Shown: positions 1 to 64,000 of the stretch, one piece after another
How positions within the stretch are numbered: position 1 is the stretch's first letter
Layout of the letters: each line of letters begins with the position of its first letter
Origin: Mansonella perstans
Lineage: Eukaryota > Nematoda > Chromadorea > Rhabditida > Onchocercidae
DNA length: 64,000 nt
NCBI GenBank assembly: GCA_037074765.1
Contig: JBAMDO010000002.1
Span: 248,001-312,000 of the forward strand
Direction: 5' to 3'
Made by a program: the position numbers and the translations under genes
The notes under the pieces: model-generated
The model's input: only the letters and a program-made list of their open reading frames with translations
Told to the model about the DNA's origin: nothing
Database searches by the model: none

Positions 1-3000
1 TTGATATGATGATAATCGTTATATTAATAATGAGTATCTGCATTACTTTTATTTGTCATAGAAATTCCAACAATTTCCCTGAAATCTTAAGCAGACGGCA
101 CTTAACAAAGTAAATATTCATTTGCATCTTATTCCTGTTCAGTAAATAGTTTATGTCGTCATAAAAATTGTTACGATATGTTGCGGTAAGTTCAAAAGTT
201 ACGCTAGTAAAAGGTGATATTGCAAGTACAAGCATTACATGACATCATTGCACGCTTTACTAGCCAATGTTCACAACAAACATAAAAAAATGTTTGGCTA
301 GTAATAAAAAGTTATCATTAAATGATTGGATGTTATTTTACGTATGACCAGATTAAATCATTTCTAAATCATTCCATTTGCAAAATATGTTTTTTCTTAT
401 TCATTCATAATTTCATTCTTTTTAACGAAATTTTAAAATAATACATAATAAAAGCATAAGTATGTAAACAAACTCGTGGATACTAATTTCAAAAAAAGTA
501 GTACTTAAAATGAATGAACGGATCATTTTAATGTCAGATGATAGATCTTTCATGTAGGCGATCTATAAAATGATAAAAATTTCAACATAAACAAAATTAT
601 GCATTGTTAACTACGATTTCGAATGAAATTTTTGACAATTTAAGAGCTCATCCATGCATATCAAGTCACAACGAATAAAGAAAATGGCACATTATTTCAT
701 AGTATTTGAAATGGAATAGCTATCAATCTATCAACAGAGCCATTTAAATTCACCACTGAATGCAATTCCTAGCAACAATAGCAAAATTTAAAAATTGAAA
801 TTTTACTTTGAATACCATTAATGTAACAAATCCGGGCACATTTAATTCTTCCATACATTCATGCTAATATTACCAATTATTTGTAAATTATAATTTCACT
901 AGAGACTAGTTAAATTACTTAACTTTCAAAAAGAAATTAAAAAAATTTAGAAATTTGAAAAAAATTTTTCTTTAAAAAAAAGGAAGGAATAACGCAAAAT
1001 GCAGAGACGCACTTTTTTCATGAATGGCTAAGTCTCTTTTAATTAAATTTATCCAGACTTGTTTGACATTCATTTTTCCCTGTTTTATTCCATAGTAAAC
1101 AAACAACAACTATCCAGATCCACGATTGCAAAGATATATTTAATTTTTCAAATGAAAAGAAAAATTGAAATAGAAAAAGGACCAATTTCAAGTTCTTTTG
1201 ACGCAGAAAAAAGAATGCAAATTATAAATTTTTTCGCGTGAAGTTCATTATAACGTTAAAATTGTTTTAAATACGTGTTGTTACGCAAACTTCATTAATA
1301 CACCTATTGCACTTGTAAATATATGAAACAATTTAAACAGCAAATAAATTCCAGTAGTACCATATTTGTAGAAGAATGAAACAATTTTTGTCATAAGCAT
1401 ATTTGTACTGTAGTGTGCTCGTAAACGAGTGCGATTGCTTTTACAGTGTGCATATTTACAGTAACACTACATTATTGTGCACTTTTAGATGAATAAAATG
1501 ACTTTTACAGCATGTGTATCTACAGAAATAATACATTTTCGTCAATATTTTATCACTATGATTTGTTCAATCCTAAATACGTTAATTTTCAATTAAATCT
1601 AATGATTCTCTTCAAAGAGAATTAAATTTGCTAACATACGATATAGCAGCGCAATCGTTTTCTTTGCAATGTATTGCGCTTAAAACACGTCGAAGTGTGT
1701 GTGTGACGTACGTAATGGTTGATGAAAATTATTAGCAATGAAAATCATTTATTCAGGTAACATCCTTATTTCGCAATTATTCGTAAGTAATTAAGCAATA
1801 ACATATGAACAATATGCTTCGCGCACTGTAATCGAATTTCCTATCAATACCAGAAAAATTAGAAGAAAATCGATTTAATAATTGATTTAATTAATACCAC
1901 TCATTCTGGCATAAATGGTTAGCATTAAAATTGTTCCGGAAAATAAAAAAGAAATAAAAGAACCGTGACCAGATTCCGTAAACCGAATTTATTTCCGTTT
2001 TTACAAAGTAAGCAAAGCATAGTTCATTTTTGTTCGCTTCTTTCAACTCACACACTTCCGTTTTTTCTTTTATACTTCCGCTAATGCCTCTCTCTTTTTC
2101 ATCCCTTTCCAATTTACGCCATCTTGCGATTTACTCATACATTTTGTCATACTCAATTTAATCAATGCAATCTTTAAATGTTCACCACTCTCGAGACATG
2201 AGCGCCTTAAAAATGCGCTTTTAGTCATTCCTCTATGCTCTTACACAAATACATCCTACATTCAAATATGGATTTTCAAATTTGTAAAAAAAATAAACTT
2301 CTCTTCATGACATCTTTTTTCTTTCTTCAATGTAAATGCAGTAAGGAGAAAAAATTTTCTGCCTTTTATTAAATTCCTTTTCAATATTTCTAACTTCATT
2401 TTAATAATTCTAAAGCACATATAAACTGCACGCGAAAAAGCAAAAGAATTACTGTAAAAGAAGAATTACTGTAGCAGGAAGAACTTCTCTAAAGTGTCAT
2501 TCGTTTGCAATAAAAATGAAAAATTTTTTAAAATTATGTATAAATTTATTATAGAATTTCTTAATGTAATTTCTAGAAAAATTTATGTTAGGAAAGAAAA
2601 GTAAAAAAGAATAAGTAAGTTCTAAAACAATCCAGAAACAACCTAATTGCAATTATACTTTAAAATCTATGATTTCAGTTGAAATCAAATTATTATTATC
2701 GATAAAATTTTTTTTTCTAACAAAATTCAAATATTTCAATTTCAAAAAGAATGTACAATTTTAATTTTCCACAAAGCAAAGTATCAAATGATGTCATCTA
2801 TATTACCAACATAAAAATCAATAAATTGTTAAATTCACATCAAATAACAGCGGCATATAAGGATCCTTTCAAAAAATTTCAACCAAATTTCGGAGTGTCA
2901 CGTTATTCTTTAACCTCAATTTAAACAATGCAGCGCTATTGTCATGGGCTGTATTTTTCAGCGTAAAAATTGTCAGCTGTTAATTTTGATAGATGTCAAA

Positions 3001-3360
3001 GATATTTTAATTATTTTAACAAACCGCATTAAATTATCACAACTTATTTAATTCATTTAATATTCAACCTTATTGCTACAGTTTGTTTCTTAAACAATTA
3101 CTGATTCAAAAAAACTCATCAAAAATACTCGCAGAAAGATAAACAAGTAAATGAATTCGAAAGCTTGAATCAGATAATAAGCCTAAGTAGAACTAAACAG
3201 TTGCTCTTTCAGAGTAGACTAAAATTTTTCAGCAAATTTAATAAAAGTAATTAAAAAGCGTTTTCAGCAGTAAAAAACAATTTGGTAGTTGAATTCTCAT
3301 CATATTTACGAATTTTCAAAAAAGTTACTTTTCAAAGATACCAAATGTTGCAACTTCTAA
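1..3360. other. AT-rich region, no gene recognised
   Basis: No exon chain with matching splice phases was found on either strand. The open frames here (for example 1059-1241 and 1891-2112) are rich in Lys, Asn, Ile and Phe, as expected from AT-rich non-coding DNA, and show no family motif. Intergenic sequence or a long intron is the simplest reading. Confidence 0.5.
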
Positions 3361-3621
3361 ATACTCATCCGATTATATTTCCCAGGGGAAAACAAAAATG
3401 CTAAGCAAATAACCGGTTTTACTCACTACACTTCATCTAGACAATTTCATGAAGCAATCAAGGACGTTTGCTGTGAGATTTACGGGATAAACGACATGAC
3501 GGGTCATTTTGATAAAGGACAAAGGAAAGATCGGTCGAGGTTAAAAGGATACTGTAGATACATTTCTGACTACCTGCTAATTCGAAATATTCATCAGTGT
3601 ATTTCAATTTTGTTTTTTTAG
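3361..3621 (+). other. Isolated exon-like open segment, unknown
   Basis: An 86-codon stop-to-stop open frame. Its composition is unlike the surrounding AT-rich noise: it carries Cys, Gly, Asp, Arg and His, including the stretch KDVCCEIYGINDMTGHFDKG. A cag acceptor lies at 3383-3385 in a weak pyrimidine context. There is no upstream ATG in frame. No partner exon with a fitting phase was found nearby and I do not recognise the family. It could be an orphan exon, a decayed gene or a fragment of a mobile element. Confidence 0.25.
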
Positions 3622-3839
3622 AGCAAAAAATGATTTTATGCTATTGGAAAAGATAATTAGCTCTTTCAAATGATTATTCCATTAAGAATGGAAATTACTC
3701 CTAGTAAAATTTACTGAAATTGAAATGAAAATGAGATATGAAAAGCCGAAATGGAAAGCATTGGTGATTTCGTTTAATTCATTATCAAGCTTAATTAAGA
3801 AATTAGGAAAAAACAAAAATACTAAGCAAATAACCAGTT
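3384..3839. repeat. 35-bp direct repeat pair, 421 bp apart
   Basis: The segments 3384-3418 and 3805-3839 are the same 35-bp sequence with four mismatches. Both contain the core ctaagcaaataacc. The first copy lies at the start of the isolated open segment at 3361-3621. Confidence 0.7.
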
Positions 3840-6800
3840 GATAGTGGCAGTAATTTCCAGACTAATAAAGCTTTCAAGAACAGACATGATGATAATATTG
3901 TCATCATATTCGTTGTTCAAGGAAGGAATGTTGATAGCAATTGTATAAAGCATTTTGCAAGCCATGAATACTGACACTCATTGGACTTTATGAAGAAATG
4001 AAATAGTAAACTCTGCAATAGCGAATTTTCGAATTGTTCATATGCATATGTTGATGATAAAGTGATAGTTGATAACTTCAGCCATTAATTAATAAAATTA
4101 TCAAGTCCTTATAATTAATACAGCTATAATGTGATTTCCAAAAAACAAAGAACTTGTTTGCTTAGAAAATTAATTAATTGAATTTTGAATAAAATTTTTG
4201 AAAAAAATGAAAGAAAATCCATGTTAATAAATGTCAGGAGTTTAAGTATTAAAAATATAAGCTGAAATTGTTTAAAAAGTTTTCAAGACTTCAAGCGCCT
4301 TAAGGCCTTTTCAATTATGTTTGCTTGCTATCGAAACGAAAGAACTTTCATAGTCAAAAAAATTCAACAAACATTCTAAAATGATTTTCAAATATTGAAT
4401 GTGCTCAGGAGATTAAAACAGAAATTAGCAAGAAAATAGGCCACAAAAGTGATGCTGAAGAGGAATAGAAATGGATAGTTTTTAAAATGAAAGGAGGAGG
4501 AGGAAGAAAAGAAGAGGAAGAGAAGGGAGAGGAAATGAGAAAAGTAAATTGAAGGGGCCTTTTTAGGATGAGAGAAAGAGGATTCTTATTGGGGGGATAA
4601 GAATTCTCAATCAGTTTCATTTGAGGAGCGATTTCATCCACTTGAAACAAACTTGGCGACAATTGACCCTTCCACTGATGACCACTGCTCATTGGGTCTA
4701 TTTTTTACTTCATTATTTCCATTTTCTCTCACAATCCACTTCAAAATCATCTAACGAATCAAAAGAAGTATTCACAAAAATTTGTATACTTTGACAAACA
4801 AATCAGCAAATCATTTTTATCTCTGTTAGTTACTCAAATTTCTAAATAATAAAATGCTAAATAGATAATTTTAAGTTGAATATTAGTTGTATAGCAATTA
4901 TATTTACAAAATTTATAATTGTACGGCAAAAAAAAATATGGAAAAATTTATTTTCATAGTCATACATGTTGAATTTATTTATAAATATAGTGGCAATAAA
5001 AGAAGTAAAAAAGAAAACAAAATTTGATTTAAACAAGCATAACTTATTTTTACTGTCAAGGTAACAGCAATTCAATTGGCTGATAAGGAATGATAGCAAA
5101 TTGATAGGAAAATTAATACACTTTTCTTTTTTTTATTTAATTTTGAAGTAAATTTTTTTGTAAGTCTTTCTCAATATTTCACTTCTGGTGGAACTAAAAA
5201 TCGATTAGAAGCACAGTTAATTAGCTTAATCAATATGTTAATTAGCTTTTGTAGGCGGGAAATAATCCATTCGATCCGCGTTAATTTTTTTTCCCATAAT
5301 CGCTCGTAATTTATAAAATACTCACTCTCAACTTACAATTATAAATTAATTCAAGGAAAATTGAATAATTTCAAATAAATTAAACGAATCAAGTCGGTTA
5401 GCAGTAAATTTATGATTTCATGAATTCAATTTAAGACAAATGACGTTTTAAGTGTGACATTTATGTATAACTTGAATAAATTAATTTGTCATCAAATTTT
5501 TTAACAAAATTCACATCAATTTCATGAGCAAATTAATAAATTAAATGAGGAATAATTTGCCGATAGAAAATTGAGAAGTTTGATCTCAACAACATGCATT
5601 GGTTCTTTGTTACCATCGTTCTTTTTTTATTCCTTTTTCATCAAAGAAACTAAAAGTTATTTATATTTATCAAGTAACTTATCAAGCCTTAATTATACGT
5701 ATTTTGTTATTACTATGAATAAAAAGAAAGACCAGTCTGTACAAGGAAAAAGTTTGAACAATTAGCAAGTATTTTGTCTTATTTATTCATTATCTGTTAA
5801 TTTGGAAAACCCCAAGCTTGAAAAATATATATTTAGCAAATTACAATTTCTACCGATATTTATAATTTACTTTCTATCAGCTATTGTTAATTCTTAGTAT
5901 TGCTATTGGAATAAATTTATCTCTTGAAAGGCAAATTTGTTCAGTTAACAATTATAAATTTAAAAAAAAAAATTTTAAAATTGGAAAAAATTAAGTGCTA
6001 AATTAAACATAAATAATTTAAAATGAGAGAAATATCCCAAATGATTATATGAATAAATTTCTCTCAGTGAATCGAGATAGGCTTTTTCAAATTTAAAATG
6101 GAATATTTTTAAAATTTCTCATCAAATTTTGCCACTTTATATTTGTGAATAAAAATTTTTGATTGTATCATTTTGGATTTTAGATTCATCTCGCTAAAAT
6201 CTCTGAAAATTCATTTACTAAACAATTCGCAAATTATTTTTCTTTTTTCATTTCTTACAGTATGATATAATGATAAGCTATGGTTTTATACGGTATGATT
6301 AAAAAGTGTCAAGTAAAAAATTTGCGAAAAAAAAACGAATTTAATTCGAAATGATATAAATTTGAAAAAGTTATTTGCGACTAAAGGACAGATGCATCGT
6401 TAATCACATCAATAATTGATAAATAAATTTTAGGTTGCGTTTAAATTTGATTTAAAATTTTCCGAAAGCTATTTATATGCAAAGAAAACACCTGTTTAGA
6501 GTAAAATATGCGTTCAGTAAATTTTGCAAATAAGCAAATGAATAAATTAAATAAACGAATTTCGATCAGAAAATTTTTGATTGTTCAAAGTTTAAAAATC
6601 TACATAACAAAAATTTTTGTTTAAGTAAGCAAAGTTTGACAAATGCAAAGGTTACTTTTATAGCTTTTTTTTTTCATTTTTAATTTTGTTTTCTTTTAAT
6701 AAATGCAGAAAATTTTTGAAATCGGAGGACGGTATGCGTAAGAGCATATTTTTTTGTGTTTTATTAAAAAACTAATAATTAACCGCCGGAAATGTTAATT

Positions 6801-7840
6801 GGTTTGAGAGGAAGAAGGGAAGAGAAAAAAAGGAGAGAGAAAAAAGAGAGATGAATAATAATGATCTCTCTCCCTCTCTCTCTCTCTTTCTCTTCCTTTT
6901 ACTAATCTCTAATTTCTTATTGTCCTTGAGAATTGAAATACCAAATTATTTTTTATTAGAATCTCATTTTTTAATAAAAATTGTTGAAATAAATACAGGA
7001 AATGTTTTTTTAACAAAAAATTTTGGAAATTCAGAGGATTATAAAAAGAGAGAATGAGAGGAAAAGGGAAAGAGAAAGAAAGTGATAAAAGTTATAACTT
7101 AGTCGTTTATTACTTATCTCTTCAAAAAAAATTCAATAATTACCTTTGCGATATTTTCTTAATATTGTTAATAATTCTATGGTTTATCAAGGTAATTAAA
7201 ATGAATTTTAAACTGTTTAACTTATCGTTTCTATTCCAAAATATATTTTAAATCACAATGGTAGTTAGAAAGCGAAAGAGATTTCAAATAAAAAATCAAT
7301 TTCAAAATGTAAACTTGTCATTTTTATTCGCCAATCAAACATCTGTTCAATGGAACTTTTCCTCTTTAGAAACAAAATCTATTTACTTCGAAAAAATCTC
7401 TGATAGCATCATTCATTCTGCTAACATTATATATTTGCTAATTTACATAAAGTAAATAGTATTTTGTATGGTATCTTACAGTCTAGAAAATTATGTAATT
7501 TAGCATAACAAATGATTAATTTCTATTTATTGTAACAGTAATCAACCTTTGACTGATCAAAATTACATTTAGTTGCACTAACATTTTCCATTGCAATAGA
7601 CTGAGAAAAAAATTGGAGTAGGAAAAAGTGCAAAGAAAATGGCACAATATAATTACATTTAATTTTTTCAATAAAAAAGGAAAAATTAAATTATGAAAAA
7701 TGTTCGAATTTTCAATAACTGAAAATTGCGTTATTTAAATAGCCATTGAATAATAATGCAATCCATGGATTTCTATTCAATTTCGTAAAATTTTTACTTT
7801 CAACTTGCGGACAAAAGAAATTTGAAAAATGAAAAAAAAA
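3840..7840. other. AT-rich region with polypurine and GA/CT tracts
   Basis: No gene was recognised. A purine-only stretch of G and A runs through about 4489-4531. At 6818-6900 a GA-rich block is followed at once by a CT-rich block and could fold back. The open frames here are low-complexity and do not chain into exons. Confidence 0.5.
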
Positions 7841-8336
7841 TTCAACAAGTTTCGCAGTGACTTTTGCTAATGTTATAATGAGAGCAGTTTTACTTGGAGA
7901 TATGTTCAATATGTTAATGACTTGCTTAATAAGCCATAATTATAGTAATTATCAAGTGGAAAAATTTATTTTTTTTGGAAGAAATTTTTTTTCTGAAAAG
8001 TAAGAGTATCGGAAGTTTTAACTGACTAAGAGATGAATTTATCAAAAAAAAAAGTTGTGATTTTTTAAGACATTTTCTTCTAAGATAATAAATTTGTTAA
8101 TATTCTTTCAGTAAGCTTTTGCATTTATCTTTACCTTTAATACTTTTAAAATAATTTAGGTTGATGTGATAATGACAATGACAGATGGGTTAAGGTCAGT
8201 CGATCAAATCTTTTTTTTTGTTCAACAAGTTTTGCAATCGCTTTTGCTAATGGTATAATGGCAGGCAGTTTTACTTGGAAATATATTCAATATGTTAATG
8301 ACTTACTTAATAAACTATAATTGTAGTAATAGTCAA
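7841..8336. repeat. Diverged direct duplication of about 115 bp
   Basis: 7841-7955 and 8221-8336 are clear copies of one another: both begin ttcaacaagttt and both carry ttttgctaatg, gcagttttacttgga, attcaatatgttaatgact and tagtaat at matching spacing. The copies start 380 bp apart in the same orientation. Function is unknown. Confidence 0.8.
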
Positions 8337-8459
8337 CCTGAATGAGCAATTATGCAAATTACGGCCAGAAGTATGCTATTATAGCAACTAATGTTACATT
8401 ATGGATGAATGAAATAAATGGATGATGAATGGAAAATCTTTTCGGCCTAAAATTCATCG

Positions 8460-8720
8460 TTAATTTATGCAATAAAAAATATACGAAATTTATTGAGAAA
8501 TAATTTGGATCAAATTTGATTGATTATTTTTTTATTTGTGAAAGCAAAAAGAATAAATGTTTTTGTACTTAATATATACATTCTTATTGATTAGGAAATG
8601 ATTTGAATTAAATTTGATCTGACTGTTTTCCACTGAAAAAAAGTAAAAACAAAAAATATTTGTTTTCCAATTTTCGATATATGTATTTAGATAATCAAAT
8701 TTGATTATTTTAAAGATATT
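8460..8720. repeat. Weak tandem duplication around tcaaatttgat-like motifs
   Basis: Two adjacent blocks of roughly 110 bp share a diverged aaatttgat core followed by T-rich sequence, an a-rich stretch with gtaaa/gcaaa and a gtttttgt/tttgttttc segment. The match is weak and the edges are approximate. Confidence 0.35.
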
Positions 8721-8788
8721 TGACTATTTCAAAATTATAAAATGGATCGAATCTGTCTATTTTTTCTCTCAAATATACATAATTGTAC

Positions 8789-8968
8789 TTTTTTTTTTTT
8801 TTTTTTTAACAGTGTTTTAATATCTCTGTCTTAATTTTTGTTTTAATATTTCGGCTTGTTTTTTAATTTCTAGCAGAAAATCTTTAAAATAACAGTAACA
8901 TGATAAACTAGTTTTATATTTAGTAGAAGCAATTATAATTAAATATACATATATATATATATATATAT
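8789..8968. repeat. Poly-T tract and AT dinucleotide microsatellite
   Basis: A run of 19 T lies at 8789-8807 and an uninterrupted-looking (AT)n tract at about 8942-8968. Both are simple repeats likely to vary in length between individuals. Confidence 0.85.
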
Positions 8969-9027
8969 CTAATTAGGATGACAACCGGATACAGAATAAC
9001 TGGTGCAGTGTTTTGTTTATCTTTCAG

Positions 9028-9173
9028 TGATTGGAAGAGTGGCTACTGCACCATTGATACACATCGTCCGTGGATGGACAATTGATACAAAAGATCAAAT
9101 TCATCTGGGTTATATTATGGCAATGCAGGAGCTATCCACTCTCATCCTAATCTGTTCACTAAACAATAAATGA
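9028..9173 (+). other. Isolated exon-like open segment ending in a stop
   Basis: A good acceptor (ctttcag, 9021-9027) is followed in phase 1 by 47 open codons and TGA. AATAAA overlaps the end at 9165-9170. The block is less AT-rich than its flanks. The peptide contains IGRVATAPLIHIVRGWTID and a hydrophobic end (STLILICSL), so it could be the last exon of a membrane protein. No upstream exon was found. A second frame is also open here (Met at 8978) for 35 codons, so the frame is not certain. Confidence 0.25.
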
Positions 9174-10853
9174 CAATAACAGCGACAACAACGACGATGA
9201 TCGCATGTCAACAAAAGTATCCCAAAATTAAAAATCATTCTAAATTTGATCGCTCATTCATCCATTTCTCTTTAGTTTTGGTCGATAACATATTTTGTGT
9301 TTTCGTTTTATTTCACTAATTTCATAAAATATAAATTTGAAAAAGCAAATGCATAAGTTTCAGTAATTAAGCAAACAAAAATGAAAAAAAAAAAGCAATA
9401 AAGGAATTCTTTAAACAGACTAGAATAAATTCAGTCAAAATGATCAAAGTTAGATTTAATTGAATGAATGTGAAAAAATTCGATATTCGATTTATTCGGA
9501 GAATTTGAATTGCAAAAACAATTCATCAAAATTATTATTTCATTCTCCTCATTCAAAAAACAAATAATTTTGTCATCGATACTTTCATATTTGTTTAAGT
9601 TTTAAGATTAATTTATTCTTGTGAAATTAGTAATACATTGAATAGAAAGTTCAATTTAAAAATTGAAAAAACTTTCGAAAATATCATTTAACAAATATAT
9701 CAGTTCATTGATATTAAGTTAAAATTATTTTCATTCTTTTTTTTGTTGATAATTTTATTTCATTAATAAGAATTCGTCCCATTTAACATTATTTACAAAG
9801 AAAAAAACTTATTATCAGACAATGCGACAATTTAGTTTAAGGTAAATCATTAGGAGAGTTCTTGGAATGAGAAGTAACATAATATGATTAATGACGGATT
9901 ACTTTGATGCAGTCAAGGCGGATAAGTGATTTATTGCTACAATAATCATTTTGTTTAATAAATAATTTTTAACAATAAATTAATTGATTTAAAAGTAACG
10001 AAAAAAACACTTTATGAACAATAAATCCAAATTTTTTGAGCATATTACCGTGTAACACTGCGAATGTTAGTTCTATTAAAAGTTTGCTGATTGAAAATTA
10101 AAATGATTAACTTACTCATTCGTTGCAAATTTAATTAACTATTATTAACAATGGCAGCACATTTACTCATACATTTTATGATGAATAAGAAATATATCGT
10201 GAATAAAATATTGAATTAATATTAAATAATGAAAAATTCAATCGTTTTTAATGCTAAAAAATTTTTTTTTGCATTTTTTGCGTTAAAAATTGATTGATAC
10301 AAAAAATGTGAACCTTTCATTAAAAGATGTAAAGCAGAAAAAAAAAACATAAAAGGAAAGAAAAAATAGAAAACGAGGAGAAAATTATCATTGTGAAATT
10401 GGAAGTGATTAATTCTTCCGGAAGTAGTTGACTAGTCAAATTAAAAGTTATTATAAAATTGAAGGTTAGATGTATTTTGCACATAGTATATGGGGCAGTA
10501 ATGTTAATTTTTTAGTTGACTGTATGCTCTGAAAAATGTTATTATTGGTAAACCAATTTTTCATCTCTTTCAAACAAAAGCAAGTAACAGACGTGAAAAA
10601 AGGTATTTAACGGTGTTAAAGCCATCACCTACTTATCATTGCTATCACGTTGGCAATCATAAAATTGAATTTTGTCTAATTTGAAATTAATCACAATTTA
10701 TTTTTAATGGTATGATATTTTCTTAGAAAAATATATTGAAAGTAATTCGCTTCATTTCGCTCAATAAATTTTAAATTAGATACAATATATGAGGAGAATT
10801 ATTTATTGAAAGAAGAAAAGTTTTTTTGCTTTTTTCTACGAGTCGATGAAAAT

Positions 10854-10890
10854 TGATGATGATGATAATGATGATGATGATGATGATGAG
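10854..10890. repeat. GAT trinucleotide microsatellite
   Basis: Imperfect (GAT)n with one AAT interruption. The reverse strand reads as a serine-rich tract, but no gene context supports translation. Confidence 0.85.
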
Positions 10891-11599
10891 ATAGATGGAA
10901 AAGTTCGAAAAAGTTGAATAGGTAAAAAGGTTATGGTTAGTAGTGGTAGCTGTAGCAGTAGTTGTAGGACAGATCGGTGATGTATCATCAAAGAGATGAT
11001 ATTACAAAAAGATGATTGATTAGGGTATGTATGAAAGAGATGATCGATGCAGTGATATGTCATCAGTAAAAAGGCAAGTGAAACCTCAAGTTATTCCTTA
11101 CTCTTTTCTGATCATTTATTTCGTAATACAAACTCATAAATTAATATTTCACAACTACTTGTTCTTCAACAGTAACAAGCAATTATTAACAAGATTTTGC
11201 AAAATTTCAAAAAACAAATAACAATTAGTGAATTAGTTTTTAAAAATTTCAATAATTTTATTTTAGATTTTAAATTAAACCTTTGATAAATCAAAATAGC
11301 TGTTACTATTTCTCCAATAATTAGATTTTAATTTAAATTCAGCAAAAAATTATTACTTAATAGGTTTTAATAATTTTTTTTTTTAACTTATCAATTCGAT
11401 TTCATCAAAAAAAATCACCGATTAATAAATGAAAAAGCTAGTGAAATTTACTGAAACTGCGAAAACGTTTACTTAAATCAATTCGTTTTTGTGACGAAAA
11501 TCTTAAACGGATTTAAAATCTCAACCAAATTTGACAATCGATTCGGACCTGATTTCATCTATCATCATATCTGCCATGTTTAACCCAACTTTAGATAGT

Positions 11600-11870
11600 C
11601 AGAAGCAAAAAAAAATCGAAATTACTCATACACGCATATGCTAATAGTACCAATGTGAAAAATGAGTTTTTTCTTCTATCACTATCCATTATTGTGGGTA
11701 ATAAAAACCAAATTAAAATTATCCATGCTGTTTAAGATGCGCATGTAAAGATGTTAAGATGAAAGATTAATTTCTTCTTTCGTCACTTCTCATCACTGTG
11801 GACAATAAAAAGCAAAAAAAATTTGAAATTACACATAGAATTCAGCAAACACATGCTAATGATGTTTAAG
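11600..11870. repeat. Diverged tandem duplication of about 200 bp
   Basis: The segment near 11605-11665 (agaagcaaaaaaaaatcgaaattac, later catatgctaat) recurs near 11810-11865, and ttcttctatcactatccattattgtgg near 11670 recurs as ttcttctttcgtcacttctcatcactgtgg near 11770. Order and orientation are conserved. Confidence 0.6.
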
Positions 11871-14800
11871 TCAAAATGCTTCGTTTAAAATTATTTATAA
11901 TTTCTTAATCAATAATGATTACTTAGTGCTACCACTGTAAAAGAAGCAATTAAATTTAGAGAAGGATTAGGAAAATTATTTAGTTAATTGTACAGAGATT
12001 TACATAATACACGCAGACATATAAACGCATATGCAACACATATACACACATACACGTGAACATAAAGTTTATTAAATATTGAAGTGAAAAACAGGAATGA
12101 ACTTTGTAAAAATTTCCAACAAAGTCCTGAAAATTTTACAGTAATCCCTAATTTGAATATTAAAATTACTATTAAAGATCATTAATTAGTACACTTTAAA
12201 AATTAATCCGACCATCCGGACACGATTCATCTGCCATGCGACAACTTTTCCACCGTGCTTTCTGCTACACTGCTAACTTTTCTCTGTAATATTTCATTCA
12301 TTGTATCAAATTTTATTTTTGCTTTTTGCTGAAAATTGCAGCACAAATTTTCAATCCCAATTACTCCTTTTCAAAAATTTTAAAGATTCAAATTTGTTTT
12401 CTAATTTTTCTCAAGAACGAATTCCAATAATTTACATGTCTTTCTAAATATTTTTTTTGAATAAAACTTACTTCGAATTATTTAAAAAAACAATTATATC
12501 CATTCCGATTCCGATAAATATGCAAATTGGAATTGTTACTTTTCTTTTTTCTGATTGAAAACTTTGGAATTAATTTTTTAAATTGGATAAAAGACTTGAA
12601 AGTTCATTACTTGCTACTTGAATGTAAGACTGCTTACGCGTTTCTTCTAAAATTTAATTTGAATCAAACAATTTACATCAATTAATTCTTTTGAATTTAT
12701 TTTTACTGAATCTTTGGATTATATTTTTAAAAAAAGGAAAAAATGGTCAACGACAATTTTTCATTAGAAAATTTCAACTAATTCAAATAAAAAACAACTT
12801 GTTTTTTGACAAAATAAATACTGGATTTAAAAATCTTAAATTATCAGATATCATCGTCATACAGCGGCAGTTAAAAAGGGTATGCTTATGCAATGGAAAG
12901 GTTTAGAGCAAAGAAGAAAAACTTTCAAATTTAATTTAGTTTCTTATCATTCACTTATAAATTTATTTCTTTTTCAAATTAAAAATTTTTTTAAATTGGG
13001 TATAAAAACTGAATTATACTTAGTTGCTTCCATATCTTATAGAAGCTTCATTTTACCAATATTTTCAGAAAATTTAATGAAAAAAATCCATTTTGAGAAA
13101 ATTTTCTTAATTAGCAAAATTTTAGCTTTAATTAGCAGGCTATTCAATACATAATCAATGGAAAATTTTGCAATTGCGCTCAAATTGCAGGATCCATATA
13201 TTCAAATATATTAAAGGATAGCCGTCAAAGTGCAAAGTAAATTAGGGCCAAAAAACTTTTAAAGTTTTAATCTATTAAGCTAATTAAAACTTCCAAACTA
13301 AGCCTTCAAATTAGTTCGTAATAAATCATTAACGAAATTAATCATACTAACATTACTTAATTAAGACAATTAATGGATGTATTTTGGTAAGAGATTAGTT
13401 TTGCGCAAACGATATCAAATATGCATGGAAAAGTGCTTTTATTTGAACATAATCATTAATGTTTAAAAAATTGTAGTAAAAAAGTTTTATTAAAAATTTA
13501 CTTAAAATTCTTAAAGGAAAAAAATTGAACTATCGCTTTACCTTTTTTTTTTGATAAATTGAACGATAATTTTACTGTTAACGAAAACTTAAATTTGTAA
13601 CATAGCTAAAAGTAAATGTAAAGGAAAATAAGAGTAATCTATAGACTTGAAAGCTATTTGAAATTCAATACTGATGGGTAAGGCAATTTTTATAGGCCAG
13701 TGCATTGTCCTCTGGAGAATAGGCCAGCGATTCATCCAGTCCAACTAATCCATTTTTTAAATGAGCCTAATCATATCTATCTTGTCAATCATCTTTTGGA
13801 ATGTTTTTTTGCATTTTACTAAAAATTTTTAAAAAAATTAAGAAGTTTTTTCAAGAACTTTAATTTCTTAAAATTGATTATTTTAGAATTTTCCACTTTC
13901 ATGTTGTTTTCATTTGAACTGAAGTTGCAGAAATAACTGAATAATCGAGGCATTCTTCCATAAACAATCAGGAATTAAGAAAAATTATGAATGAGGGATA
14001 CTCTGATAGCGGATAATGATCACTTGGTGCATTATAAATAACTTAAAAACAACTGTCTTCCCCTGATTTCATTTGCATCACTTCACGAGAACAGAAATCA
14101 AATGATAATTGTTATTTTAATAGTTAATGAAAATTAATTTAAATTAAAAAAAGTCAAAATATACCTAACCATTTTCTAATCTATTTTGGCTTTTTTTTTT
14201 CAGCGCATTTACCGTATATATTAGCTTGAGCGCAAAAATTTATTCGTTGCTTCTTTTCAATTTTTTTTTGCAGGTAATTAAATGACTGTTATTGTTTTTG
14301 TTGAAATATAATTTAGTTGTAATTGTGATTGATTAGTGGCAATTACAATAAAACAAAGGAAAAATAAGTAGATCGAAAATTTTCGAATATATAAATAGCT
14401 ACTAAATAAGCTCATAATTGTCATATCGAAAACAAATTTGTTGAAATAACTGAATCTTTTTTTCCCATATTATCATTCATTCAAAGAAAAACATTTAAAA
14501 AAAGGAATCGGAAATTTTAAAAAATTTAATACCAACAGCTGTATTCTTTCCAAATGCGAAACTGTAATTGATATCATCAAAATGATTTGTTGAAAAAGAA
14601 AAGGAAAGACAAAAAAGATTGCAAATATAAGGCAAATTAATTGTGAGCAGCAATTATCGCTGTATTGGCATAAACACTGTTTGCCAAAATTTTAAATATT
14701 CAACTATCAATATTAGTAACCGATAGACATTATCAGAATAATCATTTCGTAAAATTGAAACATTTGAAGTAATTTTAATTGGTACTACAGAAGTAAAAAT

Positions 14801-17720
14801 AGCTATTAAAGAAAATGAGGAAAGAACAAAAGTGAAGTTTTCGAACTTAGAAATAATGCATTCTTTAGAGAAAAAGAGAAACTAACTTCAATTCGCAATA
14901 TTTGTTAAATTTCTATGACAGCAAATTTTGTTGTTAAACGGAACGCAAATTTTTACACTTATTTGTGTTAATTTAAATGCCATAATGGAATTTTAAGCGA
15001 AAATGAAACGCGCTGAAATTTTTGAAAAGAAAAGAAAATTTAAATTGATTAATTAAATCTTACTAAATTTTATTCATTACTAAATGAAATTCGTTCATTG
15101 AAAGTCGTTGTATACAAAAACATTACACACAATTACATACAAACATACAAACTGAATACAAATTTTTTTCCATGCAAAAAAATTTTTTTTTTTAAAAAGA
15201 TAAGCATAAATACATACAAAAAAATCATTTTCTTTTTCGAGCATTTTTTCATACGCGTAATAAAATAATTTTAGTCTTTTTGATAGATCTGCACTAAGTT
15301 CGTTTCAAAAAAAAAATGTTTGAATCCAGTAATTTAGTGTTTAATTTAAAATTCCATTAAAAAAAATAATTTGCCTGGAATTTAACCATGCGGCAAATAG
15401 TAAAGAATGGTAAATTGATAAGTGGACGAGTCAGAGAGTATTCGACGATAGATAATGATGGCAAGTGGCAGTGATAAATGAGAAATAGTAATTTAGTGAC
15501 AGCAGGAAATATTAATTGAATAATCACAATGATAAATGATAATAGTAAGTGGTAGGGATATATAGTGATTTCATGGCAATGGGAAGTATTAATTGAGTAA
15601 TTACAATGATAAATGTTGCTAATGACGATGATGTAATGAATTTGGTTCTTAAATTGATGAATTTAATAATGAAATTAACTACACGGATAGTGTAATTTGA
15701 GAAAAAGGTTGACAAAATATGTTGCACATTTTTATGACTATTATTCTTTCTCTTTCTAGCAATTTCAAAAATTAATCGATCATTTGAGAAAAGTATTTTT
15801 TTGTTGCCAAACAATTTTTTTTGAATTTTTTTCTATTTGAATTCATTTCTTATTTCAATTAATTATGCTAATAATGCTTCAACGAATTGGTAGTATTAAC
15901 TAAATAGTTCAAATGAAGAAGACGTAGAAGTGCATAAGTAAATTAGCCATTTCAACTAATTAATAAATCAATCTATCACTATTTTTAATGAAAAAAAAGA
16001 ATTAACAAATTCAATCGGTGGCATTTTAGTACATAAGACTTCATCATTTTCGCTAATCATTTGATATTTTTTTTGAATAATCATTTCTGTCATTTCTTAT
16101 TAAAAACGCAAACCGTTTCAGAAATTAATCATCAACAATATTTTTTAACTCTGGAAGAACTTAATTTACGCATTCATAAAAATGAGTATAATACTTGGAT
16201 TAATTGCTTTGAATTATCGCAAACAGATAGTGAAATTAGTTATTATTCAAAATGATAATGATAAGTTGATGGTAATAATTATTGCGTAAGAATCTTAAGA
16301 ATTGCTGAGAATCTTAAGAATTGTAATATTACTATGCATTTTTTTATCTAAAAAACTATTCCCTCTACTAAATAATAACTGATTTAGGTAAGTAAGGTGA
16401 AAATTTGCCCAATTAATATACAATATAGTTTTTTGGCCTATGCTAAAATGCTACGGCTAAATTTTTCTTAGCTTTATCTTACATCATTTTTTACCTAATT
16501 TTGGTAATGACTTACAACTATTCTTTATTAAACAAAAAATTATCTTTTGGTGAAATTATCGCTAATTTTAGTTTGAGCATATTAAGTTTTACTTCGCGAA
16601 AATGAAAATGAAATTTACGCATACTACCATTATCATCAACATTATCAGCGTTATCAGCATTATCACCATCGTCATCAATCATTACTTGGCGAAAAATATT
16701 TTGTTTTGCATAACTTGCATAAGACTGCGTTTGAATTAATATATGTATACATGTAGAGAGAGAATAAAATAAGAATTTAATTAATTATTAGTAATTCAGC
16801 ATTTTATTTTGCTGATTGCATTAATTAATTGAAATAGCTGAAGTTCATCAAAAGACTGAAATTCGAAACGAAAGGAATGCGATGAGGACGATTTGATAAG
16901 GAGGCATTTGATTTTCGATAGTGACAGTGACACAAAATTTTGTCGCACAATTCACTTTACAACCTGTATGATATTTTCGCTAACACTTTTAACACTGATT
17001 CTTATCTAGCAATCTGAGGAGTCGAATTTAATTGATCGGCAATTCGTGTTAATCTTCAGCATAAATCAGTTGAAATCCAACAGTATTTCTAACTTAGTTT
17101 CAATAACATCAAAATTATCATTAATTAAAATTATCATTATCACAGATCAAGATTGTCAAAACTATCTAACTTATTTGATACTATAATTTTTGAATATTTA
17201 TTAAAATAAGCAAGTTATTTTTAATCCTTTTTTTTGCTTGGAATAATTTTGCAATTGCAAAACTTGAAATGAGCAATTTTATTGCTTCCTTTGATTTTCA
17301 TTAATATTTCAATTTCAGTGCTATGTAGTGGATTACTCAAACATAGTTTTTTTTTTCGTATATATACATATACATATGACATTTTCTCAAACGCAGAATA
17401 TTCCTTTTATTTTTATTGCAATAAATATTTATTTTTGTTCTGAAATTTTCATTCCTATTTCTTCCACTCATTCGAATCATTTACTACCTAAGATAACAGT
17501 GCTGAAATATTAACTGGAAAACTTATTTGTACTTATTTCTGCCATTTTCTAATTTAATTTTCATCAATGTCCAAATATTCTAGGATTATGGTGTTTATAT
17601 TCTTAGCTGTTTGTTTTAAATTGATTAATACAATTGACCGAAAACAAATGTACCTGCAACAGTGTGTAAAAACAAATATATTTTTCTAGTAGATTTGAAA
17701 AAATGATAAATTAATGTAAA

Positions 17721-17726
17721 TTGCAG
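17721..17726 (+). promoter_or_regulatory. Candidate SL trans-splice acceptor of the GT92 gene
   Basis: ttgcag lies 45 bases before the first in-frame ATG (17772), and an in-frame stop lies between the two (17748-17750). A 5' acceptor with no visible upstream coding exon is what SL1 trans-splicing would need. This is inference from position only. Confidence 0.4.
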
Positions 17727-17771
17727 GGATGAAATTAAATTTGCAATTAATGCCAGCAGTTTGAAATATTT

Positions 17772-20700
17772 ATGGCATTAATTTATCGATATTTGCACCA
17801 TTCCTATCAGCTACCGTATCATATACACTTCAATTATCAGACCTTAATTTATCTTTTATCAAAAATATTCTATATATTGGCCGGGTTATTGTGTGCTCTA
17901 GCACTCTATTACCGTACCACCAATATTTGGACATTAAAAAATATGGGTGATGCATTTTTATCAAGACGGAATCCATCCAGGCTAATTATCTTTGGTGCTT
18001 TTCATCGAAATCACATGGAACAGAATGTTCCCGGAAATTATGTGGTGAGTTATTATAGTTAATATTTTTATTTGAGAGATAACAATAATGTCCTTCGCTG
18101 CTTATACGTTGCATTTGTTGAGGTTAACAACTAATAGATGTATATTTGGCAACACTTAACTCTAGAGTAATATCAGCAGTATTGCTTATAAATCTTTTCA
18201 CAGTGTTTTAAAAAAAGTTTGAAAGTTGAAAAAACATGACGAGTTTGTTACGCAATCATTACTTTAGGTATTTCAATTTCTTGGTGATGTACAACAAACA
18301 TATCAATTGTATTGTTTTTCAACAAACGGAAATGGTAAACAATTTGTTTACCAGGCTCATATTCAACGAATACATCAAGGAAAGCGAATTATCAACGATA
18401 TTTGTTCGATGGCGGGTTTCATTGCTGAATGTCGGATTACTGATCAATCATTATCATTCGTACGGTAACCATTATTATTATTATTACTATTATTAATTAC
18501 AACAATTATTGTAAGTTCTATCAGTATTGTTTTTTCATTGATTTTTTTTTATTATTTCTTCATTTTTGTAAAATTAAAAATTATTTAGAATTTTATTGCG
18601 CATTTTGTACAAAAACACAATAAAATGACACAATGCTATTATATATATCATTGATTCATTCAAGGAACAGTATTTTTATTTATAATAATTTTTAGGGTGT
18701 ATTTCAAGAATAGAAAAATTTTTTAAATTTACGATATGGTGATCAAAAAATATTTAAATTATAAAATTTACATTTGTGCATGTAATAAGGATTGCGATCG
18801 GCGTGTACATACAAAATTATTTATTTTTAAAAATTTCTAAAGTTTCCTTTTTTGTTCTTTTAAATATTTGTTAAAATAAGTATGAAAATTATAGAGTAAG
18901 TACTGAACGTGACGTGGATGAATCACTTAAAATACCAATTGAAAAGGTCATCACAAAGGAGCGACATAAGTTGGTCGTTTGTGTAGCACCAACTTATGTC
19001 CTCATGGAATGGCGTATTTTACTTCTGGGTATTGAAATATGGCTAGCACTTGGCGCTACCAAAATCATCATCCCGATACAGTCCATTTCTAAAGTTGCAT
19101 TTAACATTCTTCAGGAATATGAACGAGATGGTAAATTCATAATACATTTCATGTGACATTTCTACATCAATGTCGTGATTTTCATTTCAGACACATTTTT
19201 TGACGCTGCCACTTTAATTTCACAATTAATGTCCAATAACGAACATTGATAGCAATTCTTATAATTTTTCTTATGAGCATTTAATCCCATAACTGTAAAC
19301 TGATAGGGAATAGCGATAGCGATTTTTGACAAATCCTCAACTGATAATTGTTAACAAACAGTGATAGCAAATTTTGATGACCTTTTTATTAATTATAAGT
19401 GAAATGATAATGAATAAATTTACGACAAGCAATAACAATAATTGGAATGTAAGTGATGAAATTTTTGCAAAATTAATTATTAAAAGTCAAAAAAACGACT
19501 TGGGAAAATTTTTAACTTTGACGGCGAATTGTTAAAGAAATGTTGGAAAATTTTTCAGGACTAGTTATATTGCGTCATTGGCCAAAATGGCCAATATTAA
19601 CAGATAAAAATCCCAATGGATTAGTGTTATCAAGAGGTAATGTAATGCTTTACTTTGATTGTAATTGGAAGTACAAAAAAAGTGGGAAAATGGCTGCATT
19701 TCAATTAATCCAAATAAACAGAATTTTAATTGAACTTTTTGAAGTTTTTTTCGAGCTACTGTCTAATCGATTTAAACAAATCTTTTTTGCTAACTTTATG
19801 TTGAAGTAACTTGTTTAGGTATTGAAGAATCACATGTGAATTGTTTGTTTTTTGCCAAGCAATGGGCTGAAATGGTAGCATTCACTGATTTGGATGATAT
19901 TTTAATTCCAGCAGAACCGATGAACATTTCTTCAACTGTAAATATTGACATATTAAAAGTTAGTCCTTTAAGTAAAGTATAAGAGGGAAGCTGAAAGTTA
20001 GCTCTTTAAGTATTATTGTTATGATTTAATATTTAATTACTTGTCTTTTAAATTTTATTTTAATGTCATTTACCTAGTATAACATAATTGATTTTTTACT
20101 TTGAAATTTTCATTTGAAATAATGGACTTTTAAACATGAAATCTTGAGATGAAAAACTGATTGATAGAAATGACACCTTGATACCTATAATAATTTAAAT
20201 AAAATTAAATAATGCATAAATCACTTGCAAATTGATTTAAATGAAATTAAGTTAATATATTGCAGACTAAATAATGAATAAAACGTCAATAACCAAATAA
20301 TTATTTTTAATTACTGAATCATCAATTAAACTTTCTTAGGGAAAAAATGACAGCACAAATAAAAATAAAATAATAATTGGAATCAATTACTAATTTAAAT
20401 CATTAAGCAAATTTTTTCATTAAATTTCTAGGTTTCAGAATCTTACAAATGAGCATCCACAAGCTGGATCATTCCTGTTTGAGCATCGTGATGTGCGTAT
20501 GGTGCTGCCTGATGATGAACAAATGTTACAGCTGGATAATTTCAATTTCAATTTTTTGATTAATGCAAATAAGAAAAAAGAATGTACAGTACGGCGTATG
20601 AAAACACGTGTCATCGTGAATGCAAGTAAATTTTGCAGTTTTTTTTTCATCTTGAAATTAGCATATGATTTAGCAAGCTTGTAATTTGGTGAATTTTATT

Positions 20701-22554
20701 GCTTATTTTTTCTGTTTTTATTTTGAAAATTATCAATGACAACAATTTAAAGCTAGAAATAAATAAAATAATTTATTGAAAGAGCAAAATGTTTCTTTGC
20801 GCTGATTTAGTTTACGGTTACCAATTCCTTGCGTTAATCTAATTTATATTTTTCACTAAAACTTACTTGCATACGTTAATTATTAATTCAAATGCAAAAA
20901 TGATTTTCGGTTTTTGCTTATTTTTGTTTTCAAGTAGTTCAAAACTAATCGGTTGAATTATAAACAACACGAGCAAAAGGCATAGCGATTTTTGCATAAG
21001 GAAACTTTTCCACATATAATTACGTGATAACATTTACATGAATTTATGATCGCAATACTTTCAAATTATTTTTCTTAGCATTATTCGCATATTGATCCAT
21101 GCCGTAAATCTTTAATTACATAAATTGCCATCAATTAAGAATAGTTTTCTTATTGTTACAATTTTATGATCGGTAATTTCAGGTCGCGTGGATACTATCA
21201 ATATGCATGAAAGCGGAATTAATCGTCTTGGTTACGTGCAAGTATATTATAGATCAATTCTTATCATTTTTTATAATTTTAATAATTTAATTTATTTATT
21301 TTGCCACTTTTTTCTTGAAGATTGTAATTTTTAAGAATGATTGTGTAAAGGGCAGGAAATGTTGACAGGTTCGAGTTCCATGTCATCGGGCACATTTCTA
21401 TCACATGCGACATTCATTTCGAGAACAAACAATAGGAAAGTCTTTAAATATGACAAATTTGGTACAATTGCTTAACAAGTAATTATTCACTTTCTCCATT
21501 GTTCTTTTCCAATTTAATTTTTGAACAAATCTTAGAAAGTCAAAAAACAGTGTATTTTTAAATTTACTCTTTAAAAAATTTTTTGCATCTTACAAGAATG
21601 TTTAGAGAATTAGAAAAAGAGAAACGATGAAAATCCTTAATTGTTTGCTAATTAAACATAGCTTTCTTAATTAAGCAGCAGATAAATAAAATGCAATGAT
21701 TTTGATTTCAATTTTTGCATTAATTTTAATTTGTTACAATGAATTACTCGAAAAATTAGGAAACTGTCAGGAATTACATGGATACTTCCATGCATTATAT
21801 GTTGTGAGCAAGAAAAGAGGTAACAAATGGTGAGCTGGCTTTCAAATTTTAGCCAATGTCTTGTTAAATTGTCGATCAATTTCCAGGAATTTTCTAGAAC
21901 GCCTTCACACAACACTTCGATCTATTGCAAAACAACGGATGAATGGCTCATTGACTGAAACGTTGAATGATTTTGATAAATGTATCATTGAAATTAACAA
22001 GGAACATTTTACGCTTAAAGTTTCACGTTGCATGACACCTCACGTTTGCTATCTTAAGTTGAAAAGGTTAAACACTTTTTAGCTATTGTAAATTATATTA
22101 TCAACTTTAAAATAAAAATATTACCAACTTTCTAGAACTCAGTTTCCTAATTTTCCGGATAATTCATTTGTGCTATTATCAAATATTTTCGAATGAAAGA
22201 ATTGACCGGAATTGAATTTTATGACATTTATCCGGTTTTTCCTTTTTTTCAATCAAATTTCCTAACACTTCTAAATTTCACAGTGGTTCTGAATAAAACT
22301 TTTTGTGCAATACTTTTTAATAGCATCAAATGAAATGATATGCACGAATAATTAAAAATGCGTGATTTGAATATTTTTTCTTTTATTTTTCTAGTGAAGT
22401 TGATTGCGTAGCCTCAACTGGAAATTATGAATTTGCTCACATATACGGTAATTTCATCATTCGATTAATGAATGCTCAATTTGTGGACAGCGACAAGAAT
22501 TGTGATGCACCAATTTCAAAAATTGTTCAAGGCAATTATTTTTATGCTCCGTAA
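17772..22554 (+). CDS. GT92 (DUF23) family glycosyltransferase, ten exons
   Basis: Exons: 17772-18044, 18268-18464, 18901-19130, 19559-19636, 19819-19958, 20439-20625, 21183-21241, 21369-21478, 21887-22066, 22395-22554. All phases match, giving 537 residues, the usual size for nematode GT92 proteins. Residues 25-47 are a single hydrophobic span after a short N-terminus, so a Golgi type II membrane enzyme is expected. The GT92 core follows: LVVCVAPTYVLMEWRILLLG, an acidic DXD-type site in AFTDLDDILIP (about 281-291), and AHFYHMR (about 396-402), the counterpart of the family's RHYR-like element. Family members add hexose to N-glycan core fucose (C. elegans GALT-1 is the model); the donor and acceptor here are not known. 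The start is the first Met after an in-frame stop. Exon 2 is called in the frame giving KQFVYQAHIQRIHQGKR, because only that frame joins both neighbours. Confidence 0.93.
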
Positions 22555-24240
22555 CTTAATTATGCAATGAAGAAAGGCATAGTAAATTTTGTACAACTTC
22601 TTTCGGTAAATGTGCAAAGGTTAAATTACACTTTGCAAAAGTTTAGTTTATTAAAAGGTAAAGTTGTAAGCATAAGTTAAAATTACAAATATAATAATAC
22701 CAATTAGTTTTCGTACTTTTTTAAATTGATTACACATAGAAAATTTGCAGTATATATATAATCCTACAAAACAAATAAGTCTAAGTGGTATGAATACAGT
22801 ACAGTATTACTACATTGTATCACAATGCAGCATGAAATTAACAAATTACAAAAGTATGAATAATAAGTATAGAAAGCGACATATTTAAAATTGAAAATCT
22901 GAAAATTTTGAAAAAGACATGAAACTTAATTACATTTGCTAAACATGAAACTTAATTGCATTTGCTAATTGCATTTGTCTTATAGAAGGAATTGTTGCTG
23001 CAAATAATTTAGGTTAGATTATTTACGATTATTTATTAGTTCGTTCCTTTTTTGAGTTAAATTTCATTTTTAGCTATACACTTTTGAAATTCTTTTATAT
23101 TATTTTAATACACTGTTAATTTATTGCTTTTCACTTAATGAACTTAATAATTTATCTGTAATATTCCGTGTCACAAACATAACCGTTATCTCTGGAATTT
23201 GTAGTTTTAAATTTTTATATGAAAAAAAGACAAGAATTAGCATTTAATGTATAACTTATATGTATATATCTAACACAATCTTGCACTGATGAGAGTTTGG
23301 TTGCAAATATGGCGATATGATGTAATAATAATGAGCCAATTATCATCCCTCCCAGTGCTTACTATAGAAAGATGTATTTGTTAGTGGAAAGATAAATTGT
23401 CGAAGACAAAATGAAGAAACGAAACAAAAAAAAAGAGCTTGAAGGAAGATAAAGCTAATAGATCAACGAAGTGCATAAAGCTTTGACAACAGTTATTGCT
23501 AAATTTCACAAAATAATTGAAATTTTATTTCTTTCACACTTAAATTTTATGATTCTTTCAACTCCTTCCAATGATGTGCGAATTTGAAAAGCCCAGCTAG
23601 TTTAGATAAGCAAATCCAACAAAGCATTACTTTTTCAAGACTTATAATTTTTTATAACAATGAATTAAAAACACAAATTTATACGCGAAATAGTAGAATT
23701 TGAAAATAAGATGCAAGAGTAATGCAAGTAAAAATATGAATGAATGAATGGCCCATGGCCTATGGATAAAAGGAAAGATCTTCAAGTTTTAGGACGAGAT
23801 TTTGGAAAGATCCAGAATGGAGTGGTAAATGCTTTGTTTGTGAAGATAGCAAAGATGTTAGATGAATTGGCATCTAAGTCTAGCCATACAGCCATATTCC
23901 TAAACTTAGCCTATTGAAAATATAAGACAGCCAAGCCGAAGCCAAGATTGCTATCTTTTGTCGTTGACATATGCTGTCGTTTCTTAAAACTTAAAAAAAA
24001 TAACAACAATTGCATTGCATCAGCGATAACTTCCTGCTGCATTTCCTTCATCATCGTTCAATCGTTTTCATCAATGTTTTTCATTTTGTTTCTGATATTT
24101 CTATTTGATATAAATTGTCCATAAAAGATATGGAATTTCGCTTATTTATATTGTAAATAATTTAAAAGCCAAACATTGACATTTAATCATTGCCAGGAAT
24201 CTTTCATCCGAAGAAAGGTTTTATTCTGTTCTCTCTTTTC
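22555..24240. other. Intergenic, GT92 to TWK channel
   Basis: No exon seen. An (at) tract lies near 22750. The two flanking genes have the same orientation, but at about 1.7 kb the gap is long for a nematode operon. Confidence 0.5.
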
Positions 24241-24250
24241 TTTTCCACAG
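24241..24250 (+). promoter_or_regulatory. Candidate SL trans-splice acceptor of the TWK gene
   Basis: ttttccacag after a pyrimidine-rich run, 71 bases before the ATG at 24322. The sequence between is open in the ATG frame, so a longer N-terminus from an unseen upstream exon is possible. Confidence 0.35.
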
Positions 24251-24321
24251 ATTTTTTGATAAAATCGAATTTAATTTTGTTAATTATTTTGTGGTGCATA
24301 TGTTTATGCATCCATTTGAAA

Positions 24322-27300
24322 ATGCGCGATGAAATTCAATCATTCTGCTTACGAACAATAAAATTCTTTAAAAAGGTATAATTTTTTTAAAATTTCAAGT
24401 TATCAAATTTAGAAATTAAATTAATTGCCATATTAAATGTACGATAGAAAATGGTAGTAACAAGACCATTTTTTTTTAATTTTTATTTATTTATTTCGTT
24501 TAAAAAGTTAAAAAGAATTGTGCATGAAAATAGTTACATAATGTATGTTTATTTTCATCATCACGACAGGTCAAATTTATTTAATGATTTGCTTGGTTTT
24601 TTTTTGCTAATAGTCATTCTATAATTTAGCTAAATAAATGAACCATTTTGAAATACTGTTTTTTTTTTTTAAATCACATATTTGCAGGATAACTTTTCAA
24701 AACTTCATTTGAGTTGTCAAATGAAAGAGATGAAAATCAAACTTTTGATTGATTTTTTTTTATTTTACGAAATTATTGAAAACGTTGAAAACATCTCTTC
24801 TAACACTCCATTTGTAAGATTAAACTTAAAAGAGATTATTTTTTTCATGAATTAAACTTAAAAATTGTGGCCAGGCATAATTATTGTTAGACTATTGTTT
24901 CAAAGAGAAAAATAAAAATGATTAAATTATTAATTTTAATTACAGATTTTCGGATTTACCATTTTACATATTGGGTTATGTGCATTAGTTGCTGCATATG
25001 CTGTTCTTGGAGCATTTATGTTTCATGAAATTGAATATCCGGAGGAATTGAAATTTCAGGGGCATATAGAAAATGATACGTGGACGGTGAGTTTGTTGCA
25101 AAAATTTCCCTCTAAATTTTTTTTTAACATTTTTGTTTTACACTTTTTTATTTGAGAAAGCATTTATACTTTTTTTTTGAATTTTTATCAAAAGAAAAAA
25201 TTGTTAAAGTGTATAAATTATTAAATAGTTTAGTTAAGGGTTAGGTATCGTTTTTTTTTTTTTTTTTTGAAGATTAGAATTAGTATTTAATAAATTTACA
25301 GGAATGAGGAATCGATCCAAAGTCATTTTCTGCCTTTTATAGCTTGAATTTAATGCTATTTTAAATTTGATAGAAAAGGAAAAACCAATCTTAATTAATT
25401 AGTAATTAGTGGTTTGAGTGAAATATTCAGTGCGGTAGTTGGTTTTTATGAGAAATTTTTTTTATGAGATGAAATAAAAGATTAATGTCTTTAAATTCAT
25501 TTTTAGAAAGATGCTGACAATAATTGTAAACTAGAAAACTAGAAAGTTTCTCTCGATTTTTTCGAAGTCATAATTTACTATTTCTACAAGTGCAACTTTA
25601 AATAAAGCAAAACAGTTACTATATTTAGCTATTCTCATTAACTTCCTGAGTAATAATTCTTAGCATCTATGTTTTTCATAACTCTCACGAGTGATAAGTT
25701 TTGTCATCTTTGTTCTCATAACTGCATAAATGATTACTCTTGTGTTATTATCCTTTTTCTCTTAACTTTCTCGTAATAATTCTTCCTTACTATCATAAAT
25801 TTCACTGCATTAAACCTGTTATCTACCCAACTCGTTATATTCTGAAAGTTTGTACTCTAGGATTTCATTTTTCCTACTTTGAATTGTCCATGAAGAAAAC
25901 AACGTATGCTTCTAGTTTTTCTTCACTTCAATTTAAGTTTGTTTTTTGTTTTCCTAAACTCAAATGCTATTATTTATTGATGAAAATTTTTTATTAAAAA
26001 ACTTCATTCCTTACTATAAAACCAGTAAAAACAATCAATTGTCAAAGGAAAAGAAAAGCAAGAGCTCAGATTAAGATAATAATTTTGTTACGATAATAAT
26101 AATAATACTCAAAACAATAATAATATAATAATTATAAAACTCGAAACGATAATAATACTCAAAACTCAATCTTATGCAAAAATTTCAAATCTTGTCCAAA
26201 GATTTAAAAAAAAGAATATCACAAAAGAAGAAAGTGATATCGAAAAGGTCATGAATTAAATTCGAATTATCATTATCGTTGAAAATTTATGGCACTAAAA
26301 AGAACATCATCCAATTTGCTCAGTTCATTTTAACTATTTCTAAATGAAATTTTGAACGATCGTCTGCAAGAGTATATTTTAAGTGATTAATCGTATTTCT
26401 TTTTTTGAATTTTTTTTCTTTTGCTGTCATTTTAAGGCTATTTTTTCGTTTTCGTACGCGCAACACATTCATTTCTGGCCAATTCTGGCACTATTATACC
26501 ATCAAAAATAGGCCAGAAATTTGTCGAATTGTCTGACATTTAATTAAAAAAAAAAACAAAAACAAAACAAAACAAAACAAAATTGCAATTATATTAAATT
26601 AAAAATTAATTTTGATCATTCATCAGCACTTTTAATTAGGTTTGGAATCAATTCTAAAGTTCTCACTAAATGTTTTAATTCATAATTTTTTCCTGAATTC
26701 TTAAATTTAAATTTTACGCTTCTTCTCTATTTCTTTCTGCTAATTTTCCAGCTTATTTCAACACTATCATTACTTTTCAGGTAGTAAATGAGTTGTATGG
26801 GTTTATTGATTCAAGTGATGTGATTGAAGAAGCAGAAGTAAAAAACAAAGCACATCAGTTACTGAAAGTTTTCGAATTACAACTTGTTCATGCCATAAAC
26901 TTTGAAGGTTTCAAATTTTTTAAATGCATTCAAAAGTTTTCAAAATTATATTTCCTGTATAAAGCAAAATTTTAGATTTGTTAAATTAAAAAATTTTTTA
27001 AGGCTATGATGATAAACACGCGACAACACCAACTTATCAGTGGACATTTTCTGGTGCTTTATTATTTTCAATAACAGTTTTCACAACTATCGGTAAGCTT
27101 TTTTCTCATTTATAATTAAAATCATTTATGCTTTCATTACAATTACATCACTCTTGCTATGCTACAATATTTATTCATTAAGAAGCATGAATGTTGATTA
27201 GCTGCCTCTAAAAATTATAAAATGAGGAAAATTGATTTTTTTTAATCTATCACTTAACTTGGCTTCTTTAACTTTTGTAGCCAATATGATTAAGTTATAC

Positions 27301-30300
27301 TAATCTTCGGATATTAAATAAAGCGAGGATCAGTTTTATATTTAAAAAATTAATATAAGTGAGACAGCGTTATTTTTGCAGCATGAAATCGAAAGAAGTA
27401 AAATAAAAATAATAGAAAGTTGAGAGGAGATTTAGGGAAGAAATTAAGGAGAGATTAGTCCATTATTATATAAAAAAGGGTACTTGTTCAGAATTATCAG
27501 ACATCTGATAAAAATTCGTCTTAGTTGTCCAATTTAAGGTTTGTAAAGCGTAAAACTTAAAGTTTTCATGAGACAGCAAATACAATTTAATATATCCACA
27601 TCTAATTTTTAAATCTTCAGAATACTTATATTGAAATTTGAATTTCAAGAGCAAAATATTGACAAAAAATTCTTTTTAGGGTACGGCCATATCTGCCCAA
27701 AAACTCCTTTGGGACGTGGTATGACAATGTTATATGCAATGTTTGGTATTCCTCTCATGTTGCTCTGCTTAGCAAATATCGCTGAAAGCCTTGCTCAGGT
27801 GATAAAATTTTTTTTACTGTAAAAGTCATTGGGATTTAAAATAAAACATTATTTTTCCATCGTACTTTTGTTTAAAAAACTGAATCAATATTAACTTGGC
27901 CTTTATTTTATAAGGCTTTTTCAGTTTCAAATTATCCTAGCAAATTTCCATTTCGATTTTTCATTACATAACTTTCCTATCCTGCAGACAGACAGAAATT
28001 TACTTTAAAATTTTCAATTCAATCTTTACAGAGATATAAAAGATATTTTATTAGATTTAATTCCTGATTTTCATTAGTTTTTACTGACAATGGTATTCAT
28101 GGCTTACATTTCATTACTTCTGGATATCAAAGTAACACAAGCAGTTTTGCTTAACTCTTCACTCATTAAATCTCTCTTTTGTTCATTTATTGATTGTTTG
28201 TGATAGGGATTACATTCAATTAAAAGGAGGTTATAATCTTTAATTGAAATTTCTTTCACTAATTAATTCAAAAATGAACAACTAAAATTTGTACATTTTC
28301 ACTGAAAGTATTTATTTGGCGCGTTTTAGATATTTACATTCGTATATTTCAAAGTTTGTTGCGCATATTGTCGATGGCAACAAAATCGCCGTCGCATTGG
28401 TAGTTCAGTAATTAGTTTCCGTTATCATCCCAACGCACCAATAAATGCTCGCAGAGGTCAACTTCTTTTGTTCACATCTGATTTACATTTTTTTTGGATT
28501 TAGTGCAATAATTCTTTTCTTTCAAGCTTATTTAATAATTTCAGTTAGAAAGCAAAATTTAATCTGACAAATTTTAAACTTTTTACTTGAAATTTTTTGT
28601 ATAAAATATGAAAAATAGTGTGGTAAAATTATGCTTTTTTTGTGAAAATTAACTCCTAATTAATCAATTTGATGCAATGTTGTTGATACTAGTAAATAGT
28701 TAAAAGGAATTTAATCAGATTTTTAGTACCATTAAAACGCTCTAATCGACGTAATTCCGTCGGAATTCGTCGACATGGAAGTATAACGCGAATTTACGCA
28801 ACACGTCTGAAGAGCAATATCAGCGATACTAAAAGTATCCTTAGCTCACGAAGCTTTAATAGCAAATCTGATTCAATGTCACTACCAGGACGTCGAAATT
28901 TTCCTACTCCTCACAGTATTCGAGCTCATAAGTGAATTAATTTCTGATAGAAAATTCATCCAAAAAGTAATGGGAAAATGACGCTTATGGATATTTAGAA
29001 GTTTTTCATTTTGCCGGAACTTTATTGAAAAAAACATTTTTATTTCAATTTTTGAAATAAATTAGCAAAAAGAAAAGGAAGCATAAAATTGGAAAGAGCT
29101 GTGGAAAATGAATTTTTAGTGTGAAACACAAACGTTTTTAGAATGTTACTAAGAAAAAACACCGGAACAGCAAGTCATAAACGTTCAAATCAAGTTTTGT
29201 TACGTGATTTTTCACTACGCAGCATTGACGAATCCAAGCGAAAATTCACTTATTATAGATCTGCTGCTGCACGTCCGTACGTTTTTTCTAAAGGTATCAT
29301 AATTCGTTAATAATTAAAATATGACTAAAATTATCAGGAATGAGCTTTTCACGTGTTGCAGAATATAGCAACATAAATTATAATATACCGAATGATTACT
29401 TATTTTACTAATGGATTTTTGAAAAAAATTTGGATAATGAAGTATGAAAAGTTAATAGTTTCTAACTTAAGAAACTTTCATATTTACCTCGTCTTTACCG
29501 AATCAATTACTTGCATAGACGTATTTGAATCACTTACTGGGCAGTAAAATTTAATTATTGAGCAGTAAAATACTATCCTTTTATTTGTATGCGTACATCA
29601 AAAAGTTCAAGTAACTGCGCAATGAACATAAAGTTGTCATCTTACAATAATAACTCAAATTTTATTGATTATCTCAGGTGGTATACCAGTACGTTATCAA
29701 AATGATGGTAAACCACAAGGTACGTTTGTTGAATTTAAAAATTATGGTCGTGATTTTGTGGGAACACCAACTACTTTGCATTCTACTGTTACTGGCCATA
29801 TTTCGGTGCCACAACTCAGGTTTGTCATTAAAAACTTTAATTTCAAGTTTTACCAATTTTTCTATTTTCATTTATTCTATTAGATTAATTGAATTATTTT
29901 CGGAATACGAATATTCGATATTTGGAAGTATTGACCCAATTATTATTTAATGGACACTTTGAATAGAAATTATTTAATATCCTGTCTTTCCGAAAAAAAC
30001 AAACATGCTATTGATTTATTATTAGAAAAATGATGATTGATTGCGAAAAACAATCATTTACTAGTCATTAACTTTTAATACCATTGTATTATTATGATTA
30101 GTAATATTGTTAACACTATTTGTTATTGTTAGAGCTAAAGCACGACTAAGGCAAGAAGAAGAAGACATGTTAACATCACCGACGACCAAGTAAGCCTTTA
30201 TTTCAGTACATTAACTCAAAAGATGATGTGGCATAAAAGTAAATTACATTTAAAATTATTAATGTTTCTAGATAGAAACTATTTATTGATAACAGTTATT

Positions 30301-33300
30301 GAACTGTAACTTTGAATAATCGTTAGTTTCGATTAATCAAACTTTCGCATTTTATCTTTCTTTCACTAATACTGCAATACTTCTTCCCGGTTAACTAGAA
30401 AATTCGGCAATTTTGCTGAGTCCTATAACTAAAATACGATATTACTCATTTAGTTTTCCTTTTGCAGATTAAAATACATTAAATATATTATTGATTTGAA
30501 ATCAATCACTGTAACCATTAATCACTGTAATATCATTAGCAAAGGTTATTTTTTTCAGATAAATTATAAAATTTTTAGAATTTCAAATTTTCAGTCGATC
30601 GAACAGTAAAGGAAATGATTTCAAAATACCGGAAATTACAATTAATGATAATGTAGATGATGCTGAAACTAATCATCAGGTTACTTCCTATGCCTTTCTT
30701 ATTTTCTCAAAAAACTAAACAAAGTAAAATAGAAAATAATATACTGCTATCACATGTCATGAGAAGATATACATTTAGTTATGATAATTTAAATGCTTTT
30801 TTTTTTGGGAAAGGACAGATTTGAATTAATTCATATTTTTAAATCTAATAATAAATTAATTAATTTTATTTGAAAGCATTATTTAGTGAAGAGAATATGA
30901 TATATGCTATAGTTTGAAGCAATTTTTTGTTTAGCTTCATTTCCTTAGTTGATTTCATTAATAAAATTTATTGAACAAACAAAATTTGCTGTAGAATAAT
31001 GCAAATTTTTTGGCTCGAAGAAATTTTAAATAATTTTTTTCCAACAAAAAATTATCTCAAATTATTAGCCAAAATAGAACTGATTTGTTTTTAACTGTAG
31101 ACAAGAATTTCGGACAATACTGAACAAATAACTATAATCAAGGATCAAGAACAAGCTGAAAGTAATTTTTTGCTTTATTATTTCATTATATTCAAACATA
31201 AAAAAATCTCAGGGTTAACTTTTATGATCATTTTACAAATTGATATTTTTCACCAAATGATGTCATATAAAATAAGGTCATGAACCTATCTCTGTACTAC
31301 TAGTACTTCCCAACTGCTAATCCGCGATAACTAAAGTATGCGCCGTGCGGCAACATCGTAAATAGAAAACAGGCAGGAGTTTTTTTTTTTTTGGTTTTTT
31401 TCTTTTTTTTTAAGTTATACGTTGATTCATTTGTCAATAATAGAGGTTTATTCATGTTGTAATATTGCCTCAACTGAATGATCGATCAGACAAAGTGTAT
31501 TCACATGCAGAATGAGCTTATCAGCCTCAGGCAATCGTCCTTGAACCAAGGACAACCATAAATTCTAAATTGGAGCATATGTAGCGTGTTTTCCATGAAA
31601 GACTAGGCAATTTTTGACGCAATACAATCTAGCGATAAAGAACCGAAATGTCTTTCTGTTATCAGTATATTGTTCCTTATATCTTCTCTCTGACGGACTT
31701 CATTTGTCATGTGCTTTGCTTGAAATAGGCCATAAATCAATTAAAAGTAAATGATCATATATGTAGAAGTATGAGTGGGGGTCCAAATATTATTGCGCCC
31801 AAAAGTATCTGAACTTGTTGTAAAGAATATGAAAATTCAAGATTATCACCTCGACAAAAAAATAAATTTTCCAATTAAGTTTCCTTTTTTTAATATCACA
31901 ATATAACCGCAAACTAATAAGCTAGGAGTTGTGATTAAAGTTCATTTTCAAATTACCAAAATTTATATTTTATTAGACCTTTTTGTACTTGCTGCAAATA
32001 AAAAAGCTTTGGCCAGAGAAAGGATTAAGTAATCCTTGACTAGAGAAAGATTAAAATCCTATTAGCCTGCTGGAATCAATGGGCAATTTTGAACTGATTC
32101 CGTAAGAGTTTTAGTAAATGCTTAGTTATCATTTAGGAGCATCATCCTCAAAGGAATCGATACAACAGCGATCAGCAGGTGTTACCATTGAGCGTGTAAT
32201 GAGCACAAATAGATCACCATTCCTGGATCATTCCTTTTTTAAAAGGTAATTTTTTAGAAAAGCAAAATTATTTTCAACGAATAGTATTTTTTGTCGTATC
32301 CACCGACGGTATTCTTTCTTACACATATATCAGTTATGTTTATTATTTTTGAAAAGTTAGAATAACTGAAAACATAAATATTTTAAGGAAAATATTAAAT
32401 GTTGCAGAGAAATGTAAACAAATTGTTATTATGGTATTTTGGTTTAATTCTTATTCCTTTATGCTTTTAACTACTTTCACACGTGGCTATTTCAGCGGTC
32501 ATTGAATAAATTATCCTGAAATGTTTCAAATAACACATATTTGAATACTGTCCTATGATACCCAAAGGAAATCATGAAAAGTTTACGAATATGGCTAGAA
32601 AAGTTCTATAAGAATTGACGAAAAATATTAATGCAACATAAAAATATTAAAAAGCAGTTTACGTATGCCGAAACATTTGAAACAAATGAGTCTTGGTGAA
32701 AAGAATCACAAATATATGTACTTGCATGTTACCTAATGAAGTATTTTGTTTTAACAAAATCCAACGATTCATCATATAATTTATAATTCGAAAAAATTCG
32801 TAGAAAATTTGCTTGTACTTTTTTGGGATTCGCCAAGAAGTGCTAGACTGCCGATCATTTCGTAGTGTGTGCAGCGAACGTTCTGATGATATGTCATCAC
32901 GTTCGATACGATCAATCAGACGTATCGGTTTATCGTACAGGCGTGAAAAAATGCCTGTTTCGGTTGGCATAATTACGGTAATATTGTTTATTGCTGGTGG
33001 CGCAATTTTATTTGCTGTTTGGGAAGATTGGAATCTTTTCGACGGTGCATACTACTCATTTATTACTTTAAGGTAAATTAATTCGTGAGAATCAATGCCA
33101 AAACAACAGATTAGAACAATTATTTTATCATTAATTCATCTAATTTAGATAATTAATAATAAAATTGGCCCTGAAATCTGAACCGTTCTTTGTCTATTAT
33201 CTGACTAAGCATTATGAATTACTGATTTGATTTGATTGATCTTGATTAGCAAGAGAATTAATTGAGATAATTTTTGAAAATTTTTTCCAAATATCATTGG

Positions 33301-35307
33301 AGTTTTTGCTGAAATATCATCATTTTTGTATGACTTTTCCGATATATTAGAATTCATCGATTTCTAATATATCATAGGTCGATATACTACTTTAACAGGT
33401 ACACTCTAGTATTATTATCCGGAAACATGCTATAGTAAATGTTCTAGTAGAAATGATTATTCATATTGTGTTTTTGGAAGTGTTTAAGTTCTAAATCTAT
33501 AAAAAAGAAAAATGTCATACTGCAATAAAAAAATTATTGTATTTATAGACCGAGATAATGCTTTAACCGATATGTTTTAGTATCATTATCCGGAATCGCT
33601 AAAAGATGCTCATTACAGTACTTCTTTCTTATTTTCCTTTTTCATCATTTTAAGTACGATCGGCTTTGGTGATATAGTACCGGGACAAAGTCTTGGTGAA
33701 GGTTCAGAGGAAAAGTTAATTGTTTGTGCGTTATATTTGTTATTTGGTATGGCGCTAATTGCAATGTGTTTCAAGCTGATGCAAGATAATGTGGTTCGGA
33801 AAGCACGATGGCTTGGACAAAAAATTGGCATTCTTGGTATAGTGATAATCCTTTCAATTAATACTCTTAAATTACAGATTATTGATTGTTTCAATTATAG
33901 ATCATTAGCATTTTCAATTATGTATTACCAAAAATTATTTAAATATAAATTATTGATTTTTCTCAATTATAGGTTATTAAAGTTTTTCAGTTACACATTA
34001 TTGATTTTTTCATTTATAAATTATTAAAAATTCTTTAATCATTAGGGAAATCTTAGGCTACTAGTTTTTTTCAATTATATATTATTAAAAATTCTTCAAT
34101 CATAAATTGCTAATTAATAATTTTTTCGAATTAATTTCGCAGTGGGAAAAATTCTTGTAGTATGAAGAAATTAACAAAAAGTAATAATAAAGTGAATTAA
34201 TGTGATTTATTTCTTACCTTGCAAATTTTCTTTTTTTTTTTTTTAGCTAACAATACGCTTCTATAGTAGTTCAAGCTTTCAAATAACATTGCTTTGCAAG
34301 CACTTAATTATAGCAAGCTTTCTATGCATTTAGCTACGTATCCAGCAAATCAAAATGAAACGTTACGGTTGCGTCACGTACTAACATCACCTATACTACG
34401 TATACTGGAATTACACTCCAATATTGCACAAACAGGCACAGTTGAACCAAGTCTGCTTTCATGCACTTTGCAATTTTCTTGCATTTTTTCTTTTTTGCAT
34501 TGCTTTTTTGCACAGCTCATTTGCATTTCATAATTCAATTAATTTCATTAAAAGTTTTTTTTTTTTTTTTTGCAAATTTATGCTAATTTTAATTTAGAAT
34601 GAAATCATTCAAAAAAAAAATTAATTGCTTAATGCAAAGATTCTGAAAACTTATTATACGTTCGCTAATTATTTATTTTATGGCAAAAGTTTGCAAGCAT
34701 TAAATAATACCAGAGTGATATTTTCATTTACATGATAACAATTATGTAGTTATCAGTTAGTTCCATTTTCAGTAGGTAATTTTGAATCGCCTGAAATGTA
34801 TCTTCGGATACAGCTCAATATGAATCAAAATGTCTTCATTGTACTTGTGGCTAAATATTATATTTTCTGATATTTAAGATAGAATAATAACTGATAATTG
34901 ATTATTAGCTTTTTTGTTGAATTTGGTTATATCATATTGTTAACCATTTTTTCTTGATAATTTCATTTGTTTTTTTTTGTTTTTTTCTAAATCTTAAGCA
35001 GTGCTCTTTTCGTTCCTGGTATCTTGAGGAATTTTTTCCGCTATTTTTCTTTTATCGCAGATATTTATTAAGTTGTATTTCTTTAGCGATTATTTTTATA
35101 GAAATGTATTTTACAACGATATGATCAGTTTAATCAGTACTAACAAAATTATCTTTATGAAATTACCTTTATGACTATTAAATTGTATGTGCTGTAACAG
35201 AATGCAAGAAATTAAATATTTCAGTGCAAGAGAATGTATCCGAATCAGAATCTGAAGTAGACGATTATATGATTGAAGAAGATGATGAAGATGAATATGA
35301 TGTTTGA
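24322..35307 (+). CDS. TWK-type two-pore-domain potassium channel
   Basis: Exons: 24322-24375, 24946-25086, 26781-26907, 27003-27092, 27680-27798, 28330-28456, 28727-28931, 29142-29293, 29678-29819, 30133-30189, 30595-30679, 31101-31161, 32137-32245, 32866-33072, 33655-33836, 34301-34450 (optional), 35225-35307. Phases match throughout, giving 696 residues (646 without the optional exon). TM1 is about 19-45, with a glycosylation site NDT in the first extracellular loop. Pore 1 reads TTIGYGH (about 134), TM2 about 152-177, TM3 about 515-538, pore 2 STIGFGD (about 559), TM4 about 578-600. One GYG and one GFG filter is typical of K2P dimers that carry background K+ current. Odd: about 330 residues of Ser/Arg-rich cytoplasmic loop lie between TM2 and TM3. 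The C-terminus is strongly acidic ([10 protein letters not shown]). Least certain are the start and the 32866 acceptor. Which C. elegans twk gene it matches cannot be told by eye. Confidence 0.93.
26095..26165. repeat. AAT-rich microsatellite in a TWK intron
   Basis: Imperfect (AAT/TAA)n broken by two copies of ctcaaaac-like sequence, within the intron between TWK exons 2 and 3. Confidence 0.75.
26541..26582. repeat. A-tract and (CAAAA)n microsatellite
   Basis: An A-run passes into repeated caaaa units in the same TWK intron. Confidence 0.85.
33341..33373. repeat. 12-bp perfect hairpin in a TWK intron
   Basis: gatatattagaa (33341-33352) and ttctaatatatc (33362-33373) are perfect inverted copies with a 9-base loop. 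The intron separates the TM3 exon from the pore-2 exon. Confidence 0.8.
33375..33605. repeat. Diverged 60-bp direct duplication in a TWK intron
   Basis: 33375-33435 and 33548-33605 share a ta-g-cga-ata start, a ctttaac segment and tagtattattatccggaa / tagtatcattatccggaa. The second copy runs up to the polypyrimidine tract of the pore-2 exon. Confidence 0.55.
33876..34120. repeat. Degenerate tandem repeat, units of about 50-60 bp
   Basis: At least four imperfect units built around ttattgattttttcaattata and aaattattaaaaattctt follow one another just after the pore-2 exon. They account for the long hydrophobic open frame seen at 33737-34027 beyond the exon end. Confidence 0.7.
34301..34450 (+). 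CDS. Optional cassette exon of the TWK channel
   Basis: 150 bases, phase 1 in and phase 1 out, so the channel frame holds with or without it. It encodes 50 residues including [20 protein letters not shown] and [20 protein letters not shown], which look coding rather than random. The acceptor is gctttgcaag (34291-34300) and the donor gtctgc is weak. It would lie in the C-terminal cytoplasmic tail just before the acidic end. An unrelated short gene cannot be excluded. Confidence 0.45.
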
Positions 35308-37750
35308 CGAAAGAATTAATCAGGTTTAATTTACATCCTTTTTTTTATTTCAATAGGGATTTAGCTATGAAGCATTTTTTTACAAAATTTAATAAATGAA
35401 AATAATAATTAATAGATGAAAATTAGTGAATGAAAACAGATGAAATAGCTTTAACCATGGCTAATTGTAGGATCATTTAAGGGTTATTTTAAGATCATTT
35501 TAAGATAAGAACAGCATTATAATCTTGTTTTAAATTTTTAAAATAAGAAACATACCTTGTTCAGTAATTCATCAGGACGTGATGATAATGAGTTCTGATT
35601 TCACATGGTGTCAAAAAGAAGATATGTCAAGGATATCAGAAAGATTCACTTTCAAGTTGTATAATTTGACTATCCAAAACGTGCTCAGCAATTCATTGAA
35701 ACAGTTGTGTATTTTCTAGCTAAACTTACTGCATTAATTGTTGTGCTCAACTGATCTTTTTTTTTGCATACAACATTTTGAAATTTATTAAATGATACTA
35801 CTGATAAATGTTTGAAATGTGATGGAGATGAAAATAACAAGAGAAGATAGATACTGCTATAAAAAAAAAGATCACGCTCCAGCATGAATTTGGAAAATGA
35901 CCAGATCAAGTGGTCAAAAAAAAAAATCAAGCAAAGACTATACAAAAAAGTATGAAACATTATCTAAACTAGAATGATAATTATTGGGTCAAACAAAATA
36001 AACACAGGAGTAAGTATTTAAATGGCACTAAGTAATTTTCTAAGTACAGAGCGCGAAATGGTGAAGCCAACATAGGCACAACATGAGCTGAATTAATCAC
36101 ATTGTCAGGTTTAATAAAAATTATAAGATTAATTAACCTAAGAAAAAAAAAAAAAAAAGAATTAAGAATTCTAAATAAAACTAACAAGAAATAAAAACTA
36201 ATGTCAAAACCATTCTTATGTCAAAAACTAGGAAAAAAGTGGATCTTATCGTAATCCTTATGGCATTATAAAGAAGAAGTCAATCCAATAAAATGCAAAA
36301 AAATTAATAAATAAAAAATAACTAAAGCTATCAATAACTAAGGCAGAATAAAATGAAATGATAATGATGAAATGATTGCATAGATAGACAGACAATGTGA
36401 AATATGTCATTGTGTTATATTCTTTTTTTCATCTATGAAATATGGTTTTGCATTTTAAATAAGTCATTTGAACATTTGTGTGGATTTTCAGACATTTGCA
36501 TGAATTTTCAAAATTTCCAATTACTAAAATTTTTCATTCTAAACTAAAGTCGAACGTCGCTGAACTTTTACAAGCGATCTTTGTTGTTAATATTCAGAAT
36601 AAAACTTTATAGTTTTTCTATCATGTGAAATGAATAATTGCCCAATAACTTCCACATATGACTCTCTACTCACTCTTTAGTTACTTAAGCAAGAGATAAA
36701 TAAAGCAGTCAAAATTATCGTTATTTATGGAAATTAGAAATCATATTTTAGTTTGGAGGATCATTTTAACGATGCATAAATTTTGCAATTTGTAACAAAT
36801 AAAAAAAAAATTATTTTGAGTGTACTAATATCCATTCATTCTTAGCTGAATTTTATAATAAAAACATCTTCGAAAAATTTTTTGAAAATTTCGATTTATT
36901 GAAAAAAGAGTTAATCTAACAAATCTTGTAGAGTAATAAATAATTGCAAATTTATTATTTTGATTTGCTTATTCGTCATTTTCATATTTCATTATTTGCA
37001 TTAAAAAAAAATTAAAATTAAATATTTTAAAATGAATGAATGATAAATCTTTAACTTTTATATTTATTAATAATTACTTGTAGCATATAAAATTGTGGAA
37101 GAGAAGTCGATTTCTTCACTCCCAATTTTTTTTTTAAAAATTAGCGCCACAAAATCTGAGTGAGTCAATTTTATGCTACATATCAATTTGTCTGTTATTT
37201 GCTTCCCAGTGAATATATCACGATATTTTAGTTTTTTTTTCTTCTAAATTCTTCTCATTAAATGTTGCAAGATTTTTAATTTTAATTTTTTGTTTTTACT
37301 GTTTGAATTACTTGGGCGACATTTCATACTTTGCATTTATTTTTTATTTTCACTTATTTCAAATTTCAGTTCATGTTCATGCTTTATGTTTAAACTAGCA
37401 CCTGTTATATTTAATTTTCGTTTTTTCTTTTTAGAAATTCATTTACATTCTAACTTATTTTAATTAGTTCCTTTTCTCTTCCATTATTTAATTAGTTTCG
37501 ATGATTATTTCGATGCCAAGTAGGGCAATTTTAAGCCGAATTAAATTTTCGGAAGTAAAAATTTTATTCGTCGCTTAATGAAATTTTTACACTTTAAAAA
37601 TGTTATTGCAATTAAATGTAATAAAAATAATAAAAAAAAATCATTTTACTGAACGTATAAACGCAATGCTATTGGCATTTTTATTTTGCATTTTTTTTTA
37701 ATTTTTTCTCAAAATTTCGAGTTTTATTAGTTATGCTTAAATTTAATTAT

Positions 37751-37854
37751 ATATTGAAATATGTTATTAACCTGCACATATTTCAATATATTATTAAATA
37801 TATATTGCATACAAAATACGCATGCAAACATACACATTTAATAATATATTGAAA
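37751..37854. repeat. Two nested perfect inverted repeats (13 and 19 bp)
   Basis: atattgaaatatg (37751-37763) pairs with catatttcaatat (37777-37789). A second stem, tttcaatatattattaaat (37781-37799), pairs perfectly with 37836-37854. The two stems share the same middle arm, so only one can form at a time. Confidence 0.85.
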
Positions 37855-37924
37855 TGCGAAAATTTTAAATGAACCAATCAATAGCTATGTAATAGCTGTG
37901 CTTGTAGACGCATTCATATTGTTA

Positions 37925-38007
37925 TGCATGTATGTATGTGTATGTAAGTGTATGTGAGTGTGTTTATGCATATAAGCATGTATATGTATGTATGTATCCA
38001 TGTATGA
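37925..38007. repeat. TATG/TGTA simple repeat
   Basis: Repeated tgtatgta and tgtatgtg units with interruptions. Microsatellite-like. Confidence 0.75.
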
Positions 38008-39084
38008 TGCATAAAAATATTTCATTCATTAATTTCCAAAAAACAACTATGTATTTTGTTTAATATTTTTCAAACTATAAATTTAAATAAATTCTCTAAG
38101 TAAAATTTTTGAAAATTCAATTACGTAATCAGAAATCAAAAACAATTTATTAATTTAATGTATTATAAAATTTAATTTCAAAATATCATATCTTACTATT
38201 GTTGCTGCATGAAAAATTGAATTCCATTTATAAATACTGTGTGATTTGCTAAGCTTCTTTTTTTTTATTGTAAAACTCAATGTGACTGACAATTAATTGA
38301 ATTTGTGATATTTTAGCATATAACATCTGTTAATTTTTAATTTCCATATTACATCAAAATTCATATTCTTATTTAGAAATTCAAATTTTTTAGTAAAAAC
38401 ACTTTTTTTGTAAAATTCAGTTTAGGGCTTATGAAATGCATGAGTGAAAGCATTATTTTTTGCTTCTCTTCTCTTTTTTTTTTCAAATTTGGCAAAAACC
38501 TGTAAGTTCGATTTTGTTCAACTTAATGCTCATTTATAATCAATTCTTATAATTTAATGCTTATTTATAATATTTTTTTATGTTAATGCATATTCAAAAT
38601 TAGTTTAGTTTTGTTTTCACAATTTTAAATGCTTTTTCTTATGTTAACCATAGATGGTCATGTGATACTAATATTTAATTTATAATTTTAAACAAAAATA
38701 AAAAATTCTCCCTTTCATTTTTTTTCTTTTCATCTTTTACTTTCAAAATATTTATTTCTTTCTTATAAATTACGCTACACATTGGTCGTAATTAATTTTA
38801 ATTGAACTTTTCATAAAATGAATTGAAAAATGAAAAAGCAGCGAATTAAATTTCATTTAAAATTAGTGCTTATTCATAATTAGTTTCTTCATGACTTTTT
38901 TTTTCACATATTTAATGAATGCTCTCTTTTTTAATGCCACAAATAGTAAATAATTTCTAGTTGTTTATATTTATTTAGCTGATGAATTGGTATTTTTGAA
39001 ATCATTTTTGGTATTTATTATCAAAATTAAATTGGAAATGAATATAAAATTAAATGATCAATGACATCAATGACATAACTAATT

Positions 39085-40002
39085 ATGTGTACAATATTGT
39101 CGGTTAAAATGGATGTGACTGCCAAGTGGTGCTTAATGCTACTGATAATATTCGTCAATTCGGAAAAATTGAAATTTAATGAAAATCAAATTGTTGCAAG
39201 ACGAGCAAGATTAGCAGAATATCAACGTTATTTACGCAAAAATTTGCGTGGTTCGCTCTTCTTTTTCTTTTCTTAAGAAAGAATTTAATTTTAAATTCTA
39301 ATTAAATCTGTAAACTAATTAATAAGAAATGATTTCCACGTTATCACGTGAGTCACACATTATTAAAATCATAATCAGATATCGTCAAATGGACATATAA
39401 GTAATAATGAAAATTTATGAAAGAAGAATGATGACAGATTAATTCTAAGTGATTGCTATTATTATTTTTTTTTTTTTTTTTATGATTGCTTTTATCAATC
39501 ATTAATAAAATTTATCGTTTTTGTTGGATTTATTGATTATCGAATCACTAGTTATGTTCACTAGTCATCAGCATGTTTGTTAATTATAAAATTAATCATC
39601 ATTATGCTTAGAAAGTTAAGTAAACAGAAAAATATTAGGCAATATTTATTAGACTATTATAACAGTTGAGATTCTTGCAGGATGTTCACCGGATGAAATA
39701 ACGTCACATTGTTCACAGTTATCAAATGATCGTTATGACGAATGCGCGCGAGAACTTTGCAGTCGTTGCATTCTGCAAGCATCTGTACTAAATCCATACG
39801 GTTCGTCAAAAAATATAACAATTATTCACCTTTTTTTGACCTCTTTGATTCTTTTTTGATTTAAGAACACTTCACAAAATCTTTTAATTCTTTTTTCCTT
39901 TTCTGTTTAAATTTCGTTTCAGCTCATTACTGTTACTGGATGATATCTTGCATTTGTACAGTAACCACTTGTCAGGACTTATCACAAATTGAGTGTTACT
40001 GA
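39085..40002 (+). CDS. Small secreted cysteine-rich protein
   Basis: Exons 39085-39250, 39681-39800 and 39923-40002 join in phase 1, giving 121 residues (113 if the second Met at 39109 is used). The N-terminus has a signal-peptide profile: MDVTAKWCLMLLIIFVNS then a charged segment. A basic stretch (RRARLAEYQRYLRKNLRG) separates it from a Cys-rich part with ten cysteines at spacings 8-10-4-2-14-5-1-4-7. Ten cysteines suggest an extracellular disulphide-bonded protein. The basic stretch could be a propeptide or processing site. I do not recognise the family. The first donor is ambiguous (gt at 39248 or 39251, same phase) and both are weak. AATAAA lies at 40101-40106. A short host-interaction or cuticle-associated secreted protein would fit, but nothing here shows it. 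Confidence 0.6.
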
Positions 40003-42028
40003 CCTTACTGTATATCATGACAGGTAAAAAAGCAATGAAATATTATTTATCAAATGTAATAAGAAAAAAATGATAACTAATTACAAAATTCTTATCAAAC
40101 AATAAATGTTAATGATAATGATTACTGATACTTTATTTATGAAGCTACTAATTTTCTTCGCAGGAATGATTTTGCTTCTGCCTTTTTTTGATAATTTTCT
40201 TGAAAAATTTCAACGCTATCGCAAAAATTCTCAAGACTCCTGCTCAATTTCCCACACATGCCCGTAATTTTATTCAATACACTTCACCTGTTATCCTGAA
40301 CACGAGAATTTGTGAGTTAATCAACCTATCATTTTTAGGATAGAAAAGCTTTATTTAAGTTCGAATTTTAAATAAGCGAAATAATTGCAGCAAGTTGTTA
40401 ATTAAAAAAAGAACTTTTAAAAGGAGAAAAATAAAAAAAAAAAGAAAAAAGATTAAAAAAATTTTTACTCATGATCGAAGTGATTATTTTCTGTAATTTG
40501 TGTGAAGGTATGAAATTCACTTGCCTTTCGCAACTAGAAGTAAAAAAAGTTGAAATTCAATAATAACTTTTTATTGTGTACTCAACATTTCTTAAATTCT
40601 TCGTCTGACATCAGCCAGCGAATTAAATGATAATAATTATTGTCAATTTTTACTTAACACTTACATTAAGCTACGGTTAAAATTATTACCATTAAAAGAT
40701 GAACTTATAATTACTTTGAGTGATTAATAATTAATTGATTCTAAATTTTAATTATAAACAAAATTAAAAAGCATTAATAATTGGAAATGATCATAACTGC
40801 GATTTTACTTAGGTTAGTTATCACTGTAAAATGCTGAAGTGTTATCAATTTTTCATTCATTAAAAGGAAATAAAATTTGATGGAATCCAAAGGTTCATTA
40901 TTATTTGAAATTTTTCTTGAATTCAGTTTTGTCTTATGCAAAAAGAAACAAATTAAATTTGCTACCATTTAATTTTGAATGGAAATTTTATTGTAAAAAA
41001 ACTTAAAATTGAATAAATTCTTAGACAGAAAAAAGTGACGAGAAAAATGTGTCACAATGCAAAGTTCAAAGGGTTTTAGAAATGCTGAGAGCTTGAAGAA
41101 TTTTTGATAAATTTAGGAATATCAAATGCAAAATTTTCCATAAATATTGTTAAAGACTAGAAATAGGCGGAAAATGACACTAACTTCACAGGTGAATCCG
41201 TTCAATATTTACATCAGATGATACCATTGATTTTTGAAAGCAGCGGTTTAAAGATTTTTTATAACATAGAAATTGAAGACATCTATTGAATATTCAAGCA
41301 CAATGTGAATCAAGCAAGGATCGCTTAACATAACTCACGTTTCTCACTAAACAGATATGAATTTTAATAACAAACAAAACCAATAACGATCACCTGATTA
41401 CATCAGAATATTTTCAATTCGATGAAATCGAAAAAAAAAATCATCAAAAGTTTGATAATGCAGGAAACTATATGAGAGACTTGTCAATGAAGATATTATA
41501 AAAATGTATCTTCTGTCTCATCAAATTTAAAAGCTTTTGCTTCATCAATAGCAATTGAAATTAATTTACTAAATTTTATGGAATCTTTAAATTCACTAAT
41601 TTTTTATTTATGATTATTTTAAATTTATATATCATTCTTTCTAAATAATTCTATCCTGTATTGAGATAAGTGATGAAAATGTCTTTCAACAAATAATTTT
41701 TTGAATTCCTCAAATTAATTCGTTATTTTACTTATACTTGCTGCAATGTCTTTTAATCACCTAAAATAAGGTTAAGCAATCTTTGCGGCGGTGTAAATCA
41801 TGCAATTACGTCTTATTCCTATCATTAGGAAAAATCATTACCTTACACCAGACCAATTCTGTCACGTTTTCATACTGCATACGTTTCCTTTCACTATAGC
41901 ACGAATAATGAATGATGAGATTCGAAAAAAAATCTGACGTTCATTTCACTTGCTTGAATATTGCTTGAATATCGACTGCGCTGCTACGCCAAATTCACGT
42001 CACACAAACATAAATAATATTGTAAAAT
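40003..42028. other. Intergenic between convergent genes
   Basis: It separates the plus-strand Cys-rich gene from the 3' end of the minus-strand CLOCK-like gene. Some stretches (41160-41460, 41760-41960) are less AT-rich, but no open frame above about 30 codons with usable splice sites was found. Confidence 0.45.
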
Positions 42029-42034
42029 TTTATT
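42029..42034 (-). terminator. Poly(A) signal of the CLOCK-like gene
   Basis: AATAAA on the minus strand (tttatt on plus), 12 bases after the stop codon. This gives a very short 3' UTR. Confidence 0.5.
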
Positions 42035-42045
42035 TCTGAAATTTC

Positions 42046-45000
42046 TTAACATCGATCACCATGTAATGATGCAAGAAATCTTTTCAGATGCAATTCACAA
42101 AGTTCCACTTCTTTCTGCAACACTTGTTGACGTAATATCTCACTACGACGTTGCAATTCTTCCCAAACTTGCTGATACATTGGTGATATTGATAAAGCTG
42201 CTGGTGTCATCTGTCAATTTACATTTACTAAAATCATTTAATGGAACAGAATTACAAATTTTGAAAACTAATAAATAGTGCACTTTTTTTGTTTTTCTCA
42301 AAAATGAGCAAAAAAGCGAATAACTAGGAAAAAATTATATTTAAAGTAACTTGATTGTTCGCCAAATAACGAATTAAAATTGAATAAAATAATCAATGAA
42401 TGATATATAAATTTTCTCCCCCAAAAAAAATTAACTTTCAAAAGTGAAAAAGGTTTTACCACTGATGTAGAGGATGACGTCAAATTTGATACGCTTATGC
42501 GTGGTTCATTGCTATTTGCTGCTGATGTTACTTCAACGGTTGTTAATTTTGAATCCGGTAAAGGATAATGTTCAATGAATGCCAGAGGAATTTGATTGCG
42601 ACGTCTGGATGACAATATCTCTGATGATTGTGACAAAAACGCATTTGATGATCGTTGAAAAAGTGATGTTGAACAGTTGAATGAAGTTGATGGAATATTA
42701 TCTGAGTAGAAGGAACGGCATGATCCTCTAATAATATGCGATCAATAAGGTTTGACTATAATAGCTAGTCATTTTAGCGTTTTGTCAATTAAAAAATACA
42801 ATGATAATTAATAAATCGCGAAAAAAAAACAATTAAAGATTTAATCAGTTAGCTTTAGCACTACTTTAGAAATTTTATTTTTGTTGAAAAAAAAAATTTC
42901 ACTTTTAAATTGAGCGTAAGCATAAGACTATATTTGCCATATTTCAAATGAATTTATTAAAAATTTTGTATGTATTGTTTAATCCAAATGAAAATTTTTT
43001 TACCTATTTGTTTATTCGATCCGGTTTTACAAATTCTTTTCGGTGGTAACGGTCCGATAACTATTTTAGCTGTGCAACTGCTGATACTTGGTTGTTTTTC
43101 GGTAGTGATCGTAGATGCGGAATCGTTAGCATATTTCGATGAGCAATCATCTAATTTGATTAAATATTTTCTAAACGCATCAAAAAATAAAAAAATAAAT
43201 AACATGTTGAGGTACCATCATTTTGACATCGTTTAACATTTCTTTCCATAAAATTCGTTTTACTAACTTTATGTTCGAACCGGATGGATTAAAATGAGCG
43301 GATATATTGTGTAAAATTGCTTATTTACTTAGTATCACACCTATGCCATTGCAAATAAAACACATAATACAATGATTTATGTAATAAGAGAAATATTTTG
43401 TGAAAAGCAAAAAATGAATTGCCATACTTGTAGCTGCAAATAAGTCGGAAGCATTTTCAACTGCTGCTATTGATGAAGTAACTGATGATAAACGACAAAC
43501 ACTGGTACTGATAACAGTCGTAGTGCAGCAGTGATTTTGTGAACTATTTGAGTCAGTTATCGCTAAAAAAAAAATCGTGAATTTATTGAAAATATGTAAA
43601 GTTTTCAAAATTAGAAAAGTGTTGTAAAATTATAAAATGCTATAATTAAAGTAATCAAAGTAAACGATCAGATCGATGCTTAAAGCGTTCTTCAAATGAT
43701 TTATTCTAATTTTATATTTCATACCTGTTGAAAATGATGGTTGAATTTCGATGGATTTTTTCTTCATAAATGTCATTGCATTTTTGAACTTCTTTACATT
43801 TTCCATACTTATCACCCGATAATTACATCGTACACGTTGAAATGGTGTTTGACTTTCGATAATTGCCATACAATTAATCCAGATCCATTGATGTGATTTT
43901 GTTTGTAAGCGATGTGGCCTTATTTGATAAGCACCAAGCTTTATTACTTAAAAAAAGAAAAAACAAAAAATATGCATATATAATCAGGTTTTGTAACTGG
44001 TAAATAATCAGCGATAAGGTGATTAGACCAACTTGTAATTCGGAAAGTTTTTAAATAATTAAAAAATTTTGATTTTTTCATGTATTATATTTCAGAAATA
44101 ATCAAAGGTAAATATTTGTGGCTTAATTTGAAGAGATAATTTTATTGCTTCTTTTCTGGACAATATTTTTTTTCTTAAAATTTAAACTGTGAAAAAAAAA
44201 GCGCAAAAATTTACGTTGTGTATGGCATTCAGCTACATGCAACAAATCATCCATGTGAATATAATCATAACCACTTGTACCAAGTAAATCAAATCGACTA
44301 TAGCCTAATAATTGACTGAAAAAATAGAACATTGCTAGTTAATTAAGAATGATAATTTAGACATGAAGTTTCCCTTATTTATAAAAACTTTTTTTTTTTA
44401 CAAAATTTTAATAAAAAAAATGGAAATAACATTTTCTTGAATATACGATGGATATTTGAGAATTTTACTCCGAGTAAGTTTGCTTTCTAATCTATACAAA
44501 TTGAAAGCGCCTCCTTTTGTAGCTTACCTATGTAAGAACCTGGAGATATTTTTTCGAAATGATTCATAATTAAATCAGAGTATAGTGCTTAATTTAAATA
44601 AACTCATTTGTCAATAAATAAAATATAAATTTACCATCCTTCAGCATCAACACAAACGAATTCGGTATTGTAGAGGATGGTGAAATTAGAATTTCGCTGC
44701 TCCCATAAACTGATCGTCTCTAGCGTTATTTCTGATTCTGGACGATTTGATAACGGTACAATGACACCAACAAATCGGAAAGATTCATTTGCTTCCTAGT
44801 ATTAGGCTCTTTTTATCAATAATGCTTGAAATAATGATTGAATTGTTAAGCGGTAATCGGGGCTTTGAATTCGTTTCTTTTTTTTCTTTTTTTTTTGAGA
44901 TTTAATATTAAGGAAAAGAAGGAATATTTCCAATAGCATTAAATTTATGCCAAAAAATAATTTTAAATATTGGTTTTAAAGCAATCTAATAATGTTTATC

Positions 45001-48000
45001 AGAAATTGAGCTGCTTATTAGAAATAAATTAATTTAAAATCAAGTGTATTTTAATGAAAAATCAGAGCAAAAAATTTTTTGCAAAAATTGAAAGAAGCGT
45101 TAAAAATGAAAAAAAAGGAAATCTTTCAAAACATTAAATGTATGTTTATTAGTATTTCTAACTTTATTTCTAATTTGAAAAAAATTAAGAACTAAAAATT
45201 GGAAATCCGTTTCATTAATAGAAACAAATTGTAATTGTAAAATAAGTATGTTGCAATTTTCAGGATTTCCTAAAATAAATATAAAAATGTAATTGCAATT
45301 TGATTCCTTATAATGATAATTAAATTTTTGAAAATTTCTATTTGTATAATGAAACAGAATGCGTTAATTCGGAATAGAACATATTAATTCCCACAAAACA
45401 GGCAAATATTGGAATGGAAAGAACTAAATTGAATCTTATCATTGTTCAAGCAATAGAAAATGAATGAAAAATTTACCACATTTTTAATAAACCTTGTTGT
45501 GCTATTACTCGCTCCAGTTTTTGTAGCCGTATCAGACATGCATAAGTGATCCGTATTATCTGTTATTTTTTTCAGATAACCAGTAATTAGTAATCGTCGA
45601 CGAGATTTCTTCGCCATAACGGTTTCCTGAATAGCACTACTGTGCATAGTGGTACTAGCTGGTGCAAAATGCAACACTGCGGTCGATAAGACTTTACTGA
45701 AACCTTCTGCTGATGTGTCATCGAGAAAATCGAAGAAGTTCTTTCCTTTCAATTCACAGATCTGAAAAATTCATTCCTATTAATGAAAAAAAAAATGAAA
45801 AATAAAGTGAAAAAAACCTTCGAAACAAATTCTTTCTGTATTGAAATAAATTTCAAATTCAAAAATTTAAATATTTAACCAAAAGTAAAATGAAACAATA
45901 ATTAAATTGGAATGATTGATACTAAAATCTCTATTCTCTTTAATGTCATTCATTTATTGCATATATATGACATGGTATTATTAAAAGTGCTGCAATATTA
46001 CATTATTGTAACGCTTTTTTCGTGAATTATATATATTTCTGTCTGCACATGTAACACGTAATCCACGTGTGATTTAACTAGTAGCACATGAGAACATCCG
46101 TTCATCATTTGTGCTCAATTTTGAACAATCAAAATTTAAGCGAAAATATTATGTTCATTTTTGCTTTTTAGAAACAAAAATTCGTAATTTAAAGAAACAG
46201 CATTTTAATGAATAAAAAAATACATGATTTTCACATGAAAATTCAATCAAAACATAATGAAATTTAGTGATGTTTAAAGTAAAGTGAAAGAACTGAAAAA
46301 AAGAGTGAGGTTCTCAATTTAGCATATATAATAGTAGATCAGATATAATCTTGAACTGATGGTATAAAACTATGATTCAATGAACTAAAAATTTGATTTC
46401 TTCCTGATTTTCGATAATAATAAATGAAAATAATGAAAGTAAAGGATTGTGAATTCAAAAAATGGATGAATCTATTAAAGCAAAAAAGAATTAATTAATT
46501 TTGAAGAAATCAGTAAGTTAGTTAATTTGAAGAAACGACCAGTCAATGGCAAAAAACTGACCAATCGATTGGCCAGCTAATGTAAGACAAAAAATTGACT
46601 TGCTTTGGCAGTGAACATGAGTACTTAAAATTAGCCACAAATGCTTTCTATACAAATGATATTATATTAAAAATGTAACTTATGTGAAAGTTAAGTTAAA
46701 GATAATTATGAAAAATATAGTTTTGCAAGCAGTTGATAAAATTAATAAATTTCATTGGTCAAAAGCAAATTCTTTCTTAATTGTCTATCTGAACTTGTTA
46801 ATATGGCTTTTGTTTTTTAGCTGTTCAAATAAAAATTTCTCAAAAAAAAAATTCCAAATAAAAAATTTTCAACTATAAGTTTTTTTTTGTTAATTTTATT
46901 TCTTCAAAGAAAAAAAATGATTAAGCAAATATCGAAATGATAAACAAACGATGTAAGATGATGAATATCTTTTTTTTTCTTGATGAAATTTGAAGAATAA
47001 TTACTGCATTGTCAAAAAGTGTAGCTATGCTTGTTGATGCATATTCGATGTGTCCGGAACATTGAATGCAATAAGTTCCAGCAGCCAAAGCATCCATATA
47101 AAGTTGAACAATATCCGGAAGATTGTAACCAGTTGCAGTGCGTAATTTGGAATCCAATAGTACCACATTCGATGCTTCATCACTTGTTGATTCAGCTTGA
47201 ACTGTTTAAGAATTGTTTACGGTTTTACTTTTCATAAATCGATTTATTACAAATTTTGTCCTCAACCAGCTATTTGGCTTCTTTCCAATCTTTTAAATTC
47301 TCAATCTTTTAATATCTCGACCATTTAACAGAATTCTTCATAAGTAGATCATGTCACCTACAGATGACAATAAATTAAATTACGTATGTTTACACATTTG
47401 TCTGTTTCACCATATTGCTTCTCTTATAACTTTTTAACGCAGTCACTTAATAATCCCTCTCCAACAAATATTTATGTTCTAATTCTCAATATTTAAAATG
47501 TGTAATTTTACCGAATAAAATGTCACTAAAAATAAATGTTATAATAATAATATCTGTGGTACGATAATTAACACGATATATTACGTCATGTCATTTTCTC
47601 AATACTTGATATGTGTACTCTTACGTAATAATATATCATTTGAGGCAAATACTATGATAATAATATTATAATTCACAAAAGATGAGGCAAAAAACCAACA
47701 GTGTTTTTGTTTGAGGAAATTAATTGCGCACTTCAATACACTGCTTTTATCCATTTTACGATCACCTTTTGCAACTAATAATGTTAATTCATCAATTAAC
47801 CGATTAAAACTGTCTCGTCGTCGTTTTTCAGTTTCATTTCGAATTTTTCTAAGCAAAGAAAAAAAAAGTTGAATAAATAATCAAATACGTAAATGTTTGA
47901 GAAGACAGACTATTCGTTAAAAAAACAATATGTCTATCTGACAACAAATTTTTTGCTAAAATTTTTAATTTCATCAAAATCTTTTAGATTGCTTGATAAT

Positions 48001-48096
48001 AATATTTCCAGTGAAATGAAAATTAAGGCACCTTTTTGAGCGTTTTTCGGCAAATGTTGAAGTATTGTCACTGAAATTAGAGCTACACTCCGCCAT
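42046..48096 (-). CDS. CLOCK-like bHLH-PAS transcription factor
   Basis: Exons, 5' to 3': 48096-48032, 47848-47700, 47201-47005, 45761-45477, 44795-44635, 44315-44215, 43946-43725, 43562-43428, 43150-43004, 42725-42460, 42210-42046. All phases match, giving 630 residues. The bHLH domain (about 18-70) has the basic region [20 protein letters not shown] and the helix-2 start [18 protein letters not shown], close to animal CLOCK. PAS-A is about 90-250 ([18 protein letters not shown]). PAS-B is about 265-375 and contains [16 protein letters not shown], the CLOCK/NPAS2 signature, rather than the BMAL or ARNT version. A late helix ([20 protein letters not shown]) resembles the C-terminal coiled-coil that follows the CLOCK activation region. 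CLOCK proteins pair with BMAL/CYCLE-type partners and bind CACGTG E-boxes in the nucleus. The protein is shorter than fly or mammalian CLOCK and has no polyglutamine. Acceptors of exons 9 and 10 were chosen to keep phase and are the weakest calls. Confidence 0.93.
45817..46260 (+). repeat. Inverted-repeat element, copy A (CLOCK-like intron 3)
   Basis: About 445 bp that recurs in reverse orientation at 50725-51169, with many matching blocks such as tgacatggtat, aacgcttttttcgtgaa, atttctgtctgc, catgtaacacgta, ccgttcatcat and tgtgctcaattttgaacaatc. It lies wholly within the intron between coding exons 3 and 4. It carries CACGTG at 46064-46069. No terminal inverted repeats, target-site duplication or coding frame were seen. 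Confidence 0.85.
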
Positions 48097-48130
48097 TCGT
48101 CTTAATGGAAATGTCTTTGTCACTTTTGAT

Positions 48131-48140
48131 CTAAGTGAAA
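48131..48140 (-). promoter_or_regulatory. Candidate SL trans-splice acceptor of the CLOCK-like gene
   Basis: On the minus strand a strong polypyrimidine tract (tctttctgtttcacttag) ends at 48131, and the ATG is 34 bases downstream (48096). No upstream coding exon was seen, so trans-splicing is the simplest use. An upstream non-coding exon is the alternative. Confidence 0.45.
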
Positions 48141-48628
48141 CAGAAAGAGAAAATTTAGGAATTTAGAAAAGTGAATTCACAAATAACACCTCAGTGAAAC
48201 CATTGAAAAGAGTTGCTCAATTTCATTAGCACCATTAATTAATTGCTGAATTGGGAAATAATTTTTCTTGATTGGAAAACAAATTAATTGGATAAACTAA
48301 TTTCTACTGTGGTTACTAGAATAATAAATTAGGATAAAGTAATTAAAAGGCTAAGACATGTTATAAAAATTCAGTATATTATCCATTTTAATGATTGGTT
48401 GGAATTTCAAAATTTTTAAAGAAGCTGCTAAATAAATTCACCTCAATATGTAATCGGACATTAAATGAGAAATGAAAGTGAAATTTTAATTTAATGTTCC
48501 ATTTGAATAAAATGATAGAAAGGTAGTTGATAACTTAAAATGAAGGTAATACATTTGATTTGGCGGACAATGTTCGACCGATTGTCATCGATGATAGCAA
48601 AATAGCTTTTGTTAAGTAGCTTTTTTCA

Positions 48629-48629
<1 letters not shown>

Positions 48630-48656
<27 letters not shown>
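48630..48656 (+). repeat. Poly-A tract
   Basis: 27 consecutive A on the plus strand, followed by A-rich sequence. Confidence 0.9.
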
Positions 48657-48659
<3 letters not shown>

Positions 48660-49096
48660 AGAAAAAACTTCAAGGTCAACGAGTTACGATTGATGATTAA
48701 TGAGCGCACTTTGATATTGCGCGCATTTCGTCTTTTCTTCCTTCTTTCCTCTTTCTCTCTCTATCTTATGTTATCCCCACTTCAATTTATTTTTTTTTAG
48801 AAAAATTTTCCTCCTAAATAATTAAAAATTTTCTTTCAAATAATTGCAGAAAAAAGAAAGGAAAGTAGAAAATTCAAAAAATTGACTACTGCAAAATATA
48901 TTTTCTCCATACGTACAAGCAAGCAGTGAGACACACAGCCAGATCAAATTGGAGGTAATTGAGATGAGAGGTGTAGCACAAAAGTACAGCATCAAATGGT
49001 AACTGTTCGGAGGATTTTCAAGGTCAAAGTTGATACTTTCGTCTATTCCAGACTTTTTTCTTAAATTCTTCTTTTTTTTCTGCAGATATCATTGGA

Positions 49097-49180
49097 ATAT
49101 GAATGAAATGGAATGGAATGACATGGAATGGAATGAAATGGAATAGAATTGAATAGAATAAAATAGAAACGAATAGAGTA
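49097..49180. repeat. GGAAT-type pentamer satellite tract
   Basis: Imperfect repeats of gaatg/ggaat (tggaatggaatgacatggaa and similar) decaying to gaata units at the 3' side. Confidence 0.85.
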
Positions 49181-49718
49181 AAAAAGAAAATATTACAAAC
49201 AAAATTTAATTGAAGCAAAATTTAATTAGAACAAATTTTATTCCATTAATAAATACGTTCCAATAAAATAAAAGAAACAAACGCGGGAAAATATTTTAGG
49301 ATGATTACTAGAAGTATCGAAATAGCCGATATGATTTTTTCAAAAAAAGAAAAGATGTAGCAAATTCAAATTTAATAACTAATTAAGAACTTCACCTCCC
49401 AACTAAGCACATACCATAACGAATCGGAAGGCGAACAAAAATGCAGCCGCAGTGAAATTATTCAACTTTTATACGATAACAAACCGAATTGTATGTATGT
49501 TCTAAGACCTAAGATATAAGTCGTAGTGCTTAAGACCTAAGATTTATTTCTGATAATTTTGTTCTTAGGATTTTTATTCTAGGTCAATTGATTTAAAAGA
49601 TCCTTTGCAAGATATAGTTAAAGTTCGAAATTTATTCCTGGAAATCATGAAAATGAAAGGCTTTAATCTATTCTTCGTTCAGTCTTTCAACATATGACCC
49701 TTTGTCATTGTTACTTAC

Positions 49719-49829
49719 CACCTCAAACTTTGAATTTTTAATTTCAACAATTCCTTTCTGACCCTCCAACATTTCTTTCGTGGCAAATATTGAACGGAAC
49801 ACTTCGCTTTATTGTCCCAATATGTGAGC
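49719..49829 (-). pseudogene. BTB-domain fragment with an in-frame stop
   Basis: Read on the minus strand, the fragment gives AHILGQ, a stop, then SEVFRSIFATKEMLEGQKG and an IKNSKFE-like end, followed by a GTAAGT donor. It matches the BTB exon of the copy at 51.9-52.05 kb residue by residue. The CAA/AAT stretch of that copy is replaced here by a TAA stop. No MATH or downstream exon was found, so this is a broken copy. BTB proteins of the MATH-BTB class are Cullin-3 substrate adaptors in nematodes. Confidence 0.75.
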
Positions 49830-49959
49830 TTATGATAGTTGAGACTATCTCAGTTGTATGAATTAGTACTGGTCGTGATCAGTTATCTTGAAATCAGTAT
49901 AATGAGATCATAAAATGACATTTTGCATTAGATAATTTTGCATTAGTATAGCTTTAAAA

Positions 49960-50463
49960 ACAAACCTCGGCTGTATGCTACTTATTCACCGCTCTGCCAC
50001 CCATATTTCAGTTCTTTCGAATCATTGCTTGATAATTATTGAGAAGAGTGTGAGAATTATTGGAATAATTTTTTCTATTATCCAAACATCGCAATAACAC
50101 TTTACCTGTCCATACAAGTACACGAGAGGTAGAACTAAGAAGAATACTTGCAGAATACCTACCGCATATAGACATTGATCACTCCATTGGCGGACAAATG
50201 AAATATGATTATAGAGAGTAAATTTTGAATTAATCTGACTTGGTCGAAAAGTCTTTGATGGAAAGAACGTGATCCGGATGTTTGATTCTCTTAAAAAAAT
50301 GCTGGCAAGTGAGCTATCTGCAGATTGTATTATTAAGGAACTTCTTCCTGTCTTACATCTCCCCTGAAATAGATGACTTTATCTTTGTTACTTGGACGGT
50401 TGAATTTCTAAAACATGTCCAGCTGCTATTCGTACTTTTGTTATAATTTATTACGATATTCAG
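49960..50463 (+). pseudogene. Partial inverted copy of the MATH-BTB unit
   Basis: 50020-50200 matches the reverse complement of about 53570-53720, and 50245-50463 matches the reverse complement of about 52040-52225. The 1.3 kb between those two blocks in the larger copy, which contains the MATH exon, is missing here. The frame contains REVELRRILAEYLPHIDIDH and later DSLKKMLASELSADCIIK, the stretch just before a BTB domain, but stops interrupt it. Confidence 0.55.
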
Positions 50464-50560
50464 GATGGTAATAAGGAGCTGAAAGTTCACCGATGTATCC
50501 TCGCACAAAGTAGCGGAATGTTTCGTTCAATGTTTGCTACGGAAGCAATGTTCGAGTGTC
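50464..50560 (+). pseudogene. Truncated BTB exon ending at an A-run
   Basis: After an attcag acceptor (50458-50463) the plus strand reads DGNKELKVHRCILAQSSGMF then RSMFATEAMFEC, a canonical BTB core (V-H-x-x-I-L-A-x-x-S-x-x-F-R-x-M-F). Homology to the minus-strand copy ends at a run of 13 A at 50561, where the sister copy continues with GQKGIEI. The rest of the domain is absent. Confidence 0.75.
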
Positions 50561-50724
50561 AAAAAAAAAAAAATACTGAAAAAAGAATTGTTGAAAATAA
50601 AGAGATTTACTTTTAAAATATTCTTTGCATAGAACGAGTCCTATTTTCAAAACTTTCAGGGTAATGCAAAACACAAAAACAGGGCAAAATTAAAAAACGT
50701 TTCAACTAGAAGAACCGAAATAGC

Positions 50725-51169
50725 TGATTTCTTTTGACTGAATTTCCTTGTGAAGATCAAATATTTTTCTTATTCATCAAAATACCGTTATTTTAAATTA
50801 TGATACTATAAAAAACGAATTTTGCCTTTAAAAAGCAAAAATGATTGTAAGATTTTCGGTTAAATTTTGATTGTTCAAAATTGAGCACAGATGATGAACG
50901 GTTACATTCATGTAATACTAGTTACGTGGCACGTGAGATACGTGTTACATGAGCAGACAGAAATATATATATATTTCACGAAAAAAGCGTTACGTAATGC
51001 GATATCGCAGCACTTTTGTTGATACCATGTCATAAATATGCAATAAATTGAAGAGAAACGAGATTTTAGTATCAATAAAATTTAATTATTACTTCATTTC
51101 ATTTTGATAAAATATTTGAATTTTTTTAATTTGAAATTTATTTCAATACAAAAAGAATTTGTTTCGAAG
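50725..51169 (-). repeat. Inverted-repeat element, copy B
   Basis: Reverse-oriented partner of 45817-46260, lying about 2.6 kb upstream of the CLOCK-like start codon and just beyond the truncated BTB exon. It carries CACGTG at 50930-50935, at the position matching the E-box of copy A. Confidence 0.85.
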
Positions 51170-51349
51170 TTCAAAATAAAAGAAAATTAACGAAACGAAG
51201 ACGTTCAAATAAATACAAATATTTAAGTAATTCTAGAAATAATACATCTGTCAAAACATTTTTGATGTAACTCAAGATTTCATTCAACAAATAAACAGCA
51301 AATTAATCTCTTTATCTATTGCTAAAACTCAAGTCTCTAGGATTTAAAT

Positions 51350-51535
51350 TCATTGAGCGTCTTTATTTAACGAAACATTATTCGAATCAACAGACTTTAA
51401 ACCTCCACAACTGTCACCAAGTAATATTGATTCTAAAAATCGCTTGTCAAGTTTGCTCTCTCTTTTTTTAACATCTTCCATTTTTCGGAACTCAGAACAT
51501 CTCTGTGATGCAGTGGAATGTATTTCATGCATGCC
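51350..51535 (-). other. Open segment downstream of the BTB copy
   Basis: A 60-residue minus-strand frame rich in charged residues (HSTASQRCSEFRKMEDVKKR, then SKLDKRFLESILLGDSCGGL) after a tcttatag acceptor-like site near 51543. It may be the true 3' exon of the MATH-BTB copy or of a splice form of it. No motif was recognised. Confidence 0.3.
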
Positions 51536-51612
51536 TATAAGATGATAAACGAAGATTCTTCAGCTGTATGGTATCAGAAATAATGCTAGGCTGATGCAAC
51601 TTAGAAATAATT

Positions 51613-53902
51613 TCAAATATCAGTTGTTACTTGTTTAAATATCGAAACGGAGTAAGTATCAGCAAACACTGCAGCAGAAATAGCATTTTTACAGTTAACA
51701 GTAACTGACAGATATTGTTCGCACACTTTTTTTAGAGGCAAAATGGCATATTTATCAGCCATTACCAAAATATTTTCGGCATAACATTCTGCAAATCTTT
51801 TGAACCTGTATATATATAATCCATCAATGCTCGCAGCTTAAAATTCGGATTGATTAAGATTTAATGAATTTGTGGAAAGGAGTTACTTACAGTCCTCAAA
51901 CTTTGAATCTTTAATTTTAATTTCAATTCCTTTCTGACCCTTCAACATCGCTTCCGTGGCAAACATTGAACGGAACACTTCGCTATTTTGTGCCAATATA
52001 CATCGATGGGCTTTCAGCTCTTTATCACCAACATTATTATCATGGCAAATTATAGCAAATCAGTAAGTAAAACAATTGGACACGTTTCGGAAATTCAACC
52101 ATCTGAGTGATAAAGATAAAGTTTGAGGACATTTCAAATAAGATATAAGAAGGTAGAAGTACCTTTATAGTACAACCTGCAAATAGTTCACTCGTCAACA
52201 TTTTTTTAAAAGAATCACGCGTCCGGATCACGTCCTTTTATTAAAGTTATTCAAACCAACTGCTTTCAGTGCTCTTTCACCGCTAGTTTTTGGTTCAGGC
52301 AAATATTCGATCTTGCAAATTAATAGCAAAGATCCTCTTTCTTCAACGCTGTCATCATTTGAGAATGGGTAAGCTATAAGTGTATGGATGATCAGTGCCG
52401 AAAATTTTCAAACTCAAAAGACTTATGGATAGATTAAATTAATTTGAATGTTTTGTAAATGTTCCCTAACTCCTATAATACATTCTTTACACTAATTTGC
52501 AAAATGAGCTTTCTCTAGGGACTAGCTTTCTACTTTCTCCTTATAGTGATCCAAGCTGTTATTGGAAAAAGAACCTCAAACAAAAGCAATATTTTTGACT
52601 GTCGAAATCTTTGACATCTTCCCGCGCGTTTATCTTTATTGAATTTGCATCCAACGTATAAACTTCAAAATTCACTCGTGCAGAATTTTTGCCAAGCTAT
52701 AAAATGAGAGAGCTGCTGTAAGATTCATTGTATTTTCCAGTGATTACAATTTTGCGCACATATTTTTTATTAATAGAATGACAGATTCTCAAGAAAACGG
52801 CAGCGCTAATTAACTTGCAAACCCACCTTACGCAATCTGAACGGTACATATCCTGCACTATTTTCTTTTCCGTTCGGACAAAAAAACAATTCCCACTTGA
52901 TAAAAGGTGCTTGTAAATTTCCAAATTTTTCACTGATTAAATTATCGCAATATTTGGATAACTTCATCAGCTTTCCGAACTGAAAAAATTACAAAGATCA
53001 GAATCAAACATTGACTTAAGAAACCTGTAGATTTATTGTGTTCTGCTTTTTGCAATGCCTTAGAATACGCTGATAAACAAAATATTGCTGTAACTGGAGA
53101 ATCTTCCATTACAAGCGACAACGAAGAATATTAATGTTGCTTGTCTGTTTCAAAACTATTTAATATAATGCGGCTCTTTTGGTAATTCTTCAACTATCAT
53201 TGTGGCGATTATTCAGCCGGCGAACCTTCAGACATCAAATCACATAATTTTACGATTATTTAAAAATTTCGATTATTTTCATGTAAGCTGAACTAAACCA
53301 ACTTTCATATAAATCAGCTTTGTTCGAAGTGCTGCCAATTTCAGAAGTAGACATGCATCAACTAATTCATAAACATATATTAACTGCTTCCAAGTACTAA
53401 TGCTTCCAAAACTAATCAAATTCAAAGATGAAATCTGGCATAAATTTTTTTGCGAAGGAAAGTTGAATGAATAAAAACTGGAATCATCGAATATCATTAG
53501 ATTCCATTATTTGTAATATCTCTTATATTATCCAAAAATTTGTCTTCTATTGATTATTCCCTCATTTATTCACCAATAGAGTGACCGATGTTTATATCCA
53601 GTAGGTATGATGACTCTTAGTTCCACCTCTCGTCTACTGTTATGGGATAAGTAAAGTGCTTATTGTGGCATCTGGATAGTAGAAAAAATTATTCCAAACG
53701 TTCTCACGCTTTTCTCAGTGATTATCAACCGGTGACTCGCAAGAACTGAATTATAGATCCCGAGATCAGCAGCGCGATGAATAGGATGCTCCGAGTTTTG
53801 TTTTTTAAAGCGATATGTTCGATTCGTTTTTTGTCGATCGAGATTTATCTGATTTAGATTATTGTGCAATAAGTACGAAATTCCTTGTGAGATCCAATCC
53901 AC
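51613..53902 (-). pseudogene. Degenerate MATH-BTB gene, copy 1
   Basis: Pieces read 5' to 3' on minus. 53902-53660 is an open frame with SVLASHRLIITEKSVRTFGI. Around 52975-52811 a MATH-domain piece has IKWELFFCPNGKENSAGYVP then FRLRKVGLQVN and a stop. A BTB exon ending at 51891 has GDKELKAHRCILAQNSEVF then FRSMFATEAMLKGQKG. A C-terminal exon at 51836-51613 is in phase with it (LVMADKYAILPLKKVCEQYL) and ends in TGA. The BTB-to-C-terminal splice (GTAAGT, 54-bp intron) keeps frame. The MATH piece continues after its stop in another frame (SAAVFLRICHSINKKYVRK), and no usable acceptor was found before the BTB exon. MATH-BTB proteins recruit substrates to Cullin-3. I favour a pseudogene; a diverged functional gene is possible. 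Confidence 0.55.
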
Positions 53903-54431
53903 TGTTAACTTATATTTACCTTTTTGCTTTCATTATATATATTATTTTTACATCGTCATACTTTTATGCTACTTTTTACTAACTTTAGTGTGAGTTATAG
54001 GATCGTCATTTCGTTTTCAAAGTAATTAATATAATTAAACAAGTTAATTAATACCCAAATAAATAAATAATTAAGCGGACGATTTAAAATTAATAATATT
54101 ACAATTAGTATGCATATTTATTTAGTAAAAGTTGAATATTAGAAGTAAAGCACATTTTCTGAATTCAAACAAATTAGAGGTTGCTAGAGGCTTCGGTAGG
54201 AAGAAGATCTTAATTTCTAAAACGCTTAATTTCATCGTGATAAAACAAGTTAATTAATATGCAAACGAATAATCAACTAGATGGACAATTGTCTTGCATG
54301 CTATCTGAACGAAAATTCGAATTATAAGAATTTTTTACAAAGTGAAAATTCTGAAGTAAAACATAGAAACACAACTGTTAACTAATGTCCCCAGAGAAAG
54401 CAGTCGACGTAGAAATCATGTTGTTATCGTT
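53903..54431. other. AT-rich spacer
   Basis: No gene seen. tgataaaacaagttaattaatatgcaaa (54239-54266) partly repeats ataattaaacaagttaattaatacccaaa (54031-54059). Confidence 0.45.
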
Positions 54432-54641
54432 TCAATCTTTTAACTGGTCATGCAATGTTGCAGTTATGCAGCAATCGTGATGTATAATAGCAACAGTGAT
54501 TGCATGAATTAAATCTTTATTAGTGTAATTATCTCTAGAAATGTAGCCGATATAACGATCAATAAAATCAAGTGATAAGTATGCCATTAGTTCTTGATCG
54601 CATTCTACTTTTCTATTATTTCTGATAACTACGAACAGCAT
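54432..54641 (-). CDS. Hypothetical small protein or exon
   Basis: 69 codons from an ATG at 54641 to TGA. Residues include VECDQELMAYLSLDFIDRYI and IHHDCCITATLHDQLKD, a mixed composition unlike the surrounding noise. No signal peptide, membrane span or known motif. It could be an exon of a gene in the repeat cluster or a chance frame. Confidence 0.25.
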   Translation of the reverse strand: MLFVVIRNNRKVECDQELMAYLSLDFIDRYIGYISRDNYTNKDLIHAITVAIIHHDCCITATLHDQLKD

Positions 54642-54722
54642 TATTGAAAATCTCGCAGAATCAAAATAAGCAATAAATTATTAGTGATGTGACAAGCGAC
54701 TAAGTGAACAATTATAAAAGAC

Positions 54723-55169
54723 TTAAATCAGAATTTTAAAAAAGATTTTTCTTCTTTTGCTTGTTATTTGGTTTTTTTTTAGCTTACTTGATTTGTTTTT
54801 TATTAAGCCCTTAAGAGAAGCAAAAACCTTTCTGATCATCAAGTGATCAATAAAGCTTAAAAGAATTGAATGAAAGCAGCGTTCTGCAAAATCAGTGACT
54901 CGAAGAAATTTAACTGAAATTGATTGATCAATAAGGGTTTTCTTTTCCTTCTTCTTGAAAATGAATAAGTAATAATCAGCGAAATCTTCAATAATTAGAA
55001 CTTTCGCAAAAGCACGCCAAATAAGCTGAGCTAACCTTAATTGCTCACCAACCAGAATTTTGATTTTCACTAGAATGCGCCAAATAAATTTATGAAAATA
55101 AGTATTCGCAAGCCTAAAGGAATTTGAAGTACCTACTGCTGAACCAAAGCATAAACTACTGAAAGTCAC
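54723..55169 (-). CDS. Hypothetical 148-residue open frame
   Basis: The longest single open frame in the window, starting at an ATG (55169). It is rich in Lys, Leu, Ile and Phe, with a basic C-terminal third (SSKLKKNQITSKRRKIFFK) and an internal near-repeat (FHKFIWRIL and LAQLIWRAF). No signal peptide, no family recognised. Length favours a real gene in DNA this AT-rich, but composition does not. Chance remains possible. Confidence 0.3.
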   Translation of the reverse strand: MTFSSLCFGSAVGTSNSFRLANTYFHKFIWRILVKIKILVGEQLRLAQLIWRAFAKVLIIEDFADYYLFIFKKKEKKTLIDQSISVKFLRVTDFAERCFHSILLSFIDHLMIRKVFASLKGLIKNKSSKLKKNQITSKRRKIFFKILI

Positions 55170-55184
55170 AAATCTTCAGCAATT

Positions 55185-55345
55185 AATGACTACATTCTGG
55201 CATATACACATGGCTATTCCTATTGTTTCGAAATGTTCTGGCTCAGCAATAGATATTTCAAATTTCCTTAGGTTAAATTTCAGTTTAAGCTGAAAAAATG
55301 TTTGAGAAATATTTACTGATCGCGGGCTATAGGTATGACGAAAAA
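55185..55345 (+). repeat. Segment with inverted homology to 59.69-59.82 kb
   Basis: Plus-strand attctggcatatacacatggc and ctattgtttcgaaatg, followed about 80 bases later by cgggctata, match the reverse complement of 59.69-59.82 kb (attctggcatacatatacggc, gtattgtttcgagac, acgggctata). Both read in one frame as ILAY-x-x-G-x-SYCFE, so the ancestor may have been coding. Confidence 0.5.
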
Positions 55346-56196
55346 ATGTACAGGTGTGTTGGTGAATTTCGATTGAAAGAAATTAATTAAATTAAAAATT
55401 TTGATCATTTTTTGGTTTTTAAGAATTTCAATAATTTTGATAACTATGATTTTTTACTAAATCAATATCACATTAGCAGCGAGAAAGAAGTACAACTGTC
55501 GCATTTTGTCATCCAAAAATTCTGTAAAACTTATCCGACTTCATAACTGTCATCCGAGCTGTAATTGGACCAGATTAATGCAAAATAAGAATAACAGTAA
55601 GCAATTATTTAACACAGTAAATTTGTTTCAAATTTGACAAACGAACAAAAAAAACGCTAAAGGAAAACCTCGCTGTGAAGTCTTATTAAGAAATAATAAC
55701 GAAATAAGTTGGTAAAAGAAATTGTAAGGGAGATCTAAGGTGATATATAAAATTTCAACATGATTTATCGAAAAAGATTAACTAAAGTTATTACCTAGTA
55801 TTAAAATAATGCTCGTAATTGTAAAAAAACCGGTGTTCATCTGAAGAGCATACATTTCACACACACAGACGCGCATAAACATACATGCACAAATATCAGT
55901 GCTTTATTTGTTTCAAAAAGATACTAACAAATTCCTTTTGCTGATTTAGTTGTCATTACATCAGATGTTAGTGCTCAATATCATCTTGGACAGTTGACTT
56001 AAAATTATCTGATGCTTCACTTTTTTGTCATACATCTCATCTTCAGCCGCTGACTAGGTAATTGATCTCAATCCCAGTCCTAAAACGAAATTACATTATA
56101 GGTCTAGCTCTATTTTCCATCAATTTTGGCAAAATATGCTTTTTCGAACTGCAGCAATTTATGGACTTAATAAAATTTATGCTCTAACAAACATTT
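55346..56196. other. AT-rich spacer
   Basis: No gene seen. A short (ac) tract lies at about 55857-55869. Confidence 0.4.
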
Positions 56197-56346
56197 TTAA
56201 ACTGATTTCTGTGAATTACGAGAAGTATTCGATGCAATACGATTAGAAATCGATAATTGCAGTTTATATCTTTTACAAATGTTGTCAAAAAGCGGTAATT
56301 GTGAATCCCTTAAAGTTGCATCATCGTTTTTCTTTGTCTCATCCAT
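56197..56346 (-). other. Exon-like open segment, 49 residues
   Basis: ATG at 56346 followed by a hydrophilic frame (MDETKKNDDATLRDSQLPLF, then ISNRIASNTSRNSQKSV) and TAA. The charged, Ser/Asn-rich composition would suit the cytoplasmic tail of a receptor. No splice partner confirmed. Confidence 0.25.
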
Positions 56347-56613
56347 CGTAATTTCATCGTATCATTGTTTCCTTCATTCATAGAAACTCAATTTCAATTA
56401 CTATTAAATTGATATTAAGCTTACATTTTTAAAAACACTATCAGTACAAAGTGCAATTAATTGCAGCTTGGATATGTAAATTATTTTCAGAAATGAAACG
56501 CAATAGTGAAATCAAAAGAAAATTGGATGCAATGGTTCTTATCACTTTAGTGAAACACACTAGAAGTTTATATTGCCTTTTGAGTTGTGATTGATATCAC
56601 CTTTGTAGACCAC

Positions 56614-56699
56614 CTTTTCCGGCAAAACAATGACGAAGTTGCCCGACGATATGGCTCAAATGCCAGAATCGTCACGGAGATAATAATGATTGTTCGCAT
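56614..56699 (-). other. Exon-like segment with a membrane-span profile
   Basis: A good acceptor (cttaatttcag, ending at 56700) and a donor (ag|gtggtc) bound 86 bases reading MRTIIIISVTILAFEPYRRA then TSSLFCRKR. A hydrophobic span followed by P-x-R-R is like the inner end of a GPCR helix. A possible first exon for the same gene starts at ATG 56941 (MNGTNNNIFQF, with a glycosylation site). The plus strand is also open here (VARRYGSNARIVTEI), so the strand is uncertain. Confidence 0.3.
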
Positions 56700-57420
56700 C
56701 TGAAATTAAGTGAGCCGAAATATTTCAATGAAAAAGAGGAATTTGCTGTGAGCGATAAATGATAATAAATGGTGAAATGAAGGAATGATTTTTCAATTCA
56801 TTACCTCGTAATGATAGTAAATCATTAAATAGAGAACGATCTTTAAATTGCTATTAAGAAAATAATTTTCACAACCGGCAAGTATACAAGTGGCATATGC
56901 ACATGCGTGAACTGAAATATGTTGTTATTAGTACCATTCATATTTGGATTTTGGATAAATCTGTGAAGTTTGGCGACAAGAATGTTGGTAATGTGTTCAA
57001 TTTTCAGTGATAATTTGAAGAAATTTGAAAAAAAATTTCTAACACAGCTTTTAGCGGAATTATACTCTCACTTAAATAAAATGTGCTAATGATATCAGAA
57101 TGAAGAAATCATAAAAACTTACTGAACATAGGTAAAGTAATGATTTCAATTGAATAACTGTATAAAATAAACGAATACAAACGCTTCTGATGCATTCTTG
57201 CAGCTCGGATGACGTTTTTGCCAAGTGGTTTATACCTGCTGATTTTTATTGATGCCTACAACAATAGATGCTAATTTAACATTATTTGAGGTTATGTTTC
57301 GTCATTAATTCCACTTTACACTAATTGATGGTGAAATAAAGCTGTTCTTTTAGCTTCCTTAAAATTACCAGAAAACTGATTCCGGCTGAGCGGATTATTT
57401 TAATCAAAACCTGCAAATTT

Positions 57421-58615
57421 TTAAATGACATAAAGTTCTACCATTAGAGCAGCAATAAATAATGCTATAAACAACGTGATATGGGTCAGAAAATAAGGTA
57501 TAAGATTTATGGATTTTTTAAACAATAGAGTTACAAAGGTTCCCCAAAGAAGTATCGAAATATGCAGAACAACATAATGCGATTTCTGACTTCTGAAAAT
57601 TAAATAAAGCGTATAAGGAAAATAGATGATGGCATTCTTTTAAATACGAAACATCTATGACATTGACCGAACGATTACTTGGACGGAGTAATGGATACTG
57701 AATAAATAAATTCCATTTTACCTTAATATTTGACAAGGTTTAAAACACACAAAGCTTCATATCAAATTGTAAGATTTTCGATCAATATTAGAAAGATACT
57801 GGAGAATGATGAAAGGTACTTACTTGTTTACAAATGTTCTGGAAAAAAAAATAGGTTTCACGTAACACAGGTAACATACTATAACTGCATAGAGCGTTAA
57901 GGAATGAAACCAAATACTTCCCAACCTGACGTAAAATCGAGCCCAGTTCTGGATGTCTGCTCTTAAATTTTAGTACATCATCAGATCATGAAATTTTATT
58001 ATTTTTAATATTGGAATGAGGCAGAATTACGCGTATTGATAGTGGAAAAAAAGTTATATAGTTATTGGAAAGGAAACTTACAAGTTGTATTCTTTTATGG
58101 AAACAAATAATCTCACAACATTAATTATATCAATTACTAATGCAGCAATAGCAGACGTTATGCAATTGATCATTAAATTCAGTGTGAAATGTTTGAAAAA
58201 TCCATCTGTCACTTTCGCAAATGTTAAATATAGCATGAAAGGAATAATAAGAAAATTGCCAATCGTTGCAATGTATGATATTATGCGTCTTCTGTCGTAT
58301 AAATATGCTAAAAAATCGTTAATATATAATAACAGTAAATTATGGCACAAATTTGAAATGATTTGGTGAAAGTAAAGATAATCAAGAATATTATAATGAT
58401 GATCACTTTATTTGATTCTTTATTTGACGGACATAAGCAAAGGTTTCGGATAATATCTTTAGAATTTTGTCAAATATGTACTAATAGGTTGAATTAGAAT
58501 GAACTTTAGGTTATAACTTACAGCAGGCGAGGCCTAGACCTACACATAAAGGTACTTTGTTACCAGCGGTGCTGTTTAAGTAGTTAGTACCATTGGAATT
58601 GAAACTGTCGTTCAT
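57421..58615 (-). CDS. Chemoreceptor-like multi-span membrane protein
   Basis: Exons: 58615-58522, 58307-58082, 57961-57824, 57697-57662 (tentative) and 57592-57421. The first three join cleanly in phase; the fourth needs a weak donor. The model gives 221 residues. The N-terminus has two N-glycosylation sites (NGT, NST) and would be extracellular. Five hydrophobic spans follow: [78 protein letters not shown] and a last span ending at VELYVI. A short glycosylated N-terminus and a GN motif in span 1 recall nematode serpentine receptors. Five spans rather than seven means a missed exon, a deletion or a different family. The plus strand is open across 58085-58369, but lacks this pattern. Confidence 0.5.
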
Positions 58616-59460
58616 TTTCCTGAAATTTGTTCTTAAATTTTTGACGTCATCAAAGATTTATTTAATTCGAATTACCATATAATCCACTCTCCGATACAGG
58701 ATTCACTAGTTATTGACTTGATACTTGTGCGAGTCTAATAATTGAGTGCAGTACACATCAGACTTGTGGAAATGCGTCATGTCATTCCCAAAAGTTTGTC
58801 TATGATGTGGGCAATGAGATGGACATTTCATTAGCTGCGGGAATTTACTATTTAATTATTTGTCTCGATGTTATAAGCTGTGAGATTTCGCATGGAAGTA
58901 GAGTTGCGCAGTGGTACGATTGCACTGATTATTATATTTAAACATTTGAGATTCATATGAAAAAGTTGGATGATAGTAATTTCCACTCGTTGCTGTCATC
59001 AAATTAATTGAACAGTTAACTTAGTAAGTAACTGAGCACTACGTAATGGAAATCACATAGTAACTGTCGTTCACTTAGTAACTGCGAGCAATAAAATTGA
59101 AATTTATTTTCAAGTAGCAGCAGCGAAGGTATGGTTCGATTAGCTGAAAATTTTGCCCACTATCGCATCAAATTTAAAGTCAAAGCTAGAATATTTAATG
59201 TAAAAATCGCCAAAATGATGAAGAGGTCTGCCAATTAATAAATAAACATGTGCTATATGACTACTGCAAATGCTTTAAACATACTGAGAACATATTTCTT
59301 GCAATTTCATGCAGATATCCAATGAATAGTTTAATTTAGAAATTCATAAGTCTCACTGAAGCTGTATGACATGATAAATAACCCGATTAGATTCATATAT
59401 TATAAGAAAACAAGACATTTACTTCATCTCCGAGTAACATTTTAAATACTAAATACCTTC
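58616..59460 (-). promoter_or_regulatory. Upstream region shared with 62.57-63.67 kb
   Basis: Several blocks match 62570-63670 in the same orientation: aaatttgttc near 58627, gtacacatca near 58751, gaacatatttcttgcaatt near 59288 and tctcactgaagct near 59351. It lies directly upstream of the chemoreceptor-like gene, so it may hold its promoter. No TATA-like site was assigned. Confidence 0.45.
59430..59447 (-). other. Conserved mini-exon, copy 1 (MLLGDE)
   Basis: Minus-strand ATG TTA CTC GGA GAT GAA followed at once by a GT donor (gtaaat). The paralogous copy at 63644-63661 has the same length, start and donor position with MLVADE. Conservation of ATG, frame and donor suggests a real first exon of a duplicated gene. 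Confidence 0.4.
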
Positions 59461-59689
59461 ACTTTTCCAAAAATTTCTACCAATGTGAATGTTGCCATCG
59501 TTTATTGCTGGAAGGCTTAAAGATCTCAGTGTGAAGAATTTTCCACTGATATGCTACCATTATAAAACTATTGTGATATAGGTTATTCAGCACCATAATT
59601 AAAATAAATTATTGCGATTTGTCATTACAGAATGTTATCCAATAATTTTGAATATTTTAGTAACCAAAAAAACAATTAAAATTTTTAAT

Positions 59690-59825
59690 TTTCATAAAAC
59701 TTATAGCCCGTGACATTTGAGTGATCTCCAATTGTTTTCAAATATCTTTTTAGGTCAAATTCAAATTCTCTGTCTCGAAACAATACGAATTGCCGTATAT
59801 GTATGCCAGAATTCAGTAGTCAGCC
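59690..59825 (-). repeat. Partner of the inverted segment at 55.2 kb
   Basis: On the minus strand it reads ILAYIYGNSYCFE in one frame. See the plus-strand copy at 55185-55345. Confidence 0.5.
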
Positions 59826-59934
59826 GTTGAAGATTTATATTATGATGTAATATAAAGATTTGCTAAATTGAGTTTTATTGAAATTCTGAAATATTGCTAA
59901 ATTGCAATATAAAAAGATGCCAAATTGCGTCCAA

Positions 59935-61190
59935 ATTGCGATCTTGCAAATTAGTAGTTAATATACATCTTTCTTCAACGCTGTCATTATTTTAGCTTGG
60001 GGAAGTATCATCATACGTATATTACATACCGAACGGATTCAATTAATTTGAAAGTTGGGCAGATGCTACATATCTCCTATAATACATTTTTAACCTCGTT
60101 CAGATAATAAGCATTCTAGGACCAGCTTCCCACTCTCTTTACCGTAATCCATGCTCTTACTGAGAAAAAAGTCTCAAATAAAAGGTACTGATGCTGACTG
60201 CAACAGTCTCCGATATCTTCCACGCGTTAACCATCATTGAATTTGCATCCAAGGCATAAACTTCAGACTTCGCCTTTATGGGATCTTTATCAAGCTAAAA
60301 AATATAAAGCTACTGTAAAATTCACTGTATTTTTCAGTGATTACAATACACATAGATTTTTAATGTATAGAATGCCAGATCCTCAACAGAATATCAGCGC
60401 TAATTAATCTGCATGCCCATCTGTCGCAAAAAGAAACGAACATAGTCCTTAATATTATCGTTCCTATTTGAATAAAGAAGCAATTCCTATTTGATAGAAG
60501 GTGCTTGCAGACTTCCAAACTTTCACTGATTAAATAGACATTAATTACGAATAATTTCGTCATTTTTTTTAATTTCATCAGCTTTCCAAACTGAAAAAAT
60601 TATAAAGATCAGAATCAAGCATTTATTGATAAAAATTGCAAGTTTTATCAAGTGTACCACTTGTTTTGCAATACGTTAGAATAAAGAGACAAACAAAACA
60701 CTGCTGTACCTGGGGAATGTTTCATTTCAAGTGACAACGAGAAGTTGTAATGTTGGCCTACTTCAACATAATGAGGCAGCTATTCTGGCAACCCTTCAGC
60801 TGTCATTGCGACGATTCTTCAGCTGGTGATTCTTTAATTATTCCTCATATTATATAATTCTGCTGATAATTTCAAAGGTAAGCATGTATTAACTCCAAGT
60901 TCTGATCCTTCCAAAAATAAACAACTTTTCGGCAGGTGTTTTTAATGGCGGAATCTGCACAGATTAGTTTTTCGAAGGCAAGTGAATAAACGAAAACTGA
61001 AACCATCGAATATTATCAGATTCTATTAATTGTAATACCTCTTTGATCAACTTAGATTAATCCAAAATTTGCCTTCTATCATTCTTTGCTTCTCCATCAC
61101 CAGAAGTGATTAGTGCCTTTTCATGCGATATGTGTGATGCAAGAACTCTTCTTAGTTTCTCCTCTCATCTAGTTGTATAGAATAAACCGA
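59935..61190 (-). pseudogene. MATH-BTB pseudogene, copy 2
   Basis: Direct, diverged duplicate of 52.30-53.62 kb, with shared blocks such as gatcttgcaaatta, ctttcttcaacgctgtcat, gaatttgcatccaa, and tcatcagctttcc. The MATH piece (about 60560-60395) reads ELLLYSNRNDNIKDYVRFFL then RQMGMQIN and a stop. The Trp codon that opens this strand in copy 1 (TGG) is TAG here. No BTB exon follows. Several stops make it clearly non-functional. Confidence 0.8.
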
Positions 61191-61365
61191 AACGAACATG
61201 AAAACAAACTAAAAATGCTAGAGATCACAATGTAATTAATGAATAACAAATCGGATTTTACTTACCTAAGATCTAAGCTAAATAAGATTCTGCAAATTTT
61301 GGAAACGTTTTATAGCAGCAATATTGTTAGACTCGTCAAACAAGGATATAAATGTGCATTGAAAG

Positions 61366-61554
61366 CTAAGAGGCAAAATAAATATAGAAGATGAACTCTA
61401 TAGCACTCAGAACAAAAAATCTGGAAAATTGAGGAAGCTTCCTTTTGAACTCCTTTTGAAGGCGTTCGTTTGCTCGAGGAAGGAGTGTCGGATTACTGAA
61501 ATTGAAATTACCAGATAGTGTCGGGAAAGTTTTTGTAACGTGGCACAGTCGCAT
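61366..61554 (-). CDS. Open frame directly behind an SL1 relic
   Basis: ATG at 61554 follows the last base of an SL1-like sequence with no gap and opens 62 codons to TAG. The N-terminus is MRLCHVTKTFPTLSGNFNFS, then a basic middle (NERLQKEFKRKLPQF) and a hydrophobic end. In an SL1 RNA gene the leader would be followed by a GT donor; here the ATG follows, as in a mature trans-spliced mRNA. So this looks like a fragment reinserted from cDNA. A second frame starting GTG at 61604 also runs through the leader copy. No family recognised; whether it is expressed is unknown. Confidence 0.4.
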   Translation of the reverse strand: MRLCHVTKTFPTLSGNFNFSNPTLLPRANERLQKEFKRKLPQFSRFFVLSAIEFIFYIYFAS

Positions 61555-61576
61555 CTCAAACTTGGGTAGTTAAACC
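61555..61576 (-). other. SL1 spliced-leader relic, inner copy
   Basis: The minus strand matches the 22-base nematode SL1 leader at all but one position (a T to C in the eighth base). It is not followed by the SL1 RNA donor or snRNA body, so it is a relic rather than an SL1 gene. Confidence 0.85.
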
Positions 61577-61604
61577 GTTGCGATGAGTTGAGTTGCGTTG
61601 ACAC

Positions 61605-61626
61605 CTTAAACTTGGGTAATTAAACC
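61605..61626 (-). other. SL1 spliced-leader relic, outer copy
   Basis: A second 22-base match to SL1 on the same strand, 50 bases upstream of the inner copy, again with one mismatch (G to A at base 20). The 28 bases between the copies are not leader sequence. The outer copy is followed by gtgtcaacgc, which does not resemble the conserved start of the SL1 RNA intron half. Confidence 0.85.
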
Positions 61627-62560
61627 TTTTATTAGAATAATTGGATAACGCGAGAATAATGTAACAATTATGTAGAACGCGTATTTAATCGTAACATTAA
61701 CATATAATAAAGCGGTAATGATGAAGAGAATAGAACCAGTAGCCTTGGATGTGAACAAATCCCAAAAATGGTCTTAATGAGTTGAGTTATAAGAAACTAA
61801 AGATCATAAAAAATGAAATCCTTTGTACAGATAAGCTTGGTTGAGAAGGTACAATATATTACATGTAAGCATGAGCATCAAACAAAGGATTTTGACACAG
61901 TTACACAATGGTTTTGGTTAATAAGATGTTAATTGCAGCTGCTTCTTTGTTAGTTTATGGTAGGAAGGAGTTTAACAGCTTATAATTGGAACAAAGAGAT
62001 TAAACATTGTGAAATTAATTAGATGGCTCATAAAAGACGTTAATACAATCAGATTTAAACCCTATTGGGAATTTCGCGACAAATAGTATGATGAAAGCGT
62101 CAGAATTATTTGGCGAAAGTTGAGATGATCGATTATAATAGTAATTCTTATTTTTCGTTAAATATATAACACAAAAATCTTCAATATCATGGTTGTTGTA
62201 ATAAAATATAAATCATTTGTTTCATTTTTAAATTAAAGTTCAGATTTATTTTGTAATATTTGAATTCTCGCAATAATCTTCCGTTGATTGTTAGATCTAG
62301 ATCTAGATCAATTATATCGTCTGGACTGTAGCAAGCAAGACATCGCTATCGATATGATGGAGAAGATCGTCCAATATAATTTCCACTCAGTGACTGATTC
62401 TAATTGTATTATCGATAATAGTGTTTATAACGTCAAAAAAAAAAAAAAAAATAAAATAAAATAAAATAAATATTCCTCAACAATTATTCATTAATATCTA
62501 ATAACAGAATAAGCACTTCATTATGATGTTTAATTCCAAAAACTTTCAGAACAGCCACTG
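61627..62560. other. Spacer with an A-rich microsatellite
   Basis: No gene recognised. An A-run followed by (AAAAT)n lies at 62435-62470. A tandem agatct-type motif (tagatctagatctagatc) lies near 62290-62310. Confidence 0.45.
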
Positions 62561-62569
62561 CTTTCAGAA

Positions 62570-63670
62570 TGAATAGTATCTTTCAGTTTGCTAAATTTGT
62601 TCATAATTTATTCACGCTATTAAAATTTATTCAAGTTGAATATTACATAATCTTCTACCTGACTAAATAAAACCGATACGACGAGTCAAATCATCCCGAA
62701 CCGTACACATCAAATCGATAAAAATGCCTCGATAAAAATGATATAGGAGATATTTTTAAACTGCTTTTTTCATCTTCGACTTCAAATATGTTTAACAGTA
62801 AAGATTAAATTTGGTTGGAAATAAACATTGTAATCTTATTGGAACAACACTTCTTTTAGTTTATCTTACTGCAGTACGACAGAGACAAAGTAATGTCGAA
62901 TAATGTAACTGGAGCTCCAGCAAAAATATCTCAGAAGCATTTCAGTATTGCAATGATAATTTCAATAGTACCTCACTAAAATATAACATGGCATTTTTAA
63001 TCATTATTTTCTTGGCAGGACGTTAATAACAAGCTTCATTAAAGCAATCAGCATGAAATCTGAAACGTGTTAATTACTCTATGAATAACTGCAAAAGCAG
63101 TAATTTATTATTTTTACCACAATTCAATTTAAACGCTATCCAACACAATCCAGTAATTCCTGGTTAACATTCTTTTACAAATGATTAGAGAAGTAAGTGA
63201 TCAATTTCAGAAAATTTTATATTTGCGGCAACCAGATAATTTAGTGGAAATTTTACAGAATACAGTTGAAATGAAATTATAAATTATAATAGCGAAAGCT
63301 TTATTTGGTCAATAAGCCATACTCACAATTCAATAAACGGTATTGTTAGTTAAGGCGTTAAATTCACACGTGCTCCCATTTAACAAAGATATTTGATGTG
63401 AAAATCATCGCAGTGCTGGAGAAATCTGCACATTAAGGGATAAAAATCTGTTACACAATGTATTATCGTGCGTTAATGCTTAGAATATACTAAGAACATA
63501 TTTCTTGCAATTCTGAACGGGTATCCAACGAATAATATTGATTTTAAAATTTGTGAATCTCACTGAAGTTATTTGATGTGATACGCAATACGTAATGTAA
63601 TCCAAATAAATTCATATATAGTAAGAGAAAAAGTGCACTTACCTCATCTGCGACTAACATTTTATTTTAT
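62570..63670 (-). repeat. Duplicate of the chemoreceptor-gene upstream region
   Basis: Same orientation as 58616-59460 and matching in blocks: aaatttgttc near 62597, gtacacatca near 62704, aagaacatatttcttgcaatt near 63492 and tctcactgaag near 63558. Where copy 1 has the receptor's first exon (58522-58615), the matching position near 62545-62600 has no ATG frame, so the receptor itself seems lost or decayed here. Confidence 0.5.
63644..63661 (-). other. Conserved mini-exon, copy 2 (MLVADE)
   Basis: Minus-strand ATG TTA GTC GCA GAT GAG followed by a strong gtaagt donor. Matches the mini-exon at 59430-59447 in length, frame and donor position. No downstream exon was confirmed. Confidence 0.4.
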
Positions 63671-64000
63671 GGAAAACAGGTACAGTGTTGTAAAAATTGT
63701 TTTGTTAGCTGAGAAAAGGGTTAATTTTTTGATATAAGAGTGATTTACGTACTCTTCGATATCATTGCGCATTGGATTTAGTACATACCGCCAGTAGTAC
63801 TTTTTATTACAGTCACATCAAATACAACAGAACAACGTTGAATCAATATTAATTATTACAATAAATGACGTATTTTGAATATATAAGTATTAATATTGCA
63901 GATTAAAACGTGAAGGTACTAATGATAATGTTTTAAGGCGTTGAATCAAAACGAGAATTAGTGTTGATAATCGAAACTAGTAGTATTGTTGAAAAAATAA
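63671..64000. other. AT-rich window end
   Basis: No gene or repeat recognised before the window ends. Confidence 0.4.

What the first reader, a model, noticed from the sequence alone, without database searches (positions are those of the whole stretch)
61555..61626. Tandem SL1 spliced-leader relic in genomic DNA
Two 22-base SL1 matches, each with one mismatch, sit 50 bases apart on the minus strand. The inner one is followed directly by ATG and a 62-codon frame. This is the layout of a trans-spliced mRNA, not of an SL1 RNA gene. A double relic could mean that a reinserted SL-bearing cDNA was transcribed, trans-spliced again just upstream and reinserted once more, as described for recycled cDNAs in dinoflagellates. 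Reports of this in nematodes are, to my knowledge, scarce.
Basis: partly seen in the sequence, partly recalled or inferred. Interest (0 to 1): 0.85.

Follow-up and report, generated by a model that had tools for sequence, protein, structure and literature searches.

The report
Pao retrotransposon LTR carrying spliced leader
The two spliced-leader copies lie inside the leftover terminal repeat of a Pao-type jumping gene of a nematode, where the host's leader may serve as the end repeat the element needs to be copied into DNA; elsewhere in the same genome a related element seems to have picked up a host gene message through that shared leader.

Summary
In detail: two SL1 copies, one mismatch each, minus strand, none expected by chance. 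The pair sits in a 563-bp solo LTR (window 62081 to 61519; TGTCG...CGACA; flanks ctatt/ctatc) of a BEL/Pao family. Relatives carry SL1 in both LTRs and have DUF1759, Peptidase_A17, integrase zinc-binding and DUF5641 domains. SL1 RNA genes form a separate array on C518. The 62-codon frame looks like chance.

In the fetched DNA, 84 of 91 outermost SL1s directly follow AATAAA (control 1.1%). Best reading: SL1 is the R region of these elements, so a trans-spliced RNA has matching ends. Support: LTR chimeras that change over at or near SL1, and the C35 element (target duplications accac) in which U3-AATAAA-SL1 runs straight into the host RPL6 mRNA at its splice acceptor.

SL1 beside PAO elements is already reported in Brugia malayi (PMC7181701). 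Ten searches of one open library listed no report of SL1 as R or of capture through SL1. There is no RNA evidence; within-family SL1 conservation is not significant; some long-frame Pao copies show no SL1 in the lists.

The parts
61519..62081 (-). Solo LTR of a BEL/Pao-type element, 563 bp, TGTCG...CGACA
   Evidence: Edges from BLAST of 41 other copies and reading of the ends; classed solo; related LTR pair in C106 encloses Pao domains
62082..62086 (-). Upstream target-site duplication, ctatt
   Evidence: 4 of 5 bases match the downstream copy
61514..61518 (-). Downstream target-site duplication, ctatc
   Evidence: 4 of 5 bases match the upstream copy
61628..61633 (-). AATAAA poly(A) signal, one base before the outer SL1
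   Evidence: Sequence; listed as C2:309605-309633 with one mismatch, which lies in SL1; same place in 84 of 91 SL1 clusters
61605..61626 (-). Outer SL1, one mismatch; proposed start of the R region
61577..61604 (-). 28-base spacer between the SL1 units
61555..61576 (-). Inner SL1, one mismatch (the T-to-C form found as inner copy in 8 of 60 inner SL1s)
61519..61554 (-).
   Evidence: Shared with A-type LTRs

Best explanation
The feature is a solo LTR of a BEL/Pao retrotransposon whose LTR has the order U3 - AATAAA - SL1 (one or more units) - U5. Shown: the LTR, its family, SL1 in both LTRs of several elements, the poly(A) signal next to SL1. Inferred: SL1 acts as the R region (terminal redundancy). 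The host trans-splices SL1 onto the 5' end of the element's RNA, while AATAAA just before the LTR's own SL1 makes the RNA end within or just after it. Both RNA ends then share SL1, and the first cDNA strand jumps from the 5' SL1 to the 3' SL1. As many host mRNAs also begin with SL1, cDNA of a host mRNA can be joined to U3-SL1 in the same way, which would explain the C35 element. Recombination between two LTRs left the window's solo copy.
For: Solo LTR: edges and TSDs (of 19 solo copies 13 have identical 5-base flanks and 4 differ at one base; shuffled pairings 4.3% and 4.9%). Pao: domains between the C106 LTRs, 106 Peptidase_A17 matches in the genome. Position: outermost SL1 0-2 bases after AATAAA in 84 of 91 clusters, control 1.1%; 57 exact AATAAA|SL1 and 58 exact AATAAAA|SL1, reversed control 0. 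Both LTRs of an element carry SL1. Chimeras. Capture: C35 U3-AATAAA-SL1 joined to RPL6, parent 98% identical starting at the first base after SL1 and preceded there by TTGTAG, TSD accac on both sides.
Against: No RNA data. SL1 is not significantly more conserved than the rest of the LTR within the family (109 of 490 windows upstream are as low). The C40 chimera changes over up to 50 bases before SL1, not exactly at it. Long-frame Pao copies at C61, C333 and C309:16346 have no AATAAA(N)|SL1 with up to 1 mismatch near their PBS in the lists. SL1's own end (TTTGAG) is a poor acceptor (recalled). The capture is a single case, its inner junction was not read, and intron loss was not shown (one search found nothing). 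The capture needs SL1 on the host mRNA and in the LTR, not that Pao RNA itself is trans-spliced.
Confidence: 0.68

Rival explanations
1. SL1 is the R region, but element RNA is not trans-spliced: transcription starts at the DNA-encoded SL1, which is kept because R must match at both ends or because it imitates a host leader.
For: Explains AATAAA-SL1, SL1 in both LTRs, and even the RPL6 join, which needs SL1 only on the host mRNA and in the LTR.
Against: Does not explain how SL1 got there without trans-splicing at least once, nor C426:13324, where SL1 is joined straight to a U5 site that follows AAG in 21 relatives (the search string held GAAG with one mismatch allowed, so the AG is partly built in).
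Confidence: 0.18
2. SL1 was added once to an ancestral element's RNA, was copied into the LTR and is now a passive relic passed on with the LTR, with no role.
For: Within the window's family SL1 is no better kept than other LTR parts. PMC7181701 reads the B. malayi cases as integrated leaders. Pao copies without listed SL1 exist.
Against: Two groups of upstream parts that BLAST does not join (59 and 29 copies) both have SL1 directly after AATAAA; the downstream part varies as well; the C35 join through SL1.
Confidence: 0.11
3. One reading: a reinserted SL1-bearing host cDNA, transcribed, trans-spliced again and reinserted.
For: Two SL1s in tandem, ATG after the inner one.
Against: The pair lies inside a repeat found at dozens of places with LTR ends and TSDs; no host exon follows; most of the ATG frame is flank.
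Confidence: 0.02
4. A degenerate array of SL1 RNA genes.
For: Tandem SL1 spacing.
Against: No Rfam match in the window; the SL1 RNA genes found are 307-bp repeats on C518 with GTAATTG after SL1.
Confidence: 0.01

Closest known systems
SL1 sequences near PAO retrotransposons in Brugia malayi (PMC7181701; passages, section 7 read)
   Same: SL1 outside SL1 genes (120 sequences, 60 within 1 kb of PAO elements), sometimes on both sides of an element on one strand; explained by leaders added to expressed elements and integrated.
   Different: In what I read, SL1 is described as flanking the elements; no LTR position, poly(A) signal, R-region role or host-mRNA capture is given.
Pao of Bombyx mori (Xiong et al. 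1993; only the title seen, in reference lists; paper not held)
   Different: The title names no spliced leader; the text was not seen.
Recycled cDNAs with spliced-leader relics in dinoflagellates (PMC6050394; passages)
   Same: Leaders turned into DNA through reverse transcription; multiple leaders in tandem.
   Different: There the carriers are host genes, and the type of element that mediates it is unknown; here the carrier is the LTR element itself.
Cer1 of C. elegans (PMC3315495; passages)
   Same: A nematode LTR element whose transcripts can receive SL1.
   Different: A Gypsy/Ty3 element; [quoted passage not shown] no SL1 in the LTR is mentioned in what I read.
Nodavirus-like sequence in a Bel/Pao element of Bursaphelenchus xylophilus (PMC5177903; passages)
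   Same: Foreign RNA captured between the LTRs of a nematode Bel/Pao element.
   Different: Attributed to non-homologous recombination; 'spliced leader' does not occur in the text.

Membership tests
BEL/Pao LTR retrotransposon | LTR with TG...CA ends and a short target-site duplication | tested here: met
   Window copy TGTCG...CGACA, flanks 4 of 5 alike; 13 of 19 solo copies identical over 5 bases
BEL/Pao LTR retrotransposon | Pao-type domains between LTRs of the same family | tested here: met
   C106: DUF1759, DUF1758, Peptidase_A17, Integrase_H2C2, DUF5641 over cut-off; integrase core below its cut-off; no RT Pfam hit in the five pieces. The window copy has no internal part.
BEL/Pao LTR retrotransposon | tRNA primer-binding site after the 5' LTR | tested here: met
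   TGGTGCCACGAGCCGGGA after the C106 5' LTR and at 78 places with up to 2 mismatches, reversed control 0; that it pairs with a tRNA was not tested
BEL/Pao LTR retrotransposon | Place in an RT phylogeny (for instance the Tas clade) | not tested
   No tree was built
SL1 RNA gene | SL1 followed by a splice donor and an snRNA body | tested here: not met
   No Rfam match in the window; SL1 is followed by ATGCGA or GTGTCA, not GTAATTG
SL1-bearing host retrogene | Host exon sequence joined to SL1 | tested here: not met
   In the window the LTR tail follows the inner SL1. Met in C35 only, inside an LTR element
SL1 as R region | SL1 in both LTRs of one element, next to the poly(A) signal | tested here: met
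SL1 as R region | RNA 5' end and poly(A) site both at SL1 | not testable with these tools
   No transcript data
SL1 as R region | SL1 kept better than the rest of the LTR within the family | tested here: inconclusive
   Mean minority fraction 0.019 in SL1 against 0.030 in the rest, but 109 of 490 windows are as low

The most novel reading that the evidence does not exclude
Nematode Pao elements have adopted the host's spliced leader as their R region, so that trans-spliced RNA, otherwise unfit for LTR replication, is the proper template. As many host mRNAs start with the same 22 bases, the arrangement doubles as a homology-guided route for capturing host mRNAs between LTRs, of which the C35 U3-SL1-RPL6 element is the example.
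Probability: 0.52. Interest if true: 0.88.

Novelty: new variant of a known kind. Interest (0 to 1): 0.74.

Why it matters
[quoted passage not shown] How such elements copy themselves where most mRNAs are trans-spliced is then a real question. An element that uses the leader itself as its terminal repeat would answer it, with a clear prediction about RNA ends. It would also be a specific, homology-driven way for a retroelement to capture host genes in trans-splicing animals, and it would turn unexplained 'intrinsic' SL1 sequences of nematode genomes into marks of LTRs.

Tried and rejected
Rejected: SL1 RNA gene relics; a host cDNA at the window locus; a meaning for the 62-codon frame.

Led nowhere or against my reading: SL1 conservation within the family is not significant. 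The TTTGAG duplication after SL1 is the only exact tandem duplication found inside AATAAA-SL1 (5 loci exact, 6 with one SL1 mismatch allowed). It looked like re-splicing at an internal AG, but in C4 it stands in one LTR only although the LTRs are otherwise identical, so slippage is as good. SL1 repeats at 21-base spacing in C46 and C65 could be splicing at AATAAAG|GTTT or slippage. The predicted donor of the RPL6 parent gave no hit, so intron loss is not shown; of 636 pairs with U3 at least 0.88 alike, 188 have downstream parts at background, but many differ only by an inserted SL1 unit; they are not counted as chimeras. Of the 31 converse pairs 15 were printed: 12 involve the C40 element, 3 involve C129, which starts inside an SL1 array and was set aside. 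Two of the 12 (with C49) are at 0.66/0.87 and were not used.

eleven pairs: C106, C4, C466, C115 and C535 have matching flanks. C535 has lost the outer SL1 of one LTR. C40 and C114 have SL1 in both LTRs, but the fetched stretch cuts the LTR start. C19 has SL1 in both, but the contig ends in the second. C35 is the capture. C472 has unlike flanks. C532 is two separate solo LTRs.

One search was a first version that missed six LTR starts. Paper searches are judged from listings, plus passages of eight papers and one section. Most subscription papers are not held there, so 'no report found' is a weak statement.

Odds: after checking the draft against the calls, the novel case went from 0.55 to 0.52, because the C40 change-over lies up to 50 bases before SL1 and because the AG test at C426 has the AG partly built into its search string.

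Full report
WHAT IS THERE. The two SL1 matches exist as described. The window lies in an unnamed 75.7-Mb assembly of 539 contigs (C2:248001-312000) with 482 SL1-like places at up to 2 mismatches and none for the reversed control. The SL1 RNA genes point to a nematode; the species was not determined.

IT IS A SOLO LTR. A 3.5-kb query around the pair gave 77 matches (40 of 218 candidates scored, so a lower bound), with edges at query 1423 and, in the longest, about 1982, that is window 62078 to 61519. Reading the ends gives TGTCG...CGACA with the start at 62081. In several contigs two copies lie 3 to 7 kb apart in one orientation. In C106 the left copy is followed by a presumed primer-binding site, the right one is preceded by tttgggag (taken as the end of the purine tract), and the outer flanks read ttatc on both sides. 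Five protein pieces between them were scanned: four hit Pao-type domains (DUF1759, DUF1758, Peptidase_A17, Integrase_H2C2, DUF5641), one hit nothing; no RT family was hit and the integrase core is below its cut-off. Of 42 LTR copies aligned to the window LTR, classed 19 as solo (no primer-binding site or tttgggag found), 11 as 5' LTRs, 10 as 3' LTRs and left 2 unclassed. Of the 19, 13 have identical 5-base flanks, 4 (the window among them, ctatt/ctatc) differ at one base, 2 are unlike; shuffled pairings give 4.3% and 4.9%. The 62-codon frame starts in the last 36 bases of the LTR and runs on in flank.

NOT SL1 RNA GENES. Rfam finds none in the window. At least 50 SL1 RNA genes (only 50 were scored) stand in a 307-bp tandem array on C518, SL1 followed by GTAATTGAATG. 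These loci are left out of the cluster counts below; the 482 includes them.

WHERE SL1 SITS. In the fetched DNA (some loci chosen by exact SL1, some by likeness to the window LTR or to L008) 161 SL1s with up to 2 mismatches form 91 clusters. In 84 of 91 the outermost SL1 begins 0 to 2 bases after AATAAA; AATAAA ends within 3 bases before a random window position in 1.1%. Of the other 7, four have an altered signal (C2, C65, C104, C116) and three begin at an inner unit (C129, C457, C535). Genome-wide there are 57 exact AATAAA|SL1 and 58 exact AATAAAA|SL1, none reversed. Of 90 upstream parts BLAST joins 59 into one group and 29 into another, and leaves two single. LTRs of the window's family hold 1 to 10 SL1 units (40 copies), mostly 50 to 66 bases apart. 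[quoted passage not shown]

BOTH LTRS CARRY IT. Of eleven pairs compared, C106, C4, C466 and C115 have matching flanks and SL1 in both LTRs. C535 has matching flanks (ctgga), but one LTR has lost its outer SL1. C40, C114 and C19 have SL1 in both, with an LTR end out of view. C35 is described below. C472 and C532 do not count as pairs. C4 LTRs agree at 702 of 702 aligned bases plus one 6-base gap; C40 at 595 of 595 plus one 74-base gap; so some insertions look recent.

SIGNS THAT SL1 SERVES IN STRAND TRANSFER. First, chimeras. Downstream of SL1 the C40 element is 92-97% like C506, C31, C35 and C40:189501, while its upstream 250 bases are at 0.61-0.64 (shuffles: mean 0.62, 99th percentile 0.66). 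In 25-base windows the likeness rises from about 0.56 to 0.76-0.88 in the last 50 bases before SL1, then 22 of 22, then 0.88-1.0, so the change-over is near SL1 rather than exactly at it. In the window's family, A-type and B-type copies reach 97% over 350 bases of U3 while their tails after the last SL1 are unlike (0.54-0.60 in the six best pairs). Second, the C35 element (about 9200 to 5235, minus strand). Its left end is TGTCG...U3-AATAAA-SL1 and then, without U5 or primer-binding site, GTGCAAAACAATG and a frame of 76 residues read so far that matches ribosomal protein L6 (PF03868, E 3.1e-10; eL6 chains in the PDB). The right end is a full LTR, and both flanks read accac. U3 plus SL1 agree at 374 of 382 bases. 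A Peptidase_A17 match with one stop lies between (C35:7655-8128). The host gene is at C539:159603-159372, 98% identical over bases 1-232 of 240, beginning at the first base after SL1; there it is preceded by TTGTAG, a splice acceptor. The C-terminal L6 domain was found only at C539, so the captured part seems truncated. I read this as cDNA of a trans-spliced RPL6 mRNA joined through SL1 to U3-SL1 (inference; C35:8578-8128 was not read, and a predicted donor string gave no hit). Third, at C426:13324 SL1 is joined to AATATTGGC, a U5 site that follows AAG in 21 relatives (the search string held GAAG with one mismatch allowed).

HOW IT MOST LIKELY WORKS. In C106 and C31 an ATG lies within about 10 bases after the presumed primer-binding site (read by eye). 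If that is the gag start, a translatable SL1-bearing mRNA must be spliced upstream of that site and is also a possible genomic RNA. Its 5' end is SL1; AATAAA should put its 3' end in or just after SL1; the ends then share SL1, which is what R means. The first cDNA strand would end in SL1 and pair with the 3' SL1, and pairing with another unit would change the number of units. Each of these steps is inferred.

AGAINST. No RNA evidence. No significant extra conservation of SL1 within the family (42 copies, 26 with exact outer SL1; 109 of 490 windows as low as SL1). Outer SL1s have on average 0.69 mismatches and inner ones 1.1, a weak difference. Pao copies with frames of 2393-2452 aa at C61, C333 and C309:16346 have primer-binding sites but no AATAAA(N)|SL1 with up to 1 mismatch within 300 bases in the lists, so not every Pao element here has SL1. 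SL1's own end is a poor acceptor (recalled). The 6-base TTTGAG duplications may be slippage.

WHAT IS KNOWN. PMC7181701 (section 7) reports 120 SL1 sequences of B. malayi outside SL1 genes, 60 within 1 kb of PAO elements, and infers that leaders were added to expressed elements and integrated. The association is therefore not new. Ten library searches listed nothing that, by title or abstract, describes SL1 as the R region or host-mRNA capture through SL1.

VERDICT. The window feature is an ordinary solo LTR of an SL1-bearing Pao family.

Noticed in passing
G000:C35, about 9200-5235, minus (L086, L087): Pao element with U3-AATAAA-SL1 joined straight to the start of the host RPL6 mRNA, A17 domain inside, full right LTR, flanks accac on both sides.
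   Followed up: partly
G000:C178:12712-13300, C215:93239-93748, C248:3137-3580: LTRs with 8 to 10 SL1 units in a 60-base period, a small satellite made of spliced leaders.
   Followed up: partly
G000:C61:11666, C333:25830, C309:19847: Primer-binding sites of Pao copies with frames of about 2400 aa and no listed AATAAA-SL1 nearby; their LTRs could not be fetched.
   Followed up: no
G000:C518:7301-22977 (L069-L074): Array of at least 50 SL1 RNA genes in 307-bp units; one search shows no 5S gene by eye in the part read, which was not searched for one.
   Followed up: no
G000:C46:115120 and C65:184639 (L094, L098): SL1-like copies in direct succession at 21-base spacing after an AATAAA or altered signal.
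   Followed up: partly
G000:C40:188515 (L088): LTR whose U5 breaks off and continues with a sequence also seen beside a C31 LTR; the junction is not at an AG.
   Followed up: no
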